A stretch of DNA of 64,000 bases from NCBI RefSeq assembly GCF_024749285.1, contig NZ_CP087196.1, forward strand, positions 6,448,001-6,512,000. Reading direction: 5' to 3'. Source of the DNA: Pseudomonas sp. B21-015 (GTDB taxonomy: Bacteria > Pseudomonadota > Gammaproteobacteria > Pseudomonadales > Pseudomonadaceae). This document shows positions 1-64,000 of this stretch, in pieces (the stretch's first letter is position 1; each line of letters starts with the position of its first letter). A program made the position numbers and the translations under genes. The notes under the pieces are model-generated. The model searched no databases. It was not told the origin of the DNA and saw only the letters and a program-made list of their open reading frames with translations.

Positions 1-327
1 ATTCAGCCTGCTGTCGTCATTGCAGACGGGGAAGAGGTCGACGAAACTTTTTTCATTGTGAATGCCATCAATACCGTCAACGCGATCGACAAAGGGCAAT
101 CTGTCGCCGAACGGGACGATGATGGATCGATTATGTATTTCACTAAAACCTGGTTCCTGGACAATGCTGCAGGAATGTGCGGGATTGCTCGTGAGCCACA
201 GTCGGGAGACCTGCTGATCTCTCAGCAGTTGGCCGATTCTATGATCGAGAAAAAATTCGAAAGCTACAAAGGCTTGGGTTTCTATATCGCCAACCGCACG
301 TTTGTCCCTTATAAAAATCAAGCCTAG
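1..327 (+). CDS. Imm11-like immunity protein, 3' part
   Basis: The frame is open from the first base, so the start lies outside the window; 108 codons and a stop are present. The visible part has the pattern of Imm11 (DUF1629) immunity proteins: a FFIVNAINTVNAID stretch (a central 'hNhhxxhDxhD' strand pair), then a hydrophobic strand GSIMYF, and near the C-terminus KGLGFYIANR. Proteins of this family neutralise contact-dependent or Rhs/T6SS toxins in the cytoplasm. The next genes are also immunity-like and rhs relics lie between them, which fits an immunity gene behind an rhs locus to the left. The family call rests on pattern memory only and could be wrong. Confidence 0.6.
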   Translation: MQPAVVIADGEEVDETFFIVNAINTVNAIDKGQSVAERDDDGSIMYFTKTWFLDNAAGMCGIAREPQSGDLLISQQLADSMIEKKFESYKGLGFYIANRTFVPYKNQA

Positions 328-340
328 GCTTCTGGCCCCC

Positions 341-390
341 ATGATGGTCGACATTTTTGGGGCATGCTGGAAGTGGCGGCCAACGTCGCC
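341..390 (+). pseudogene. rhs N-terminal relic, copy 1
   Basis: This 50-base stretch nearly repeats 1142-1192. Read with one frame change at about 357 it encodes MMVDIFG then GMLEVAANVA, the hydrophobic segment I associate with the N-terminal PAAR-proximal part of Pseudomonas Rhs proteins. It is one base shorter than the second copy, which explains the frame break. It has no start signal of its own and is best read as a leftover of a displaced rhs gene. Confidence 0.5.
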
Positions 391-423
391 CTACAAACTG
401 ATACCGCCCCCTTGAGATGAGTC

Positions 424-897
424 ATGATCGAAAACACATTCTCAGATGACGAAGCAACCATTACTCCAGTGGATCTGGACCATCTGGAGTCCGCTATCGG
501 AAAGAAACTACCGCCCCCTTTTCGAGACCATTACCTCAAGTACAACGGCGGTATGCCGGAACGGACATATTGGCTCAGCGAAGATTTTGACGAGCCACTG
601 GAAGTGGCCGCCTTCAAGCCGATTGCCCATGGCTCCCCCTCGCTGCTGTCCACTTACCAATCCATGCTGAAGAAACAGGTTATTCCTGCGCACCTCCTAC
701 CTTTCGCGAACGACTGGGGCGGCAATTTCTTTTGCCTGAATCTTGAATCGGGCTCCATCAGTTATTTCACGACTGATAGCTTTGATAGCGATCTGAGCCC
801 TGAAGAGAATCAGAGCCGATCTGAAAAACATGTTTGCTCAAATTTTATCCGATTTGTTCAAGGACTGATTAATGAGGAGGATATAGACGAGGAGTAA
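424..897 (+). CDS. SMI1/KNR4 (SUKH) family immunity protein
   Basis: A 157-residue protein with the SUKH-1 pattern: an N-terminal helix (VDLDHLESAIGKKLPPPFRDHYLKYNGG, quoted here only in part: PPPFRDHYLKYNGG at about 31-44), then the aromatic strand around GGNFFCLNLESGSISYF at about 99-115, and a C-terminal helix ending SNFIRFVQGL. SUKH proteins bind and block nuclease and other toxins of polymorphic systems. The ATG at 424 follows a GAG 8 bases upstream and gives the family length. It stands between two rhs relics, so it probably came with a past rhs toxin tip; the cognate toxin is not in this window. Confidence 0.85.
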   Translation: MIENTFSDDEATITPVDLDHLESAIGKKLPPPFRDHYLKYNGGMPERTYWLSEDFDEPLEVAAFKPIAHGSPSLLSTYQSMLKKQVIPAHLLPFANDWGGNFFCLNLESGSISYFTTDSFDSDLSPEENQSRSEKHVCSNFIRFVQGLINEEDIDEE

Positions 898-1099
898 GCG
901 AACCAGTGTGGATAACATACGTCCAGTCGATGCCTCAAGTATCCGAAGCAGATCAAACGCCTGAAGGTTGCGCTGATGCGCGTACCGTAATCAACAGGGA
1001 GAAAGGGGGCAATGGAAGGCGTCGAAATACGCAACCGGCGCAACGATTGCGTCGCATCCAGCCCCTTGCGGCGGATGAACCCCGCGCACGTCTGACGCG

Positions 1100-1192
1100 C
1101 TCTGGGCCGCCCGGCTGGACGATGCACTCAACCACTCCTCAATGATGGTCGACATCCTCGGCGGCGTGCTGGAGGTGGCAGCCAATATCGCG
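1100..1192 (+). pseudogene. rhs N-terminal relic, copy 2
   Basis: In one frame this reads LWAARLDDALNHSSMMVDI followed by LGGVLEVAANIA. It matches what I remember as the N-terminus of PAAR-containing Rhs proteins (LWAAR-GDAL-H-S-MMADILGGVLEVAAN). Its second half is a near copy of 341-390. It has no start codon or ribosome site of its own and runs straight into a piece of an SMI1/KNR4 gene at 1196, so it is a recombination scar, not a gene. Confidence 0.55.
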
Positions 1193-1195
1193 AAG

Positions 1196-1240
1196 GGCGG
1201 CAACTTCTATATCTGAGTCTTGATTCGGGTCCATCAATCG
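1196..1240 (+). pseudogene. SMI1/KNR4 fragment
   Basis: About 45 bases align with 718-763 of the SMI1/KNR4 gene (GGNFF-LNLESGSIS region) at roughly four bases in five, but with an in-frame stop at 1213 and a one-base loss after it. It is joined directly to the rhs relic at 1100-1192, as if two genes recombined and left only short ends. The rest of 898-1099 and 1241-1313 shows nothing I can name. Confidence 0.55.
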
Positions 1241-1313
1241 CCATACGGGCGGGACTTGGTGAAAGTTATAAAAACTACCGGGCAATGGTAAAGCAGGCTT
1301 CACAGGAGAAAAC

Positions 1314-1760
1314 ATGAGCGGGTTGACGGATTTTCACGTTTTCTGGGGTGCTGCGATGGAGATTGCAGAAAAGCAATCCGCGTCGATGGAGGCCGAAGGT
1401 GCAGAAGATTTTGCACGGGGCCTTTACGACGAATACGTTAAGCAAGGCGCCCCCAAAAATAAAAAGAAATGGCTAACAGAACGTCTGGAAAATGAGTTCC
1501 TGTATTTGAAGGAAAAACCTGTATGGGTGGGAGGACCAACCTGGTTGTATCATCAGGGCCGACCCATGGTTTTCTTACATCAATTTTTAATTTCACCTTC
1601 GGCACAGCACATAAAAGAAAAAATTTCACTTGGCGACACCATCTACGTGTTTGGTTCAAAACATATTCTTAAAAGATCGCCAGAGGATAGTTGGACGGTC
1701 ATTTATCGAACGGCCGTTCAAGCCTTAGAAGGGGAAACTGCAGTAGAATTCCTAGAGTAG
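1314..1760 (+). CDS. Unknown small protein in immunity bank
   Basis: The 148-residue product has no signal peptide or membrane segment. It is charged and helical in the first 65 residues (AMEIAEKQSASMEAEGAEDFARGLYDEY), then has a tryptophan-rich part (KPVWVGGPTWLYHQGRP at about 68-84) and mixed strands to the end. The ATG is preceded by CAGGAG at a good distance. The codon use is more AT-rich than the core genes further right, which agrees with transfer. I do not recognise the family; the place between immunity genes suggests an immunity protein, by context only. Confidence 0.6.
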   Translation: MSGLTDFHVFWGAAMEIAEKQSASMEAEGAEDFARGLYDEYVKQGAPKNKKKWLTERLENEFLYLKEKPVWVGGPTWLYHQGRPMVFLHQFLISPSAQHIKEKISLGDTIYVFGSKHILKRSPEDSWTVIYRTAVQALEGETAVEFLE

Positions 1761-1820
1761 GCTGTTAGTAATCTGACGCCACTTATAGCGATCAAAGTGT
1801 CAAAAGGACGCCTACCATAA

Positions 1821-2270
1821 ATGCAGAGTTATCATATGAAAGACTTAGCCGATGAAAATCCCGAACTGGCAGACGAGATAATGGCCATTATGGCCTCGGG
1901 CAATGAGCTCGATGAGCAAAACAAAAAAAATGAAGGCCAGGCCTTGTACCAAAAAGCATGGGACTTGCTTCCTGAACCAAAACTTGAATGGACACCTTTG
2001 TCGTCATGGGTCACAGGTTCTTTTTTCAACCTGCACTTCGACAACGGTGACTTCGAGGCCGCTAAAGACTGGGCACAAAAGACCCTGGATGGCCGAGAGT
2101 CAGATATCGATACAGGTCCGTTGATCAACTTGGGAATGGTCTACTTTGAACTGGAAGATTATTCACAGGCTTATAAATACTTTGACGATGTTTATAGCTT
2201 CGGTAAGGCGCGAGCCTTTCAAGAAAGACCAAAAAAATATCTGAAGTTCTATTTAGAGAAAAAAGCCTGA
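1821..2270 (+). CDS. TPR-like small cytoplasmic protein
   Basis: A 149-residue soluble protein with tetratricopeptide-like helices: residues about 34-50 (NKKNEGQALYQKAWDLL), 70-90 (FNLHFDNGDFEAAKDWAQKTL) and 98-125 (PLINLGMVYFELEDYSQAYKYFDDVY), each with the usual small/aromatic spacing. Such single-domain TPR proteins are common in immunity-gene clusters next to rhs loci. No catalytic motif is visible. The start is preceded by AAAGGAC some 14 bases upstream, and a second ATG at 1836 is possible. The function is inferred from the neighbours only. Confidence 0.65.
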   Translation: MQSYHMKDLADENPELADEIMAIMASGNELDEQNKKNEGQALYQKAWDLLPEPKLEWTPLSSWVTGSFFNLHFDNGDFEAAKDWAQKTLDGRESDIDTGPLINLGMVYFELEDYSQAYKYFDDVYSFGKARAFQERPKKYLKFYLEKKA

Positions 2271-2337
2271 GCAAGGCCGGGGACTCTAGGATCAACGTGT
2301 CGGAGAAACCAAGCAGGATACCGATCGAGGTTTATGG

Positions 2338-2845
2338 ATGAAAAAGACAGCTCAAGTTATGGACCTATTAATCTCCCACAGCCAGATTCAATTCCGCTCA
2401 CGGCCCTTCGACGAAGCCTCAAGCCAATGGGGCGAGGTTAATTTGGAGCAGGGTGCGATCATTCATAGCGATTACGTTGTGTTTGCCCCCCTACCCGAAG
2501 ACGCTTTCGGTGCAAACATGCACCTGAAACTGGAAGACAGCTTCCACCTCGACCCCAGCACCCAGCACCCAGCACCCAGCACCCAGCACCCAGCGCTGCA
2601 TCGTCGTGCCGTTTCATGTCACAGATCCCAGTCATGTGGAAATTGCATCCGTTGCTGAAAACTTCAAGGTCGAGCTTGATCTAGAGAAACGCGACTATGC
2701 GTTGTACTTCGAGGTTTGCGAGGGTGAAGAAATCTCTTACAAAACCACTCTGGTCCCATCAGACAGCAGAGTTCTAGCCAAGTACCTGCTGGACGATCCT
2801 TGGGGTGGCGAGAAAGACAAGGTACTGGTAGAGGGACTTTGTTAG
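2338..2845 (+). pseudogene. ComJ-like immunity gene, out of frame by a 7-bp repeat
   Basis: Two overlapping frames make one protein. The first (2338-2594) reads LISHSQIQFRSRPFDEASSQWG and EQGAIIHSDYVVFAPLPEDAFGA; the second runs from QRCIVVPFHVTD at about 2591 to the stop at 2845, with KFKVELDLEKRDYALYFEVCEG. Together they look like the ComJ family (in Bacillus, the inhibitor of the nuclease NucA). Between them lies a (CCCAGCA) tandem array. Removing four units (28 bases) gives a continuous 159-codon frame through DPSTQRCIVV, so the break is due to repeat number. The product is either lost or switched by slippage. The family name is from memory. Confidence 0.65.
2554..2594 (+). repeat. Heptanucleotide tandem repeat (CCCAGCA)x5.9
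   Basis: Five exact units plus six bases of a sixth lie inside the ComJ-like gene. The unit length of 7 is not a multiple of 3, so each unit gained or lost shifts the frame. The present count is out of frame; 1.9, 4.9 or 7.9 units would be in frame. Confidence 0.95.
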
Positions 2846-2865
2846 ACGTTCATCTCTGCGTCCAA

Positions 2866-2905
2866 CAAAAATGGGCACCTGATCCAGTCGGTGTGCTCAT
2901 TTTTC
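2866..2905 (+). terminator. Rho-independent terminator after the immunity bank
   Basis: The stem ATGGGCACC pairs (with one bulge) with GGTGTGCTCAT around a loop of about 13 bases and is followed by five T; five A precede it, so it may work both ways. It lies 20 bases after the ComJ-like stop. Stem and flanks resemble the terminator at 5930-5970. Confidence 0.7.
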
Positions 2906-2914
2906 CAGCTCGCG

Positions 2915-3063
2915 CTCATCATGTTCCCTCGCCATCCGGTCAGTCGAGTCCATCGCTTCTTTATCTACGACGCCCTCGGTCAGTTGCTGCCGAACACAGT
3001 GCGGCCAGCAGCCTGCACCACCATTACGACGAACTCGGCAACCTGATTCAGCCCCCCCAATCC
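2915..3063 (+). pseudogene. rhs core (YD-repeat) relic, frameshifted
   Basis: One frame gives RFFIYDALGQLLPNT and, after a frame change near 3012, another gives HHHYDELGNLIQ. YDALGQL and YDELGNL are typical of the YD repeats in the Rhs core shell. Only about 45 codons survive, with no start, and the piece ends before the DUF6124 leader. It shows that an rhs core once reached this point. Confidence 0.6.
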
Positions 3064-3324
3064 TGATCAAAAATGGTTTTCCAATCGATCCCACGCCAAT
3101 GCCTGACAGTGCTTGTTTAAAAGCCTTGTAGGTAACGCCGTGAAAGCTACAACACCTTGCGTCGTTGCCTACGGCTACGCCAGAATCCGCCGGCTTGTGC
3201 GCTTTGGGGTCGGTCGGTAACTTGACTCGTGTCACTGATCGTCAGTGGTCGGGTTTAGTCGCCCGCTGGTAATTGAAGTTGTACAAGCGTCCGTCAGACA
3301 GGTACTTGCTACCTGCATTTTGAT

Positions 3325-3404
3325 GGTGGCTGTGCGTAGGGCACCTTTGGGTGCGCCGGCTTCTTCAATTCCCCGGTCCGACTAACCTGCGTACAGCTGC
3401 CACC
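3325..3404 (+). promoter_or_regulatory. Structured leader before the DUF6124 gene
   Basis: An 80-base imperfect palindrome: GGTGGC with TGTGCGTAGG (3325-3340) faces CCTGCGTACAG with GCCACC (3386-3404), enclosing a tight hairpin (GCACC, loop, GGTGC at 3341-3354) and a second small stem (CCGG 3356-3359 with CCGG 3373-3376). This three-way-junction shape ends 53 bases before the chosen start. I remember similar sequences before other Pseudomonas DUF6124 genes but cannot check it. It could be an RNA element or a protein-binding cruciform. Confidence 0.5.
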
Positions 3405-3456
3405 CCTTCGTTTAGTCGGCGAAGTGGTGTCAGCATCACTCAAGGAATTGAAGGTC

Positions 3457-3852
3457 ATGTTCAAGGTCACACCTAACCCACCGGACACCGATCCGGTCTC
3501 CCCATACGAAAGCCCCGATTCAAAAAAACTCAACGACGCCGCCGAACGCGCCCTCGACCATCACTTCCCGCCAGCCGAACCAAAGCCACCGAAACGCAAA
3601 GGCCAACTCTTCAGCGTCTGCCCGGGCATCAACACTGAAGCCCTCCTCGCCAATGCCTCGGAAGATATCTTGTCCATCAGCGCCATCGCCGCCGACCTCG
3701 CCGACGACGTGGACGGTTCACGCCGCTCCGTAGCCCTGTCGCTCAGCCGCCTGGCCGACGGGGTGCATTTGTTGGTGGAGCGAGCGCTGGATCACCTGAA
3801 TGAGCCGGAAATAGCAGCGATTCTCGCCAGGAAACAAAGCCGAGTCAGTTGA
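3457..3852 (+). CDS. DUF6124 family protein
   Basis: A 131-residue soluble protein: a proline-rich N-terminus (MFKVTPNPPDTDPVSPYESPDSKKL), then a helical region with ALDHHF, LFSVCPGINTEALLANASEDILSIS (shown here as the stretch at about 53-77) and SRRSVALSLSRLADGVHLLVERALD. This layout is that of the Pseudomonas DUF6124 family, usually present in several copies per genome, with unknown function. ATG 3457 is preferred over the upstream GTG at 3424 because AAGGA lies 10 bases before it and family members start M-K/F-K-x-T-P-N-P-P. A terminator follows it at 3886. Confidence 0.75.
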   Translation: MFKVTPNPPDTDPVSPYESPDSKKLNDAAERALDHHFPPAEPKPPKRKGQLFSVCPGINTEALLANASEDILSISAIAADLADDVDGSRRSVALSLSRLADGVHLLVERALDHLNEPEIAAILARKQSRVS

Positions 3853-3885
3853 TCCACCAGGAAAGAAAGTACTCCGCCCCCCATA

Positions 3886-3927
3886 AAAAATGGTTCTTCC
3901 CGGAAAACCGTGAAGAACCTTTTTATT
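3886..3927 (+). terminator. Terminator of the DUF6124 gene
   Basis: GGTTCTTC (3892-3899) pairs with GAAGAACC (3912-3919) around a 12-base loop, with six A before it and a T run after it. It lies 40 bases past the stop and is likely to work in both directions. Confidence 0.85.
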
Positions 3928-3978
3928 GGTGCGCCAGGCATGGCGAATAGCGCCGTCACTGGCGCTGTTTGGCTCACT

Positions 3979-4180
3979 GTGGTGGTGAGTTGGATGACTT
4001 GGAGGTAGAAGCCCTTTACACACCCGGCAAGAGGAGGTGTTAGCCAGAGGCAAGGGTGTCGCGGGTGACTGCGAATCTGAAGGAAACGCGAGACAAAATG
4101 CTGGCCTGACGAACAGGAGGCGGTAGCGGAGGGAAGATACCCGTTACTGGCTGCATCCTTGCAGCCAGTAACGAAGGGCT
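3979..4180 (+). mobile_element. Probable group II intron relic (5' ribozyme part)
   Basis: The stretch contains strings I associate with domain I of bacterial group II introns: GTGAGTTGGATGACTTGG, then AGGTAGAAGCCCTTTACACA, GTTAGCCAGAGGCAAGGGTG, TCGCGGGTGACTGCGAATC and CTGGCCTGACGAACAGG, in the expected order. It begins with a GUGNG-like 5' end at about 3985. No reverse transcriptase and no 3' domains V-VI are present. It ends in a perfect hairpin with 13-base arms (4143-4155 and 4160-4172). The remainder, up to the levansucrase stop, holds nothing I recognise. The call rests on remembered sequence. Confidence 0.5.
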
Positions 4181-4307
4181 GTTACTACACATTATTCAAT
4201 GGGGCTTGCGATCAACGTCGCAGTGAATCAGGCGGGATATCTCGATCATATCCACAACGGTTTTTTCATCGACCTCAAACCCGCTGCCTGAAAGCCCTGT
4301 ATCGCTA

Positions 4308-5582
4308 TTATTTGAGCGTGACGTCTAGCATCGGCGGGATATAGCCGTAGTCGTACTCGGCCACCACGAACGTCTGCTGCCCTTTTATCTTCATGCCCAC
4401 CGTCGGTGCCTCAGTGCCGCCGATACGAATCTGCGTGCCGGTTGCGTCGGTCGGTACGCTGTCGATAAAGGAGGTCACCAGGCCGTTGGGCATCACATAG
4501 TGCGAGTAGGTCTGGAACGGCTGAGAGGACGGGTTGCCCAGCACCAGGCCGGAACCGTTCAACGGCACGTAAGGGCCGAACAGCGAATCCGCGACAAAAC
4601 CGTACACCCCATCCGGCCCGGTCACACCGTCAGCATAGGTGAACGTATGGCTGATGGTGAACAGGTAGTACTTGCCGTCCTGGAACACGAAGTGCGGGCG
4701 TTCCGTCTGGTCGTTGACCCCCACGGCGGTCAGCAGCGGCGGTAGCATTTCCCAGTCGTCGCCGTCCGCGTCACGGGCCACGGCGATGCCGACACAGGCA
4801 GTCTGAAAACGCGAGTTGCCGACGTTCTCATAACCCGGCGGCACATCGCCAATTTCCGCTTCGCCCACCTTGTGCGAGCCGCGCTCGCCGGCCACGTTGC
4901 CCTCGAACAGCATATACAGCTTGCCGTCCTTCGGGTCGCGGAATGGCCATGGATCACGGAAGCCCCAAAAGGAGTTCTGTGCTTCGGTCTGGTACATCTT
5001 GCCGTCGGCCTCGAACAGCGGCTTGACCTTCTCGAAGCCGACCATGCTGACGCCATGTTCGGTGGTCACCACCCGGCCCCGCACCTTGACGATGCTCGCG
5101 CCCGGGGTGACAGCGGTGTAATACAGGTCCACCTCACCCTGGTCGTTCAACAGGATCGGCGTACCGGCCCATTCGCGAGCGGTCGGCGAAACCCCTTCAG
5201 CCATCACACGGCCACCGAGTTTCCAGTCCTTGCCGGTACGAGAAAACCAGTAGTACATCTTTGCCCGACCGTGGCGGTCGTTCCAGTCGCGGATGACGTT
5301 GTAGTTGCCGTTCTCGTCGATGTACTCCGGGTCGTTTGGATGACGATCGGCAGTCAGGGTGAAGATCACCGACCAGCCATCGACGGACGTCACGTTACCG
5401 TCCAAGTCGCGCAGCGGCATGGTGTCCCAGATGAACACTTCGTTGCTCAATACCGGGAAATCCGCGCTGACCAGCGGCTGAGTGGTGGTGGGATCGTCCG
5501 CACGGACTTTCAACGCATCAGCGCGGGTCCAGAGGCTGGATTGATGGGGCGTTTTGCCGAATTTTTCAGTGTTGCTTTTCAT
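4308..5582 (-). CDS. lsc: Levansucrase (GH68)
   Basis: The 424-residue enzyme splits sucrose and polymerises the fructose into levan outside the cell. The GH68 catalytic triad is visible: the nucleophile D53 in IWDT, the transition-state stabiliser D210 in FRDPW, and the acid/base E294 in DQTERPH. The length and the absence of a classical signal peptide match P. syringae LscB/LscC, which are exported without a cleaved Sec signal. The ATG at 5582 follows a GAGG 10 bases upstream. It lies alone between the transferred block and hupA. Levansucrases are variably present in Pseudomonas and in P. syringae are driven by a phage-derived promoter; a LexA-like box lies upstream here too. Confidence 0.95.
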
Positions 5583-5637
5583 AGGGTGATACCTCGTCCA
5601 TGAATGAATTCGAATAAATATTCGATCAAAAAAAATA

Positions 5638-5653
5638 CTGTATATACATACAG
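5638..5653 (-). promoter_or_regulatory. LexA-like (SOS) box upstream of levansucrase
   Basis: CTGTATATACATACAG fits the LexA consensus CTG-N10-CAG with an AT-rich alternating centre and lies 56 bases before the lsc start. A second palindrome, TCGAATA-AA-TATTCGA (5610-5625), lies between it and the ribosome site. Either could be an operator. The remaining 5654-5929 holds no gene I can support. Confidence 0.55.
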
Positions 5654-5929
5654 CAAATTAACCTTAAGGGACTCGATCTTGCGGGTCAAGAAAAAATGCA
5701 TTTGTGCATAATTTGATATTTTTCTGAAGCTGATACGTTTCAGCTTGCGAGGTTTCTAGAAGTTTATTCTCGACCAGTTCGGCGACGTTACTTGCAAAAG
5801 AAGTGCTTTGAACCGCTGGTCGGTCGAGGGTGCGCGTCATTGATGCAACGGGCGGAAGCAGGCCTGGGTGGATCAGTCAACTGAGTCGGCGCATCCTGCG
5901 CAAAGCCCAGCACAAGGCCGTGAAGAACC

Positions 5930-5970
5930 AAAAAAAATGGGCACCCAACCTCGTTGGCGTGCCCATTTTT
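5930..5970. terminator. Bidirectional terminator between lsc promoter region and hupA
   Basis: ATGGGCACCCAA pairs with TTGGCGTGCCCAT (one bulge) around a CCTCG loop, flanked by eight A and five T. It lies 38 bases past the hupA stop, so it ends hupA transcription on the minus strand. Confidence 0.85.
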
Positions 5971-6007
5971 GATCTCGCTCACCCGCCAGGCGGGTAGTCG
6001 GTGCGTG

Positions 6008-6283
6008 TTACGGATTAACGCTGTCTTTCAACGACTTGCCTGGCTTGAAGGCGACGGTGTTGCTGGCCTTGATTTTGACTGGCTCACCGGTTTGCGGGTT
6101 CTTGCCGGTACGGGCACCGCGATGGCGTTGCAGGAAGGTCCCGAAGCCCACCAGCGTGACGCTATCCTTGCGATGCAGAGCGCCGGTGATTTCTTCGAGA
6201 ACGGCGTTGAGAACGCGGTTGGCCTGTTCTTTGGTGAGATCTGCTTTTTCCGCGATTGCAGCGGCGAGTTCTGGTTTACGCAT
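6008..6283 (-). CDS. hupA: DNA-binding protein HU
   Basis: The 91-residue protein belongs to the HU/IHF family, small dimeric proteins that bend and compact DNA. The family layout is complete: the N-terminal helices MRKPELAAAIAEKADLTKEQA, the strand-turn VTLVGFGTF at about 42-50, and the arm with GKNPQTGEPVKIKAS at about 60-74 and the intercalating proline in NPQTG. The place next to the rubredoxin genes is that of the Pseudomonas hupA locus as I remember it, hence the symbol; the paralogues hupB and hupN lie elsewhere in the genus. Confidence 0.92.
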   Translation of the reverse strand: MRKPELAAAIAEKADLTKEQANRVLNAVLEEITGALHRKDSVTLVGFGTFLQRHRGARTGKNPQTGEPVKIKASNTVAFKPGKSLKDSVNP

Positions 6284-6475
6284 TAGTGAAGCCCCTTTGA
6301 CGGTTTTTTGTTGTTATGTCCGTGCTGTTCTCGTTGGAACAGCGCCCAAGGCGCCGCAGGTGCTCTACTCTGCGGCAGACGGGAATGAGGATGGCATGCG
6401 CGCAGGAGCGGCGCCAGTCTCCCCGCGACCTTTGTAGGGGCAAAAACGGGGTGATTCCGACAGAACGACCGCTAT

Positions 6476-7624
6476 TTAGGCCAACAGGGCCGGAAGCTCT
6501 TTGTTCAGGGCGAGTTTTTCCATCACCGCCGCGCCTGTCAGGGCGTAGCCCAGCAATTTGCCGGCGCTGTCACGGCACAGCACCTTGATGTCCGTGCCTT
6601 GCCCTTCGACCGTCCACACGCCTTCCGCACCCCGTGGCGGCGGCGAAACCACCAATGGGCAAATCGGGGTTTTCACGGTGATCGGCATCGGGCCATAGCT
6701 CACCGTCGTAGGGTTTCCGACGAGGGTCTGAGCCAGCGCTCTCGCACAACTCATGAGGGGCATGACGTACAACAGATTCAGCCCATCGACCTCGGCGCAG
6801 TCGCCCAGGGCGTAGATGTTGGCGTGAGAGGTTTTCAGCTGACGGTCGACCACCACGCCGCGATTGACCTGCACACCGGCAGCAGCGGCCAGGTCGATGC
6901 GCGGACGCAGACCGATGGCCGACACCACTACATCGCACGGGATGACTTGGCCGTCGGACAGATGCGCTTCCAGGCCGTCAGCCACTCGCTGCAAGCGATT
7001 GAGCACCGGCCCGAGGTGGAAGCGCGCCCCCAGGCTTTCCAGGCCGGCCTGGACCGCAGCGGCCGCCGCCGGGTGGAGCAAGGTCGGCATGACCTGTTCG
7101 CAGGGGGCAACCAGTTGCACCTCGTAGCCACCGAGAATCAGGTCGTTGGCGAATTCGCAGCCGATCAAACCGGCGCCCAGCAGCAATACCCGACGCTTGC
7201 CGGCCGCGGCCGCGCGAAAGCGTGCGTAGTCTTCAAGGTCGTTGATCGGGAAAACGGCGTCCGCCGCATCACCTTCGATCGGCACTCGCACGGTTTCCGC
7301 GCCCCAAGCCAGGATCAGGTCACGGTAGATCACCGATTCTTCGCCGATCCACAGGCGCTTGTGGCCTGGGTCGATGCCGCTTATGCGCGTGTGGGTGCGC
7401 ACTTCAGCCTTCAATTGCTCGGCCATGGCACCCGGTTCGGCCATGCTCAGGCCATCGGCGTCTTTATTCTTGCCGAAGCCGGCGGAGAGCATCGGCTTGG
7501 AGTAGGAGCGTCCGTCATCTGCGGTAATCAACAGCAGCGGGGTTTCGCCATCGAGTTTGCGAAACTCCCGGGCCAGGTTGTAGCCAGCCAGCCCAGTGCC
7601 GACGATCACGACAGGTGCGTTCAT
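6476..7624 (-). CDS. rubB: Rubredoxin-NAD(+) reductase
   Basis: The 382-residue FAD enzyme passes electrons from NADH to rubredoxin. Two dinucleotide-binding folds are visible: [13 protein letters not shown] at 6-18 for FAD and [14 protein letters not shown] in the middle for NADH, and the second FAD motif [10 protein letters not shown] near residue 270. Downstream in the family fold is the C-terminal rubredoxin reductase-like domain. The rubredoxin gene ends 21 bases before the start, so both form one minus-strand unit. The pair supplies electrons for alkane hydroxylation or oxidative-stress reactions; no hydroxylase gene lies nearby. Confidence 0.93.
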
Positions 7625-7645
7625 TCCTTGTTGCTCCTTTGATTC

Positions 7646-7813
7646 TTAGTTGATTTCAATCATTTCGAAATCCATTTTGCCCACGCCGCAGTCCGGGCAC
7701 AGCCAGTCTTCCGGCACGTCCTGCCACAGCGTACCCGGCGCAATGCCTTCATCGGGCCAACCGTCGGCTTCGTTATAGATCAGGCCGCAGACCACACATT
7801 GCCACTTTTTCAT
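7646..7813 (-). CDS. rubA: Rubredoxin
   Basis: A 55-residue iron protein. The four iron ligands stand in the two classical pairs: CVVCG (C6 and C9) and CPDCG (C39 and C42), with the aromatic core residues Y13, W19, W30 and W37. It takes electrons from the reductase encoded 21 bases downstream and hands them to an oxygenase or peroxide-reducing partner. P. aeruginosa has two rubredoxins in tandem at this place; here only one is present before the divergent ubiC. Its length of 168 bases makes it easy to miss. Confidence 0.95.
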
Positions 7814-8012
7814 TCAGGTACTTCCTCAGATTCAGGCTTTTGCCGGCGCGAACGGTCGATGAGTGAAGCGCTGCCGTCCGGCTCAGGGCGTTTTGTACTG
7901 ATCGGGGCCGGCAGATGCAAGCCTGTTCGGCGCAACGGCAGGCCGGATCAATCAAAATCGCCGTCTGACATGGTAAGCTCGCCGCCTCATTTGCTGCCAA
8001 TAATGACTCACT

Positions 8013-8576
8013 GTGCCGCACTCAAAAGCCCCCTCCCCGACGCCGCTCTGGCTTCCACAAAGCCAACTGACGCCCCTCCCCGACACGTCTACGCTCGATT
8101 GGCTGTTCGATGAAGGGTCGCTGACCCGGCGCTTGATCCGCCTGTCGAATGACGGTTTCAGCGTCACGCCGCTGTTCGAAGGCTGGCAACCGCTGCGCGC
8201 CGACGAATGTGCCGCACTGGAGCTGGCCGAGGGCAGCGAAGGCTGGGTGCGCGAGGTGTATTTGCGCGGTAACGGCGACGCCTGGGTATTCGCCCGCAGC
8301 GTGGCGGCGCGTAGCGCGTTGCAAGGCGACGGCTTGCATATGGACGAGCTGGGCAGCCGCTCCCTGGGTGAATTGCTGTTTTGCGATCAGGCGTTTCAGC
8401 GCCGGGCCATCGAGGTTTGTCACTATCCTCAAGCATGGTTGCCGGTGGAGGCTCAGGCGCCTGAACTGTGGGGCCGGCGCTCGCGTTTCGACCGTGGCGC
8501 GTTAAGCGTGCTGGTGGCCGAGATCTTCCTGCCGACCTTGTGGCACGCCACCCGCGCCCATCCGGAGAACTGCTGA
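8013..8576 (+). CDS. ubiC: Chorismate lyase
   Basis: The product splits chorismate into 4-hydroxybenzoate and pyruvate, the first committed step of ubiquinone synthesis. The 187 residues match the UbiC size. Visible family features are [15 protein letters not shown] near 37-51, the [19 protein letters not shown] segment around 77-95 and the [10 protein letters not shown] strand near 113-122, ending with RRSRF. The start is taken as GTG at 8013, with only a weak ribosome site. Its stop overlaps the ubiA start by one base, so both are translated as a unit. Confidence 0.92.
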
Positions 8577-9466
8577 TGTACCAGAGCCTGCTCAAGTCCC
8601 TGAACCGCTTGAATCCACGGGCCTGGGATTTCATTCAGCTGACCCGCATGGACAAGCCGATCGGCATTTATCTGCTGCTATGGCCGACGTTGTGGGCATT
8701 GTGGATTGCCGGTGAAGGTTCGCCGTCATTGGCCAATATTGTGATTTTCGTGCTCGGCGTGGTGCTGACCCGTGCTGGCGGTTGCGTGATCAACGATTGG
8801 GCGGACCGCAAGGTCGATGGCCATGTAAAACGCACCGAGCAACGGCCACTGGTGAGCGGCAAGATCAGTTCAAAAGAAGCCCTGGTGTTCTTCGCGGTGC
8901 TGATGGGCGTGAGTTTCTTGCTGGTGCTGTGCACCAACGCGGCGACTGTCTGGCTGTCGCTGGGTGGTTTGGCCTTGGCTTTCACTTACCCGTTCATGAA
9001 GCGCTACACCTATTACCCGCAAGTGGTGTTGGGCGCGGCGTTCTCCTGGGGTATGCCAATGGCGTTCACTGCCGAGACCGGTGAGCTTCCAGCCTCAGCG
9101 TGGTTGCTGTGGATCGCCAATTTGTTGTGGACGGTTGGCTACGACACCTATTACGCGATGACTGATCGCGACGACGACTTGAAAATCGGGGTGAAATCCA
9201 CCGCGATTCTGTTTGGCGATGCCGACAGGGCGATCATCGTGACCCTGCAAGGCCTGGCGTTGGGTTGCCTGCTGCTGGCGGGTTCGAAATTCCATCTCGG
9301 CGGCTGGTTCCACCTTGGGTTGCTGGTGGCGGCGGGCTGTTTTGCGTGGGAGTTCTGGTACACCCGCAGCAAGGACCGGATGCGCTGCTTCCAGGCGTTT
9401 TTGCATAACCATTGGGCGGGGTTGGCGATTTTCGTGGGGATTGTGCTGGATTACGCGTTGCGCTGA
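8576..9466 (+). CDS. ubiA: 4-hydroxybenzoate polyprenyltransferase
   Basis: The 296-residue inner-membrane enzyme joins the polyprenyl tail to the UbiC product 4-hydroxybenzoate. Two aspartate-rich magnesium-diphosphate motifs are present: [12 protein letters not shown] at 73-84 and [19 protein letters not shown] around 185-203. About eight or nine hydrophobic segments surround them. ATG 8576 overlaps the ubiC stop (TGATG) and gives the family start MYQSLL; a longer in-frame start at 8468 would lie deep in ubiC and is rejected. Confidence 0.96.
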
Positions 9467-9480
9467 CTGCGATTGAACTA

Positions 9481-9542
9481 TAGCAGCTGCCGCAGGCTGC
9501 GTTCGGCTGCGCAGCCGAACGCAGGCTTCGCCAGCTGCTACA
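9481..9542. repeat. Palindromic REP-like element, GCTGC family
   Basis: TAGCAGCTGCCGCAGGCTGC and GTTCGGCTGC face their inverse GCAGCCGAAC and GCAGGCTTCGCCAGCTGCTA. It is a near-perfect 60-base palindrome just after ubiA and before the convergent gene. The same core recurs at 55899-56030. Confidence 0.85.
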
Positions 9543-9581
9543 GGCTCCCCGTGACCAAGTCCGAGGAGCGGATTACACGGG

Positions 9582-9959
9582 TCAGTGCTTCGGCATGTGC
9601 CACATATCTTTGTAACCTTCGCCGTTCTTATCGCCAGGCTTCATGTCCATTTTGTAGGTGTACATCGGCTTGCCGTCATAAGCCCACTGCATCATGCCGT
9701 CATCACGCTTGATGATCGTCCATTCACCTTCGGCCTTGGCACCCGCTGGAGCCATCATCGGTGGCCACATCTTGGCGCAATCGGCATTACACATCGACTT
9801 ACCGCCAGTGTCCTTGTCGAACGTGTAAACGGTCATACCCTTGTGGTCGACCATCACGCCGTCTTTCATCATGGCCGGTTCGGCGGCAAAGGCCACGGAC
9901 GGCAACGTTAGCGCAGCCGTGACCAGCAGGGCCTTCCAGGATTGAGCAATGTGATTCAT
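9582..9959 (-). CDS. Secreted COG4315-type repeat protein
   Basis: The 125-residue protein has a signal peptide (MNHIAQSWKALLVTAALTLP then SVAFA, cleavage about residue 26). Two copies of the 'secreted repeat' (PF03640) follow: GMTVYTFDKDTGGKSMCNADCAKMWPP around 41-67 and GKPMYTYKMDMKPGDKNGEGYKDMWH around 95-120. The function of the family is unknown; members are periplasmic and rich in methionine, and two cysteines lie in the first repeat. It is alone and convergent with ubiA. Confidence 0.88.
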   Translation of the reverse strand: MNHIAQSWKALLVTAALTLPSVAFAAEPAMMKDGVMVDHKGMTVYTFDKDTGGKSMCNADCAKMWPPMMAPAGAKAEGEWTIIKRDDGMMQWAYDGKPMYTYKMDMKPGDKNGEGYKDMWHMPKH

Positions 9960-10041
9960 GGAAACCTTCCTCTTGTGGTTGTCAGGATTCGGACTTGAGA
10001 GCTTAGTTCAGGATCGCGACAATCGCAGGGCGGCTAAAATA

Positions 10042-10059
10042 CTGTCACACGACTGCAAT
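10042..10059 (+). promoter_or_regulatory. Candidate Pho box upstream of phoB
   Basis: CTGTCAC and CTGCAAT stand 11 bases apart start to start, as in the Pho box (two 7-base half-sites of CTGTCAT type with a 4-base spacer). It lies 54 bases before phoB and would allow PhoB to control its own gene. Confidence 0.65.
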
Positions 10060-10082
10060 AATTCCGTTATCTAATGCGGCGC

Positions 10083-10100
10083 AAGACAGTTAAATGACAA
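10083..10100 (-). promoter_or_regulatory. Second Pho-box-like site, inverse orientation
   Basis: On the minus strand it reads TTGTCAT, four bases, CTGTCTT. It ends just before the phoB ribosome site (GAGG at 10102). Its position so near the start suggests repression or a chance match. Confidence 0.4.
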
Positions 10101-10112
10101 GAGGATTAAGGC

Positions 10113-10802
10113 ATGGTTGGCAGGAGCATTCTGATCGTCGACGACGAAGCGCCCATTCGCGAAATGATCGCTGTTGCGTTGGAGATGGCCGGCTACGACT
10201 GCCTGGAGGCGGAGAACTCGCAGCAGGCCCATGCCATTATCGTCGACCGTAAACCGGACCTGATTTTGCTCGACTGGATGCTGCCCGGCACCTCCGGCAT
10301 CGAGCTGGCCCGCCGCCTCAAGCGCGATGAACTGACCGGTGATATCCCGATCATCATGCTTACCGCCAAGGGCGAAGAGGACAACAAGATCCAGGGCCTG
10401 GAAGTCGGCGCTGACGACTACATCACCAAACCGTTTTCCCCCCGTGAGCTGGTTGCGCGCCTCAAAGCCGTGCTGCGACGCGCTGGCCCGACCGATGGCG
10501 AAGCGCCGATCGAAGTCGGCGGCCTGTTGCTGGACCCGATCAGCCACCGCGTGACCATTGACGGCAAACCCGCCGAGATGGGCCCGACCGAGTACCGTCT
10601 GTTGCAGTTTTTCATGACCCACCAGGAGCGCGCGTACACCCGTGGCCAATTGCTGGATCAGGTCTGGGGCGGCAATGTCTACGTTGAAGAGCGCACCGTC
10701 GACGTGCACATCCGTCGCCTGCGCAAAGCCCTCGGCGATGCTTACGAAAACCTGGTACAAACCGTGCGCGGCACCGGCTACCGGTTCTCCACCAAGGCCT
10801 GA
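10113..10802 (+). CDS. phoB: Phosphate response regulator PhoB
   Basis: The 229-residue OmpR-type activator of the phosphate-starvation regulon. The receiver domain (1-120) has the acidic pair D10-D11, phospho-acceptor D54 in LLDWMLPG, T84 and K106 in TKPF. The winged-helix domain (about 128-228) ends with [14 protein letters not shown] and VRGTGYRF. Phosphorylated PhoB binds Pho boxes such as those before pstS and pstC in this window. phoR follows 39 bases on, in one unit. Confidence 0.98.
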
Positions 10803-10841
10803 GCCGACCGCCAGACTTGCTGACAAGGATGCATATTTTTC

Positions 10842-12164
10842 GTGAACCAAAACTGGCATGGCACCCTGATTCGCCACATGCTGTTGCTGGTCACCGCCTG
10901 CCTGGTGATCGGCCTGATTTCCGGCTATTACGGCTGGAGCCTCGCCGTGGGCCTGGGCCTTTACCTGGCCTGGACCCTCAAGCAACTGCTGCGTCTGCAC
11001 GAATGGCTGCGCCTGCACCAACCCGATGAAGCACCGCCCGACGGCTACGGCCTGTGGGGTGAAGTATTCGACAGCATTTACCACCTGCAACGCCGTGACC
11101 AACGGGTACGCGGGCGCTTGCAAGCGGTGATCGACCGGGTCCAGGAATCCACCGCCGCGCTGAAAGACGCGGTGATCATGCTCGACAGCGACGGCAACCT
11201 GGAATGGTGGAATCGCGCTGCCGAAACCCTGCTGGGCCTCAAGACCCCTCAAGACAGCGGCCAGCCCGTGACCAACCTGGTGCGTCATCCGCGCTTCAAG
11301 GAATACTTCGAGCAGAACAGCTACGCCGAGCCGTTGGAAATTCCTTCGCCGATCAATGATCGCCTGCGCATTCAGCTGTACATCACCCGCTATGGCAACA
11401 ACGAACATTTGATGCTGGTGCGCGACGTGACGCGAATTCATCAGCTGGAACAGATGCGCAAAGACTTCATCGCCAACGTGTCCCACGAGCTGCGCACGCC
11501 GCTGACGGTGATCTGCGGCTACCTGGAAACTCTGCTCGACAATGTCGAGGAAGTGAACCCGCGCTGGAGCCGTGCCCTGCAGCAGATGCAGCAGCAAGGC
11601 GGGCGCATGCAGACCTTGCTCAACGATTTGCTGCTGCTGGCCAAACTGGAAGCCACCGATTACCCGTCGGACAACCAGCCAGTGTCCATCGACAGCCTGT
11701 TGCAATCGATCAAGAGCGACGCTCAGCAGCTGTCCGGTCAACGCAATCAGCGCATCACCCTGGAAGCCGACCCGACAATTCTGCTCAAGGGCAGTGAAGC
11801 CGAACTACGCAGCGCGTTTTCCAACCTGGTGTTCAACGCAGTGAAATACACCCCCGCCGAAGGCAATATCCGCATTCGCTGGTGGGGCGACGATCAAGGC
11901 GCACACCTGAGCGTGCAGGATTCGGGGATCGGCATCGACAGCAAACACTTGCCGCGCCTGACGGAACGCTTCTACCGCGTCGACTCCAGCCGCAACTCCA
12001 ACACCGGCGGCACCGGGCTGGGGCTGGCCATCGTCAAACACGTGTTGCTGCGCCACCGGGCACGCATGGAAATCAGCAGTGTGCCGGGGCACGGCAGCAC
12101 GTTTACCTGTCATTTTGCGCCGGCCCAGGTCACCAAATCCCGCGTCATCAGCGCCGCCGACTGA
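10842..12164 (+). CDS. phoR: Phosphate sensor kinase PhoR
   Basis: The 440-residue inner-membrane histidine kinase has two hydrophobic segments at about 12-28 and 30-46, a DUF3329-like linker, a PAS domain at about 95-200, the H-box FIANVSHELRTPL with H215, and the ATPase domain with N- and G-boxes (LVFNAVKYT, DSGIGI, GGTGLGLAIVKHVL). It has no large periplasmic sensor domain and reads phosphate through PstSCAB-PhoU. Start GTG 10842 gives the expected MNQNW. A terminator follows at 12222. Confidence 0.98.
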   Translation: MNQNWHGTLIRHMLLLVTACLVIGLISGYYGWSLAVGLGLYLAWTLKQLLRLHEWLRLHQPDEAPPDGYGLWGEVFDSIYHLQRRDQRVRGRLQAVIDRVQESTAALKDAVIMLDSDGNLEWWNRAAETLLGLKTPQDSGQPVTNLVRHPRFKEYFEQNSYAEPLEIPSPINDRLRIQLYITRYGNNEHLMLVRDVTRIHQLEQMRKDFIANVSHELRTPLTVICGYLETLLDNVEEVNPRWSRALQQMQQQGGRMQTLLNDLLLLAKLEATDYPSDNQPVSIDSLLQSIKSDAQQLSGQRNQRITLEADPTILLKGSEAELRSAFSNLVFNAVKYTPAEGNIRIRWWGDDQGAHLSVQDSGIGIDSKHLPRLTERFYRVDSSRNSNTGGTGLGLAIVKHVLLRHRARMEISSVPGHGSTFTCHFAPAQVTKSRVISAAD

Positions 12165-12221
12165 TACCGGCCAGCACTCGCCACTAGTCAATCATCCGGT
12201 CAGCCGCTACATTGGCTGACT

Positions 12222-12250
12222 TGTGCCTGCCCTTCAGGCGCACTTTTTTC
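12222..12250 (+). terminator. Terminator after phoBR
   Basis: GTGCCTG pairs with CAGGCGCAC (a two-base bulge) around CCCTT and is followed by six T. A preceding small stem (GTCAGCC and GGCTGAC, 12199-12220) may strengthen it. Confidence 0.75.
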
Positions 12251-12287
12251 TTTCCTTTCGAATACACGGAACCTGCAAAACTCCATC

Positions 12288-13628
12288 ATGGACCCTTCCC
12301 CTGGCTTGACCCTCGCAACAATATTCGCCGACTTCGGCATGATTCTTTTTGCTCTGATCCTGGTTTTGCTCAACGGCTTTTTCGTTGCGGCAGAGTTTGC
12401 CATGGTCAAACTGCGCTCGACCCGGGTCGAAGCCATCGCTGAACAGCACGGCTGGCGCGGACACATCCTGCGCACCGTGCACAGTCAGCTCGATGCTTAC
12501 CTCTCGGCCTGCCAATTGGGTATCACCCTCGCCTCCCTCGGCCTGGGCTGGGTCGGCGAACCGGCGTTCGCACACCTCCTGGAACCCGTGCTGAGTGCCG
12601 TGGGCGTAGATTCCGCTGAAGTGGTCAAGGCGGTTTCGTTCTTCACGGCGTTCTTCATCATTTCGTACCTGCACATCGTGGTCGGCGAACTGGCCCCGAA
12701 ATCCTGGGCCATCCGCAAACCCGAGCTGCTGTCGCTCTGGACCGCCGTGCCGCTGTACCTGTTCTACTGGGCCATGTACCCGGCCATTTACCTGCTCAAC
12801 GCCAGCGCCAACCAGATCCTGCGCATCGCAGGGCAAGGTGAACCCGGCCCGCACCACGAGCACCATTACAGCCGTGAAGAACTGAAACTGATCCTGCACT
12901 CCAGCCGCGGCCAGGACCCAAGCGATCAAGGCATGCGCGTACTGGCCTCGGCGGTGGAAATGGGCGAGCTGGAAGTGGTCGACTGGGCCAACTCCCGGGA
13001 AGATCTGGTCACCCTTGAGTTCAACGCACCGCTCAAGGAAATCCTGGCGTTGTTCCGTCGCCACAAGTTCAGCCGTTATCCGGTGTACGACAGCGAGCGT
13101 CAGGAGTTCGTCGGCCTGCTGCACATCAAGGATCTGCTGCTGGAACTGGCCGCCCTGGACCACATTCCCGAGTCGTTCAACCTCGCCGAACTGACCCGGC
13201 CGCTGGAACGCGTGTCGCGGCACATGCCACTGTCGCAACTGCTGGAACAATTTCGCAAGGGCGGCTCGCATTTCGCCGTGGTCGAGGAAGCCGACGGCAA
13301 CATCATTGGCTACCTGACCATGGAAGACGTGCTGGAAGTGCTGGTGGGCGACATTCAGGACGAACACCGCAAGGCCGAACGCGGGATCCTCGCGTATCAG
13401 CCAGGCAAGCTGCTGGTGCGGGGCGATACGCCGCTGTTCAAGGTGGAGCGTCTGCTGGGTATCGACCTGGACCACATCGAAGCCGAAACCCTCGCCGGGC
13501 TGGTCTACGAAACCCTGAAACGGGTGCCGGAAGAGGAAGAAGTGCTGGAAGTCGAAGGTTTGCGGATCATCATCAAGAAGATGAAAGGGCCGAAGATTGT
13601 TTTGGCCAAGGTGTTGATGCTGGATTAA
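12288..13628 (+). CDS. CNNM/CorC-type membrane protein (hemolysin family)
   Basis: The 446-residue protein has the CNNM transporter fold: an N-terminal DUF21 membrane part (segments at about 10-32, 62-85, 98-122 and 140-160), a cytoplasmic CBS pair at about 205-335 (REDLVTLEF, KFSRYPVYD, YLTMEDVLEVLVGDI), and a C-terminal CorC_HlyC domain (about 350-440, VRGDTPLFKVERLLGID). Proteins of this family are linked to magnesium or cobalt efflux; the hemolysin name is historical. It follows phoBR but has its own leader after the terminator. No metal-responsive signal is visible. Confidence 0.9.
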   Translation: MDPSPGLTLATIFADFGMILFALILVLLNGFFVAAEFAMVKLRSTRVEAIAEQHGWRGHILRTVHSQLDAYLSACQLGITLASLGLGWVGEPAFAHLLEPVLSAVGVDSAEVVKAVSFFTAFFIISYLHIVVGELAPKSWAIRKPELLSLWTAVPLYLFYWAMYPAIYLLNASANQILRIAGQGEPGPHHEHHYSREELKLILHSSRGQDPSDQGMRVLASAVEMGELEVVDWANSREDLVTLEFNAPLKEILALFRRHKFSRYPVYDSERQEFVGLLHIKDLLLELAALDHIPESFNLAELTRPLERVSRHMPLSQLLEQFRKGGSHFAVVEEADGNIIGYLTMEDVLEVLVGDIQDEHRKAERGILAYQPGKLLVRGDTPLFKVERLLGIDLDHIEAETLAGLVYETLKRVPEEEEVLEVEGLRIIIKKMKGPKIVLAKVLMLD

Positions 13629-13657
13629 TGCCCTGATCCAGATCCGCGTCGACCCCT

Positions 13658-13722
13658 TCGCGGGCAAGCCCGCTCCCACAAGGATTTGCACAGGACCTGT
13701 GGGAGCGGGCTTGCCCGCGATG
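13658..13722. repeat. REP doublet, GCGGGCTTGCCCGC type
   Basis: Two inverted copies of the core GTGGGAGCGGGCTTGCCCGC flank about 20 bases between the convergent CNNM and M23 genes. Confidence 0.9.
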
Positions 13723-13742
13723 GCGTTGGGTCAGGCAACTCC

Positions 13743-14645
13743 TTACTGCTTGCCCAACGCAAAGTTGGGCAACGCGCCTACCGGTTGATTGAACTGGTAC
13801 GGAATCGACACCAGCCCCAACCCGGTATTGCGCTGCACCACGAAGTGCAGGTGGGGGCCGCTGCTGTTGCCAGTGTTGCCCGACAGCGCCAGCGCACTGC
13901 CTACCGTCACCCGCTGACCTTCCCGCACGCTGACCGAACCCTTCTTGAGGTGCAGGTACACGCCCATGGTCCCGTCATCGTGCAGCACCCGCACGAAATT
14001 GCCCGACGGGTCGTTGCCGCGTCCGGTCTGGCCATTCTCGGTTTTCACCACCACCCCGCCGCGCGCCGCGATGATCGGCGTGCCTTCGGGCATGGCGATG
14101 TCCATCGCATAACGGTTCTTCGGCCCGTAGTGGCTGTATTGGCCATTAGGGCCCTGGCTCAGCCGAAACGGCCCGCCACGCCAAGGCAGTGGATATCGAT
14201 AGGCCATGGTGGCCCCTGAGGGGTCGCCCAGGGAATACTCGAACCTTGGGGTGTAGACCAGCGGCCTTCCGGCGTTCGTCGCCTTGAGCAGTGCCAGACG
14301 TAGGTTACTGCGCGCCGGCATAACCCGACGGATCGGCCGGCTCGGCGCACCGCTGACGTTCTTCAGCCCGTCGAAACTCAGCTCGATCTCGACCGGCGCA
14401 TACAGGTCGTTACGCACGAACACACTGTCCATGCCCCCCTGCTTCTTGATGTCGAGGTACACCTGCCGCTCAAGGCGCTCGACCATCCGGTCCCGGAAAA
14501 CGAACACCTTCGCGCCCTTGGTGGGGCGGTCGCTGTAAGAGACCACGCCACTGGCGTCGGTGGACCTGTAGATCGTCATGGCCACAGCCGAGGTGGAGGC
14601 CATGAACAGACCACAGAAAAACAGCAGGCGCGCGAGCATGGGCAA
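13743..14645 (-). CDS. M23 family metallopeptidase with DUF4124 domain
   Basis: The 300-residue protein is exported (signal peptide 1-22, ending SAVA) and cuts peptidoglycan cross-links or acts as a LytM-type amidase activator. A DUF4124 segment (TIYRSTDASGVVSYSDRP at 24-41) follows the signal. The LytM domain covers about 155-285, with zinc-ligand candidates H172 and D182 (SHYGP-NRYAMDIA) and H265/H267 (GPHLHF), and the supporting H232 in YLHL. All key residues are present, so it is probably active. It is alone on the minus strand, convergent with the CNNM gene. Confidence 0.93.
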   Translation of the reverse strand: MPMLARLLFFCGLFMASTSAVAMTIYRSTDASGVVSYSDRPTKGAKVFVFRDRMVERLERQVYLDIKKQGGMDSVFVRNDLYAPVEIELSFDGLKNVSGAPSRPIRRVMPARSNLRLALLKATNAGRPLVYTPRFEYSLGDPSGATMAYRYPLPWRGGPFRLSQGPNGQYSHYGPKNRYAMDIAMPEGTPIIAARGGVVVKTENGQTGRGNDPSGNFVRVLHDDGTMGVYLHLKKGSVSVREGQRVTVGSALALSGNTGNSSGPHLHFVVQRNTGLGLVSIPYQFNQPVGALPNFALGKQ

Positions 14646-14758
14646 GATTCTGTCGAGTAAGGCCTGGGAAGGAGCCTAGCAGCTGAAATGGACCTGCGTA
14701 GTCGACAGATGTTTCAAAATGGGCGGATCAGGGGATGTGTGGTGAATGTGATGGCCCC

Positions 14759-14822
14759 TTCGCGAGCAAGCCCGCTCCCACAGTGGAATGCATTCCACTG
14801 TGGGAGCGGACTTGCTCGCGAA
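14759..14822. repeat. REP doublet with palindromic centre
   Basis: Inverted cores CGCGAGCAAGCCCGCTCCCA and TGGGAGCGGACTTGCTCGCG are joined by a perfectly palindromic centre (CAGTGGAATG and CATTCCACTG), so all 64 bases can form one hairpin. Confidence 0.9.
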
Positions 14823-14845
14823 GACGGACTGTCAGGCGGCGAAGA

Positions 14846-15799
14846 TTACGCGCCAGGAACGAAATGCTTCTGCGCAGTACCACGGGCGATCAGGCGGGAG
14901 ATGTAGTCAAGCTTCTGCGCATCCTGATCGACAAAGCGGAAGGTCAGTTGCAGCCACTCGCTGTCGGGCTTCGGCTCGTGGGCGACGATGGCGTGCAGGT
15001 AGCCGTTGAGACGGGCAATTTCGGCGTTGTCGCCCTGCTCCAGGTCGAGTACGGCGCTGTCGAGGACTTGCGGCAAGGTGTCGCTGCGCTTCACCACCAG
15101 CAGCGCTTCCTTGATGCTCAAGGCCTTGATCACACATTGCTGAGTGCCGCTCGGCAAGCGCAGTTGGCCTTGGCCACGACCGCCAGCTGAGGCGGCGACA
15201 GAGGCGGCAGGTGCCTTGACCGGCGGGCTGTTGAGCAAGCCACGGGCAGGCGCGGCCGCCGGGGCTGGCGCAGCGGCGGCAGGTTTGGCGAACGGGTTGA
15301 CCGGCGCAGCCGAGGGTGCGACCACCGCCGCTTTGCCGCCAGTCAACGCGCTCAGGGAATCGTTACCGAACGCCGAGTTCATTTTGGTTGGCGCGCTGTT
15401 CATCAAGGTGTCGAGCTTGCCGACCTTGTTCAGCGCCTGCTTGACCTTGGTCAGTAGCTGCTCGTTGGTGAACGGCTTGCTGACATAGCCGGAAACCCCG
15501 GCCTGGATCGCCTGGACCACGTTCTCTTTGTCGCCACGGCTGGTCACCATCACGAACGGCATGCTCTTGAGGTTGTCCTGCTCGCGGCACCAGGTCAGCA
15601 GCTCCAGGCCGGACATTTCCGGCATTTCCCAGTCGCACAGAACCAGGTCGAACGCTTCCTTGGCCAGCATGGCCTGGGCCTTTTTGCCGTTGACTGCATC
15701 TTCGGTCCGGATCCCCGGGAAGTAGTTACGCAGGCACTTCTTTACCAGGTCACGAATGAACGACGCATCGTCCACGACCAACACACTGATCTTGCTCAT
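14846..15799 (-). CDS. CheY-like response regulator with C-terminal PilZ-like region
   Basis: The 317-residue protein has an N-terminal receiver domain (1-122; D10-D11, acceptor D56 in LCDWEMPE, K108 in SKPF), a low-complexity alanine/proline linker (about 150-200), and a C-terminal domain (about 205-317) resembling a divergent PilZ fold, without the RxxxR c-di-GMP motif being obvious. The start is MSKISVLVVDD at 15799 with GGGTG upstream; a longer frame to 15856 has no such support. It follows phoU in the pst direction, as in P. aeruginosa from memory. Its output is unknown. Confidence 0.85.
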   Translation of the reverse strand: MSKISVLVVDDASFIRDLVKKCLRNYFPGIRTEDAVNGKKAQAMLAKEAFDLVLCDWEMPEMSGLELLTWCREQDNLKSMPFVMVTSRGDKENVVQAIQAGVSGYVSKPFTNEQLLTKVKQALNKVGKLDTLMNSAPTKMNSAFGNDSLSALTGGKAAVVAPSAAPVNPFAKPAAAAPAPAAAPARGLLNSPPVKAPAASVAASAGGRGQGQLRLPSGTQQCVIKALSIKEALLVVKRSDTLPQVLDSAVLDLEQGDNAEIARLNGYLHAIVAHEPKPDSEWLQLTFRFVDQDAQKLDYISRLIARGTAQKHFVPGA

Positions 15800-15951
15800 C
15801 CAACACCCCTTTAAAAATCCCGGCAAGCATAACGCTGGCTGATGGCACTTTGCCAAAACTCTTCAGTCACGCCGGGACTTTTCGTTCGCGGGTGCTGCTT
15901 TTCTATTCGGTTTTTCAATTCGGCTTTTCAATTCGAGAGCCTCACGCAAAC

Positions 15952-15984
15952 AAAAACGCCCGGCCAAAGGGCCGGGCGCTTTTC
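15952..15984. terminator. Bidirectional terminator after phoU
   Basis: GCCCGGCC pairs with GGCCGGGC around AAAG, flanked by A runs and T runs on both sides. It lies 10 bases past the phoU stop and separates phoU from the next regulator gene. Confidence 0.9.
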
Positions 15985-15994
15985 TTGGGCAATC

Positions 15995-16756
15995 TTACTT
16001 ATCGTCAGCTTTGCCCGGAACATTAGCGGTTTCGGCACTTGTGCCTTCAACTTCTTCTTTCATGCGCTTGAGGCCCAGGTGACGCACGTCAGTGCCGCGC
16101 ACCAAGTAAATCACCAGTTCCGAGATATTGCGCGCATGGTCGCCGATCCGCTCCAGGGAACGCAGCACCCAGATAATGCTCAAGACCCGTGAGATAGAGC
16201 GCGGGTCTTCCATCATGTAGGTGGCAAGTTCACGCAGCGCGGTCTTGTATTCGCGGTCGATGATCTTGTCGTATTGCGCCACCGACAACGCCAGGTCGGC
16301 GTCGAAGCGGGCAAACGCGTCCAGGGCATCGCGAACCATGTTGCGCACCTGGTCGCCGATGTGGCGAACCTCGACGTAACCGCGCGGCGCTTCACCTTCT
16401 TCGCACAACTGGATGGCACGACGGGCGATCTTGGTGGCTTCGTCGCCGATGCGCTCCAGGTCGATCACCGACTTGGAGATGCTGATGATCAGACGCAAGT
16501 CCGACGCCGCCGGCTGACGACGGGCCAGAATGCGCAGGCATTCTTCGTCGATGTTGCGTTCCATCTGGTTGATCTGGTCGTCGATCTCGCGCACTTGCTG
16601 GGCCAGGCCAGAGTCGGCCTCGATCAGCGCGGTCACCGCGTCGTTGACCTGCTTTTCCACCAGCCCGCCCATGGCCAGGAGGTGGCTGCGCACTTCCTCG
16701 AGCTCAGCGTTGAACTGCGCGGAGATGTGATGGGTAAGGCCTTCTTTACTAATCAT
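15995..16756 (-). CDS. phoU: Phosphate transport regulator PhoU
   Basis: The 253-residue all-helical protein links the Pst transporter to PhoR, holding PhoB inactive when phosphate is plentiful. It shows two PhoU repeats, each with a metal-binding E/D-x-x-x-D pattern: MERNIDEECLRILARRQP near 66-83 with DLERIGDEATKIA near 100-112, and REYKTALRELATYM with SLERIGDHARNISE near 200-213. It is 71 bases downstream of pstB in the same orientation. The start ATG 16756 gives the family N-terminus MISKEGLTHHIS. Confidence 0.97.
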   Translation of the reverse strand: MISKEGLTHHISAQFNAELEEVRSHLLAMGGLVEKQVNDAVTALIEADSGLAQQVREIDDQINQMERNIDEECLRILARRQPAASDLRLIISISKSVIDLERIGDEATKIARRAIQLCEEGEAPRGYVEVRHIGDQVRNMVRDALDAFARFDADLALSVAQYDKIIDREYKTALRELATYMMEDPRSISRVLSIIWVLRSLERIGDHARNISELVIYLVRGTDVRHLGLKRMKEEVEGTSAETANVPGKADDK

Positions 16757-16827
16757 GTTGGCGTCCTTGGAGCGTCCGGTAAGGTGCGGTGGACCGCAGC
16801 GTCAGTTCAGTGAGCAACAACAGCTTC

Positions 16828-17661
16828 CTAGCCGTAACGACCGGTAATGTAGTCTTCGGTCTGCTTCTTCGCCGGATTGGTGAACAGGGTATCGGTGTCG
16901 CCGAATTCCACCAGTTTGCCCATGTACATGAACGCCGTGTAGTCGGAAACCCGCGCGGCCTGTTGCATGTTGTGGGTCACGATAACAATGGTGAACTTGG
17001 ATTTCAGTTCGTAGATCAGCTCTTCGACTTTCAGCGTGGAGATCGGGTCGAGTGCCGAGCACGGTTCGTCGAGCAGCAGTACTTCCGGCTCCACGGCGAT
17101 GGTGCGGGCAATCACCAGACGTTGCTGCTGACCACCGGACAGGCCAAGTGCCGACTCGTGCAGACGGTCTTTGACCTCATCCCACAGCGCCGCGCCTTTC
17201 AACGCCCACTCGACGGCTTCGTCGAGGATGCGTTTCTTGTTGATGCCCTGGATGCGAAGACCGTAAACCACGTTTTCGTAGATGGTTTTCGGGAAAGGGT
17301 TCGGCTTCTGGAACACCATGCCGACCCGACGACGCAACTCGGCCACGTCCTCGCCCTTGCGGTAGATGTTGTTGCCGTAGAGGTTGATCGCGCCTTCGAC
17401 GCGACAGCCGTCCACCAGGTCGTTCATGCGGTTGAAGGTGCGCAGCAGCGTGGACTTGCCGCAGCCGGACGGGCCGATGAAGGCGGTCACGCGCTGTTTC
17501 GGGATGTTCATGCTGACGTCGTACAGCGCTTGTTTCTCGCCATAGAACAGGCTCAGGCCCGGCACTTCGATGGCCACGGTTTCCTGCTCAAGGCTCAGGC
17601 TCTGTTTGTCGCGGCCCAGGGCCGACATGTTGATGCCGTGAGTGTGTGCTTCGTGCTGCAT
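16828..17661 (-). CDS. pstB: Phosphate ABC transporter ATP-binding protein PstB
   Basis: The 277-residue ATPase powers high-affinity phosphate uptake. Walker A GPSGCGKS is at 63-70, the signature [13 protein letters not shown] near 173-185, and Walker [14 protein letters not shown] near 193-205 with the switch histidine in VTHNMQQA. The ATG has an excellent GGGAGCC site upstream. A second start MSALGRD at residue 12 would match shorter orthologues. A REP doublet separates it from pstA, which may lower its expression or stabilise the upstream message. Confidence 0.97.
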
Positions 17662-17699
17662 GGGAGGCTCCCTGTGCTAACAAATTCGGTTCATTTTTT

Positions 17700-17785
17700 G
17701 TGGGAGCGAGCCTGCTCGCGATTCAGGCAATGCGGTTTAACTCTGAAACCGCGGTGATGCCATCGCGAGCAGGCTCGCTCCCACA
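17700..17785. repeat. REP doublet between pstA and pstB
   Basis: Inverted cores GTGGGAGCGAGCCTGCTCGC and ATCGCGAGCAGGCTCGCTCC flank a 40-base centre that can itself pair (AATGCGGTTT with AAACCGCGGT). It lies within the pst operon, where it could act as a 3' stabiliser or partial terminator. Confidence 0.9.
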
Positions 17786-17807
17786 TAGAAATCAGTGCTG
17801 CTTCAAA

Positions 17808-19478
17808 TCAGCTATCCAGCGCTTTGTACTTTTCGCGCAGGTGGTTTCGAATGTATACGGCCGACAGGTTCAACGTGGCGATCACCAGCACCAGCAGCAG
17901 CGCCGTGGCGTACACCAGCGGCCGCGCGGCTTCGACGTTCGGGCTCTGGAAGCCGACATCATAAATATGGAAGCCCAAGTGCATGATCTTCTGGTCCAGG
18001 TGCAAGTACGGGTAGTTGCCATCCACCGGCAGCGACGGCGCCAGTTTCACCACACCCACCAGCATCAGCGGCGCCACCTCACCGGCGGCACGGGCCACGG
18101 CGAGGATCATGCCGGTCATCATCGCCGGGCTGGCCATTGGCAGCACGATCTTCCACAAGGTCTCGGCCTTGGTCGCGCCGAGGGCCAACGAGCCTTCACG
18201 CACGGTGCGAGGAATCCGCGCCAGGCCTTCTTCGGTGGCCACGATCACCACCGGCACCGCCAGCAGCGCCAGGGTCAGGGAAGCCCAAAGCAGGCCCGGC
18301 GTACCGAAGGTCGGTGCCGGCAGTGCTTCCGGGAAGAACAGGCGGTCGACCGAGCCACCCAGCACATAGACGAAGAAGCCCAGACCGAACACGCCGTAAA
18401 CGATCGCAGGCACACCCGCCAGGTTGTTCACCGCGATGCGGATCAAGCGAGTCATGGTGTTCTGCCGCGCATATTCACGCAGGTAAACCGCTGCCAGCAC
18501 GCCGAAGGGCGTCACGATCATCGCCATGATCAGAGTCATCATCACGGTGCCGAAAATCGCCGGGAAAATCCCGCCTTCGGTGTTGGCTTCACGCGGGTCA
18601 TCACTGAGGAATTCCCAGACCTTGCTGAAGTAGAAACCGATCTTGGTGAAGGTGCCCATCGCGTTCGGCTGGTAGGCGTGAACCACTTTGCCGATGCCGA
18701 TTTCGATCTCTTTACCGTTCGCGTCGCGAGCGGTCAGGCTGTCACGGTTGAACTGCGTGTGCAGATCGTTCAGACGCGCTTCGATTTCCTGATAACGGGC
18801 ATTCAACTCGGCGCGCTCGGACTCCAGGTCCGCTTGTGCGGCAGCGTCGAGATGGCCGGCCAGTTCCAGTTTGCGACCGTGCAGACGCACACGTTCGAGA
18901 CCGGCGTTGATCGCGCCGATGTCGGTTTTTTCCAGGCTCTTGAGCTGCACAGCGAGCTGGTTGACGCGCTCGACACGGGCCTGCAACTCAGGCCATGCGG
19001 CCTCGCCTTCAGCGATGACCTTGCCGTCCTGTTTGACGTTGACCAGGTAGCCATAGAAGTTGCCCCACTCGCGACGCTCGATGGCCATCAGCTCAGGTGG
19101 GGTTTTCTGGCTGGTCAGCCACTCGCCGACAATCCAGGTGAAGTCGGTGCCGTTCAGATCGCGGTTGCCGACCTTGATCAACTCGCGAGTCATGAACTCC
19201 GGACCCTGATCGGGCACCGGCAGGCCAGCGCTTTTCAGGCGCTCGCGTGGCACTTCTTCCTTCTGCACCACTTCGCCGATGACGAGGTGATTGGCTTGGC
19301 CCGGCACGTCGTAGCTGGCGTGGATCAGGTCCGCCGGCCAGAAGTGACCCAGACCGCGCACGGCAATCACAGCCAGCAGGCCAATGGTCATGATGACCGC
19401 AATGGACACCGCGCCACCGCTGATCCAGACGCCGGGGGCGCCGCTCTTGAACCATCCATTCAGGGAGTTCTGTTTCAC
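17808..19478 (-). CDS. pstA: Phosphate ABC transporter permease PstA
   Basis: At 556 residues it is nearly twice the length of E. coli PstA (about 296). An N-terminal DUF3333-like region with one membrane segment (about 20-42) is followed by a periplasmic part of roughly 200 residues with a coiled-coil stretch (about 150-245, RVNQLAVQLKSLEKTDIG and ERAELNARYQEIEARL). The usual six-segment permease with the EAA loop (LALGATKAETLWKIVLP) occupies the last 280 residues. The extended form is common in Pseudomonas. Start is GTG 19478, 15 bases after the pstC stop. Confidence 0.95.
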   Translation of the reverse strand: MKQNSLNGWFKSGAPGVWISGGAVSIAVIMTIGLLAVIAVRGLGHFWPADLIHASYDVPGQANHLVIGEVVQKEEVPRERLKSAGLPVPDQGPEFMTRELIKVGNRDLNGTDFTWIVGEWLTSQKTPPELMAIERREWGNFYGYLVNVKQDGKVIAEGEAAWPELQARVERVNQLAVQLKSLEKTDIGAINAGLERVRLHGRKLELAGHLDAAAQADLESERAELNARYQEIEARLNDLHTQFNRDSLTARDANGKEIEIGIGKVVHAYQPNAMGTFTKIGFYFSKVWEFLSDDPREANTEGGIFPAIFGTVMMTLIMAMIVTPFGVLAAVYLREYARQNTMTRLIRIAVNNLAGVPAIVYGVFGLGFFVYVLGGSVDRLFFPEALPAPTFGTPGLLWASLTLALLAVPVVIVATEEGLARIPRTVREGSLALGATKAETLWKIVLPMASPAMMTGMILAVARAAGEVAPLMLVGVVKLAPSLPVDGNYPYLHLDQKIMHLGFHIYDVGFQSPNVEAARPLVYATALLLVLVIATLNLSAVYIRNHLREKYKALDS

Positions 19479-19493
19479 AGACTTCTACCTTTG

Positions 19494-21776
19494 TTAAAGC
19501 GACGAGTATTTCTTGCGCAGACGCTGACGAATCAGTTCCGCGAGGGTGTTCATGACGAAGGTGAACAACAGCAACACCAGCGCCGAGAGGAACAGCACGC
19601 GGTAGTGGCTGCCGCCGACTTCCGATTCGGGCATTTCCACCGCGACGTTGGCTGCCAATGTGCGCAGGCCTTCGAACAGGTTCATTTCCATGACCGGGGT
19701 GTTACCGGTGGCCATCAGCACGATCATGGTTTCACCGACCGCACGGCCCATGCCGATCATCAGTGCCGAGAAGATGCCCGGGCTGGCGGTGAGGATCACC
19801 ACGCGGGTCATGGTCTGCCACGGTGTGGCACCGAGGGCCAGGGAGCCCAGGGTCAGGCCGCGAGGCACGCTGAACACGGCGTCTTCGGCGATGGAGTAGA
19901 TGTTCGGAATCACCGCGAAGCCCATGGCCAGACCGACTACCAGAGCGTTGCGCTGGTCGTAGGTAATCCCTAAGTCGTGGGAGATCCACATGCGCATGTC
20001 GCCGCCGAAGAACCAGGTTTCCATGTACGGGCTCATGTACAGCGACAACCAGCCCACAAACAGAATCACCGGGATCAGGATCGCGCTTTCCCAGCCGTCC
20101 GGCACTTTCAGGCGGATGGACTCAGGCAGGCGACTGAAGACGAAACCCGCCACCAGAATGCCGATCGGCAGGAGCATCAGCAGGCTGAAGATGCCGGGCA
20201 AATGCCCTTCCACATACGGCGCCAGGAACAGGCCGGCGAAGAAGCCGAGGATCACCGTCGGCATCGCTTCCATCAGCTCGATCACCGGCTTGACCTTGCG
20301 ACGCATGCCCGGAGCCATGAAGTACGCGGTGTAGATCGCCGCGGCGACGGCCAGCGGCGCGGCCAGCAGCATGGCGTAGAACGCGGCTTTCAGAGTACCG
20401 AAGGTCAGCGGCGAGAGGCTCAGCTTGGGTTCGAAGTCGGTGTTGGCGGCGGTCGATTGCCAGACGTATTTAGGCTCGTCGTAGTTCTCGTACCAGACCT
20501 TGCTCCACAACGCGCTCCACGAGACTTCCGGGTGCGGGTTGTCGAGCAGCAACGGCTGCAGCTTGCCGCCCTGCTCCACGATCACGCGGTTGGCCCGTGG
20601 CGACAGGCCAAACAGGCCTTGGCCGTCGACCACCTGGTCCACCAGCAAGGTGCGGTGAGCGGTGCTGTGGAACACGCCGAGCTTGCCGGACGCGTCGAGG
20701 GCAACGAAACCTTTACGACGTTCTTCGGCGGTGATTTCAACGATCGGCGCAGTGCCCATCTGGAAGGTACGAATCTGCTTCAGGCGCAGCTCGCCATCCG
20801 GGTCGCGGGCCATGAACCACTGGGCGAGGCCACCCTTGGAGTTGCCGACGATCAACGAGATACCGCCCAGCAATTGAGTGCTGGCGGTCACTTCGGCATT
20901 ACCGTCTTCAAGCAATTTGTAGCGCCCGTTGAGGCTCTTGTCGCGCAGGCTGAAAACATCGGCCTGAGCGCGACCGTTGACCACGTATAGCCACTGCTGA
21001 CGCGGGTCGACGAAAATGTTCTTCACCGGCTCGGTCATTTGCGGCAGTTCGATGCGCTTCTGCTCGTTGGTGACTTCGCCGGTCATCATGTTTTCTTCGC
21101 TGGTCAGCGACATGACATGCAGCTGCGCACCGGTGGAGCCGGCCAGCATCAGGGTCGAATCGGTAGCGTTGAGGCTGACGTGCTCCAGAGCTCCGCCCGC
21201 CTCGTTCAGCGCGATGGGTGTCTCGCCGTACGGGTATTCGATGGCCGGGGAAATGGTTTTCTTGCCGTCCGGGTAGCTGACTTTATACGTGTGACGAAAC
21301 ACCAGCGCCTGGCCGTTGGACAAGCCCACCGCCACCAATGGATGGCCGGGCTGGTCTTCAGCGATGGAGGTCACGCTGGTGCCGGCCGGAATCGGCAGGT
21401 CGACGCGGCGCAGCTCGGCACCAGTATCGATATCGAAGAACAGTGCCTGGCCCTTGTCGGAAACCCGCATGGCGACCTGGTTCTGTTCTTCGAGGGAGAT
21501 CATCAGCGGTTTGCCGGCGTCTTGCATCCAGGCGGGCGTGATGGCGTCTTTGGCGGTCAGGTCGGCACCCTGGAACAGGGGCGCGACGACGTAACCGAGA
21601 AAGAAAAAAATCAGAGTGATCGCACCAAGAACGGCGAGGCCGCCGACGAGGACGTACCAGCGGGTCAGGCGATCTTTCAGCGCACGAATGCGGCGCTTGC
21701 GGTGCAGCTCAGGCGTATTGAAGTCAATTCGCTTGGGAGGATTTGTAGTCATGGTGGAGTTGGCCAGATCATTCAT
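19494..21776 (-). CDS. pstC: Phosphate ABC transporter permease PstC, long form
   Basis: The 760-residue inner-membrane protein is far longer than E. coli PstC (about 319). After one membrane segment (about 42-65, LVGGLAVLGAITLIFFFLGY) comes a periplasmic region of some 370 residues with strand-turn repeats resembling a beta-propeller. The permease domain (about 440-750) has the EAA-type loop GSLALGATPWQTMTRVV. ATG 21776 is preferred over a GTG two codons earlier. It is the second gene of the pst operon but has a Pho box of its own. Confidence 0.93.
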   Translation of the reverse strand: MNDLANSTMTTNPPKRIDFNTPELHRKRRIRALKDRLTRWYVLVGGLAVLGAITLIFFFLGYVVAPLFQGADLTAKDAITPAWMQDAGKPLMISLEEQNQVAMRVSDKGQALFFDIDTGAELRRVDLPIPAGTSVTSIAEDQPGHPLVAVGLSNGQALVFRHTYKVSYPDGKKTISPAIEYPYGETPIALNEAGGALEHVSLNATDSTLMLAGSTGAQLHVMSLTSEENMMTGEVTNEQKRIELPQMTEPVKNIFVDPRQQWLYVVNGRAQADVFSLRDKSLNGRYKLLEDGNAEVTASTQLLGGISLIVGNSKGGLAQWFMARDPDGELRLKQIRTFQMGTAPIVEITAEERRKGFVALDASGKLGVFHSTAHRTLLVDQVVDGQGLFGLSPRANRVIVEQGGKLQPLLLDNPHPEVSWSALWSKVWYENYDEPKYVWQSTAANTDFEPKLSLSPLTFGTLKAAFYAMLLAAPLAVAAAIYTAYFMAPGMRRKVKPVIELMEAMPTVILGFFAGLFLAPYVEGHLPGIFSLLMLLPIGILVAGFVFSRLPESIRLKVPDGWESAILIPVILFVGWLSLYMSPYMETWFFGGDMRMWISHDLGITYDQRNALVVGLAMGFAVIPNIYSIAEDAVFSVPRGLTLGSLALGATPWQTMTRVVILTASPGIFSALMIGMGRAVGETMIVLMATGNTPVMEMNLFEGLRTLAANVAVEMPESEVGGSHYRVLFLSALVLLLFTFVMNTLAELIRQRLRKKYSSL

Positions 21777-21798
21777 GCGCACACCCTAGCGATCCTGT

Positions 21799-21816
21799 AT
21801 GACAGAAAGATGACAA
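21799..21816 (-). promoter_or_regulatory. Pho box upstream of pstC
   Basis: On the minus strand TTGTCAT, four bases (CTTT), CTGTCAT: a near-ideal Pho box 23 bases before the pstC start. It suggests a PhoB-driven internal promoter for pstCAB-phoU. Confidence 0.8.
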
Positions 21817-21880
21817 TGCAGTGACGCAACAAATCCGCCGCCCGTGGGAACTGGCAGTGGATCGGAAATTTGGGGGTTGC

Positions 21881-21974
21881 AGGAGCTGTCGAGGGAACCG
21901 AGGCTGCGATCTTTTGATCTTGCAGCTGGAAGCCAGATCAAAAGATCGCAGCCTCGTTTCACTCGACAGCTCCT
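21881..21974. repeat. Long inverted repeat between pstS and pstC
   Basis: AGGAGCTGTCGAG, AGGCTGCGATCTTTTGATCT on the left face AGATCAAAAGATCGCAGCCT and CTCGACAGCTCCT on the right. The 94-base structure closes almost fully and is of the AAGATCGCAGCC family seen also at 31926 and 41170. It lies in the pstS-pstC gap, where it could end most pstS transcripts or protect their 3' end. Confidence 0.9.
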
Positions 21975-22008
21975 ACACAGGTCCGGGGTTTAGCCCGGAC
22001 CTAGGGTT

Positions 22009-23007
22009 TTACTTTTTTGCGACGTTGCCGCCTTCTTGCAGACCCAGGTCAGCCAGTGCTTTTGCAGCAACCTTGGCTGGCAGCGGGATGTAGCCGTCTT
22101 TCACAACCACTTCCTGACCCTGCTTGGACAGAATCAGTTTCACGAACTCGGCTTCCAGCGGGGCCAGAGGCTTGTTCGGGGCTTTGTTGACGTAAACGTA
22201 GAGGAAGCGCGACAGCGGGTATTTGCCATTCAGGGCATTTTCTTCGCTGTCTTCGATGAAGTCAGTGCTGCCCTTCTTGGCCAGGGCCACGGTCTTCACG
22301 CTGGCGGTCTTGTAGCCGATGCCCGAGTAACCAACGCCGTTCAGCGAAGAGCTGATCGACTGCACGACCGACGCCGAGCCTGGTTGTTCGTTGACGTTTG
22401 GCTTGTAGTCGCCTTTGCACAGGGCTTCTTCCTTGAAGTAGCCATAAGTGCCGGATACCGAGTTACGACCGAACAGTTGTACTGGCTTGTTGGCCAGGTC
22501 GCCGGTCACACCCAGGTCGCCCCAGGTTTTCACGTCGGTTTTGGCACCGCACAGACGAGTCGAGGAGAAGATCGCGTCGACTTGCTCCATGGTCAGGTGC
22601 TGGATCGGGTTGTCTTTGTGTACGAACACAGCCAAGGCGTCTACGGCAACCGGGATAGCGGTTGGCTTGTAGCCGTACTTCTGCTCGAAGGCAGCCAGTT
22701 CGGTGTCCTTCATCTTGCGGCTCATCGGGCCCAGGTTGGAGGTGCCTTCAGTCAGCGCAGGTGGCGCAGTGGCGGAGCCAGCGGCCTGAATCTGGATGTT
22801 TACGTTCGGGTATTCTTTTTTGTAGTTCTCAGCCCACAGGGTCATGAGGTTGGCCAGGGTATCGGAGCCGACGCTGGACAGGTTGCCCGACACACCAGTG
22901 GTCTTGGTGTAGCTCGGGATAGCAGGGTCAACAGCGGCAACCGCGTTGGCAGTCGCAACGCCAGCAGCGACAAAAGTCATTGCCGCCATCAAACGCTTCA
23001 GTTTCAT
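22009..23007 (-). CDS. pstS: Periplasmic phosphate-binding protein PstS
   Basis: The 332-residue protein captures phosphate for PstCAB. The signal peptide covers 1-25 ([20 protein letters not shown] then NAVAA). Phosphate-loop residues are visible in [12 protein letters not shown] (near 44-55), [14 protein letters not shown] (near 172-185, the R-x-S-S/G-T anchor) and [14 protein letters not shown] near 213-226. The N-x-S-Y-x-K opening of the Pseudomonas form is seen in [12 protein letters not shown]. It is the first gene of the operon and has a triple Pho half-site upstream. Confidence 0.97.
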
Positions 23008-23073
23008 GCCTTACTCCTAGCAGATAGGTGTGTTAAGTCGGGGCCAAGTATCAGCAGGCCGTGTGAACACTCT

Positions 23074-23102
23074 ATGGCTGAAATATGACAATTGGATGAA
23101 AG
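23074..23102 (-). promoter_or_regulatory. Extended Pho box upstream of pstS (three half-sites)
   Basis: On the minus strand three 7-base half-sites stand in phase, each separated by four bases: CTTTCAT, TTGTCAT and CAGCCAT. The middle one is closest to consensus. The array lies 67 bases before the start and would seat PhoB over the -35 region. Confidence 0.75.
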
Positions 23103-23141
23103 GCCAGTATTTGGATTTACAAGATGATTCGCGTCACCTTC

Positions 23142-23216
23142 ATCGCGAGCAGGCTCGCTCCCACAGGGGATCTGCGGTGAACACAGAATAAATGTGGGAG
23201 CGAGCCTGCTCGCGAT
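23142..23216. repeat. REP doublet upstream of the pst operon
   Basis: Inverted cores ATCGCGAGCAGGCTCGCTCC and GGAGCGAGCCTGCTCGCGAT flank about 30 bases between pstS and the MFS gene. Confidence 0.9.
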
Positions 23217-23246
23217 GGGGCCAGTGCAGTCGATGAAAGCGTCGGC

Positions 23247-24545
23247 TTAACGCCCTTTCTTCCAGAGATACCCGCCCACCAGAACCCCGACCCCACAGAT
23301 AATCGCCACGTAATAGGCCGGCCCCATCGGGCTTTCCTTGAGCAGCAGGGTGACGACCATCGGGGTCAGGCCACCAAAAATCGCGTAAGCCAGGTTGTAG
23401 GAAAATGACAACCCGCTAAAACGCACCACCGCCGGGAAGGCTTTGACCATCACGTACGGCACCGCACCGATGGTGCCGACCAGCAAACCGGTCAGGGCAT
23501 ACATCGGGAACAACCAGTCGGGGTGGTTGAACAGGCTGTGATAGAAAGTCCACGACGTCAGCAGCAGCAAACCGCTGCCGAACACGAACACCCGACCGGC
23601 ACCGAAGCGGTCAGCCAGTGCACCGGAGGCGACACAACCCAGGCTCAGGAACACGATGGCCAGGCTGTTGGCCTGCAACGCGGTAGTCGGCGCGAAGTGG
23701 TAAACGGTCTGCAGCACGGTCGGGGTCATGAGGATGACCACGATGATGCCGGCGGACAACAGCCAGGTCAGCAGCATGGAGATCAGAATCGCACCGCGAT
23801 GGTCACGCAACACCGCGCGCAGCGGCACTTCTTCGGCCAGGGCCTTGCGCAATTGCAGTTCGGCGAATACCGGGGTTTCGTGGAGCCAACGGCGCAGGTA
23901 AACCGAGAACAGGCCAAACACACCGCCCATCAGGAACGGGATCCGCCAGGCGTAATCCGAAACTTCAACCGGCGTGTAAATGCTGTTGATTGCGGTGGCG
24001 ACCAGCGAGCCCAAAAGAATACCGACGGTCAGACCGCTGGTCAGCGTGCCGCAGGCATAGCCGATGTGCCGCTGTGGCACGTGTTCGGAAACGAATACCC
24101 ACGCCCCCGGCACTTCACCGCCAATCGCCGCGCCCTGAATCACCCGCATCAGCAGCAATAGAATCGGCGCCCACATACCAATCTGCGCATAAGTCGGCAG
24201 CAAGCCCATGATCAGGGTCGGCACGGCCATCATGAAAATGCTCAAGGTGAACATCTTCTTGCGCCCCAGCAGGTCACCGAAGTGCGCCATGACGATGCCG
24301 CCCAGCGGCCGCGCCAGGTAGCCGGCGGCGAAGATGCCAAATGTCTGCATCAAGCGCAGCCATTCGGGCATGTCGGCGGGGAAGAACAGTTTGCCGACCA
24401 CCGTGGCGAAGAACACAAAAATGATGAAGTCGTAAAACTCCAGCGCGCCGCCCAAGGCAGACAGCGACAATGTCTTGTAGTCGTTACGGGTCAGCGGACG
24501 TGCGGGTTGGGCTGGCTGCGCGAGGCTCGAGGGCGCTGTGGTCAT
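23247..24545 (-). CDS. MFS transporter, MHS type
   Basis: The 432-residue permease belongs to the metabolite:H+ symporter branch of the major facilitator superfamily. It has twelve hydrophobic segments, and the loop 2-3 signature HFGDLLGRKKMF (near 89-100) and RVIQGAAIGGEVPGAW (near 136-151). Members carry carboxylates or betaines; the substrate cannot be told from sequence. The start at 24545 (MTTAPSSL) is chosen because the longer frame to 24641 adds a stretch with no family resemblance. It lies upstream of pstS but on its own promoter. Confidence 0.85.
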   Translation of the reverse strand: MTTAPSSLAQPAQPARPLTRNDYKTLSLSALGGALEFYDFIIFVFFATVVGKLFFPADMPEWLRLMQTFGIFAAGYLARPLGGIVMAHFGDLLGRKKMFTLSIFMMAVPTLIMGLLPTYAQIGMWAPILLLLMRVIQGAAIGGEVPGAWVFVSEHVPQRHIGYACGTLTSGLTVGILLGSLVATAINSIYTPVEVSDYAWRIPFLMGGVFGLFSVYLRRWLHETPVFAELQLRKALAEEVPLRAVLRDHRGAILISMLLTWLLSAGIIVVILMTPTVLQTVYHFAPTTALQANSLAIVFLSLGCVASGALADRFGAGRVFVFGSGLLLLTSWTFYHSLFNHPDWLFPMYALTGLLVGTIGAVPYVMVKAFPAVVRFSGLSFSYNLAYAIFGGLTPMVVTLLLKESPMGPAYYVAIICGVGVLVGGYLWKKGR

Positions 24546-24912
24546 GGCAAGGGCTTCTCTTATAGTCGGATCTGCAACCTCAACAACGCTGGCGGAGGCT
24601 TGGGCAGGTTCGGCACGATAGCAAATTGTTCGAAAAAGCACATAGAGGTGCGTATTTGACGGTCAAAATGAGAACCGGACGGTCGTCTAGGAGTCTACCG
24701 ATCGATATACTCGCAACATTGCAACGGCTTGTAAGGGGTTGCTGTGCGAAACCGTCGTTGGCGCCCGTCAGCCGATTTCGCAGAGTTTCCCTTTAGGCGC
24801 CTTACGAAAAACGTGACGAACGTAGTATGTTCGGGGCTGAATCGTTTTTCTTAGAGACGGCTATTCAACCTGAAGTACCAATGAAGAGTCACGGGTCAGA
24901 GGCACCCCCGGC
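24546..24912. other. Intergenic stretch between divergent genes
   Basis: It must hold the promoters of the MFS gene and the thioesterase gene. A weak stem (GGCGCC at about 24750 and GGCGCC at about 24797) is the only structure seen. I see no gene, repeat or known operator here. Confidence 0.4.
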
Positions 24913-25317
24913 ATGATAGAGCTCGAACAAGAAGATCCAATCCCGCAAGGCGATCTGGCCCTGCAAATCACCGCACTTCCGCGCGAAACCAACGGCTTTG
25001 GCGATATTTTCGGCGGCTGGCTGGTGGCGCAGATGGACTTGGCCGGCACAGCAATGGCCAGCAAAGTGGCTGGCGGGCGCGTGGCCACCGTTGCGATCGA
25101 CCGCATGGCGTTCCTGGTACCGGTGGCAGTGGGCGCTCAGCTCTCCTTCTATACCCAGGCCCTGGAAATCGGCCGCAGCTCGATTCAGATGATGGTCGAA
25201 GTCTGGAGCGACGATCCACTGTCCAGCGAATGGCGCAAAGTGACCGAAGCGGTATTCGTGTTTGTCGCCATCGACGGCAGTGGCCGTACGCGTTCGGTTC
25301 CGCCTAGAGCTCGTTAA
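24913..25317 (+). CDS. Acyl-CoA thioesterase, YciA type
   Basis: The 134-residue hotdog-fold enzyme hydrolyses acyl-CoA. Visible family features are ETNGFGDIFGGWLVAQMDLAGT (quoted from 25; the catalytic aspartate lies in IFGGWLVAQMD near 30-40) and VATVAIDRMAFLVPVAVG near 57-74. It has the YciA/acyl-CoA thioester hydrolase length. The gene is followed by the mutarotase gene after 56 bases in the same direction, which may be one unit. Its physiological substrate cannot be told. Confidence 0.88.
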   Translation: MIELEQEDPIPQGDLALQITALPRETNGFGDIFGGWLVAQMDLAGTAMASKVAGGRVATVAIDRMAFLVPVAVGAQLSFYTQALEIGRSSIQMMVEVWSDDPLSSEWRKVTEAVFVFVAIDGSGRTRSVPPRAR

Positions 25318-25373
25318 ACCCGGCGACCATTTTGCGGTCCATTGCAGCCCTGTTCCTGATTGAGAGTCACCCC

Positions 25374-26273
25374 ATGAGCACGCCCAACGTTGAAGCCGTG
25401 AAACTGGATGAACTGAACTGCTGGCGCATCCGCCACGGTCAGGCCGAATTGCTGGTGGCTCAGCAAGGCGCGCACATCCTCAGTTATCAACTGGCCGGCC
25501 AGCCGCCGCTGATCTGGCTCAACGACGAGGCGGTGTTCAAGACCGGCAAAGCTATTCGTGCCGGCGTACCGGTGTGCTGGCCGTGGTTCGGCAATCTGTC
25601 GCGTAACCCGCAAAGCGTTCAGGCCATGCGCGTCAGCCAGGAACCGCCGACCGCTCATGGGCTGGTGCGGGCGATGGATTGGGAACTGGGCGGCATCGAA
25701 GCCGAGGGCGAAAGCCTGAAGGTGGAATTCGTCCTGCCCTACCCCGAAGGCGGCTTGCCGGAATGGCCGCATCAGGTGGACTTGAAGCTGAGCATTCGTC
25801 TGGATGAACAGCTGCACATCAGCCTGACGAGCGAAAACAAGGGTGCCGAACCCGTCACGATCAGCCAGGCACTGCACAGCTATTTCGCCGTCAGCGACGT
25901 ACGCAACGTGCATGTCGAAGGGCTGGATGGCTTGAGTTACATCGAGACGCTGGACGACTGGAAAACTGTCGCTCAGGCCGGTGATCTGCGCTTTACCGGT
26001 GAGACCGACCGCATCTATCTGAATACCCCGCCGAAGCTGAGCATCGTTGACCCGCACTGGGAACGACGCATTGAACTGACCAGCAGCGGCTCGCGCTCGG
26101 CGGTGATCTGGAACCCCTGGATCGACCGCGCCGCAGCGTTCAGCGACATGGCCGACGATGGCTGGCAGCGCATGCTGTGCATTGAAACGGCGAATGTGAT
26201 GGATGATGTGGTGACATTGGCGCCGGGAGCGAGTCATACCCTGGGCGTGAGCATCGGCAGCAAATCCCTCTAA
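25374..26273 (+). CDS. D-hexose-6-phosphate mutarotase
   Basis: The 299-residue protein belongs to the aldose-1-epimerase-like YeaD family, which interconverts alpha and beta glucose 6-phosphate. Family features: GAHILSYQLAGQPPLIWLN (near 32-50), AIRAGVPVCWPWFG (near 60-73) with the arginine that holds the phosphate, and the catalytic histidine in SQALHSYFAVSD (near 165-176) with the glutamate in ETANVMDD near the C-terminus. The ATG at 25374 is preferred over an upstream in-frame ATG at 25332 because the family starts just before the LNCWRIRH strand. Confidence 0.9.
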   Translation: MSTPNVEAVKLDELNCWRIRHGQAELLVAQQGAHILSYQLAGQPPLIWLNDEAVFKTGKAIRAGVPVCWPWFGNLSRNPQSVQAMRVSQEPPTAHGLVRAMDWELGGIEAEGESLKVEFVLPYPEGGLPEWPHQVDLKLSIRLDEQLHISLTSENKGAEPVTISQALHSYFAVSDVRNVHVEGLDGLSYIETLDDWKTVAQAGDLRFTGETDRIYLNTPPKLSIVDPHWERRIELTSSGSRSAVIWNPWIDRAAAFSDMADDGWQRMLCIETANVMDDVVTLAPGASHTLGVSIGSKSL

Positions 26274-26285
26274 CACCACAAAACG

Positions 26286-26317
26286 AATGTGGGAGAGGAC
26301 TTGCTCGCTCCCACATT
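26286..26317. repeat. Single short REP-like hairpin
   Basis: ATGTGGGAG faces CTCCCACAT around a loop that keeps part of the REP core (AGGACTTGCTCG). It lies between the convergent mutarotase and DUF3299 genes and may serve as their terminator. Confidence 0.7.
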
Positions 26318-26345
26318 TTGATCCGTGCCAGGCTGACGGGCGCTT

Positions 26346-26882
26346 TTACAAATCCGACTCTTTGACCGCCCGCACCTGCGCCGCATCCAGCGCATACGCC
26401 GCATCCGCCAGGTCGTTGTTGACCGTCTCGATCTTCAGCGTGCCGGTCACCCACAGCGGCGTGTAGATGTCATTCAGCTTCAGGCCCTTGGGATAACGCA
26501 CCAACACCAATTGGTTAGGCGGTGGTGGGGGCACGTGGATGCAAGCGCCCGGATACGGCACGAGGAAGAACAACGTGCTGCGGCCCTTGGCATCGGATTC
26601 CAGCGGTACCGGATAACCGCCGATGCGGATGTGCTTGTCGTTCATCGACGGCACGGTTTTGGTCGAATACATCACCGCCGGCAAGCCTTTGCTCTGCTTC
26701 ATGCCACCCTTTTGGGTAAAGGTGCCGTTGGCTTCCGGGGAGTTGTGATCGATTTCTGGCATGGCCTCGAGGGCTTTCTGGTCCGACTTGGGCATCAGTT
26801 CGAGCCAGTCGGTTTCCGGCAGTTCGCCGGCATGGGCCAAACCACTGCCCAGGAAGAGAAGAGTCAACAGAAGACGGCGCAT
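26346..26882 (-). CDS. DUF3299 periplasmic protein
   Basis: The 178-residue protein has a signal peptide (MRRLLLTLLFLGSGLAHA, cleavage after residue 18). The DUF3299 domain follows, with SDQKALEAMPEIDHNSPEA near 32-50, IRIGGYPVPLE near 85-95 and FFLVPYPGACIHVPPPPPNQ near 104-123 with its single cysteine. The family is found next to ABC export systems in other genomes, but no such partner is here and its role is unknown. The start at 26882 is chosen because it opens directly into the signal peptide; the longer frame does not. Confidence 0.85.
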   Translation of the reverse strand: MRRLLLTLLFLGSGLAHAGELPETDWLELMPKSDQKALEAMPEIDHNSPEANGTFTQKGGMKQSKGLPAVMYSTKTVPSMNDKHIRIGGYPVPLESDAKGRSTLFFLVPYPGACIHVPPPPPNQLVLVRYPKGLKLNDIYTPLWVTGTLKIETVNNDLADAAYALDAAQVRAVKESDL

Positions 26883-26970
26883 GAAAGTGCTCGGCAAAGG
26901 AAAGGACAGTGTGACGCCGAGCATTCTAGCCCTCTCCGACGATGGCGCAGAGAGGGCTTTGTCGCTTGAA

Positions 26971-27216
26971 TCAGTTCTTTTTGATCAGGCCGTAGATCAC
27001 CAGCAACACCACCGCCCCCACCAGCGCACCGATGAAGCCCGCGCCTTGACCGGCATGGTAAATGCCCAGGGCCTGGCCGCCGTAAGTGGCCGCCAACGAA
27101 CCGCCGATACCGAGCAGGATGGTCATGATCCAGCCCATGCCGTCATCGCCCGGTTTCAGGAACCGGGCCAGCAGGCCAACGATCAAGCCGATAAAGATGG
27201 TTCCGATAATTCCCAT
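26971..27216 (-). CDS. GlsB/YeaQ/YmgE family membrane protein
   Basis: The 81-residue inner-membrane protein has three hydrophobic helices (about 3-20, 28-46 and 55-77) and the glycine-rich family pattern GLLARFLKPGDDGMGW-MT-LLGIGGS. The family (transglycosylase-associated protein) is induced by stress in several bacteria, with unknown biochemical role. The gene stands alone between the DUF3299 and purK genes with its own ribosome site (GGGAAATG). Confidence 0.9.
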   Translation of the reverse strand: MGIIGTIFIGLIVGLLARFLKPGDDGMGWIMTILLGIGGSLAATYGGQALGIYHAGQGAGFIGALVGAVVLLVIYGLIKKN

Positions 27217-27334
27217 GGCATTTCCCTCTGAATGATTTGGTGAGACAGGACACCCGGCCCAAGCCTAGACAGACTTTGGCATCCTGCCATCAGAGAGCGG
27301 CGGCCACTGAAGGTTCCGCCGCTGCCACATGAAA

Positions 27335-28417
27335 CTATTCGGCGATGAGCGCTTCGACCTTGAGGATCTGCGCAGCCAACGTCTCACGGTCCGCACAGCG
27401 CAAATTGGCGTGACCGACCTTGCGGCCGACCTTGAAGGCCTTACCGTAGTGGTGCAGGTGGCAGTCGGCAATCGCGATCACTTTCTCTACTGGCGGCACG
27501 ACACCGATGAAGTTGAGCATCGCGCTCTCACCAACCTTGGCGGTCGAACCCAGCGGCAGACCGGCAACGGCTCGCAGATGGTTTTCGAACTGGCTGCACT
27601 CGGCGCCTTCAGTGGTCCAGTGCCCGGAGTTGTGCACGCGCGGGGCAATTTCGTTGGCCTTGAGGCCACCGTCGACTTCGAAGAACTCGAACGCCATCAC
27701 GCCGACGTAGTCCAGCTGCTTGAGCACCCGGCTGGAGTAGTCCTCAGCCAAGGCTTGCAGCGGGTGATCGGTGCTGGCCACGGACAGTTTGAGAATGCCG
27801 CTGTCGTGAGTGTTGTGAACCAGCGGATAGAACCTGGTTTCGCCATCGCGAGCACGCACGGCGATCAACGAAACTTCGCCGGTAAACGGCACGAAGCCTT
27901 CCAGCAGGCAGGCGACGCTGCCCAGTTCTGCGAAAGTACCGACCACATCTTCAGGCTTGCGCAGGACTTTCTGGCCCTTGCCGTCGTAACCCAGTGTGCG
28001 GGTTTTCAGCACGGCAGGCAGACCGATGGACGCCACGGCGGCGTCCAGATCGGCCTGGGACTGGATGTCCGCGAACGCGGGAGTCGGGATGCCCAGATCC
28101 TTGAACATGCTCTTCTCGAACCAGCGATCGCGGGCGATGCGCAGCGCTTCGGCGCTCGGGTACACCGGAACGAATTGCGACAGGAAGGCCACGGTTTCAG
28201 CCGGGACGCTTTCGAACTCGAAGGTCACCAGATCGACTTCATCAGCCAGTTGACGCAGGTGATCCTGATCGCCGTAATCGGCCCGCAGGTGTTCGCCCAA
28301 CGCGGCTGCGCAAGCATCCGGCGCCGGGTCCAGGAAAGCGAAGTTCATGCCCAGCGGAGTGCCCGCCAGCGCCAACATGCGACCCAACTGGCCGCCACCG
28401 ATTACACCGATCTTCAT
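27335..28417 (-). CDS. purK: 5-(carboxyamino)imidazole ribonucleotide synthase PurK
   Basis: The 360-residue ATP-grasp enzyme converts AIR, ATP and bicarbonate to N5-CAIR in purine synthesis. The N-terminal fold opens MKIGVIGGGQLGRMLALAG, and ATP-grasp features include KTRTLGYDGKGQKVLR (near 135-150) and the metal-binding NEIAPRVHNSGHWT near 266-279. Start ATG 28417 is 11 bases after the purE stop; both are one minus-strand operon, with PurE doing the next step. A longer frame to 28699 overlaps purE and is rejected. Confidence 0.97.
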   Translation of the reverse strand: MKIGVIGGGQLGRMLALAGTPLGMNFAFLDPAPDACAAALGEHLRADYGDQDHLRQLADEVDLVTFEFESVPAETVAFLSQFVPVYPSAEALRIARDRWFEKSMFKDLGIPTPAFADIQSQADLDAAVASIGLPAVLKTRTLGYDGKGQKVLRKPEDVVGTFAELGSVACLLEGFVPFTGEVSLIAVRARDGETRFYPLVHNTHDSGILKLSVASTDHPLQALAEDYSSRVLKQLDYVGVMAFEFFEVDGGLKANEIAPRVHNSGHWTTEGAECSQFENHLRAVAGLPLGSTAKVGESAMLNFIGVVPPVEKVIAIADCHLHHYGKAFKVGRKVGHANLRCADRETLAAQILKVEALIAE

Positions 28418-28428
28418 CGTCAACAACC

Positions 28429-28920
28429 TCAGGCGATGCGTGGGTCTGGATTGTCCAGGACGCTGTCTGTCTGCTCTGCGCGGAATTTTTTCAACACGGT
28501 ATGAAACTGCGGGTGCTTGGCGCCCAGGATGCTCGCCGAGAGCAGCGCTGCGTTGATCGCGCCAGCCTTGCCGATGGCCAGGGTGGCGACCGGAATGCCC
28601 GCGGGCATCTGCACAATAGAGAGCAGCGAATCGACACCCGAGAGCATCGACGACTGCACCGGCACGCCCAGCACCGGCAGGTGGGTCTTGGCCGCACACA
28701 TACCCGGCAGGTGGGCCGCGCCACCAGCACCGGCGATGATCACCTCGATGCCACGCGCCTCAGCCTCTTCGGCGTACTGGAACAGCAGGTCCGGGGTACG
28801 GTGGGCAGAAACCACTTTCACCTCGTAAGGGATGCCGAGCTTTTCCAGCATATCGGCGGTGTGGCTAAGGGTGGACCAATCGGACTTGGAGCCCATGATC
28901 ACGCCAACCAGTGCGCTCAT
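28429..28920 (-). CDS. purE: N5-carboxyaminoimidazole ribonucleotide mutase PurE
   Basis: The 163-residue enzyme turns N5-CAIR, the PurK product, into CAIR. Class I PurE features: [15 protein letters not shown] at 6-20 with the phosphate-holding serine, the catalytic histidine in SAHRTPD near 39-45, [12 protein letters not shown] near 62-73 and [22 protein letters not shown] near 85-106. It is first in the purEK operon. A hairpin with a T-rich tail stands upstream at 28965-28996 and may attenuate transcription. Confidence 0.97.
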
Positions 28921-28956
28921 CGTCGTGCCTCTTCTCTCTGGGCGCCCGCAGGCGCG

Positions 28957-28993
28957 TCAAAAAACAACAAGCCACGCAAAATGCGTGGCTTGA
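28957..28993 (-). terminator. Hairpin terminator or attenuator before purE
   Basis: On the minus strand AAGCCACGCA pairs with TGCGTGGCTT around TTT, followed by GTTGTTTTTTG. It lies 45 bases before purE in its direction of transcription. Either it ends the LysR message 250 bases upstream or it is a purE leader attenuator. Confidence 0.7.
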
Positions 28994-29140
28994 TTGTACG
29001 AATTATGGCCAGTCAAACCGGCCGAAGGCCGCGCAGTATACCTCAATGAAGCAGATAAACAGCCCCCTATACGACCATCTGTCATGCGGTGCAAAGCAGC
29101 GGTTTTGTTGACCTCAAGGTCAATCAAATACACCACAAGT

Positions 29141-29236
29141 CCCTGTGGGAGCTGGCTTGCCTACAATGAGGTCGGCATAGCAAACATTGATGTTGCCTGC
29201 CCCTCCGCAATCGCGGGCAAGCCCGCTCCCACAGGG
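29141..29236. repeat. Degenerate REP doublet
   Basis: CCCTGTGGGAGCTGGCTTGC faces GCGGGCAAGCCCGCTCCCAC (ending ACAGGG) across about 45 bases. It lies between purE and the LysR gene. The left copy is one substitution away from the common core. Confidence 0.85.
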
Positions 29237-29249
29237 TTCTTCTTTGTAT

Positions 29250-30167
29250 TCAAGAGCCGGTGGTGGTTTGGGCTACGCTGCCCTCAAGTTTGCGCCAGAG
29301 CAACCGCACGTTCGCCTTGCGCACCAGCGCGCAGCGATACAGGCGAATCTCCAGCGGCACATGCCATTGCGGGCCACCGCAGACGACCAGCTCGCCGCGA
29401 GCCAGTTCGGCGCGCACGCTCAGATGCGGCACCCAGGCAATTCCCAAACCTTCCAGCGCCATGCTTTTCAGACTGTCGGCCATGGCGGTTTCATAAATTG
29501 TGGTGAATCGCAGGGCTCGCTGGCGCAACAACATGTTGACCGAACGCCCGAGAAACGCACCAGCGCTGTAGGCCAACAGCGGCACACTGGTTTCGCCCTC
29601 CAGATCGAACAATGGCTTGCCGTCAGCGTCCGCGGCGCAGACCGGGAGCATTTCGGTGTCCCCCAGATGCAGTGACGGGAAAATTTCCGGGTCCATTTGC
29701 ATCGCTGCGTCCGGATCGTAAAAAGCCAGCATCAGATCACAGCCGCCTTCACGCAGCGCATGCACTGCATCGCCTACGTTGGTGGCCACCAGTCGCGTGG
29801 CGATGTTCAACCCTTCGTTGCGCAATTGCGCAATCCAGCGCGGAAAAAAACCCAGCGCCAGGGAGTGCGCGGCGGCGACTTGCATCACCTCGCCCTGCCC
29901 GCCTTCCAGATGATGAAGGTGACGCAGCACTTCACCCAACTGCTCGACCACGGTTCGCGCGGTGACGAGAAACAGCTGCCCCGCCGCCGTCAACTCGACC
30001 GGGGTGCGGGAACGATTGACCAGGGTCAGCCCCAGCGCGGCTTCAAGGCTGCGGATCCGCCGGCTGAATGCCGGCTGAGTTACGAAGCGTCTTTCAGCCG
30101 CCTGGGAGAAGCTGCGGGTAGCGGCCAGAGCACTGAAGTCCTCGAGCCATTTGCTTTCCAGATTCAT
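29250..30167 (-). CDS. LysR-family regulator next to aspA
   Basis: The 305-residue regulator has the LysR helix-turn-helix at about 6-60 (ALAATRSFSQAAERRFVTQP with AFSRRIRSLEAALG) and an effector-binding domain from about 90. Start ATG 30167 is chosen for its strong GGGAGG site; the longer frame to 30251 runs into the promoter of aspA. It is divergent from aspA with 181 bases between them, so it probably controls aspA, perhaps with aspartate or a related acid as ligand; that is inference from position. Confidence 0.9.
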   Translation of the reverse strand: MNLESKWLEDFSALAATRSFSQAAERRFVTQPAFSRRIRSLEAALGLTLVNRSRTPVELTAAGQLFLVTARTVVEQLGEVLRHLHHLEGGQGEVMQVAAAHSLALGFFPRWIAQLRNEGLNIATRLVATNVGDAVHALREGGCDLMLAFYDPDAAMQMDPEIFPSLHLGDTEMLPVCAADADGKPLFDLEGETSVPLLAYSAGAFLGRSVNMLLRQRALRFTTIYETAMADSLKSMALEGLGIAWVPHLSVRAELARGELVVCGGPQWHVPLEIRLYRCALVRKANVRLLWRKLEGSVAQTTTGS

Positions 30168-30348
30168 CACGCCCCTCCCGAAAATGCACCGATTTAGGTC
30201 ACACGTTCGCCGCACACGCGGCGTCACACCGGCATTATGCCGAATGTGCATAGGCTAGTGTTTAACAGCATTGGCTCAAAATTCTCCACACGCCTAGCAT
30301 TTGCCGTGTTCCGGCACAGACCGGGTCCATATCGAGATGATTTCTATC

Positions 30349-31773
30349 ATGTCCTCCGCTGCATCTTTCCGCACAGAAAAAGACCTGCTTGGCGTACTCG
30401 AAGTACCTGCTCAAGCGTATTACGGCATCCAGACCCTGCGAGCGGTGAACAACTTCCGTCTCTCCGGTGTTCCGATTTCGCATTACCCGAAACTGGTTGT
30501 TGGTCTGGCGATGGTCAAGCAGGCCGCCGCTGACGCCAACCGCGAGCTGGGTCACCTGAGCGAAGCCAAGCACGCTGCCATCAGCGAAGCCTGTGCCCGA
30601 TTGATCCGCGGCGATTTCCACGAAGAATTCGTGGTGGACATGATTCAAGGCGGTGCTGGCACTTCGACCAACATGAATGCCAACGAAGTCATCGCCAACA
30701 TCGCGCTGGAGGCCATGGGCCACAGCAAGGGCGAATACAAGTACCTGCACCCGAACAACGACGTGAACATGGCGCAGTCGACCAACGACGCCTACCCGAC
30801 CGCGATCCGTCTGGGTCTGCTACTGGGTCACGACGCTCTGCTGGCCAGCCTCGACAGCCTGATCCAGTCGTTTGCCGCCAAAGGTGAAGAATTCAGCCAC
30901 GTTCTGAAGATGGGTCGTACCCAGCTGCAAGACGCCGTGCCGATGACCCTGGGCCAGGAATTCCGCGCCTTCGCCACCACCCTGAGCGAAGACCTGGCGC
31001 GCCTGAAGACCCTGGCGCCTGAGCTGCTGACCGAAGTGAACCTGGGCGGCACCGCGATCGGTACCGGCATCAACGCCGACCCGCGTTACCAGGCCCTGGC
31101 CGTTCAGCGTCTGGCCCTGATCAGCGGTCAACCGCTGGTGCCGGCTGCCGACCTGATCGAAGCCACCTCCGACATGGGCGCTTTCGTGCTGTTCTCCGGC
31201 ATGCTCAAGCGCACCGCGGTCAAGCTGTCGAAGATCTGCAACGACCTGCGCCTGCTGTCCAGCGGCCCACGCACCGGCATCAACGAAATCAACCTGCCAG
31301 CGCGTCAGCCAGGCAGCTCGATCATGCCAGGCAAGGTCAACCCGGTAATTCCGGAAGCCGTTAACCAGGTAGCGTTCCAGATCATCGGCAACGACCTGGC
31401 CCTGACCATCGCGGCCGAAGGCGGCCAGCTGCAACTGAACGTGATGGAACCGCTGATCGCGTTCAAGATCTTCGACTCGATCCGCCTGCTGCAACGCGCC
31501 ATGGACATGCTGCGCGAACACTGCATCGTCGGCATCACCGCCAACGAAGAGCGCTGCCGTGAACTGGTCGAGCACTCGATCGGCCTGGTCACCGCGCTGA
31601 ACCCGTACATCGGCTATGAAAACGCCACCCGCATTGCCCGTGTCGCCCTCGAAAGCGGCCGCGGTGTGCTGGAACTGGTGCGCGAAGAACGCTTGCTCGA
31701 CGAAGAAATGCTCGCCGACATCCTGCGCCCGGAAAACATGATTGCTCCGCGTCTGGTGCCTTTGAAGGCTTAA
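30349..31773 (+). CDS. aspA: Aspartate ammonia-lyase
   Basis: The 474-residue enzyme converts aspartate to fumarate and ammonia. The fumarase/aspartase signature GSSIMPGKVNP is at 322-332, with the mobile-loop catalytic serine; other family landmarks are GGAGTSTNMNANEVIAN (near 104-120), STNDAYPT and EVNLGGTAIGTG. The start MSSAASFRTEKDLLG is at 30349; an in-frame ATG at 30337 is possible. A strong terminator follows at 31839. The asparaginase and symporter genes downstream would feed it. Confidence 0.97.
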   Translation: MSSAASFRTEKDLLGVLEVPAQAYYGIQTLRAVNNFRLSGVPISHYPKLVVGLAMVKQAAADANRELGHLSEAKHAAISEACARLIRGDFHEEFVVDMIQGGAGTSTNMNANEVIANIALEAMGHSKGEYKYLHPNNDVNMAQSTNDAYPTAIRLGLLLGHDALLASLDSLIQSFAAKGEEFSHVLKMGRTQLQDAVPMTLGQEFRAFATTLSEDLARLKTLAPELLTEVNLGGTAIGTGINADPRYQALAVQRLALISGQPLVPAADLIEATSDMGAFVLFSGMLKRTAVKLSKICNDLRLLSSGPRTGINEINLPARQPGSSIMPGKVNPVIPEAVNQVAFQIIGNDLALTIAAEGGQLQLNVMEPLIAFKIFDSIRLLQRAMDMLREHCIVGITANEERCRELVEHSIGLVTALNPYIGYENATRIARVALESGRGVLELVREERLLDEEMLADILRPENMIAPRLVPLKA

Positions 31774-31838
31774 CCGAACGCAGGCTCTTTTGAAGAGCAC
31801 GCTCACCAGGTCGAGGGACTAGACACCTCTCACCTTTT

Positions 31839-31876
31839 GAGGGCTTGGGGATTTGTTCCCTCAAGCCCTTTTTTTT
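31839..31876 (+). terminator. Terminator of aspA
   Basis: GAGGGCTTGGGGA faces TCCCTCAAGCCC around TTTGT, followed by eight T: a long stem and full T tract 66 bases after the aspA stop. Confidence 0.9.
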
Positions 31877-31925
31877 CAACGCTTTTGCGGATTTTACGAA
31901 CATGCTGAATGTTTCCGGTTCCGCC

Positions 31926-32000
31926 AAGATCGCAGCCTTCGACAGCTCCTACAGGGTCTGATATACCCCCGTAGAGGCTGTCGAAGGCTGCGATTTTTTG
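31926..32000. repeat. Inverted repeat of the AAGATCGCAGCC family
   Basis: AAGATCGCAGCCTTCGACAG faces CTGTCGAAGGCTGCGATTTT across about 30 bases. The same family lies at 21881-21974 and 41170-41247. The rest of 32001-32262 is the leader of the symporter gene, with a -10-like TATAGT at about 32065 and no ORF or known riboswitch that I can see. Confidence 0.85.
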
Positions 32001-32262
32001 ATCTTGCAGCCCTCTCGTTTCGTCGCTCGCACCACAACCGTGCAGACGGAAGGCACACTCCTATGTATAGTGCCGGCCCTCTTCGCTTGAGCGGTCGTCG
32101 GTAACGAGGCCCAAACACATGCGAAAACCGAACTAATAAAACCCGCGATATGGAACGGGGACGAACCTTCGACCCACCTGGTGTGCCACGCACAATCGGG
32201 TGTAAAGCGATGTGTCGGACCATCCAGCATTCGCACACACAAAAAATAGCGAGGAATAATCC

Positions 32263-33714
32263 ATGCTCGAAGTCATCAACGACTTCCTCTCAGGGAAAGT
32301 ACTGATCGTGCTCATTGTCGGGCTCGGTAGCTACTTCACGATCCGCTCGCGTTTCGTTCAGTTCCGTCATTTCTTTCACATGTTCGCGGTGTTCCGTGAC
32401 AGTCTGCGCAGCAGCTCCGAACAACTCAGCTCGTTCCAGGCCCTGATGCTCAGCCTCGCCGGCCGCGTCGGTGCGGGTAACATCGCGGGTGTCGGCATCG
32501 CCGTGACCCTCGGCGGCCCCGGTGCGGTGTTCTGGATGTGGGTGACCGCACTGGTCGGCATGTCCAGCAGCTTCTTCGAATGCTCCCTCGGCCAGCTCTA
32601 CAAGCGCTGCGACTCCGAAGGCCAATTCCGTGGCGGCCCGTCCTACTACATCCAGCACGGCCTGCAGAAACGCTGGTTGGGCATGATCATGGCGTTCCTG
32701 CTGCTGATCACCTTCGGCTTCGCTTTCAACGGCCTGCAAGCCCACGCCGTGACCCACTCGCTGAACAACGCGTTCGGCTTCGACACCACTTACACCGGGC
32801 TGGCCCTGGCGGTGTTGCTGGGTCTGGTGTTCATCGGCGGGATCAAGCGGATCGCCAAGGTCGCTGACCTGCTGGTACCGGTGAAAACCCTGGTGTACAT
32901 CGGCGTGACCATCTACGTGATCGTGCTGCAGTTCGACCACGTTCCGGGCATGTTGATCACCATCGTCAAAAGCGCCTTCGGTCTGGACCAGGCGTTCGGC
33001 GGCCTGATCGGCAGCGCCATCGTCATGGGCGTGAAGCGCGGCGTGTTCGCCAACGAAGCAGGCCTGGGCAGTGCGCCGAACGTGGCCGCTGTGGCCTCGG
33101 TCGAGCACCCGGTCGCGCAAGGCGTGGTTCAAGCGTTCAGCGTGTTCCTCGACACCTTCGTGATCTGCACCTGCACCGCGTTGCTGATCCTGCTGTCGGG
33201 CTTCTACACTCCGGGCTTCGAAGGCGACGGCATTGCCCTGACCCAGAACTCCCTGGCTGCCGTGGTCGGTGAATGGGGCCGGATGTTCATTTCCGTAGCC
33301 CTGGCGTTGTTCGTGTTCACCTCGATTCTCTACAACTACTACCTGGGCGAGAACAACCTGCGCTTCCTGATCGGTGAAAACCGCAAGGCGCTGATTGGCT
33401 ATCGCGCGCTGGTATTGGCACTGATTTTCTGGGGTGCCATCGAGAACTTGAACACGGTGTTCGCGTTCGCCGACATCACCATGACCCTGCTGGCGTTCGT
33501 GAACCTGATCGCGCTGTTCCTGCTGTTCAAGGTTGGCATGCGCATCCTGCGTGACTACGACGACCAGCGTGCCGCCGGTATCAAGACCCCGGTGTTCGAT
33601 TCGAGCAAATTCCCGGATCTGGACCTGGACCTGAAAGCCTGGCCAGCCAATCCGCCAGCTGCTGCGCCTCAGGCACAGCCTCAGCCGGAAGGCGTGACCG
33701 CAGCGCAACGCTGA
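32263..33714 (+). CDS. Sodium:alanine symporter family (AGCS) transporter
   Basis: The 483-residue inner-membrane protein has about eleven hydrophobic segments and the AGCS signature GRVGAGNIAGVGIAVTLGGP (near 68-87), followed by FWMWVTALVGM and the second conserved loop GVKRGVFANEAGLGSAPNVAA (quoted in part: ANEAGLGSAPNVAA near 267-280). Members import alanine or glycine with sodium. The C-terminal tail (about 450-483) is proline/glutamine-rich and probably cytoplasmic. It lies between aspA and the asparaginase gene. The GGAGGAAT-like site AGCGAGGAATAATCC precedes the ATG. Confidence 0.93.
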   Translation: MLEVINDFLSGKVLIVLIVGLGSYFTIRSRFVQFRHFFHMFAVFRDSLRSSSEQLSSFQALMLSLAGRVGAGNIAGVGIAVTLGGPGAVFWMWVTALVGMSSSFFECSLGQLYKRCDSEGQFRGGPSYYIQHGLQKRWLGMIMAFLLLITFGFAFNGLQAHAVTHSLNNAFGFDTTYTGLALAVLLGLVFIGGIKRIAKVADLLVPVKTLVYIGVTIYVIVLQFDHVPGMLITIVKSAFGLDQAFGGLIGSAIVMGVKRGVFANEAGLGSAPNVAAVASVEHPVAQGVVQAFSVFLDTFVICTCTALLILLSGFYTPGFEGDGIALTQNSLAAVVGEWGRMFISVALALFVFTSILYNYYLGENNLRFLIGENRKALIGYRALVLALIFWGAIENLNTVFAFADITMTLLAFVNLIALFLLFKVGMRILRDYDDQRAAGIKTPVFDSSKFPDLDLDLKAWPANPPAAAPQAQPQPEGVTAAQR

Positions 33715-33847
33715 TCGGTAAAAACCGGGCGTATCCCCTGCGCCCGGCGTGACACAGCGTTCGGTCGGCGTCATGCTCGACCCTACGCTGTGGCAGCTAG
33801 ATGAGGCTGCCGTTCAGGGTTCAAGCCTGCAAGACCGCATCGCGGCC

Positions 33848-33872
33848 ATTCGCGAGCAAGCCCGCTCCCACA
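33848..33872. repeat. Solo REP element
   Basis: A single copy of the core CGCGAGCAAGCCCGCTCCCA without partner, just 17 bases before the asparaginase start, so within its leader. Confidence 0.8.
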
Positions 33873-33888
33873 GTTTTCGGAGACCCCC

Positions 33889-34893
33889 ATGAATTCCTCG
33901 ACTTTTCCTGCTGCCCAGCACGTCATGGTGCTCTACACCGGTGGCACCATCGGTATGCAAGCCAGTGCCCACGGCCTGGCTCCGGCGTCCGGTTTCGAAG
34001 CGCGGATGCGCGACTACCTGCACGGCCAGCCTGAGCTGGTGGTGCCGCAGTGGCGCTTTCGCGAGATGTCGCCGCTGATCGACAGCGCCAACATGACACC
34101 GGCGTACTGGCAGCAACTGCGTGAAGCGGTGGTCGACGCCGTCGATGTCCAGGGCTGCGACAGCGTGTTGATCCTGCATGGCACCGACACCCTGGCCTAC
34201 AGCGCCGCGGCCATGAGCTTTCAATTGCTCGGCCTGCATGCCCGCGTGGTGTTCACCGGCTCGATGTTACCGGCCGGTGTGACCGACAGCGATGCCTGGG
34301 AAAACCTCAGCGGTGCGTTGGTTGCCCTTGGTCAAGGCCTGGCGCCGGGGGTTCATCTGTACTTCCACGGCGAGCTGCTCGACCCGACTCGTTGCGCGAA
34401 GGTTCGCAGTTTCGGTCGTCATCCGTTCAAGCGGCTGGAGCGCCAGGGCGGCGGTGTGAAGGCGACTTCCGTGCCGGCGCAGCTGAACTACAACCAACCC
34501 AATCAACTGGCGAAAGTCGCGGTACTGCCACTGTTCCCCGGCATCGGCGCCGAGCAGCTCGATGGCCTGCTCAACAGCGGTATTCAGGGTCTGGTGCTGG
34601 AATGTTATGGCAGTGGTACCGGGCCAAGCGACAACCCCGAGTTTCTCGCCAGCCTGGAACGGGCGCGAGACAAAGGCGTGGTGGTGGTCGCGGTCACGCA
34701 ATGCCATGAAGGTGGAGTGCATCTCGACGTGTACGAGGCCGGTAGCCGCTTGCGTGATGCCGGTGTGTTGTCCGGTGGCGGCATGACCCGCGAGGCGGCG
34801 CTCGGCAAGTTGCGTGCGCTGCTGGGTGCGGGGCTTGAAACTGCTGAAGTTCGGCGGCTGGCTGAACTCGACCTGTGCGGCGAACTTATCTGA
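33889..34893 (+). CDS. ansA: L-asparaginase, type I-like
   Basis: The 334-residue enzyme splits asparagine to aspartate and ammonia. Both family signatures are visible: VMVLYTGGTIGM at 12-23 with the nucleophile threonine T17, and VLILHGTDTLAYSAAAMSF near 93-111 with the catalytic T-D pair. It lacks a signal peptide, which points to the cytoplasmic type. Its product is the substrate of AspA, encoded 2.1 kb upstream. The symbol follows the cytoplasmic enzyme. Confidence 0.92.
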   Translation: MNSSTFPAAQHVMVLYTGGTIGMQASAHGLAPASGFEARMRDYLHGQPELVVPQWRFREMSPLIDSANMTPAYWQQLREAVVDAVDVQGCDSVLILHGTDTLAYSAAAMSFQLLGLHARVVFTGSMLPAGVTDSDAWENLSGALVALGQGLAPGVHLYFHGELLDPTRCAKVRSFGRHPFKRLERQGGGVKATSVPAQLNYNQPNQLAKVAVLPLFPGIGAEQLDGLLNSGIQGLVLECYGSGTGPSDNPEFLASLERARDKGVVVVAVTQCHEGGVHLDVYEAGSRLRDAGVLSGGGMTREAALGKLRALLGAGLETAEVRRLAELDLCGELI

Positions 34894-34906
34894 CACAAAG
34901 CGGCCC

Positions 34907-34931
34907 TGTGGGAGCAAGCTCGCTCCCACAA
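34907..34931 (+). repeat. Short REP hairpin / terminator after ansA
   Basis: TGTGGGAGC faces GCTCCCACA around AAGCTCG: a compact 25-base hairpin derived from the REP core, 14 bases after the ansA stop. Confidence 0.8.
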
Positions 34932-34991
34932 GGTTATTGCGCTCGGCACATAACTTGCTCCCGTTCCAGCATCTCGACGCTGGAACACTCC

Positions 34992-35544
34992 ATGCTCCAC
35001 TCCCATCTCACCACCCTCAACGCCGTTTCCCTGGTGCTTAACACCTTCAAGGCCGAAGGCCTGTCCAGCGAGGCGTTATTGGCCGGCAGCGGCATCAGCG
35101 CGGCGGATCTGAGCCGGGCGGACACGCGAATCACCACCAATCAGGAGATGCTGGTTTGCGCCAACGCCGTCGCCTCGCCGCTCAGGCACTCCTCGATCAA
35201 GGCCACAAAAGGTCGCGATCCTCGATGTCGATTACCACCACGGCAACGGCACCCAATCGATTTTCTACGAGCGCAGCGATGTGCTGTTCACCTCGATCCA
35301 TGGCCATCCGGAAGCCGAGTTTCCGTTCTTCCTCGGCTACGAAGACAAACACAGTGAAGGCGCAGGCGAAGGGTTCAACTTCAACTACCCTTTGCCCGCC
35401 GGTTCAGGCTGGGACCGTTGGAGCGGCCCGAACCTGTACCCGACGGAAACGGCGATGAGCACGCTTTACACCCTGCAACCGTTGCCTCGCGATGCCGAAC
35501 GGGCGCGGACCCGGGCCTGGACCAAGATCAAGTCCGGGACCTGA
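34992..35544 (+). pseudogene. Mosaic relic: AraC regulator start joined to histone-deacetylase-like fragment
   Basis: Residues from ATG 34992 read as an AraC-family N-terminal domain (LTTLNAVSLVLNTFKAEGLS, LLAGSGISAADLSRAD, TNQEMLVCANAV). At about 35160-35175 the sequence changes to a histone-deacetylase/acetylpolyamine-amidohydrolase fragment: AAQALLDQGHK, then, after a two-base gain in an A run at 35203, VAILDVDYHHGNGTQSIFYE with the metal-site D-x-D-H-H, down to NFNYPLPAG at about 35402. A third piece (PTETAMSTLYTLQPLPRDAE) leads to a stop at 35544. Both parents are truncated, so no function is expected. Confidence 0.7.
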
Positions 35545-35559
35545 TGCGGACGCCGTCGC

Positions 35560-37113
35560 TCACGCCGGGCTCCAGACCTCTTTGAGCCTCGCCAGTGCCG
35601 ATTCGATCGCCGCCTCCGGCACTGCGGCGAACCCCAGGACCAGCCCCGCTCGCTGGTCCTCGGGAAGCGTCGTGTCTGGCAGCCAATAACTGCTCAGTCC
35701 ATTGACCTCCACCCCGACGCTGGTGGCTTGTTCGATCAATTCGCGCTCACGGGCCACGCTGTCGACACGTACCGTCAGGTGCAAACCGGCCGCCACACTG
35801 GGCAGCTTAGCGACGCCCGGGATATCCACAGGCCAACCATTGAGCAAGACGTTACGCCGACTCAACGCAGCACGGCGCATACGCCGGATGTGTCGCTGGA
35901 AGTGCCCGGCCGCCATGAACTCAGCCATTACCGCTTGAGTGCTGACCTCCGAATGCCGCACGTCCACCGCACGACGCTGGGAGAAAGCCTCAACCAACCC
36001 GGGCGGCAACACCAGATAACCCAGTCTTAACGCTGGGAATGCGACCTTTCCGAAGGTTCCGACATACAGCACTCGCCCCTGCCGATCCAGTGCAGCCAAC
36101 GGCGCCAGCGGTGCGCCGCTGTAACGGTATTCGCCATCGTAGTCATCCTCGACGATCCAGCCTTGGGTGCGTTCGGCCCAGGCCAATAATTCAAGGCGTC
36201 GCGCCAGACTCATGACCACTCCGGTCGGGTACTGATGCGACGGCGTGACGTAAGCCAATCGACAATCGCTGAGCCCCGCCAATTCGGTGCAATCAATGCC
36301 CTCACTGTCCACCGCTACCCCGTGCAATCGCGCGCCAGCTACAGCGAACGCATGACCCGCCGCTCGATACCCCGGATTTTCAATGCCCACCCCATCGCCA
36401 GGCTCCACCAGCAACTGTGCACAAAGGCTAATCCCCTGTTGTGCGCCACTGGTGATCACTATTTGCTCAGCCGAGCACTGCATGCCGCGCGAACTGCGCA
36501 AATAAGCAGCAATCAGCCCGCGCAAGCGCTCATCGCCTGCCGGATCGCCATAACACAGTTGCTGTAAATCCGGCTTACGCCAGAAAGCCGCGCTCAGCTT
36601 GGCCCAGACCTCGAAAGGAAACAGATCGAACGCCGGCACACCGACCCTGAATGCGCGCGGTGGACCACCCGGCGGCACGGCCAAATGATTCTTTTCAACG
36701 CGTCCCAAAGCGTCGCTGTGGATAACTTTACTGGATGAAACCACAGGCAAATCCAGCCAATTTGTGGATAAGGCTGTGGGTAACCCTGTTGAAAACCCTG
36801 TGGATACTTTTGTGGATAATTTTTTCACCGGCCACGCGGCTTGAGGCAATTGCGCGACGTAAGTCCCATCGCCCACACGCCCCTCGATGAAGCCTTCAGC
36901 GTAAAGCTGATCGTAGGCCCGGACCACGCTGTTGCGGGAAATCGATAACGCCGCCGCCAGATCGCGACTGGCCGGCAGTCGTGTGCCGCTGGCCAATCGC
37001 CCGTCGAGCACGCGTACCCGCAGCGCTTGATAGAGCTGACGGCTCAGGCCCTGACGGCGATCGAGTTCGATACCGGCCGGATTGAACGACGAGGGAAGCG
37101 GCGTATTCGACAT
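35560..37113 (-). CDS. MocR-type GntR regulator with aminotransferase domain
   Basis: The 517-residue regulator has a GntR winged helix at about 15-85 (RQLYQALRVRVLDG and LPASRDLAAALSISRNSV), a linker at about 92-160, and a class I aminotransferase-like domain to the end with the PLP-binding lysine K356 in GTFGK. MocR proteins sense pyridoxal phosphate or amino compounds and switch nearby genes. It is divergent from the two acetyltransferase genes, 125 bases apart. The linker holds a run of tetrapeptides (LSTK, VSTG, FSTG, LPTA, LSTN) encoded by DnaA-box-like 12-mers. The target cannot be told from sequence. Confidence 0.92.
   Translation of the reverse strand: MSNTPLPSSFNPAGIELDRRQGLSRQLYQALRVRVLDGRLASGTRLPASRDLAAALSISRNSVVRAYDQLYAEGFIEGRVGDGTYVAQLPQAAWPVKKLSTKVSTGFSTGLPTALSTNWLDLPVVSSSKVIHSDALGRVEKNHLAVPPGGPPRAFRVGVPAFDLFPFEVWAKLSAAFWRKPDLQQLCYGDPAGDERLRGLIAAYLRSSRGMQCSAEQIVITSGAQQGISLCAQLLVEPGDGVGIENPGYRAAGHAFAVAGARLHGVAVDSEGIDCTELAGLSDCRLAYVTPSHQYPTGVVMSLARRLELLAWAERTQGWIVEDDYDGEYRYSGAPLAPLAALDRQGRVLYVGTFGKVAFPALRLGYLVLPPGLVEAFSQRRAVDVRHSEVSTQAVMAEFMAAGHFQRHIRRMRRAALSRRNVLLNGWPVDIPGVAKLPSVAAGLHLTVRVDSVARERELIEQATSVGVEVNGLSSYWLPDTTLPEDQRAGLVLGFAAVPEAAIESALARLKEVWSPA
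36717..36819 (-). repeat. Cluster of DnaA-box-like 9-mers in a MocR linker
   Basis: The 9-mer TTATCCACA (minus strand), the classical DnaA box, is present exactly at 36717-36725, 36763-36771 and 36811-36819; one-mismatch forms lie at 36775-36783 and 36799-36807. Four of the five sit in 12-base repeats between 36763 and 36819 that encode LSTx units; the one at 36717 is in another reading frame (VIHS). All point the same way. Confidence 0.9.
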
Positions 37114-37238
37114 GAAAATGGACCTATGAAATTGGTCATTAATGGCTCTTACAACAGACCATTAGCCTGCCTAGGATGAAGGTATTCGCCAAGGAAATTT
37201 TCCCTGTACCTGCCACTTTGACGCGTTAAGGAATGAAC

Positions 37239-37685
37239 ATGAGTCAGATCGACATCCGCCAGGTCACCGCCGACGATCACGCTGCCTGGCTGCCGTTGTG
37301 GCAAGCCTATTTGCACTTCTACAACACCGAACTGCCCGATACCGTGACCCAAAGCACCTGGCAACGCCTGCTCGACCCGAACGAACCTACCCACGGGGCG
37401 CTGGCCTGGGCCGATGGTAAAGCGGTGGGCATGGTGCATTTCATCTATCACCGCTCGAACTGGAGCATCGAAAACTCCTGCTACCTGCAAGACTTGCTGG
37501 TGACGCCCGAAACCCGCGGCAACGGTGTCGGTCGGCAACTGATTGAGTTCGTCTACACCACGGCCAAGGCCGACGGGTGCTGCGAGGTCCATTGGCTGAC
37601 CCATGAAACCAACGCCACCGCGATCCAGCTCTATGAGCGCATCGCCGAACGGCCTGGTTTCATCCAGTTTTGCAAAGCCCTTTAA
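37239..37685 (+). CDS. GNAT family N-acetyltransferase
   Basis: The 148-residue enzyme has the GNAT fold. The acetyl-CoA loop is TPETRGNGVGRQLIEFVY (near 91-108; the R-G-x-G-x-G pattern), preceded by the strand CYLQDLLV and followed by VHWLTHETNATAIQLYERI. The C-terminus is short (RPGFIQFCKAL). ATG 37239 with AAGGA six bases upstream is preferred to ATG 37233. The acceptor is unknown. It is first of two tandem acetyltransferase genes with a 17-base gap, divergent from the MocR regulator that may control them. Confidence 0.9.
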   Translation: MSQIDIRQVTADDHAAWLPLWQAYLHFYNTELPDTVTQSTWQRLLDPNEPTHGALAWADGKAVGMVHFIYHRSNWSIENSCYLQDLLVTPETRGNGVGRQLIEFVYTTAKADGCCEVHWLTHETNATAIQLYERIAERPGFIQFCKAL

Positions 37686-37702
37686 GGTTCAAGGAGAGCA
37701 GC

Positions 37703-38374
37703 ATGTCGACTTCACTCGCGGACTGGAAAGGTGTTCCGCCACCCTCGATTCAACTGATCGAAGGGCGTTTCATCCGCCTGGAAAAACTTGACCCGGCGCG
37801 TCACGCCGACGGCTTGTGGAAAGCCCTCGAAGGCCCGGGCTCAGATCCGAAACTCTGGGACTATTTGCCCTATGGTCCTTTCCCGGAGCGCAGCGCGTTC
37901 AACGATTGGCTGAACAACCATGCGGCCAACAGTGACCCGTATTTCTTCACGGTGATCGACCGCGCCAGCGGCGATGTGCAAGGCATCCTCAGCCTGATGT
38001 CGATTGTCCCTTCCCAGGGCCGCATCGAAATCGGCCATGTGACCTTCGGCGCGCCGATGCAACGTTCACCAAAAAGTACCGAGGCGGTTTACCTGCTGGC
38101 CAGGGAATCCTTTGCCTTGGGTTATCGGCGCCTGGAATGGAAGTGCAACAACGGCAATGCCCGTTCCAAGTATGCGGCGGAGCGGTTGGGGTTCAGTTTC
38201 GAAGGGGTGTTCCGTCAGCACATGGTGGTCAAGGGTCAGAACCGTGACACGGCGTGGTATTCGATTCTGGATTCGGAATGGCCGGCGATTGGCGCAGGGT
38301 TCGAGCGGTGGCTGTCCGATGAGAACCAGACGGAATCGGGGCAGGTGAAAACTCTGGTTGAGTGCCGCCAGTAA
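37703..38374 (+). CDS. GNAT acetyltransferase, RimJ/RimL type
   Basis: The 223-residue protein has the RimJ/L-like layout: LIEGRFIRLEKLDPARHADGL (opening strand, shown from 16; FIRLEKLDP), LWDYLPYGPF with the tryptophan common in this group, IGHVTFGAPMQRSPKSTEAVYLL (in part: FGAPMQRSPKSTEAVYLL) as acetyl-CoA loop, and RRLEWKCNNGNARSKYAAERLGF near the C-terminus. ATG 37703 has AAGGAG upstream. The family acetylates protein N-termini or small amines; the substrate is unknown. It forms one unit with the preceding gene. Confidence 0.9.
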   Translation: MSTSLADWKGVPPPSIQLIEGRFIRLEKLDPARHADGLWKALEGPGSDPKLWDYLPYGPFPERSAFNDWLNNHAANSDPYFFTVIDRASGDVQGILSLMSIVPSQGRIEIGHVTFGAPMQRSPKSTEAVYLLARESFALGYRRLEWKCNNGNARSKYAAERLGFSFEGVFRQHMVVKGQNRDTAWYSILDSEWPAIGAGFERWLSDENQTESGQVKTLVECRQ

Positions 38375-38397
38375 TCTTCGGCGCCCGGACGGACGCT

Positions 38398-38490
38398 ATC
38401 GCGAGCAGGCTCGCTCCCACATCGGATCGTTGTCGAGCACAATATACGTGTTCACTGAAGATCTATTGTGGGAGCGAGCCTGCTCGCGAT
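38398..38490. repeat. REP doublet (REPIN)
   Basis: Inverted cores ATCGCGAGCAGGCTCGCTCC and GGAGCGAGCCTGCTCGCGAT flank about 50 bases. The inside (GTGTTCACTGAAGATCTATT) resembles that of the doublet at 58529-58620 (GTGTGCACTGAAGATTTATT), so the whole composite has spread, not only the cores. Confidence 0.9.
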
Positions 38491-38495
38491 TGGTG

Positions 38496-39410
38496 TCACG
38501 CCAGTTTCTGGGCGAGCACCGCAATATGCTCCGGCCCGATCCCGCAGCACCCGCCCAAATGGCTGGCCCCGCGCTTGCGCCAGTCGGCTGCCCACTGCAG
38601 ATAACCCGGCGGGTCGAGATCCTCGCGCAACGGGTCCAGGCCGTCATTGGCCGTGGCCTCTTTCGGCTGCGGCGGGAAGGCATTGGCGTACGCGCCGATG
38701 TGAATCTTCACCCCTAAGCGTTCGAAGGTTTCCCGCGCCGCATCAATCGCCGCGCCGATCACCTCTGGCTGGCTGCAGTTGAACAGCAAGGTCTCGACAC
38801 CCAACTCAGCCGCCACCACGGCGGCCTCAGCCACGGGTTCACCGGAACGCAATCGCGGCACTTCGTCGGTGTCTTCATCCTTCAAGGTAAACGACAACCA
38901 GAACGGCTTGCCGTCCTTCGGCAGACCCGCATGGATCGCCCGCGCCTCGATGATCGAACTCTGGGTTTCGGCCAGCCACAAGTCGACATGAGGCGCCAGT
39001 CCATTGACCAGGGGCGCCAGCAGTTCAGTTACGCGAGCAGCGTCGAACAGGTCCGGACGATAGGAGCCGAACAAGGGTGGCAATGAACCGGCCACACGCA
39101 CCGGTTTACCCGCCGCATCGACCGCACGACGGGCCAGTTCACCGGCCAACGCTGCAAGCGCCTGCCCCTCAGCGGCAAAACGCTCTTCGCCAATATGGAA
39201 CGGCACCACTGCGTAACTGTTGCTGGTGATCACGTTGGCACCGCTTTCAATATAAGCCGCGTGCACCGCCTCTACGGCTTGCGGCGCCTCGCTCAGGGCC
39301 AGTGCCGACCACTCGGGCTGCTTGAACGGCGCCCCTCGGCGTTGCAGCTCCCGACCCATGCCGCCATCCAGAATTACCGTGCTGCCTGCGCCCATATGCT
39401 TTTCACTCAT
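38496..39410 (-). CDS. Homocysteine S-methyltransferase family protein
   Basis: The 304-residue zinc enzyme of the MmuM type makes methionine from homocysteine with a methyl donor such as S-methylmethionine. It opens VILDGGMGRELQRRGAPF, and the zinc cysteines are seen in LLFNCSQPEV (near 205-214) and GGCCGIGPEHI near the C-terminus. ATG 39410 is preferred, but ATG 39395 or GTG 39431 are possible. It is divergent from an amino-acid ABC system, 95 bases apart, which suggests that this system imports the methyl donor; this is inferred. Confidence 0.88.
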   Translation of the reverse strand: MSEKHMGAGSTVILDGGMGRELQRRGAPFKQPEWSALALSEAPQAVEAVHAAYIESGANVITSNSYAVVPFHIGEERFAAEGQALAALAGELARRAVDAAGKPVRVAGSLPPLFGSYRPDLFDAARVTELLAPLVNGLAPHVDLWLAETQSSIIEARAIHAGLPKDGKPFWLSFTLKDEDTDEVPRLRSGEPVAEAAVVAAELGVETLLFNCSQPEVIGAAIDAARETFERLGVKIHIGAYANAFPPQPKEATANDGLDPLREDLDPPGYLQWAADWRKRGASHLGGCCGIGPEHIAVLAQKLA

Positions 39411-39505
39411 AAGCTTATGAAAATAACTCACTATCGGAGTCGTTCTTATAACTATTTAATACGCACCATCAGGTTAATAACAACCTCTTTTTTCAGGGAT
39501 CAACT

Positions 39506-40327
39506 GTGAAATTTCAACCGCTGCTGGCCCTGGGCCTGACGATTCTAGCTGCCTCCACCCAAGCCTTGGCGGGTGTCACCCTGGATCGCATCGAGCAAAA
39601 GAAAGAATTGGTGGGTGTGTTGATGGAAAGCTATCCGCCCTTCTCGTTTCTCAACGACAAAAACCAGCTCGACGGTTTCGACGTCGACGTGGCCAAGGCC
39701 GTGGCGGACAAGCTGGGGGTCAAGCTGCGCCTTGAAACGCCGTCCTGGGATGTGATCGCCGCCGGTCGCTGGAGCGGGCGTTATGACATCTGCATCTGCT
39801 CCATGACCCCGAGTAAGGCTCGCGCCGAAGTCTTCGATTTTCCGGTCGAGTACTACGCCTCCCCTGCCGTGATCGTGGTCAATGCCAAAGACGACAGCAT
39901 CCACAGCGCCAAGGACCTGAGCGGCAAAAAAGTCGGCCTCACCAGCGCCTCCAGCTATGAAAGCTACCTGAACAAAAACCTGGTGATCGAAGGCGCTGAA
40001 GATACCCAATTGCAGTACCCCTTCGAGAACGTGCAAATCGCCCCGTATGACACCGACAACGTGGCATTCCAGGATTTGGGCCTGGGCGCCGGCGTGCGTC
40101 TGGACGCTATTCTCACCAACCTGGTGACCGCGCAACCGCGCCTGAACGAAGACAAACGCTTCAAGCTCGCCGGTGAGCCGTTATACTCGGAGCCAAACTC
40201 GGTGGCCATCGAAAAGGGCGACGCCCAGTGGGACGCCAAAGTACGTGATGTGTTTGCCCAGTTGAAACAGGACGGCACCTTGAGCAAGCTATCGCAAAAA
40301 TGGATCGGCGCCGACATCAGTAAATGA
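39506..40327 (+). CDS. Amino-acid ABC transporter substrate-binding protein
   Basis: The 273-residue periplasmic protein has a signal peptide (MKFQPLLALGLTILAASTQA, cleavage about 22) and the family-3 solute-binding fold: LVGVLMESYPPFSFLNDKNQ (in part), GFDVDVAKAVADKLGVKL near 68-85, and GRYDICICSMTPSKAR near 91-106. The permease gene overlaps it by four bases (ATGA). No ATPase gene follows, so the system must share one from elsewhere. The likely ligand is an amino acid or sulfur compound, by context of the divergent methyltransferase. Confidence 0.9.
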   Translation: MKFQPLLALGLTILAASTQALAGVTLDRIEQKKELVGVLMESYPPFSFLNDKNQLDGFDVDVAKAVADKLGVKLRLETPSWDVIAAGRWSGRYDICICSMTPSKARAEVFDFPVEYYASPAVIVVNAKDDSIHSAKDLSGKKVGLTSASSYESYLNKNLVIEGAEDTQLQYPFENVQIAPYDTDNVAFQDLGLGAGVRLDAILTNLVTAQPRLNEDKRFKLAGEPLYSEPNSVAIEKGDAQWDAKVRDVFAQLKQDGTLSKLSQKWIGADISK

Positions 40328-41166
40328 CTTCTTTCCCCAAACCACCTCAGCCACCGCAACCGGTGGCTGAGTCGTTGTTGCAACGGATTTTCGGTTTCCG
40401 CACGCGGTTGTACCTGACCTGGGCGGCGATGTTCGGCTTGTTCGCGAGTTTCTTCCTGAGCTTCGACCTGAAGTTCTCGATCATTCTCGACAAACTGCCA
40501 AACCTGATCGGCTTGCACCTGGCGCCCAACGGCTTTCTGCAAGGCGCGGCGCTGACGTTGTTCTTGTGCCTGTGCTCGATTGTGGCGTCGTCGCTGCTGG
40601 GCTTCATCACCGCCCTGGCCCGACTGTCGAAAAGTGCCGTAGCGTTCGGCATCGCAAGCTTCTATGCCTCGTTCTTTCGCGGCACACCGCTGCTGATCCA
40701 GATTCTGCTGATCTACCTCGGCCTGCCGCAACTCGGCGTCGTGCCGGGCGCCATCGCCGCCGGCATCATCGCTCTGTCGCTGAACTACGGCGCCTACCTG
40801 AGCGAAATCTTCCGCGCCGGCATCCTCGGCGTCCCCCACGGCCAACGCGAAGCGTCGCTGGCCCTGGGCATGCGCGAAACCGTGATCTTCTGGCGCGTCA
40901 CCCTGCCCCAGGCCATGCGCACCATCATCCCGCCCACCACCAACCAGTTCATCTCCATGCTCAAGGACTCGTCACTGATCTCGGTGATGGGGGTTTGGGA
41001 AGTGATGTTCCTGGCGCAGTCGTATGGGCGCTCGAGCTATCGCTATATCGAAATGCTGACAACGGCGGCGATTATTTATTGGCTGATGTCGATTGGCTTG
41101 GAGCTGATTCAGGCGCGGATGGAGCGGCATTACGGGAAGGCGTATTTGAGCCGTAGCCAGGTTTAA
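40324..41166 (+). CDS. Amino-acid ABC transporter permease (HisM type)
   Basis: The 280-residue inner-membrane protein has an unusually long N-terminal cytoplasmic lead (about 1-30) and five or six hydrophobic segments. The EAA loop REASLALGMRETVIFWRVTL (with the conserved G) and the signature SFFRGTPLLIQILLIYLGLP identify a polar amino-acid permease. It is translationally coupled to the binding protein. No ATP-binding gene is adjacent; the next element is an inverted repeat that may end the message. Confidence 0.9.
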   Translation: MTSFPKPPQPPQPVAESLLQRIFGFRTRLYLTWAAMFGLFASFFLSFDLKFSIILDKLPNLIGLHLAPNGFLQGAALTLFLCLCSIVASSLLGFITALARLSKSAVAFGIASFYASFFRGTPLLIQILLIYLGLPQLGVVPGAIAAGIIALSLNYGAYLSEIFRAGILGVPHGQREASLALGMRETVIFWRVTLPQAMRTIIPPTTNQFISMLKDSSLISVMGVWEVMFLAQSYGRSSYRYIEMLTTAAIIYWLMSIGLELIQARMERHYGKAYLSRSQV

Positions 41167-41169
41167 AGC

Positions 41170-41247
41170 AAAAAGATCGCAGCCTTCGGCAGCTCCTACT
41201 TCGGGTCGACGTACACCCAAGGAGCTGCCGAAGGCTGCGATCTTTTG
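41170..41247. repeat. Inverted repeat of the AAGATCGCAGCC family
   Basis: AAAAGATCGCAGCCTTCGGC, AGCTCC faces GGAGCTGCCGAAGGCTGCGA, TCTTTT across about 25 bases, close after the permease stop. Stretch 41248-41450 beyond it shows no gene. Confidence 0.9.
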
Positions 41248-41450
41248 TTCTTTCACGTGCGGTAGATGCGCTTTGTTACGGCACGATAGCCCCCATGTCT
41301 TGATTCGCTGTAAGAAAAAGCGTCCAGCACGAATGGCTAAAAACAGCCGCCCTCAAGCGGCCGGCAATTTTCGACACATCCTTCTGACAACCCCCGCAAG
41401 CCCGCCGGAAGCGACTGACATCGGCACCTATAGCCTCCCTTTTAGAGTTT

Positions 41451-41471
41451 GGCCTCCTGTCAAAAGAGGCC
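41451..41471 (+). promoter_or_regulatory. Hairpin covering the autotransporter ribosome site
   Basis: GGCCTC pairs with GAGGCC around a nine-base loop. The right arm contains the only Shine-Dalgarno-like AGAGG before ATG 41479, so folding would hide it. Confidence 0.5.
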
Positions 41472-41478
41472 TTACTCG

Positions 41479-42852
41479 ATGCCCGTTCAACAAAAATACC
41501 GACCACAACACCTTGTCCTGGCCATTGCACTTGCCGTTGGTTGTGCAGAGTTCTCCCTGGCCCAGCAACTGGAGCCTCAAGTCGATGCCGACGCAAAGCC
41601 CACCAAAACCCGAAAAAAAACCGCCAAACCTGTAGCCCCCACTGGCAGTGTGCTTGAAGAGGCCTCCAGCGATCTGGCATTCATGACGCCGCAGGCTTCC
41701 TATAGTGACACTCAAGTGGCGCTGACCCGCAACGACGTGCCGCTCGAGACGGTTGCCACCTCTGACAGCGGGCAGGCCCTGGCCCGCAGTGTGGACACCC
41801 CCAAAACCGTGATCGCCAACCCTGCCGTCAGCGCGCTGGTGGTCAGCGACAAGGCCAATGCCTCCGTCGCCATCGAACAATTGGCCGCCGGTAGCAACGC
41901 CAACCTCGCAAAAGCCACTTTAAGCAGTGTCAGCCCCGTCAGTGCCAGCATGCTCTCAGCCATGCGCCAGCTGACTAACGGCACGGGCACTTTCTCCGAC
42001 AAAACTCCACGCCTTGCCGCTGACAGTGAGAGCCGCAGCCGCGTCTGGCTTCAGGCATTGGGCAATGGCGGCAAAGTCGAGAGTGATTTCGCCAGCACTC
42101 TGAAACATTCCACCCAAGGCCTCGTTCTGGGCGCCGACTGGCGGCTCGACGAGCAATGGCAAGTCGGGGTGATAGGCGGAAAATCACAGACGAAACTCGA
42201 TGCCCGGCAATTCGACGGCGATCTCGACAGTTGGCACCTGGGGGCTTATGCGATGCGCCAGGACGGCCCATTGGCGCTGCGTCTCGGTGCTACCTACGCC
42301 AGCCATGAAGGCAGCAGCAAACGTCGGGTCGCATTCAACGGATTCAACGACCGCCTCAAAGGCAGCTATGACGCCAACACCCAGCAGGCCTTCGCCGAAG
42401 CGGGCTTCAATCTGGGCCGCAACAAGGTGATGGTCGAGCCATTCGCCAGCGTCGGTTATCAACGCTACCAGCGTAACAACCACACCGAAAAAGGTGGGGA
42501 TGCTGCGCTGAAAGTCTATGGGCAAACCCAGGACAACTTCAGCAGCACCTTCGGCCTGCGCGCGGCAAAGCTGAACACATTGGACAACGGCATGCGACTG
42601 ACACCGCGATTCAGCGCCGGCTGGAAACACATCTACGGCGAGCTCGACAGCGAAACGCGCCAACAGCTGGTCAAGGGCGGGAAACGTTTCGACATCGCCG
42701 GGGCAGCGTTTGATCGCGACAGCCTGTCGCTTGATGCCGGGCTCGACCTGGGGCTCTCGGCCAACCACACGCTGGGTGTGGGCGTCACTGGGGAGATTGG
42801 CACTGACAGCCGCAGTCATGGCGTGATGGGACAATGGCGGATAGCGTTCTGA
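41479..42852 (+). CDS. Autotransporter beta-barrel protein with minimal passenger
   Basis: The 457-residue protein has a signal peptide (about 1-29, ending FSLAQ), a disordered, alanine/threonine-rich region to about 170 with a basic stretch (KPTKTRKKTAKP), then a C-terminal autotransporter barrel (about 190-457) with SRVWLQALGNGGKV, GLVLGADWRL, LGVGVTGEIGTD and the final phenylalanine (QWRIAF) required for outer-membrane insertion. Typical autotransporters carry a large beta-helix passenger; here it is almost absent. It is alone, and its role is unknown. Confidence 0.85.
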   Translation: MPVQQKYRPQHLVLAIALAVGCAEFSLAQQLEPQVDADAKPTKTRKKTAKPVAPTGSVLEEASSDLAFMTPQASYSDTQVALTRNDVPLETVATSDSGQALARSVDTPKTVIANPAVSALVVSDKANASVAIEQLAAGSNANLAKATLSSVSPVSASMLSAMRQLTNGTGTFSDKTPRLAADSESRSRVWLQALGNGGKVESDFASTLKHSTQGLVLGADWRLDEQWQVGVIGGKSQTKLDARQFDGDLDSWHLGAYAMRQDGPLALRLGATYASHEGSSKRRVAFNGFNDRLKGSYDANTQQAFAEAGFNLGRNKVMVEPFASVGYQRYQRNNHTEKGGDAALKVYGQTQDNFSSTFGLRAAKLNTLDNGMRLTPRFSAGWKHIYGELDSETRQQLVKGGKRFDIAGAAFDRDSLSLDAGLDLGLSANHTLGVGVTGEIGTDSRSHGVMGQWRIAF

Positions 42853-42890
42853 TGAACTCGCCTCCCCCTCACTGATTCAGCACAGCACCT

Positions 42891-42974
42891 TGTGGGAGCG
42901 GGCTTGCTCGCGAATGCGGAGTGTCAGTCAATATGGATGCTGAACGTCACACCGTTTTCGCGAGCAAGCCCGCA
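42891..42974. repeat. REP doublet with truncated right copy
   Basis: TGTGGGAGCGGGCTTGCTCG on the left faces CGCGAGCAAGCCCGC on the right, where the last bases of the core (TCCCAC) are lost. It lies after the autotransporter gene, followed by a G/C-rich stem at 43018-43042 that may end oadA. Confidence 0.8.
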
Positions 42975-43068
42975 TTGGATCTGCGGAGCCTCACCAAAGT
43001 GGCCGGGCGAAAAAAAAGGGGAGCACATGCCCCCCCGAGGTTTAAAGCGGTATATCGAGGCTGTTAAC

Positions 43069-44877
43069 TCAGCCTTCGATCTCGATCAGGATCTCGCCCG
43101 GGTTCACCCGGTCGCCCTTGACCACGTGAATAGCGGTGACTTTGCCGGCGATGGCCGATTGGACTTCGGTTTCCATCTTCATCGCTTCGGTGATCAGCAC
43201 GGCTTGGCCGGCTTTCACGGTGTCGCCTTCCTTGACCAGCACATCGACGATGTTGCCTGGCATGGTGGTGCTGACGTGGCCCGGTGCAGTGGCTTGCTTG
43301 CGCTTGCTGCTGCCGCCGCTGACGAATTCGTTGAGCGGTTCGAACACCACTTCTTCCGGCATGCCGTCGATGGACAGGTAGAAGTGGCGCTTGCCTTCCG
43401 CTTTGACGCCCACACCGGTGATGTCGACGCGGTAGGTTTCACCGTGAACGTCGATGACGAACTCGGTCGGCACGCCTTCGCCACCCGCCGAAGTCACGCC
43501 GCCGGCTTCCGGAATCGGCAGCAGCACTTCTGGGGCCAGGGTGCCGGCAGCACGTTCTTCGAGGAACTTGCGGCCGATGTCCGGGAACATGGCGTAGGTC
43601 AGCACGTCTTCTTCAGACTTGGCCACGGCGCCGATTTCGGCACGCAGCTTGGTCATTTCCGGTTTGAGCAGATCGGCTGGACGGACGTCGATCACCTCTT
43701 CGCTGCCAATGGCCTGGCGACGCAGCTTTTCATTCACCGTACCCGGCGCCTTGCCGTAGCCGCCTTGCAGGTAGAGCTTCACCTCGTTGGTGATGGTCTT
43801 GTAGCGCTCGCCAGCCAGCACGTTGAAGAACGCCTGGGTGCCGACGATTTGCGAGGTCGGGGTCACCAGCGGCGGGAAGCCGAGGTCTTCACGAACGCGA
43901 GGGATCTCCGCCAGCACTTCGCTCATGCGGTTCAGGGCGCCCTGCTCTTTCAACTGGTTGGCCAGGTTGGAAATCATCCCGCCCGGCACCTGGTTGACTT
44001 GAACGCGAGTGTCGACGGCAGTGAATTCGCTTTCGAACTGGTGGTACTTCTTGCGCACGGCGTAGAAGTACAGGCCGATCTCTTGCAGCAGCTCCAGGTT
44101 CAAACCCGTGTCGAACTCGCTGCCTTTAAGGGCGGCGACCATCGATTCGGTGCCCGGGTGGCTGGTGCCCCAGGCGAAGCTGGAGATCGCGGTGTCGATA
44201 TGGTCGGCGCCGTTTTCGATGGCCTTGAGTTGGCACATTGCAGCCAGGCCAGCGGTGTCATGGGAATGGATGAACACCGGCAGCGATTGCTCGGCTTTCA
44301 GCGCCTTGACCAGCTCGCCAGTGGCGTATGGGGTCAGCAGGCCAGCCATGTCCTTGATCGCCACCGAGTCGCAACCCATGGCTTCCATTTGCTTGGCTTG
44401 CGCCACGAAAGCCTCGATGGTGTGTACCGGGCTGGTGGTGTAAGCGATGGTGCCTTGGGCGTGTTTACCGGCAGCTTTCACCGCTTCGATGGCCACCCGC
44501 AGGTTACGCACGTCGTTCATCGCATCGAAAATGCGGAACACGTCGATGCCGTTGACCGCAGCCTTGGCGACGAAGGCTTTGACCACGTCGTCGCTGTAGT
44601 GGCGGTAGCCCAGCAGGTTCTGGCCACGCAGGAGCATTTGCAGACGCGTGTTAGGCAAAGCCGCGCGCAGTTGGCGCAGGCGCTCCCACGGGTCTTCTTT
44701 CAGGAAGCGTACGCAGGCGTCGAAGGTCGCGCCGCCCCAGCATTCCAGCGACCAGTAGCCGACTTTGTCGAGCTTGTCGCAGATCGGCAGCATGTCTTCG
44801 GTGCGCATGCGGGTGGCGAGCAGCGATTGGTGGGCGTCGCGCAGGATTGTGTCGGTAACGTGGATTTGCTTGCTCAT
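43069..44877 (-). CDS. oadA: Pyruvate carboxylase subunit B / oxaloacetate decarboxylase alpha-type
   Basis: The 602-residue protein unites a carboxyltransferase (HMGL-like, about 1-300; TILRDAHQSLLATRM with the metal-site aspartate, and HSHDTAGLAAM with the metal histidines), a PYC_OADA conserved domain (about 300-470) and a biotinyl domain (about 530-602) with the biotin lysine in EAMKME. With the biotin carboxylase encoded 11 bases upstream it forms the two-subunit pyruvate carboxylase of pseudomonads that refills oxaloacetate. ATG 44877 gives MSKQIHVTDT. A sodium-pump membrane subunit is absent, which speaks against decarboxylase function. Confidence 0.95.
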   Translation of the reverse strand: MSKQIHVTDTILRDAHQSLLATRMRTEDMLPICDKLDKVGYWSLECWGGATFDACVRFLKEDPWERLRQLRAALPNTRLQMLLRGQNLLGYRHYSDDVVKAFVAKAAVNGIDVFRIFDAMNDVRNLRVAIEAVKAAGKHAQGTIAYTTSPVHTIEAFVAQAKQMEAMGCDSVAIKDMAGLLTPYATGELVKALKAEQSLPVFIHSHDTAGLAAMCQLKAIENGADHIDTAISSFAWGTSHPGTESMVAALKGSEFDTGLNLELLQEIGLYFYAVRKKYHQFESEFTAVDTRVQVNQVPGGMISNLANQLKEQGALNRMSEVLAEIPRVREDLGFPPLVTPTSQIVGTQAFFNVLAGERYKTITNEVKLYLQGGYGKAPGTVNEKLRRQAIGSEEVIDVRPADLLKPEMTKLRAEIGAVAKSEEDVLTYAMFPDIGRKFLEERAAGTLAPEVLLPIPEAGGVTSAGGEGVPTEFVIDVHGETYRVDITGVGVKAEGKRHFYLSIDGMPEEVVFEPLNEFVSGGSSKRKQATAPGHVSTTMPGNIVDVLVKEGDTVKAGQAVLITEAMKMETEVQSAIAGKVTAIHVVKGDRVNPGEILIEIEG

Positions 44878-44888
44878 TGTTCTTTTCC

Positions 44889-46304
44889 TCACAGGCCTGC
44901 GTGGGCGGCGATGGCGGCGGCGATGGCCAGGGCCAGCTCTTCGGGTTTGCGCTTGATCGAGTAGTTGGTCAGTTCAGGGTGGCTTTCAACGAAGCTGGTG
45001 TTGAACTGGCCGCTACGAAATTCCGGATTACGCAGGATTTCCTGGTAGTACGCGGCGGTGGTCTTGACCCCTTGCAGACGCATGTCGTCCAGAGCTCGCA
45101 AGCCACGGTCCATCGCCTCTTCCCAGGTCAGCGCCCAGACCACCAGTTTCAGGCACATGGAATCGTAAAACGGTGGAATGGTGTAACCGGTATAGATCGC
45201 CGTATCGGTGCGCACACCAGGACCGCCGGGTGCGTAGTAACGGGTGATCTTGCCGAAGCTCGGCAGGAAGTTGTTTTTCGGGTCTTCGGCGTTGATGCGG
45301 AACTGCAGCGCGAAACCGCGGTGCTGGATGTCTTCCTGTTTCACCGAGAGCGGCAGGCCGGAGGCGATGCGGATCTGCTCGCGCACGATGTCGATGCCGG
45401 TGATTTCTTCGGTGATGGTGTGTTCCACCTGCACCCGGGTGTTCATCTCCATGAAGTACACCTCGCCCTCGGCGAGCAGGAACTCCACGGTGCCGGCGTT
45501 CTCGTAACCCACGGCCTTGGCCGCACGCACCGACAGGTCGCCGATGTAGGCACGCTGCTCCGGGGTCAGTTGCGGGCTCGGAGCAATCTCGATCAGCTTC
45601 TGGTTGCGACGCTGGATCGAGCAATCACGCTCGAACAGGTGCACCACGTTGCCAAAGCTGTCACCGAGAATCTGCGCTTCGATGTGTTTCGGATTGACGA
45701 TGCATTTTTCCAGAAACACTTCCGCCGAACCGAAAGCCTTGGTGGCTTCGGAAATCACTCGCGGAAAGGCTTGTTCGAGTTCTTCGCGGCTGTTGCAACG
45801 ACGAATACCGCGGCCGCCGCCACCGGACGTGGCCTTGAGCATCACCGGGTAACCGATGCGGTCGCCTTCGCTCAGGGCTTCTTCGATGCCCGACACGTTG
45901 CCTTCGGTGCCTGGGGTGACCGGTACGCCAGCCTTGATCATGCTGCGGCGCGCTTCGGTCTTGTCGCCCATGCGGCGAATCACTTCAGCCGATGGACCAA
46001 TGAATTTGATCCCGCGTTCAGCACAGATGTCCGCCAGCTCGGCATTTTCCGAAAGGAAGCCGTAGCCGGGGTGCAACGCATCGCAACCGGTTTCCACGGC
46101 CAGGTTCACCAGCTTGCGCGGGTTCAGGTAACCAGCCAGCGGCTCGGCACCGATGCTGTGGGCCTCGTCCGCACGCTTCACATGCAAGGCATGGCGATCG
46201 GCGTCGGAATAGATCGCGACCGAGCGGATGCCCATCTCGGCGCAAGCCCGCACGATTCGTACGGCAATCTCACCACGGTTGGCGATCAGGATTTTTTTTA
46301 TCAC
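44889..46304 (-). CDS. pycA: Pyruvate carboxylase subunit A (biotin carboxylase)
   Basis: The 471-residue biotin carboxylase carboxylates the biotin of the partner encoded next. It has the family opening KKILIANRGEIAVRIVRAC, the glycine-rich ATP loop KATSGGGGRGIRRC (near 159-172), and the catalytic strand VYFMEMNTRVQVEHTITEE (near 282-300). It resembles AccC closely; the pairing with oadA and the divergent pycR mark it as the pyruvate carboxylase form. Start is GTG 46304 with AAGGGA upstream. 190 bases separate it from pycR. Confidence 0.95.
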   Translation of the reverse strand: MIKKILIANRGEIAVRIVRACAEMGIRSVAIYSDADRHALHVKRADEAHSIGAEPLAGYLNPRKLVNLAVETGCDALHPGYGFLSENAELADICAERGIKFIGPSAEVIRRMGDKTEARRSMIKAGVPVTPGTEGNVSGIEEALSEGDRIGYPVMLKATSGGGGRGIRRCNSREELEQAFPRVISEATKAFGSAEVFLEKCIVNPKHIEAQILGDSFGNVVHLFERDCSIQRRNQKLIEIAPSPQLTPEQRAYIGDLSVRAAKAVGYENAGTVEFLLAEGEVYFMEMNTRVQVEHTITEEITGIDIVREQIRIASGLPLSVKQEDIQHRGFALQFRINAEDPKNNFLPSFGKITRYYAPGGPGVRTDTAIYTGYTIPPFYDSMCLKLVVWALTWEEAMDRGLRALDDMRLQGVKTTAAYYQEILRNPEFRSGQFNTSFVESHPELTNYSIKRKPEELALAIAAAIAAHAGL

Positions 46305-46441
46305 TTGGAGGTTCCCTTGAGCCGGTGGTACCCACGACCTGTCAAACCAGGTCGACGCGTGACCAAATGTTTCAATTCAGTCGCAGCTCCACACTAGCGC
46401 TCGCAAGGGATTAACAAAAATGAATAATAATTGGGTCACGC

Positions 46442-46457
46442 ATAAGCAAAGACTTAT
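46442..46457. promoter_or_regulatory. LysR-type operator candidate between pycA and pycR
   Basis: ATAAG, six bases, CTTAT: a dyad of the T-N11-A kind that LysR regulators bind. It lies 38 bases before pycR, and is suited to autoregulation and to control of the divergent pycA. Confidence 0.5.
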
Positions 46458-46494
46458 AGTTGAGGCATCAGCCTTCGCTCAGGATTTATAGAAA

Positions 46495-47457
46495 ATGCGT
46501 AAGTCATTGATGCGTATGACATTGCGTCAATTGCAAATCTTCAATGAGGTGTGCGACCTAAGGTCCTACAGCCGCGCAGCTGATGAAATGTCTCTCACAC
46601 AACCTGCCGTGAGCCTACAGATTCGTCAACTCGAAGAGCTGATTGGTCAGCCCTTGTTCGATTACGTCGGCAAAAAACTCTACATGACCGAGGCGGCCGA
46701 AGCACTGCAGCGCGCCAGCCGGGATATTTTCGGGCGCCTGGAAAACCTCGATATGCAGCTGTCGGACATGCAAGGCTCATTGCAGGGCCAACTGAAACTG
46801 GCGGTGGAATCCAGTGCCAAGTATTTCGTACCGCACCTGTTTGCCGCCTTCAAGCGCCAGCACCCGGAGGTGAATCTGCAACTGACGGTGGTCAACCGTG
46901 GGCAAGTGATCCGGCGCCTCTCCGACAACCGCGACGACCTGGTGATCATGTCCATGGTGCCGCAGGACATGGGGCTGGAGTTCTTGCCATTTCTCAACAA
47001 CCCGATTGTCGCCGTAGCACCGCCGGATCATCCGCTGTGCCACATGGGCCCACTGCGCTTGCAGGATCTGGAGCCCTACACGCTGCTATTACGCGAATCC
47101 GGCTCCGGTACGCGATTGGCCTGCGAAGAGTATTTCAAAGAAAAGCGCGTGCACTTCAACCAGACCCAGGAGGTCTCATCGGCCGAAGCCCAGCGTGAAT
47201 GTGTGCTCGCGGGTCTGGGCTTGGCGCTGTTGACGCGCCATGCCCTGAACCTTGAGTTGGCAACGGGCGGACTGATCGAGTTGCCGGTTGAAGAGCTGCC
47301 GCTGTTCCGTAGCTGGTGCCTGGTGCAGGCCAAAGCCAAACGGCTGTCACCCGTGGCGCACGCATTCCTTGCGTTTATCCGCAGCGAGCGTATGCAAATC
47401 AGCGCCCTGGTTGAGCGTTTCGACGGGAAGTTGCGGGAGCTGCCTGCCAGTAATTGA
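46495..47457 (+). CDS. pycR: LysR-family regulator PycR
   Basis: The 320-residue regulator has the LysR helix-turn-helix at about 8-65 (LRQLQIFNEVCDLRSYSRAA with LTQPAVSLQIRQLEEL) and the effector domain after about 95. In P. aeruginosa the regulator divergent from the pyruvate carboxylase genes is named PycR and affects lipid metabolism and virulence; the same arrangement is seen here. The ATG at 46495 has AGGA ten bases upstream; ATG 46510 is another option. Its 3' end overlaps the convergent small gene by 59 bases. Confidence 0.9.
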   Translation: MRKSLMRMTLRQLQIFNEVCDLRSYSRAADEMSLTQPAVSLQIRQLEELIGQPLFDYVGKKLYMTEAAEALQRASRDIFGRLENLDMQLSDMQGSLQGQLKLAVESSAKYFVPHLFAAFKRQHPEVNLQLTVVNRGQVIRRLSDNRDDLVIMSMVPQDMGLEFLPFLNNPIVAVAPPDHPLCHMGPLRLQDLEPYTLLLRESGSGTRLACEEYFKEKRVHFNQTQEVSSAEAQRECVLAGLGLALLTRHALNLELATGGLIELPVEELPLFRSWCLVQAKAKRLSPVAHAFLAFIRSERMQISALVERFDGKLRELPASN

Positions 47458-47611
47458 GTTCCAGACCGTCAGGAAATTCGCCGATTTCGGCCAGAAGCTG
47501 GCGGCGTTCGCAGCGATCTTCGATCGCGCGACGAAATTCCATGCGGCGCTGGTCTTCTTGCTGACGACGGGTTTTGACAGCGCTGTTGCGTTCTTCGTAG
47601 GGCTGGGCCAT
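47399..47611 (-). CDS. Small charged protein, PA3496-like
   Basis: The 70-residue product is highly charged and helical: MAQPYEERNSAVKTRRQQED, then RRMEFRRAIEDRCERRQLLA. This pattern (KTRRQ-EDQRRM-FRRAIE) is that of a small Pseudomonas family sometimes annotated as PA3496-type envelope integrity protein. It has a good Shine-Dalgarno (CTTGGGAGAC) before ATG 47611. The end overlaps the convergent pycR, which makes the last 20 residues less certain. Function not known. Confidence 0.65.
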   Translation of the reverse strand: MAQPYEERNSAVKTRRQQEDQRRMEFRRAIEDRCERRQLLAEIGEFPDGLELNYWQAAPATSRRNAQPGR

Positions 47612-47735
47612 TTCGAGTCTCCCAAGGCGAGTACGGGAGTTTCAAGATAGGCGCGAGGGATGACGGTTTGGCGGCGGGAGGGTTACAGAGGTGTGAACAT
47701 TGGCAGATGACAGGGGTGTTTTTGAGGGCGCCTTC

Positions 47736-47823
47736 CGGGCAAGCCCGCTCCCACAGGGGCCGGTGGTGTTCGCTCATTCTGTGCAACACAGCCGATCCTT
47801 GTGGGAGCGGGCTTGCCCGCGAA
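47736..47823. repeat. REP doublet
   Basis: GCGGGC-type cores: CGGGCAAGCCCGCTCCCACA on the left (first bases altered) and TGTGGGAGCGGGCTTGCCCG on the right, about 45 bases apart, between the small gene and the RpiR regulator. Confidence 0.9.
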
Positions 47824-47866
47824 AAGGTCGGAACGACCTTCCGACTATTTCACGCCAAACGACGAA

Positions 47867-48733
47867 TCAATCGTCGAGGGCTTTTACTGACTTGGGCGAC
47901 AGTCGCAAGCTGCGAAGGCTGCGCTTGACGCTTTTCAGGTGATTGACCAGGCTCGGACCGCGGGCCATGGCGACGCCCATCGCCAGCACATCGATCACCA
48001 CCAGGTGGGCGATGCGCGACGTCAGCGGCGTGTAGATTTCGGTGTCTTCGTGCACATCGATCGCCAGGTTGACGGTCGACAACTCGGCCAACGGTGTCTG
48101 GCTCGGGCACAGGGTGATCAGCGAGGCACCGCTTTCGCGCACCAGGTTGGCCGTGATCAACAGATCTTTGGAACGCCCCGACTGAGAAATACAGATCGCC
48201 ACGTCGGTTGGCTTCAGGGTGACCGCCGACATCGCCTGCATGTGCGGGTCGGAATACGCCGCCGCGGTCAGCAGCAAACGGAAGAACTTGTGCTGGGCAT
48301 CCGCCGCTACCGCACCGGAGGCGCCGAAGCCGTAGAACTCGACACGCTGGGCCTGGGACATCGCCGTCACGGCTTTTTGCAATGCCACCGGATCGAGTTT
48401 CTCGCGAACCTCCATCAGCGTATGCAGGGTGGTGTCGAAGATTTTCAGGCTGTAATCGGCAACCGAATCGTCTTCATGGATCGCGAACTGCCCGAAACTC
48501 GCGCCGGCCGCCAGGCTCTGCGCCAGTTTCAGTTTCAAATCCTGAAACCCGGAGCAACCGATGGCGCGGCAAAACCGCACGATGGTCGGCTCGCTGATGC
48601 CCACGCTGTGGGCCAGGTCGGCCATGGAACTGTGCATCACCGCCGCAGGGTCAAGCAGCACGTGGTCGGCGACCTTGAGCTCCGACTTGCGTAACAGGTG
48701 GCGTGACTGGGCGATGTGTTGCAGCAGATTCAA
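47867..48733 (-). CDS. MurR/RpiR-family regulator, HexR-like
   Basis: The 288-residue regulator has an RpiR-type helix-turn-helix at about 1-78 (SMADLAHSVGISEPTIVRFC) and a SIS sugar-phosphate domain at about 115-250 (VEFYGFGASGAVAADAQHKF and CISQSGRSKDLL). It resembles HexR, the sensor of the Entner-Doudoroff intermediate KDPG, but the N-terminus differs from the HexR I remember beside zwf, so it is probably a paralogue. The start appears to be TTG 48733. A TGTAGT-ACTACA palindrome lies 48 bases upstream. Confidence 0.88.
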   Translation of the reverse strand: MNLLQHIAQSRHLLRKSELKVADHVLLDPAAVMHSSMADLAHSVGISEPTIVRFCRAIGCSGFQDLKLKLAQSLAAGASFGQFAIHEDDSVADYSLKIFDTTLHTLMEVREKLDPVALQKAVTAMSQAQRVEFYGFGASGAVAADAQHKFFRLLLTAAAYSDPHMQAMSAVTLKPTDVAICISQSGRSKDLLITANLVRESGASLITLCPSQTPLAELSTVNLAIDVHEDTEIYTPLTSRIAHLVVIDVLAMGVAMARGPSLVNHLKSVKRSLRSLRLSPKSVKALDD

Positions 48734-48780
48734 AGGGGCGGACTCTTTGTTATTGGCAGGTGCCGGGGATGTAGCACGCT

Positions 48781-48795
48781 TGTAGTTATACTACA
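48781..48795 (-). promoter_or_regulatory. HexR-like palindrome upstream of the RpiR regulator
   Basis: TGTAGT-TAT-ACTACA is a perfect dyad and matches the TGTAAT-www-ATTACA form of HexR operators at 13 of 15 bases. It lies where the promoter of the regulator must be and suggests autoregulation. Confidence 0.65.
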
Positions 48796-48868
48796 TGAAT
48801 TGGCTTTTTGCCTGCTCAATGCGTAACTCGATGTCCCCATTTCACGCGACATGCACTCTATGTAGCAC

Positions 48869-51742
48869 TTACAAGGGTTTCGCGTCCGCACGCAACAGCT
48901 CAGCCAGGTCAGCAGCCTCAACCGGGCGGCTGATCCAATAGCCCTGCACCTCATCGCAACGCTCGGCCCTCAGAAATTCCAGCTGCTCCGGTCGCTCGAC
49001 GCCTTCAGCCACCACTTTCAGCGACAAACCATGGGCCATGGCAATAATCGCCCGGGTGATCGCCGCATCTTCACTGCTCTCCCCCAGACCACGGATAAAC
49101 GCCTGATCGATCTTCACGTAGTCCACAGGAATGCGCTTGAGGTAGCTCAGCGACGAATACCCGGTACCAAAATCGTCGATTGCCAGCTTCACCCCAAGGT
49201 CACGCAACTGCTGGAAGGTCGCAAGGATGTGCTCGACGCTGTCCAGCAACTGGCTTTCGGTGAGTTCCAGTTCCAGGTAATGCGGCGCCAGACCGGTTTC
49301 CTCCAGCACCTGGCGCACCAGACTGACCAGTTTTCCCTGACGCAGCTGATGCACCGACAGGTTGACCGACACCCGAATCGGCTCCAGCCCCTGACGCTGC
49401 CACTCGCACGCTTGCCAACAGGCTTGACGCAAAACGAACTCACCGATGGCGCCGATCAGCCCGGTTTCCTCGGCCAGACCGATGAAATCCCCCGGTGGCA
49501 CCTGGCCCAGGGTCGGGTGATTCCAGCGTACCAACGCCTCGGCGGCATTCAGCCGGCCGGTGGCGAGGCAGAGTTTGGGTTGATAAAACACCTTAAGCTG
49601 CTTTTCTTCGATGGCTTTGCGCAGCTGGTTCTCGAGCTGCAAACGCTCGAGCGTGCTGGCTTGCAAGCTATCGGTATAGAACTGGAAATTATTGCCGCCC
49701 AAGTGTTTGGCATGCTGCATGGCCATGTTCGACTGACTGACCAGCGCGGAAATCTCCCGTGCGGTGTCCGGCAACAGGCTGATGCCCATCGACACGCTCA
49801 CCACCAATTCATGACCTTCGACGGTGATTGGCAATCGCAGCTTGGTCGACAAACGGGTCGCCACCCGTGCCAGGCTCGACAGGCTGCCGTAGGCATCGAA
49901 CAGCACTGCAAATTCATCGCCGGACAATCGGGCAATGGTGTCTGCTTCTGGCAGCGCATTGACCAACCGTCGGGCCATTTTCTGTAACAACTCATCGGCA
50001 ATTTCATGGCCGAGGCTATCGTTGAGCAGCTTGAAACGGTCAAGATTGATGTGCAGTAACGCCAGACTGCGACGACCGCCCTGGCGCCCCCGTTGATGAG
50101 CCTCGTGCAGCCGTTCGCGGAATAACGAACGGTTGGCCAGCCCCGTGAGTTCATCGTAATGGGCGAGGTAGCGCATACGTTCTTCTGACTCACGCCGAGC
50201 GGACAGATCGGCGAAGAAACCTACGATATGACTCACATTTCCCCGCGTATCGCGCACGGCATTCAGTTGCAGCCATTGCGGATACAATTCGCCATTCTTG
50301 CGGGTTTCGACCAGCTCGCCCTGCCAGCTGCCCTGCTGTTCCAGCGCCTGACGAATTGCCGCGTAATGCCTCCGGGCGTCGCGACTGCACGGCAACTCGA
50401 CCACGTTTCGCCCGAGCATGTCTTCAATGTCGTAACCCGTCACCCGACTGAAGGCCTGATTGACGGCAATCAACGCGTAATTCGGGTCCAAAATCACAAT
50501 GCCTTCGCTGGCGGCCTCGAACACCGTCGCCGCCAGTTGGCGCTGTTCTTCCAGGCCCTTGCTGGCGCTGATATCGCGGCGGGTGCCGACCATGCGGATC
50601 ACTCGGCCGTTTTCGCTTCGCTCGACCGCTCGACCCCGGTCCTCGATCCAGACCCAATGGCCATCGCCATGTCGCACCCGGTACTCGATCTGATAATCCT
50701 CGGTGCGGCCCTTCAAATGCTCGACCAGCGCCCGCCTCAGCGATGGCAAGTCGTCGGGGTGCAGCCTCGGTTTGAGGTGGCGGAGCATCGCCGTCACGTA
50801 TTCCGGTTCCAGCCCGAACAACTCCTGGAGCTGGGTGTGATGGACTTCGTCAGTCTGCAGGTTCCAGTCCCACAACCCGAGTTCGCTCGCCTTCAACGCT
50901 AGCGCCAGCCGTGCCTCGCTCTTGCTCAAGGCCTGGTTGGCCGCGTCCAGCTCCAGGCTGCGTTGGGCGACTCGGTTTTCGAGGTCGACCTGGGTTTCGC
51001 GCAATTCGTCTTCGGCACGGCGACGCTGGTCGATTTCCTTGGCCAGCTCGTGGTTGAGCTGGTCGCTGCGACTTTGGGCCTGCTGCAAGTGCTCGATCAG
51101 TGCCTGATTTTGAAAGCGTCGCAGCAACCCCTGATCGATCAGGCGATTGACCTGCCAGGCGACCACGCTCAATGAGCCCAGCAAAATCAGCCCGAACCAG
51201 CCCCAGCCCTGCTCCTGTTCATCGCCGCCCCAGAACAGATAGCCGATGGCCGGCAACAGACAGGGCAAGGTAAAGGACAGAAAAGCCGGCAGGCTGACGG
51301 CATAAGCGACACTGGCCGAGAGGGCTGCGGCGCCGATCAGGCCGAACACCCAGGCCTGCTGCATGAAATTATCAACGGGCACCAACGCGATGCCGGCACC
51401 GGCCAGGGTCAGGCCGGTCATGGCCGAACCGAGCAGGAACATACGACGCCAGATCGGATGGGCCTGACGGTTGGGAATCGCCGAATCGAAGGCCGCGACC
51501 TGAATCACTCGCAATGCCACCAGCGACAACAACCAGATCAGCCAGACGCTGACCACGAAGTAACGCTGCGGGCTCCAGAGCAACCCGGCACACACCAGAC
51601 CGTTGATCAGCATGAACAGCGTCGGCAATAGCGAGCCCTGGTACAGCAGACGCGTGCGTTCGACCGCCATCTCCATGGCGTATTGTTTGCGGATAACCCG
51701 GGGCTCCACAGAGGGGCCCGACAGGTCGGAGCTGAGGGTCAT
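48869..51742 (-). CDS. GGDEF/EAL protein with PAS sensors
   Basis: The 957-residue membrane protein acts on cyclic di-GMP. Order: six or so hydrophobic segments (about 30-215), a coiled coil (about 220-300), two PAS/PAC units (about 300-430 and 430-555), a GGDEF domain (about 560-720) whose signature is SGDEF (RLSGDEFAVLF), and an EAL domain (about 735-957) with intact EALVRWNHP, DDFGTGYSSL and KIDQAFI. All phosphodiesterase metal ligands I can name are present, so it is likely a phosphodiesterase, with uncertain cyclase activity. ATG 51742 is chosen; 51772 is possible. It is divergent from uvrD. Confidence 0.93.
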   Translation of the reverse strand: MTLSSDLSGPSVEPRVIRKQYAMEMAVERTRLLYQGSLLPTLFMLINGLVCAGLLWSPQRYFVVSVWLIWLLSLVALRVIQVAAFDSAIPNRQAHPIWRRMFLLGSAMTGLTLAGAGIALVPVDNFMQQAWVFGLIGAAALSASVAYAVSLPAFLSFTLPCLLPAIGYLFWGGDEQEQGWGWFGLILLGSLSVVAWQVNRLIDQGLLRRFQNQALIEHLQQAQSRSDQLNHELAKEIDQRRRAEDELRETQVDLENRVAQRSLELDAANQALSKSEARLALALKASELGLWDWNLQTDEVHHTQLQELFGLEPEYVTAMLRHLKPRLHPDDLPSLRRALVEHLKGRTEDYQIEYRVRHGDGHWVWIEDRGRAVERSENGRVIRMVGTRRDISASKGLEEQRQLAATVFEAASEGIVILDPNYALIAVNQAFSRVTGYDIEDMLGRNVVELPCSRDARRHYAAIRQALEQQGSWQGELVETRKNGELYPQWLQLNAVRDTRGNVSHIVGFFADLSARRESEERMRYLAHYDELTGLANRSLFRERLHEAHQRGRQGGRRSLALLHINLDRFKLLNDSLGHEIADELLQKMARRLVNALPEADTIARLSGDEFAVLFDAYGSLSSLARVATRLSTKLRLPITVEGHELVVSVSMGISLLPDTAREISALVSQSNMAMQHAKHLGGNNFQFYTDSLQASTLERLQLENQLRKAIEEKQLKVFYQPKLCLATGRLNAAEALVRWNHPTLGQVPPGDFIGLAEETGLIGAIGEFVLRQACWQACEWQRQGLEPIRVSVNLSVHQLRQGKLVSLVRQVLEETGLAPHYLELELTESQLLDSVEHILATFQQLRDLGVKLAIDDFGTGYSSLSYLKRIPVDYVKIDQAFIRGLGESSEDAAITRAIIAMAHGLSLKVVAEGVERPEQLEFLRAERCDEVQGYWISRPVEAADLAELLRADAKPL

Positions 51743-51965
51743 AGGCAATGTTCTTGTTCTTATAGTGAGCATGTGAGCTCGAGTTGTGAACGGAGCATAC
51801 ACAAGCAAATGCCCGGACCAAACTGGTCCAGGTCATAAATATAGACAAAAATATCGGCCGCCCACGCCTGCAGCCAGTGACCGACCGGTCGTCATCGGTG
51901 CTTCTTTCATCGGCTAATGCAAAGCTCGGTTTGCCCGGTGTGACGGCGCACCCTAGAATGCCCCG

Positions 51966-54149
51966 ATGCGCGATGATCTCTCCCTTCTGCTGAACTCCCT
52001 CAACGATGCCCAACGCCAGGCCGTAGCTGCCTCCGTGGGTCGTCAGTTGGTCCTGGCCGGTGCTGGCTCCGGTAAAACCCGAGTGCTGGTGCACCGTATC
52101 GCCTGGTTAATCCAGGTCGAGAACGCCTCGCCCCACTCCATTCTGTCGGTGACCTTCACCAACAAGGCCGCTGCCGAGATGCGTCACCGCATCGAGCAGC
52201 TGATGGGTATCAACCCGGCCGGCATGTGGGTCGGCACCTTCCACGGCCTGGCGCACCGCTTGCTGCGGGCGCACTGGCAGGAAGCCGGGCTGAGCCAGAC
52301 CTTCCAGATTCTCGACAGCGACGACCAGCAACGGCTGGTCAAGCGGGTGATCCGCGAACTGGGCCTGGACGAGCAACGCTGGCCGGCCCGTCAGGCCCAG
52401 TGGTTCATCAACGGGCAGAAAGACGAAGGTCTGCGTCCGCAACATATTCAAGCCAGCGGCGATCTGTTCCTGGCGACCATGCGCAGCATTTATGAAGCCT
52501 ACGAGGCTGCTTGCCTGCGCGCCGGCGTCATCGACTTCTCCGAACTGCTGCTGCGCGCCCTCGATCTGTGGCGCGATAACCCGGGACTGCTCGCCCATTA
52601 TCAGAAGCGCTTCCGGCACATTCTGGTGGACGAGTTCCAGGACACCAACGCCGTGCAGTACGCCTGGTTGCGCCTGCTGGCCAAGGGTGGCGACAGCCTG
52701 ATGGTGGTCGGCGACGACGATCAGTCGATCTATGGCTGGCGTGGCGCGAAAATCGAGAACATTTATCAGTATTCCGACGACTTCCCGGATGCCCAGATCA
52801 TTCGTCTGGAGCAAAACTACCGCTCCACAGCCGGGATCCTCAAGGCCGCCAACGCCCTGATCGCCAACAACACCGGGCGCATGGGCAAAGAGTTGTGGAC
52901 CGATGGCGGCGAAGGCGAAGCAATCAATCTGTACGCCGCCTTCAACGAGCACGACGAAGCACGCTACGTGGTTGAAACCATTGAAAGTGCGCTGAAAACC
53001 GGCTTGGCTCGTAGCGATATCGCGATTTTGTACCGCTCCAACGCCCAATCGCGCGTTTTGGAAGAAGCCTTGCTGCGCGAGCGCATTCCGTACCGCATCT
53101 ATGGCGGTCAGCGCTTCTTCGAACGGGCAGAAATCAAGAACGCCATGGCGTACCTGCGATTGCTGGAAGGCCGTGGCAACGATGCGGCCCTGGAGCGGGT
53201 GATCAACGTTCCGGCCCGTGGCATCGGCGAGAAAACCGTCGAAGCCATCCGCGATCATGCGCGCCACAGCGAGGTGTCGATGTGGGAAGCCATGCGTCAG
53301 CTGGTGGCCAATAAAGGCCTGACTGGCCGCGCTGCCGGTGCTCTTGGGGCGTTTATGGAGCTGATCGAGAACCTTGCCGCCAAGTGCCTGGAAATGCCGC
53401 TGCACCTGATGACCCAGACCGTCATCGAACAGTCGGGACTGATCGCCTACCACCAGGCGGAAAAAGGCGAGAAAGGCCAGGCCCGTGTAGAAAACCTTGA
53501 GGAGCTGGTCAGCGCCGCGCGCAACTTCGAAAACCCGGAAGAGGACGAAGAGCAGTCGCCATTGGCGGCGTTCCTCGGTCACGCCTCCCTGGAGGCCGGA
53601 GATACCCAGGCCGACGAGCACGAAGACAGCATCCAGTTGATGACCCTGCACAGCGCCAAGGGCCTGGAATTCCCTTACGTGTTCCTGGTGGGCATGGAAG
53701 AAGGCCTGTTTCCGCACAAGATGAGCCTGGAAGAACCCGGCCGTCTTGAAGAGGAACGCCGCCTGGCCTACGTCGGTATCACCCGGGCGATGCAGAACCT
53801 GGTGCTGACCTATGCTGAAACCAGACGCCTGTATGGCAGCGAGACCTATAACAAGGTGTCGCGTTTCGTACGTGAAGTTCCGAAAGGCCTGATCCAGGAA
53901 GTGCGGCTGTCCAACAGCGTCAGCCGTCCGTTCGGTGGCGGCCAGCAGCAGAGCTCCAGCAGCCTGTTCGGCGGCAGCGAGATCCCGGAGACCGGGTTCA
54001 GCCTTGGCCAGACGGTGCGGCACTCGGTGTTCGGCGACGGTGTGATCCTGAATTTCGAAGGCGCCGGCGCTCAGGCGCGGGTGCAGGTGAACTTCAGCGA
54101 AGGCAGCAAGTGGTTGATGCTGGGTTACGCCAAGCTGGAAGCCGTTTAA
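51966..54149 (+). CDS. uvrD: DNA helicase II (UvrD)
   Basis: The 727-residue superfamily 1 helicase unwinds DNA 3'-5' in nucleotide-excision and mismatch repair. Helicase motifs: Walker A AGAGSGKT at 31-38, TFTNKAAAEM (Ia), VDEFQDTN (II), GDDDQSIYGWRGA (III), and VTLHSAKGLEFP-like LMTLHSAKGLEFP (V) with YVGITRAMQ (VI). The C-terminal tail GQTVRHSVFGDGVIL identifies UvrD rather than Rep. A LexA box is not obvious in its short leader. The gene starts 223 bases from the divergent GGDEF/EAL gene. Confidence 0.97.
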   Translation: MRDDLSLLLNSLNDAQRQAVAASVGRQLVLAGAGSGKTRVLVHRIAWLIQVENASPHSILSVTFTNKAAAEMRHRIEQLMGINPAGMWVGTFHGLAHRLLRAHWQEAGLSQTFQILDSDDQQRLVKRVIRELGLDEQRWPARQAQWFINGQKDEGLRPQHIQASGDLFLATMRSIYEAYEAACLRAGVIDFSELLLRALDLWRDNPGLLAHYQKRFRHILVDEFQDTNAVQYAWLRLLAKGGDSLMVVGDDDQSIYGWRGAKIENIYQYSDDFPDAQIIRLEQNYRSTAGILKAANALIANNTGRMGKELWTDGGEGEAINLYAAFNEHDEARYVVETIESALKTGLARSDIAILYRSNAQSRVLEEALLRERIPYRIYGGQRFFERAEIKNAMAYLRLLEGRGNDAALERVINVPARGIGEKTVEAIRDHARHSEVSMWEAMRQLVANKGLTGRAAGALGAFMELIENLAAKCLEMPLHLMTQTVIEQSGLIAYHQAEKGEKGQARVENLEELVSAARNFENPEEDEEQSPLAAFLGHASLEAGDTQADEHEDSIQLMTLHSAKGLEFPYVFLVGMEEGLFPHKMSLEEPGRLEEERRLAYVGITRAMQNLVLTYAETRRLYGSETYNKVSRFVREVPKGLIQEVRLSNSVSRPFGGGQQQSSSSLFGGSEIPETGFSLGQTVRHSVFGDGVILNFEGAGAQARVQVNFSEGSKWLMLGYAKLEAV

Positions 54150-54171
54150 AGGCTACCGTCAGGGCGCATTT

Positions 54172-54261
54172 CTGTGGGAGCGAGCCTGCTCGCGATGAAC
54201 GATGACGCGGTGTTTCTGTTGTTCCGCGGTGCGACTATCGCGAGCAGGCTCGCTCCCACAG
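54172..54261. repeat. REP doublet
   Basis: TGTGGGAGCGAGCCTGCTCG and CGAGCAGGCTCGCTCCCACA are exact inverse copies about 45 bases apart, after uvrD. The following 54262-54462 contains the leader of the Tim44-like gene and no other feature I can see. Confidence 0.92.
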
Positions 54262-54462
54262 TTTGATCGCGTAGTGGCGCTGGTCGCTTTTCCTACAGAA
54301 CTCATACACTCGTCCTACAGACCAAAGTTAACAGGCCTTATTGCGCTGACTGAAGCTGAACACAACCTGTCAGGCAAAAGCCCGAAACACTCTGCCGCTA
54401 GCCAGTAACACTTCAGCTGTGCAACATGGCGCGCGTGCCTTCCACAAATGGGAATTCCCTTT

Positions 54463-55335
54463 ATGAAACGTTTTCTTAGCATCGCCATGGCGTTGTGCAT
54501 TGGCCTGACGATGAGCCTCGACGCCAATGCCGCCAAGCGCTTTGGTGGCGGCAAAAGCTCCGGCGCTGCGCCGACTCACCAGACCAGCCAAATGGCTCCT
54601 TCTTCTGCTGCAGGCGGCGCTGCTGCCACTGCGGGCGCGGCCGGTGCTGCTGGCGCCGCTACCAAGGCCAGCGGTGCTTCGCGCTGGCTCGGCCCTCTGG
54701 CCGGTATCGCTGCCGGTGGCCTGCTGGCCTCCATGTTCATGGGCGACGGCTTCCAGGGCATGCAGATCTTCGACATCCTGATCATGGCGGTCATCGCCTT
54801 CCTGGTCTTCCGTTTCATCGCCGCTCGTCGTCGCAAGCAGCAGGAGCACATGGCTCCAGCCGGCGCGCCGATGCAACGTGAAGTGTTCGAGCAGAAACCA
54901 GCCATGGGTTCGATCTTCGGCGGTTCGGCTGCACCTGCTGCCGCGCGCCCTGTGATCAATGCGCCAGCCTGGTTCAACGAAGAGCGCTTCGTCGAAGCCG
55001 CCCGCAACCACTTCCAGTCCCTGCAGCAGCACTGGGACGCCAACGAAATGGACAAGATCGCCGAGTTCGTGACCCCGCAACTGCTGGAGTTCCTCAAGCG
55101 TGAACGCGCCGATCTGGGCGACGGTTTCCAGTCGACTTACATCGATAACCTTCAGGTACAGCTGGACGGCGTTGATGACCGTGCGGACAAGACCATCGCC
55201 ACCCTGACCTTCAGCGGCGTGTCGAAAACCTCGCGTTTCGACCAGGGCGAAGTGTTCAGCGAAAGCTGGAACATGGAACGTCCACAGGGCGAAAACCAGC
55301 CTTGGCTGGTGGCCGGTATCCGCCAGAACGGCTGA
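54463..55335 (+). CDS. Tim44-like domain protein
   Basis: The 290-residue protein has a signal peptide or anchor (MKRFLSIAMALCIGLTMSLD then ANA), an alanine/glycine-rich linker (about 28-80), a membrane segment (about 103-125, IFDILIMAVIAFLVFRFIAA), and a C-terminal Tim44/MBA1 domain (about 165-288) with WFNEERFVEAARNHFQSLQQ and NMERP. In mitochondria the domain tethers the import motor; in bacteria its role is not established. ATG 54463 follows GGGAAT. A terminator ends it at 55364. Confidence 0.9.
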   Translation: MKRFLSIAMALCIGLTMSLDANAAKRFGGGKSSGAAPTHQTSQMAPSSAAGGAAATAGAAGAAGAATKASGASRWLGPLAGIAAGGLLASMFMGDGFQGMQIFDILIMAVIAFLVFRFIAARRRKQQEHMAPAGAPMQREVFEQKPAMGSIFGGSAAPAAARPVINAPAWFNEERFVEAARNHFQSLQQHWDANEMDKIAEFVTPQLLEFLKRERADLGDGFQSTYIDNLQVQLDGVDDRADKTIATLTFSGVSKTSRFDQGEVFSESWNMERPQGENQPWLVAGIRQNG

Positions 55336-55363
55336 TCACTTCCCGCGTTTCAACTGTTGTAAT

Positions 55364-55390
55364 AAAACCCCGGCCTCGGCCGGGGTTTTC
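55364..55390 (+). terminator. Terminator of the Tim44-like gene
   Basis: AAAACCCCGGCC faces GGCCGGGGTTTT around TC: a perfect 12-base stem, usable in both directions, 28 bases after the stop. Confidence 0.92.
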
Positions 55391-55471
55391 TATTTCGCGG
55401 TTGCATCTATAGCGAGCTACTGTATAAACCGCCCCAACCAAACCGCGCCATCAAGCAAGAGGATCCCGGAC

Positions 55472-55879
55472 GTGGAAGAAATCATCGAACAACTGCGTGA
55501 AGCCAACGAACCGGTACCGGTCCCCTTGGAGTTGCCAGACGAAGATCAGATTGTGGAAATCGAAGAGCAACTGTTCATCGACATCCCGTTTGTCTTCAGA
55601 GAGTTCCTGCTGACCGTCAGCGACGTGGTCTACGGCAGCCTGGAGCCGGTGACCGTCACCGACCCGCAATCCCACACCTATCTGCCGGACGTTGCCGCCA
55701 ACGCCTGGGATGCTGGCGTCGATCGCAGCATGATTCCGATCTGCCAGGACGGTGACAATTACTACCTGGTCGAAGAAGATGGCACCGTGGTGCTGTGGTT
55801 GGCCGAAGAAGAGCTGATCGCCGAAGAAACCTGGGAGTCGGTGTGGCACTGGGCGCGGGACGTCTGGCTGGAAAGCTGA
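55472..55879 (+). CDS. SMI1/KNR4 family protein, orphan
   Basis: The 135-residue acidic protein has the SUKH fold pattern: VEIEEQLFIDIPFVFREFLL (with I-P-x-x-F/Y-R-x-F/Y) at about 28-47, then the strand DNYYLVEEDGTVVLW near 94-108 and a helical end WESVWHWARDVW. Unlike the SUKH gene at 424 it stands alone among core genes without rhs relics nearby. It may have a housekeeping role. Start ATG 55472 is a GTG/ATG pair choice (GTG at 55471 overlaps: CGTGGAA). The reading MEEII is taken with GTG as the first codon. Confidence 0.85.
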   Translation: MEEIIEQLREANEPVPVPLELPDEDQIVEIEEQLFIDIPFVFREFLLTVSDVVYGSLEPVTVTDPQSHTYLPDVAANAWDAGVDRSMIPICQDGDNYYLVEEDGTVVLWLAEEELIAEETWESVWHWARDVWLES

Positions 55880-55898
55880 TCCGCCCTAACCCCGACTT

Positions 55899-56030
55899 TG
55901 TAGCAGCTGGCGCAGCCTGCGTTCGGCTGCGAAGCAGTCGTGAACCCTGACACTCGGTTAACCTGAATCACCTCAGCGCCTGACTTGCGGCTGCTACGCA
56001 GCCGAACGCAGCCTTCGGCAGCAGCTACAG
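55899..56030. repeat. Large GCTGC-family inverted repeat
   Basis: TTGTAGCAGCTGGCGCAGCC, TGCGTTCGGCTGCG on the left face CGCAGCCGAACGCAGCCTTC, GGCAGCAGCTACAG on the right with 60 bases between. The family core is shared with 9481-9542. It lies between convergent genes. Confidence 0.85.
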
Positions 56031-56040
56031 ACGCGCAACG

Positions 56041-57804
56041 TCAGTGGCCTGATGCATCCTTGTGATTGTCCAGCGTTTCCAGCAAGGCCACCTGCATCCG
56101 CGTATGCACACGGATGAACCAACGCCAGAGCAGTGCCACCACGGCGGCCGCGACTACGACGATCAGCACCAGCAACTTGTTGGTCGGCAGAATACTGGCC
56201 GACAAGGCTGCCAGCAGCAGGAAAATCACCAATAGCGAGAGGATCGGGATCACTTCGGCGATCACCCGACGCACTCGCTGAGTGTGGCGGCCGGCCATCT
56301 CGGGCTTCACCCCCATCTCTGCCAGCAGCATCGACAGCGCCTTGAGTTTGCGATAGGCGGCGATCAGGAACGGCAATGACAGCAGCAACGCCCCACCCCA
56401 GATCAACGCCTTCTGCCAGCTCGGGTCGCTGATCCAGCCCTGCAGGTAAACGGACATGCGCTCGGCGAAGAAGGCGCCCGATAAAAAGATCGCAACCACC
56501 AGCGCCAGATTGACCCCTACCTGCAACAGAATCCGTCGAATCATCGATGCCAACAGCGCGCCCTCACCTTGAGGCTGGATGCTGCGCAGCCATTCGCCAT
56601 ACATCCCCAGCACACGGCCCAGACGCTGCGGCATCACCACGGCAAGCTTGAGCGACAGCGGATCGGCTGCGCGTATCAGATACGGCGTCAGCAGCGTGGT
56701 GATCACCGAGACGGCCACAGCTACCGGATAGAGAAAGTTGCTGGTGACCTGCAGCGTCATGCCCAACGCCGCGATGATGAAAGAAAATTCGCCAATCTGG
56801 GAAAGCCCCATCCCCACGCGCAGTGAGGTGCGTCCGTCATTGCCGGCGATAAACGCGCCAAGACCGCAGGACAGCATCTTGCCCAACACCACGGCCACAG
56901 TGATTACCGCAATCGGCCAGGCGTATTGCAGCAGGATCATTGGGTCGAGCATCAGGCCGATGGCGACGAAGAAGATGGCACTGAACAGGTCGCGAACCGG
57001 CTCGATCAACTGCTCGATTTTCAGCAGTTGCCGCGATTCGGCCATGATCGCGCCGATCAGGAACGCGCCGAGGACCATGCTGTATTCAAGTTTGACCACC
57101 AGCAGGCAGAAGCCGAAACACAGGCCCAGCACGGTGATCAACAACATCTCGTTGCTTTCGAATTTTGCCACATAGGCCAGTAGTCGCGGCACCAGCAGAA
57201 TACCGATGACCAGTGCGACAATCATGAACAGTGAAAGCTTGCCGACCGTGGAAAACACTTCGCCGGAACTGACTGTGCCGCTGACCGCGATGCTCGACAG
57301 CAAGGCGATGATGCCGATGCCAAGGATGTCTTCGACGATCAGTACGCCGAAGATCAGCTGTGCAAAACGCTCGTTCTTCATCTTCAGATCGTTGAGCGCC
57401 TTGACGATGATGGTGGTCGAGGAAATCGCCAGGATCGCGCCGAGGAACAGCGAGTCCATGGTATTCCAGTCGAACCAGCGGCCGATTTCGTAGCCGATCC
57501 AGATCATCAGGACGATTTCCAGAAAGGCCGCGATAAACGCCGTGGCGCCGACCTTGAACAGCTTTCGCAGGCTGAACTCCAGCCCCAGGCAGAACATCAG
57601 GAAAATCACCCCGAGCTCGGCGAGGGTCTTGATGGTTTCTTCGTCGTGGATCAGGCCGAAGGGCGGCGTGTGCGGGCCGATGATGAAGCCGGCGACGATA
57701 TAACCGAGCACCACCGGTTGTTTGAGACGATGAAAGAGCACGGTCACCACACCCGCGATCAACATGATCACTGCCAGATCCTGAATGAAACTGATGGCAT
57801 GCAC
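56041..57804 (-). CDS. CPA2-type cation:proton antiporter
   Basis: The 587-residue inner-membrane protein has twelve or so hydrophobic segments in the first 390 residues (QPVVLGYIVAGFIIGP, ELGVIFLMFCLGLEFSLRKL with the family's acidic centre, and ISSTTIIVKAL), then a cytoplasmic-looking region and further hydrophobic segments at about 420-560. It resembles KefB/YbaL but lacks the TrkA-N nucleotide domain. It exchanges potassium or sodium for protons; the ion cannot be told. GTG 57804 is taken as start because AAGGAG stands 8 bases upstream; longer frames to 57948 or 58102 lack support. Confidence 0.88.
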   Translation of the reverse strand: MHAISFIQDLAVIMLIAGVVTVLFHRLKQPVVLGYIVAGFIIGPHTPPFGLIHDEETIKTLAELGVIFLMFCLGLEFSLRKLFKVGATAFIAAFLEIVLMIWIGYEIGRWFDWNTMDSLFLGAILAISSTTIIVKALNDLKMKNERFAQLIFGVLIVEDILGIGIIALLSSIAVSGTVSSGEVFSTVGKLSLFMIVALVIGILLVPRLLAYVAKFESNEMLLITVLGLCFGFCLLVVKLEYSMVLGAFLIGAIMAESRQLLKIEQLIEPVRDLFSAIFFVAIGLMLDPMILLQYAWPIAVITVAVVLGKMLSCGLGAFIAGNDGRTSLRVGMGLSQIGEFSFIIAALGMTLQVTSNFLYPVAVAVSVITTLLTPYLIRAADPLSLKLAVVMPQRLGRVLGMYGEWLRSIQPQGEGALLASMIRRILLQVGVNLALVVAIFLSGAFFAERMSVYLQGWISDPSWQKALIWGGALLLSLPFLIAAYRKLKALSMLLAEMGVKPEMAGRHTQRVRRVIAEVIPILSLLVIFLLLAALSASILPTNKLLVLIVVVAAAVVALLWRWFIRVHTRMQVALLETLDNHKDASGH

Positions 57805-58007
57805 GGTGTGTGGCTCCTTGGGGTGGGCTTTTGAAGGGTAACACCGCGACTTCCGGCGGGAAGACGGTGCAATATATGGAAACAGATCGATTCGGGCGTG
57901 ACGGCGGCGGCCCGCCCGGCGTCCCGATAACGTTGGTTTGAAAAACACCGACCAGGCACCCGCAGAGGTGTAACCCCGAAACCCTGCCTTGAACCCGTGA
58001 GTACGTT

Positions 58008-58490
58008 ATGGAACCCGGAAACGCCCAGCTGTCGATGACGGTATTGATGACCCCCGACATGGCCAACTTCTCTGGCAATGTCCACGGCGGCACCTTGCTC
58101 AAATACCTCGATGAAGTGGCCTACGCCTGCGCCAGCCGGTATGCCGGCCGCTACGTGGTGACCCTGTCGGTGGATCAGGTGATCTTCCGCGAACCGATTC
58201 ACGTCGGCGAACTGGTGACCTTTCTGGCCTCGGTCAACTACACCGGCAATACCTCGATGGAGGTCGGCATCAAGGTCGTGACCGAGAACATCCGCGAGCG
58301 CTCGGTGCGCCACACCAACAGCTGCTTCTTCACCATGGTCGCGGTGGATGACCAGCGCAAACCGGCCGCCGTCCCGCCGCTGCAACCGCAGCACAGCGAA
58401 GACAAGCGTCGGTACATGCAGGCCCAGCAGCGTCGGCAGATTCGTCAGGAACTGGAAAAGCGCTATCAGGAAATCAAGGGCGACGCCTGA
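58008..58490 (+). CDS. Acyl-CoA thioesterase, hotdog fold
   Basis: The 160-residue enzyme hydrolyses acyl-CoA. Family features: MTVLMTPDMANFSGNVHGGT near 8-27 with the substrate loop N-x-x-G-x-V-H-G-G, LLKYLDEVAYACASRYAG with the catalytic aspartate, and VTLSVDQVIFREPIHVGE. The C-terminal tail is highly charged (RRYMQAQQRRQIRQELEKRY). It is divergent from the antiporter gene, 203 bases apart. It is a paralogue of the thioesterase at 24913 but belongs to another subfamily. Confidence 0.9.
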   Translation: MEPGNAQLSMTVLMTPDMANFSGNVHGGTLLKYLDEVAYACASRYAGRYVVTLSVDQVIFREPIHVGELVTFLASVNYTGNTSMEVGIKVVTENIRERSVRHTNSCFFTMVAVDDQRKPAAVPPLQPQHSEDKRRYMQAQQRRQIRQELEKRYQEIKGDA

Positions 58491-58528
58491 GCTATTCCGT
58501 CAGTTTGATGGTGTTCATGAGATCGTCT

Positions 58529-58620
58529 TCGCGAGCAAGCCCGCTCCCACTCTGGTTCTCTGTCGTACACAAAATATGTGTGCACTGAAGATTTATTTTG
58601 GGAGCGGGCTTGCTCGCGAA
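58529..58620. repeat. REP doublet (REPIN)
   Basis: CGCGAGCAAGCCCGCTCCCA and TGGGAGCGGGCTTGCTCGCG face each other across about 50 bases. The centre is related to that of 38398-38490, although the cores are of the other type, which shows exchange of cores within one composite element. Confidence 0.9.
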
Positions 58621-58635
58621 TGGGGCCAACGCGGA

Positions 58636-59508
58636 TCAGAGGCTGATCGCAGTCGCCTCGAACCGCACCCGGGGATGGGCGATCCGGTCCTGCGCCCGCA
58701 CCAGTTCCAGCTCATAGCTGGCGCAAGCCTGGGTTTCCAGCAGCACTTCATGCACCGCCGCTGCGGTGAATTCAAAGGCACTCACCAGACTGTCACCCAG
58801 CAGCACGCGCGCCAGGAACAGCCCGGAAGTCAGATCCCCAACGCCCACCGGCTGACGCGGAAACGCCAGCAGCGGCCGACGCAAGTGCCAGCTGCCTTCA
58901 GCGGTCACCAGTAACATCTCGAAGCCATCCGCCAGTTTGCCGGGATAGTCGAGATGCTTGACCAGCACCGCCTTCGGACCGCGCGCCAATAGCGCCCGCG
59001 CCATGGCCAGGCAATCGAACAACGACTGCGCCTTGCGCCCCGAGAAGCTGTTCAGCTCCAGCTGGTTCGGGCACATGAAGTCGGCCATCGCCGCCGCCTC
59101 TTCCAGCAGAAAATCGCTGACTTCGGCTGGAACGCTGCACCCCTTCTCTGGATGGCCCATCACCGGATCGCAGAGGTATAAGGCTTTGGGATTGATCGAT
59201 TTGATTCGCTCCACCCCCACCAGAATCGCCCGGCCCTGGGCCGCGCTGCCGAGGTAGCCGGACAACACGGCGTCGCAGTTGCCCAATTCGCCAATCGCCG
59301 CAATCCCTTCCACCAGTTCCGGAATCTGATGCGGGGACAACACTTCCCCGGCCCACTGGCCATATTGCGTGTGGTTGGAGAACTGCACGGTATTGAGCGG
59401 CCAGACGTTCACCCCGACCCGCTGCATCGGGAAAACCGCGGCGCTGTTGCCAGCGTGGCCGAACACCACGTGGGACTGGATGGCGAGCAGATGGGGCGTA
59501 CGTTTCAT
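58636..59508 (-). CDS. pdxY: Pyridoxal kinase PdxY
   Basis: The 290-residue kinase phosphorylates pyridoxal in the vitamin B6 salvage route. It has the PfkB/ribokinase fold: [20 protein letters not shown] near 7-26 (substrate site), [28 protein letters not shown] (near 131-146), and the anion-hole motif [15 protein letters not shown] (in part GDLTSGLF near 220-227, with the catalytic aspartate). It stands alone, divergent from the DUF3301 gene. The MocR regulator at 35560 uses the same cofactor but no link is seen. Confidence 0.94.
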
Positions 59509-59628
59509 GCGGTGAGTTTTCCGTAAACCGATTGAAATTCGAGCCGCGCAGTATGCGACTAAACGCAGCCTGTACGACAGACCAGAGACGCAGTTAAGCT
59601 GGCACTATATTGTTGGAGCACCCTGTTG

Positions 59629-60042
59629 ATGCTGACCCTCGGAAATATCTTCGTGCTGATGCTGCTCGCCTCCGGTGGCGCGTGGTTGTGGCACAACCAC
59701 GGCTTGCGCGAACGTGCGCTGGAGCGGGTTCAGCAGCATTGCGCCAAGCTACGGATCGAGTTGCTGGACGGCAACGTAGCCTTGAAAAAGATCGCATTCA
59801 TTAAAGATGCCAACGGCCGTCGGCGCCTGGCCCGTGTGTATGACTTTGAGTTCACCGTGACCGGCGAAACCCGCCACACCGGCACCATCACCCAGTTCGG
59901 CGCCCATAGCGCACAGATCGAGCTCGCGCCCTACCCGATGCCGTTCGACGATACACCGCCAGTGGTCGATATCGCGAAGCCCAGCGCCGAGGTGATTGAG
60001 TTGAGCCAGTGGCGGCAAGAACACACCAAGTGGCGGCCTTGA
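59629..60042 (+). CDS. DUF3301 membrane-anchored protein
   Basis: The 137-residue protein opens with one hydrophobic helix (MLTLGNIFVLMLLASGGAWL) and then a soluble part with ALERVQQHCAKLRIELLDG (near 29-47) and RRRLARVYDFEFTVTGETR (near 66-84), typical of DUF3301. The family is conserved in gammaproteobacteria with unknown function. ATG 59629 is preferred to TTG 59626 just before it; GGAG stands 10 bases upstream. Its neighbours give no hint. Confidence 0.88.
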   Translation: MLTLGNIFVLMLLASGGAWLWHNHGLRERALERVQQHCAKLRIELLDGNVALKKIAFIKDANGRRRLARVYDFEFTVTGETRHTGTITQFGAHSAQIELAPYPMPFDDTPPVVDIAKPSAEVIELSQWRQEHTKWRP

Positions 60043-60068
60043 AGTAGTTGTCGTCAGCTAAATCCATT

Positions 60069-60154
60069 CGCGAGCAAGCCCGCTCCCACATTTGATCTGT
60101 TGTGCTGCACAACTTGCGTGCCTCCCAAGCCCCCTGTGGGGCTTGCTCGTGAAG
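60069..60154. repeat. REP element with degenerate partner
   Basis: CGCGAGCAAGCCCGCTCCCA at 60069-60090 faces a decayed inverse copy (CTGTGGGGCTTGCTCGTGAA) at 60134-60154, which has lost part of the GAGCGG stretch. Confidence 0.8.
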
Positions 60155-60183
60155 AGGCCTGCACAGGCGGTGCAAAAAACCAG

Positions 60184-61155
60184 CTAGTTCGCTTGAACCC
60201 TGCATCCCGCCAGACCTTCCTGCAGCACTTCAACAGCCTGCGGCTCACTGAAAATCAGCTCGATACGCGAATCCCGACGCCATTCGCTGGGTTGCCAATC
60301 CAGTAACGAGTTATCCAATGCGTTGGCCGATATCCACCCCTCGACACTGTGGATAACCAGCTTCGCCCGCCGCCACTCAAGGCGCTCAAGCCACTTCCCG
60401 ATTAGTACGGCATCGAATATCTGACCCGGATGCCAGCGCCAGCCGATGCTCCAGCCGCCCTCTTGCGCCTGACTCAAGCAAATCGGCAACGTGGGGTCGG
60501 TCCAGATGGCCGGCATCTGCGACAATCCCTTGGGCACGATGAAGTTATCCAAACCTGCCACAGCCTGAGCCTTGAGGCCCGGTAACTCGCTCAACGGCAA
60601 GACAGCTTGCTGCGTCCAATACAAAGGACGCGTCGGCAACTGTGCGGCGATTCGCTGGCGATCACTGTCGTCGAGGCTTTCTGCCTTGTTCAGCAACAGC
60701 AACCCGGCACTGTCCAGCGCGTGCTGTTGCGCCGCAGGCAGCGGTTTTCCGGCCGCGAGCGCCTGGGCATCCAGCACCAGCACACAGGGTTGCACCGCCA
60801 GGACGCCTCGCCATGGAGCCTCACTTAATTGCTTGAGCAACTGCGCCGGATGCCCCAGCCCGGAAGGCTCAATGAACAGTCGATCCGGTCGTGCCTTGCG
60901 CAGCAACCGCCCGAGGCCGATCTGAAACGGCGCACCATTGACGCAACACAAACAGCCCCCGGCCACTTCCCCCAGTGCGATACCATCGGCGTCCTGAGTC
61001 AACAGCGCAGCATCCAGGCCGATCTGGCCGAACTCGTTGATCAGCACCGCCCAGCGCTCACCGGCCGGCCGTTGCGCCAGCAGGTGCTTGATCAGGCTGG
61101 TCTTGCCGGCACCCAGCGGGCCGGCAATGACGTGGGTCGGAATGTTCTGCAACAT
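60184..61155 (-). CDS. CobW-family GTP-binding protein (shorter paralogue)
   Basis: The 323-residue G3E GTPase has Walker A GPLGAGKT at 12-19, the metal-binding CLCC (C68, C70, C71, in GGCLCCVNG), Walker B-like LFIEPSGLGHP and the base-specific NKAES. A CobW_C domain follows (about 215-323). Such proteins pass zinc or cobalt to target enzymes. It starts 27 bases from the divergent gene at 61183 and has a poor ribosome site; the longer frame is antisense to that gene and is rejected. It and the CobW protein at 62194 make a zinc-type locus. Confidence 0.9.
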   Translation of the reverse strand: MLQNIPTHVIAGPLGAGKTSLIKHLLAQRPAGERWAVLINEFGQIGLDAALLTQDADGIALGEVAGGCLCCVNGAPFQIGLGRLLRKARPDRLFIEPSGLGHPAQLLKQLSEAPWRGVLAVQPCVLVLDAQALAAGKPLPAAQQHALDSAGLLLLNKAESLDDSDRQRIAAQLPTRPLYWTQQAVLPLSELPGLKAQAVAGLDNFIVPKGLSQMPAIWTDPTLPICLSQAQEGGWSIGWRWHPGQIFDAVLIGKWLERLEWRRAKLVIHSVEGWISANALDNSLLDWQPSEWRRDSRIELIFSEPQAVEVLQEGLAGCRVQAN

Positions 61156-61182
61156 GGTCGAGGTTTTCTGAGGAGGTAAAGG

Positions 61183-61539
61183 ATGCGGTTGATGGGATGG
61201 TCGTTGCTTCTGGCGCTCACATCGGGCGAAGCGCTGGCCCAGGCCTGCGTGGTGCACAGTACGGCTGAGCGGCTCGACGTGAAGGTTTGCCAGCAAAACC
61301 GTAACATCCCGGAAAAACTGTTCGCCGACGGATTCTGCAAGCCGAACCTTCCCGGACAGAAAGTCGAGGTGCAGTACGTCGACCAATGCCCCACTGGCGC
61401 ATTCGGGGTGTGCAACAACGCTCAAGTCGCCAATATGCCTTACCGGCAGGATATTCACTATTACGGCGTGGCTACCGACGCGGCGTATTTGAAACCGTTT
61501 TGCGAAGCCCAGAGCCAGGGAACCTGGCTCAAACCTTGA
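61183..61539 (+). CDS. Secreted cysteine-containing protein of unknown function
   Basis: The 118-residue protein has a signal peptide (MRLMGWSLLLALTSGEALAQ, cleavage after ALA) and five or six cysteines in the mature part (ACVVHS, VCQQN, FCKPN, QCPTG, VCNNA, FCEAQ), enough for two or three disulfides. It has an excellent GGAGG site. It is placed between two CobW genes, so it may be periplasmic and metal-related, but I do not recognise the family. It ends five bases before the stop of the convergent DUF1826 gene. Confidence 0.8.
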   Translation: MRLMGWSLLLALTSGEALAQACVVHSTAERLDVKVCQQNRNIPEKLFADGFCKPNLPGQKVEVQYVDQCPTGAFGVCNNAQVANMPYRQDIHYYGVATDAAYLKPFCEAQSQGTWLKP

Positions 61540-61543
61540 GCAG

Positions 61544-62194
61544 CTAGCTCAACCAGTCGAGGGTCAGGATCAAACGGCGCTCGCCCGGTGCCGGCTGCGG
61601 TGAGCGGTGGATCAGACCGAAGCCTTCGTTGCCGTGCCACTTCTCTCCTTTGAGCAGCGCCACTTCGCCACTGGCGATCTGCTGGATCAGCGAGTCGTCC
61701 TGCGGTTCGGCGTCCGGTTTGCCTAATTGCCGGCGATCCATCGCCCCTTCCTTCAGCCACTGGCTGCCAATACCTGCGTAGGTGGTGATCAACCGCACCG
61801 GCACATGATCGACGTGGAAACGCGGGCACATGGCTTTGTCCAGAACCCGCAGGCGCAGGCCGATGCGCTGGGCGCCCAATAGGCAGGCGAAAGCGCTGAC
61901 CAGCCAGGAAACGTCGGAGATGAAGCCTTCGTAGCCTTCCAGATCGCTGAAGCCTGAGGCTAAACCGTGGAGATTGGGTTCGGCGTCCTCACTGGGCATT
62001 TCCAGGGAAAGCGACTCGGCCAGCGGTTCGTTCAGGGACAACAGCAAGCGACCGAAATCGGCAATGTGTGCCGGCAGTTGGCGTTGCCAGAGGCCGAGGT
62101 TTACGCCGTCATCCAGAATCCCGGTCAGCGCTTTGGGCGTATCACCTTGAACCTGACCAATGACCGATCGCCGCTTCAGACTGGGCGCCAACAT
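61544..62194 (-). CDS. DUF1826 family protein
   Basis: The 216-residue soluble protein matches DUF1826: LWQRQLPAHIADFGRLLLSL near 35-54, SDVSWLVSAFACLLGAQRIG near 92-111, and MCPRFHVDHVPVRLITTYAG near 122-141, with histidines H127 and H130 in an F-H-x-D-H pattern that could hold a metal. Its start overlaps the stop of the CobW gene by one base (62194), so both are one unit. In P. aeruginosa, as I remember it, the orthologue lies in the Zur-controlled cluster. Function unknown. Confidence 0.88.
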   Translation of the reverse strand: MLAPSLKRRSVIGQVQGDTPKALTGILDDGVNLGLWQRQLPAHIADFGRLLLSLNEPLAESLSLEMPSEDAEPNLHGLASGFSDLEGYEGFISDVSWLVSAFACLLGAQRIGLRLRVLDKAMCPRFHVDHVPVRLITTYAGIGSQWLKEGAMDRRQLGKPDAEPQDDSLIQQIASGEVALLKGEKWHGNEGFGLIHRSPQPAPGERRLILTLDWLS

Positions 62195-63402
62195 CAGGCA
62201 GCCGCCTCTTCATGCCAAGGGCCGAACGGATCAGGCAGCAACCGCCAGCCCTCGACACCCAAGGCCATTTCAGCATCCGTCAGCAGACAGTTATCGAGTT
62301 CGGCGGTGAGTTGCGCAAAGTCGATGTTCTGGCCGATAAACACCAGTTCCTGACGGCAATCGCCGGTGGCGGCCGTCCAGTTTTCCATGATCCCGGCGGT
62401 GCTTTCTTCGTCTTGCGGCCACTGATTTTTCGGCACGAAACGCCACCAGCGCCCGGCAAAGCCGTGGCGCATCAAGCCGCCGGCCTGGGACCAGCTGCCG
62501 GCATCCATGTGTTTGCTGGCCAGCCAGAAAAAGCCCTTGGAACGCAGCAGTTTGCCGTTCACCCACGGACGGTCAATGAAGCTGAAGAAGCGCTGCGGAT
62601 GAAACGGTCGCCGCGCCCGATAAGCCGTGGAGGCGATACCGTATTCCTCGGTTTCCGGCACGTGTTCACCGCGCAATTCCTGTAACCATCCTGGCGCCTG
62701 AGCGGCCTTTTCGAAGTCGAAGCGGCCGGTGTTGAGGATTTTCCTGAGCGGCACTTCGCCCATGACCATCGGAATGATTTCCGCCTGGGCATTGAGCCGT
62801 TCAAGGATCGCGATCAACTCCTGGCGTTCGCTGCTGCTGATCAAATCGATCTTGCTGATCAGGATCACGTCAGCGAACTCGATTTGCTCGATCAACAGGT
62901 CGGTGATCGAGCGTTCGTCCTCCTCGCCCAGGGTTTCGCCACGGGAAGCGAGGCTTTCGGCGGCCTGATAGTCGAGCAGGAAGTTCATGCCGTCGACCAC
63001 GGTGACCATGGTGTCGAGCCGCGCAATGTCGGCCAGGCTCTGCCCTGCTTCATCGCGAAACGTGAAGGTTTCCGCCACGGGAAGCGGCTCTGAGATGCCC
63101 GTGGATTCGATCAACAGATAATCGAAACGACCGTCCTTGGCGAGTTTGCTGACCTCTTCGAGCAAATCTTCCCTCAAGGTGCAGCAAATGCAGCCGTTGC
63201 TCATTTCCACGAGTTTTTCTTCGGCACGGTTCAGGCTGACATCACGCTGAACTTCACTGCCATCGATATTGATCTCGCTCATGTCGTTGACGATCACCGC
63301 GACCCGCAAATTATCGCGATTACGTAGTACGTAATTAAGCAGTGTACTTTTTCCGGCGCCGAGAAAGCCCGACAGGACGGTCACGGGGAGACGATTGGGC
63401 AT
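62194..63402 (-). CDS. zigA: Zinc metallochaperone GTPase, ZigA type (CobW family)
   Basis: The 402-residue G3E GTPase delivers zinc under shortage. Walker [10 protein letters not shown] is at 12-20, the CxCC metal motif at 71-74 ([10 protein letters not shown]), Walker B-like [11 protein letters not shown], and SKIDL for guanine binding. The CobW_C domain (about 270-390) has [11 protein letters not shown] and [13 protein letters not shown]. The length and C-terminal histidine/tryptophan segments match ZigA/YciC rather than the shorter YjiA. A Zur-like box lies 49 bases upstream. Symbol by family resemblance. Confidence 0.9.
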
Positions 63403-63450
63403 CAGGTATTCCTCACAGGGATGCCCGGTCGCAATGTCGGGCTTAATTTA

Positions 63451-63465
63451 AGCTATAGTATAACA
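63451..63465. promoter_or_regulatory. Zur-like operator before the zigA-type gene
   Basis: On the minus strand TGTTATACTATAGCT agrees with the Zur dyad TGTTATA-w-TATAACA at 13 of 15 positions. It lies between the divergent zigA-type gene and the gene at 63545 and could serve both. Confidence 0.75.
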
Positions 63466-63544
63466 ATGCAATCTAGCCACTCCCCTCTTGCTCACCAAGA
63501 CAAAGGGCACGATGCTTTAACCCGTCCGCCCCTTGACAAATGCC

Positions 63545-63922
63545 ATGGGAAACGCCCTGAGACTCTCGCTGTTGAGTCTTTCGCTACTGATCGCGGTCGA
63601 TGCCTGGGGACAAATCCCCAGCCTGGCCAAATGCACCCGCAGCGCCAATCTGCTGGCCTGCGTGGATGCCGACGGCAATGCCTACAGCGTTAACACCGTC
63701 GGTAGCACGATCTACTTGCGCGGCTTTGAAGTGGCCGGTAAACGCTATTGGGCGCAAACCAATAGCCGTTACGGGCAACTGACGTTCTTTACCGGCATCG
63801 CGTCCGATGGCGAAGCGTGGGTCGGCTACAACCGCCGGGTTGGCTGGACAACCATCAATCGGTTCTCCAGCTCCGGCGGCAGCAGTGGCAAGTTCACGTG
63901 TAGCCGGATGACCGGCTGCTAG
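63545..63922 (+). CDS. Secreted small protein of unknown function
   Basis: The 125-residue protein has a signal peptide (MGNALRLSLLSLSLLIAVDA, cleavage about WGQ) and a mature part rich in glycine, serine and aromatic residues, with cysteines in KCTRS, ACVDA, TCSRM and the final GC. The tail FSSSGGSSGKFTCSRMTGC is likely exposed. It is divergent from the zigA-type gene and may share the Zur box. A TTG at 63533 is another possible start; neither has a strong ribosome site. Its stop overlaps the stop of the next gene by two bases. Confidence 0.7.
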   Translation: MGNALRLSLLSLSLLIAVDAWGQIPSLAKCTRSANLLACVDADGNAYSVNTVGSTIYLRGFEVAGKRYWAQTNSRYGQLTFFTGIASDGEAWVGYNRRVGWTTINRFSSSGGSSGKFTCSRMTGC

Positions 63923-64000
63923 GCCTGCGTTTTTTTCTGTTCCTGCTGCCAGGCGATGTAGCTGTTCATCGGTGGGTTCTTCTGAAAATAGCGCTGCAAA
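63919..64000 (-). CDS. 3' end of an unidentified gene
   Basis: Only the last 26 codons are present, reading LQRYFQKNPPMNSYIAWQQE, QKKTQA and a stop at 63919. The codon use and the tight convergent stop suggest a real gene that begins outside the window. I cannot assign a family from so short a piece. Confidence 0.55.
   Translation of the reverse strand, partial: LQRYFQKNPPMNSYIAWQQEQKKTQA

Follow-up and report, generated by a model that had tools for sequence, protein, structure and literature searches.

A DnaA-box array and two further DNA blocks inside the gene of a MocR-type regulator probably make up a DnaA-binding locus that tunes the initiation of replication. Such a locus would be like datA and the DARS elements of E. 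coli in kind, and would not be a member of either class. The parts are present together in most of the orthologues compared, stand at constant distances from one another, are conserved at silent sites and in nearly all of the genomes measured lie close to dnaA. From the sequence we infer DnaA as the binder, Fis as a possible partner, a DnaA filament and a role in replication.

The array and its companion blocks

The host gene (517 aa; minus strand, 35560..37113 of the window, by which we mean the whole 64-kb stretch of DNA that was analysed) encodes a GntR-type HTH and an aminotransferase-like domain (PF00392, PF00155). It scores 424.4 bits against the NCBIfam PdxR model NF052282, where the cut-off is 320, and so qualifies as a MocR/PdxR regulator. 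Exact copies of the DnaA box TTATCCACA are found at 36717, 36763 and 36811 on the minus strand, the MocR coding strand, and one-mismatch boxes at 36775 (TTACCCACA) and 36799 (GTATCCACA). All five point in the same direction within 103 bases, just as an earlier note on this DNA had described. The window as a whole has 17 sites with at most one mismatch, where 6.0 (sd 2.25) are expected and 17 was reached in none of 100 shuffles. This fits the generic picture of a DnaA-box cluster outside oriC, namely several close boxes above chance.

The earlier note counted four in-phase units encoding LSTx. The units are indeed 12-base in-phase repeats, and TRF also detects 12-bp units, but there are five of them, a two-mismatch copy having been overlooked. 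LSTx is an approximation, and the encoded peptides are LSTK, VSTG, FSTG, LPTA and LSTN. The units, all on the minus strand, differ in how well their sequence is kept among 105 Pseudomonas orthologues, which are those left after removal of rows identical outside the linker. Unit 1 (TTATCCACA; 36811..36819; codons 99-101, LST) reads CTATCCACA in 65 of the 105 and TTATCCACA in 22. The identical form is present in 67 of 105 for unit 2 (GTATCCACA; 36799..36807; codons 103-105, VST), in 51 for unit 3 (TTTTCAACA, weak with two mismatches; 36787..36795; codons 107-109, FST) and in 59 for unit 4 (TTACCCACA; 36775..36783; codons 111-113, LPT). Unit 5 (TTATCCACA; 36763..36771; codons 115-117, LST) is exact in 101 of 105, and is likely to be a strong anchor box with weaker neighbours. 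It is followed on the same strand by a 37-bp spacer (36726..36762) of constant length and variable sequence, in which no IHF consensus site was seen by eye, and then by box 6 (TTATCCACA; 36717..36725, minus strand). Box 6 is read in a different frame as V-I-H-S, as had been noted, and is exact in 83 of 105 orthologues.

The boxes lie within 36717..36819, the span to which the earlier note confined the feature, but the feature continues. About 300 bp deeper in the MocR gene there is a second conserved DNA block, at 36415-36471. Its first part, E2 (GCTGAGCAAATAGTGATCACC; 36451..36471, minus strand, codons 215-221), is conserved at silent sites and has CAAATNGTGATCACC in 95 of 105 orthologues. 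Its second part, E3 (AGCCTTTGTGCACAG; 36415..36429, minus strand, codons 229-233), has CTTTGTGCACAG exactly in 102 of 105. E2 contains GAGCAAATAGTGATC, which we take to fit the Fis core GNNYRNNWNNYRNNC, a loose consensus, and presumably also resembles half of a CRP/Vfr site. E3 includes TTGTGCACA, one mismatch from TTATGCACA, and the TTATGCACA form occurs at oriC. The E3 word TTTGTGCACA has 8 copies in its own genome, compared to 1 for the reversed word.

Wherever the script found both parts concerned, the spacings are constant: 46 nt in 81 of 81 cases (start to start from unit 5 to box 6, in orthologues with both boxes exact), 260 nt in 82 of 82, and 39 nt in 101 of 101. Part of this rigidity is expected because the aminotransferase-like domain tolerates few indels. 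A search of 293 genomes of the order gave two boxes 37 nt apart in 6; in four of these, all Pseudomonas, the pair is inside the MocR orthologue, and the other two (G265, G403) have other spacers. With the second block included, the element is both bigger than the array alone and more elaborate in structure. The best reading is that array and E2/E3 would constitute one composite DNA element of ~405 bp (36415-36819) within the gene.

Silent-site conservation and descent of the element

Selection at the DNA level on the array and E2/E3 is well supported by the comparison of 110 orthologous loci (30 + 80), of which 109 were codon-aligned after a locus with ambiguous bases was dropped. Third-position changes were counted by parsimony on a tree made from the remainder of the gene. 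Outside the linker the mean is 23.7 changes per codon. Codons 99-117 have a mean of 6.4, the lowest of all 19-codon windows of the gene; with codons 90-136 set aside, the minimum falls at codons 217-235, the window that holds E2 and E3. The 15 array codons have 63 changes, where 368 are expected from amino-acid-matched codons of the same gene and none of 200000 draws was as low. By the same measure unit 5 has 4 changes for 70 expected, and E2 and E3 together have 18 for 229. Codon choice in the array is correspondingly skewed: Leu is encoded by TTA at 263 of 384 positions in the array and at 269 of 6142 outside it, and Thr by ACA at 470 of 481 and 134 of 1576 respectively. For the most part, units 1-4 have each retained variants of their own that differ from the consensus at no more than two positions; weaker forms also occur, for example TTATCCCGG in unit 3. 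Since these variants are unit-specific and held, the repeat does not look homogenised.

Two claims of the earlier note can be judged from these counts. It had asked whether the 9-mers are kept at silent sites, and orthologues do retain them there. What it named as fatal to DnaA binding, LSTx residues kept in codons that destroy the 9-mer, is the opposite of what is found, unit 5 being exactly TTATCCACA in 101 of 105. It had also argued that peptide selection alone is insufficient. We concur, and reject selection for LST as the full cause: TTA, TCC and ACA are retained though synonyms exist, and box 6 is off-frame.

In 35 array-less orthologues, the E2/E3 codons are without special silent constraint. 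Codon 230 is CTT in 1 of these 35, compared to 108 of the 109 codon-aligned orthologues, and codon 232 is GCA in 2 of 35, compared again to 108 of 109. The orthologue L095 lacks the array within the clade, and both of its blocks are changed, with CTCTGTGCG and GTCATC there. Co-occurrence was scored in 198 distinct orthologues (from 210 loci), taking as present at least three boxes with at most one mismatch each, E2 with at most two mismatches and E3 with at most one. All three parts are scored by the script in 160 orthologues and none of them in 30, the remaining 8 being mixed. One of the 30, L116, was misplaced by the anchor rule; its boxes and E2/E3 are intact, which brings those with all parts to 161. 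Mixed results come from L185, which lacks the array and has one mismatch in E3, from L195, where the array is decayed, E3 has two mismatches, the frame is broken and the genome is 86% complete, and from L095 and five outgroups. The loose E2 matches, with two mismatches, are in six array-less rows, namely L095 and these outgroups, and E2 is therefore less diagnostic than E3. The species are related, so these counts overstate independence.

A single gain followed by one or more losses may account for the pattern. Among 40 more distant orthologues, 36 are without an intact array: 20 from other genera of the family, 15 from Pseudomonas, and L195. The array was found in none of the 20 fetched from other genera, and is present in four distant Pseudomonas orthologues (L196, L198, L199, L200). 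Its absence from those 20 and from L095 indicates that it is not a general need. Four of the five orthologues fetched from one other genus (L202, L203, L208, L212) have a single TTATCCACA read as LST in the MocR linker, and the array may have grown from such a seed. Because the array-less linker is short and these four carry a single box, the array may well have originated by tandem growth. In the P. putida group, box 6 has been lost in part. In L111 and L199 additional coding sequence, REP-like by eye, has been inserted into the linker immediately ahead of the array; both orthologues are positive for E2 and E3.

Proximity to dnaA and the wider set of boxes

Position 1 of the contig is dnaA, and the adjoining spacer bears oriC-type boxes that include repeats of the same 9-mer TTATCCACA. 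The array is 106 kb upstream of dnaA. The 800 kb surrounding dnaA contain 59 exact boxes, and in a scan by 200-bp windows (weight 1 for an exact box, 0.4 for a one-mismatch box) only oriC matches the score of the MocR array. The whole-genome count called for by the earlier note gives 153 copies of TTATCCACA and 21 of the reversed word, about a seven-fold excess. By hand count, 143 of the 153 are in the dnaA-centred half of the chromosome (53 beyond 5.71 Mb). The terminus half has the other 10, about as many as an even spread of the reversed control word would give. An excess of TTATCCACA is seen in most of 99 Pseudomonas genomes, with little in G014 (32 vs 24), G054 (16 vs 9), G028 (16 vs 7) and G013 (26 vs 8). 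In the array-less genome G078, there is a gap at 1.68-3.65 Mb among the boxes listed (40 of 51).

The element is 48-158 kb upstream of dnaA in 23 of the 24 array-bearing genomes measured, a count that leaves out the complete array-bearing genomes G036, G062, G084, G108 and G186. In the array-bearing genome G029, the gene is 1.33 Mb from dnaA. The host gene is also near dnaA in array-less genomes such as G078, G113 and G182, and is not in G041 and G176. Position is therefore not independent evidence; the location either predates the array or is shared.

Apart from those of oriC and MocR, boxes near the origin tend to be retained as well. Of the boxes that could be aligned, three relatives keep 31 of 35, 18 of 30 and 14 of 28, where the local 9-mer expectation is 13.4, 6.7 and 3.5; the alignable part of the 800 kb is 34 to 43 percent. 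Predicted genes, taken as mechanical frames of at least 120 aa, contain 42 of the 59 boxes; these occur on either strand and in all frame relations but the one that would introduce an in-frame stop. A dense box field from about -20 to +60 kb of dnaA (L141-L143, L180), in genes and spacers, is kept in three relatives well above local expectation. The array thus seems to belong to a broader conserved set of boxes, as its densest member outside the origin.

Some single sites and other repeats were observed in passing. Within the window, there is an exact box at 907 and another at 60348-60356, the latter in the minus-strand ORF 60184-61458, a GTPase-like gene (CobW-like by eye), where it is read as VIHS and is kept in two of three relatives. 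Five copies of TTATCCACA are exactly 1056 bp apart at G000:C1:1160273-1164497, perhaps in a long repetitive gene. A perfect tandem repeat of the 7-mer CCCAGCA, 5.9 copies, is at 2554-2594 of the window inside the open frame 2338-2658. Its unit is not a multiple of three, which suggests a possibly phase-variable or interrupted gene.

What the element may do

That DnaA would bind here, one of the earlier note's two options, is a prediction well motivated by the identical 9-mers at oriC. DnaA would bind the strong box of unit 5, together with box 6 at its constant 46 nt. It would then spread cooperatively to units 4 to 1, which are weaker, point the same way and repeat every 12 bp, in much the manner known from the weak-site arrays of oriC. 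E2, as a Fis-like site, and E3, as a DnaA-box-like site or the site of some other partner, may assist or time the loading of DnaA. The element's place on one arm, not far from oriC, means that it would be copied soon after initiation. The duplicated element would then change free or ATP-bound DnaA, either by titration or hydrolysis in the manner of datA or by reactivation in the manner of DARS, and the changed pool would help to set the timing of initiation.

Control of DnaA away from oriC is understood mainly from E. coli and Bacillus, and the element can be compared to known systems. In datA, DnaA boxes flank an IHF site; the locus promotes hydrolysis of DnaA-ATP, and its loss leads to over-initiation. 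The likeness is to a non-oriC cluster of DnaA boxes, early replicated, several hundred bp long and thought to use a second, DNA-bending protein. In contrast to datA, the Pseudomonas boxes are mostly in-frame 12-bp units of coding sequence in one direction, with no IHF site recognised by eye. DARS1 and DARS2 have DnaA boxes plus distant Fis and IHF sites at set spacing, and in this respect E2, at its constant distance, fits the loose Fis core, again with no IHF site recognised by eye. The DARS core, however, is intergenic and has few boxes, three in mixed directions, and no unidirectional 12-bp ladder, whereas the element here is inside a gene and has all its boxes on one strand, a 12-bp ladder plus one. 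Its geometry appears unlike that of datA and DARS. The DnaA-box clusters of Bacillus and Streptomyces likewise stand away from oriC and titrate DnaA or modulate initiation. They belong to different phyla, whereas selection here is within a protein-coding gene, and we know of no accessory blocks in them comparable to E2/E3. The weak-site array of oriC also has a strong box beside weaker, same-direction, closely spaced ones. However, dnaA is 106 kb from the element and has its own oriC-type cluster adjoining it, and nothing suggests that the element is an origin.

The main rival to a role in initiation is that DnaA binds and acts locally, repressing or roadblocking transcription of MocR or tying it to the cell cycle, with initiation unaffected. 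DnaA is a known transcription factor, and the element is in a single gene, on the coding strand, ~295 nt into the frame, and stays with the MocR gene even far from dnaA, as in G029. We nevertheless think this rather unlikely, because E2/E3 are ~640-700 nt into the gene, an odd location for promoter control, and because retention extends to many origin-proximal boxes in spacers and in genes other than MocR. The promoter also bears its own unrelated conserved site. The MocR gene and a GNAT acetyltransferase gene are divergently oriented, and the promoter region that separates them (37114..37185) is strongly conserved in an alignment of 80 loci and has the motif ATTGGT...ACCAAT, which differs from TTATCCACA and is probably the MocR regulator's own operator. 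With that separate site present, autoregulation of MocR via the boxes is disfavoured.

It is improbable that the reader of the element is a nucleoid-organising or other DNA-binding protein, to which the match to the DnaA 9-mer would be secondary. E2 and E3 are not classical DnaA boxes, and the resemblance of E2 to a Fis core and half a CRP/Vfr site would favour such a protein. Against this, the repeated word is identical to the oriC box of the same genome, and TTATCCACA is both in excess and biased to the origin.

Selection on codons or mRNA, with rare TTA and ACA slowing translation in the interdomain linker for folding or with the mRNA itself folding, seems very improbable. TTA and ACA are rare in the gene, but box 6 retains its 9-mer off-frame with the common codons ATC and CAC, and E2 retains common codons such as ATC, which disfavours rare-codon pausing. 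The RNAalifold energy of -35.0, as against a mean of -16.6 (sd 4.2) in 15 column shuffles, at face value favours some structure; it is weak evidence because column shuffles do not keep dinucleotides. Against a structure, among 54 predicted pairs none had two-sided changes without breaks and 3 were broken in more than one fifth of the sequences (20 of 109 used), and a search of Rfam over 36200-37300 gave one chance match only (13.4 bits, gathering 72). An RNA element is disfavoured, the RNAalifold energy being the one result on its side.

That the array is a neutral tandem repeat expanded in a tolerant linker, the earlier note's other proposal, agrees with the detection of 12-bp units by TRF, the short repeat-free linkers of array-less orthologues, the single box in its LST context in four orthologues of another genus and the insertions tolerated in L111 and L199, but is hardly credible as a sufficient cause and is rejected on the silent-site evidence: the 9-mer is retained at silent sites conserved far above the remainder of the gene, the unit-specific variants are not homogenised, and E2/E3 co-occur with the array although outside the linker.

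Returning to a DnaA-binding locus that tunes initiation, a wider view can be offered more tentatively. Much of the genus Pseudomonas may have a dedicated replication-control locus in the frame of a metabolic regulator, with a DnaA filament site and fixed accessory blocks, perhaps gained once. Within a field of conserved boxes that occupies the origin half of the chromosome and falls to about chance level in the terminus half, it would be the strongest node outside the origin. If so, the timing of initiation would be set partly by dual-coded DNA within ordinary genes. A conserved DnaA-box element of fixed geometry would be a handle on replication timing in Pseudomonas, and would be a clear case of dual coding, for protein and for initiator binding, in one stretch of DNA.
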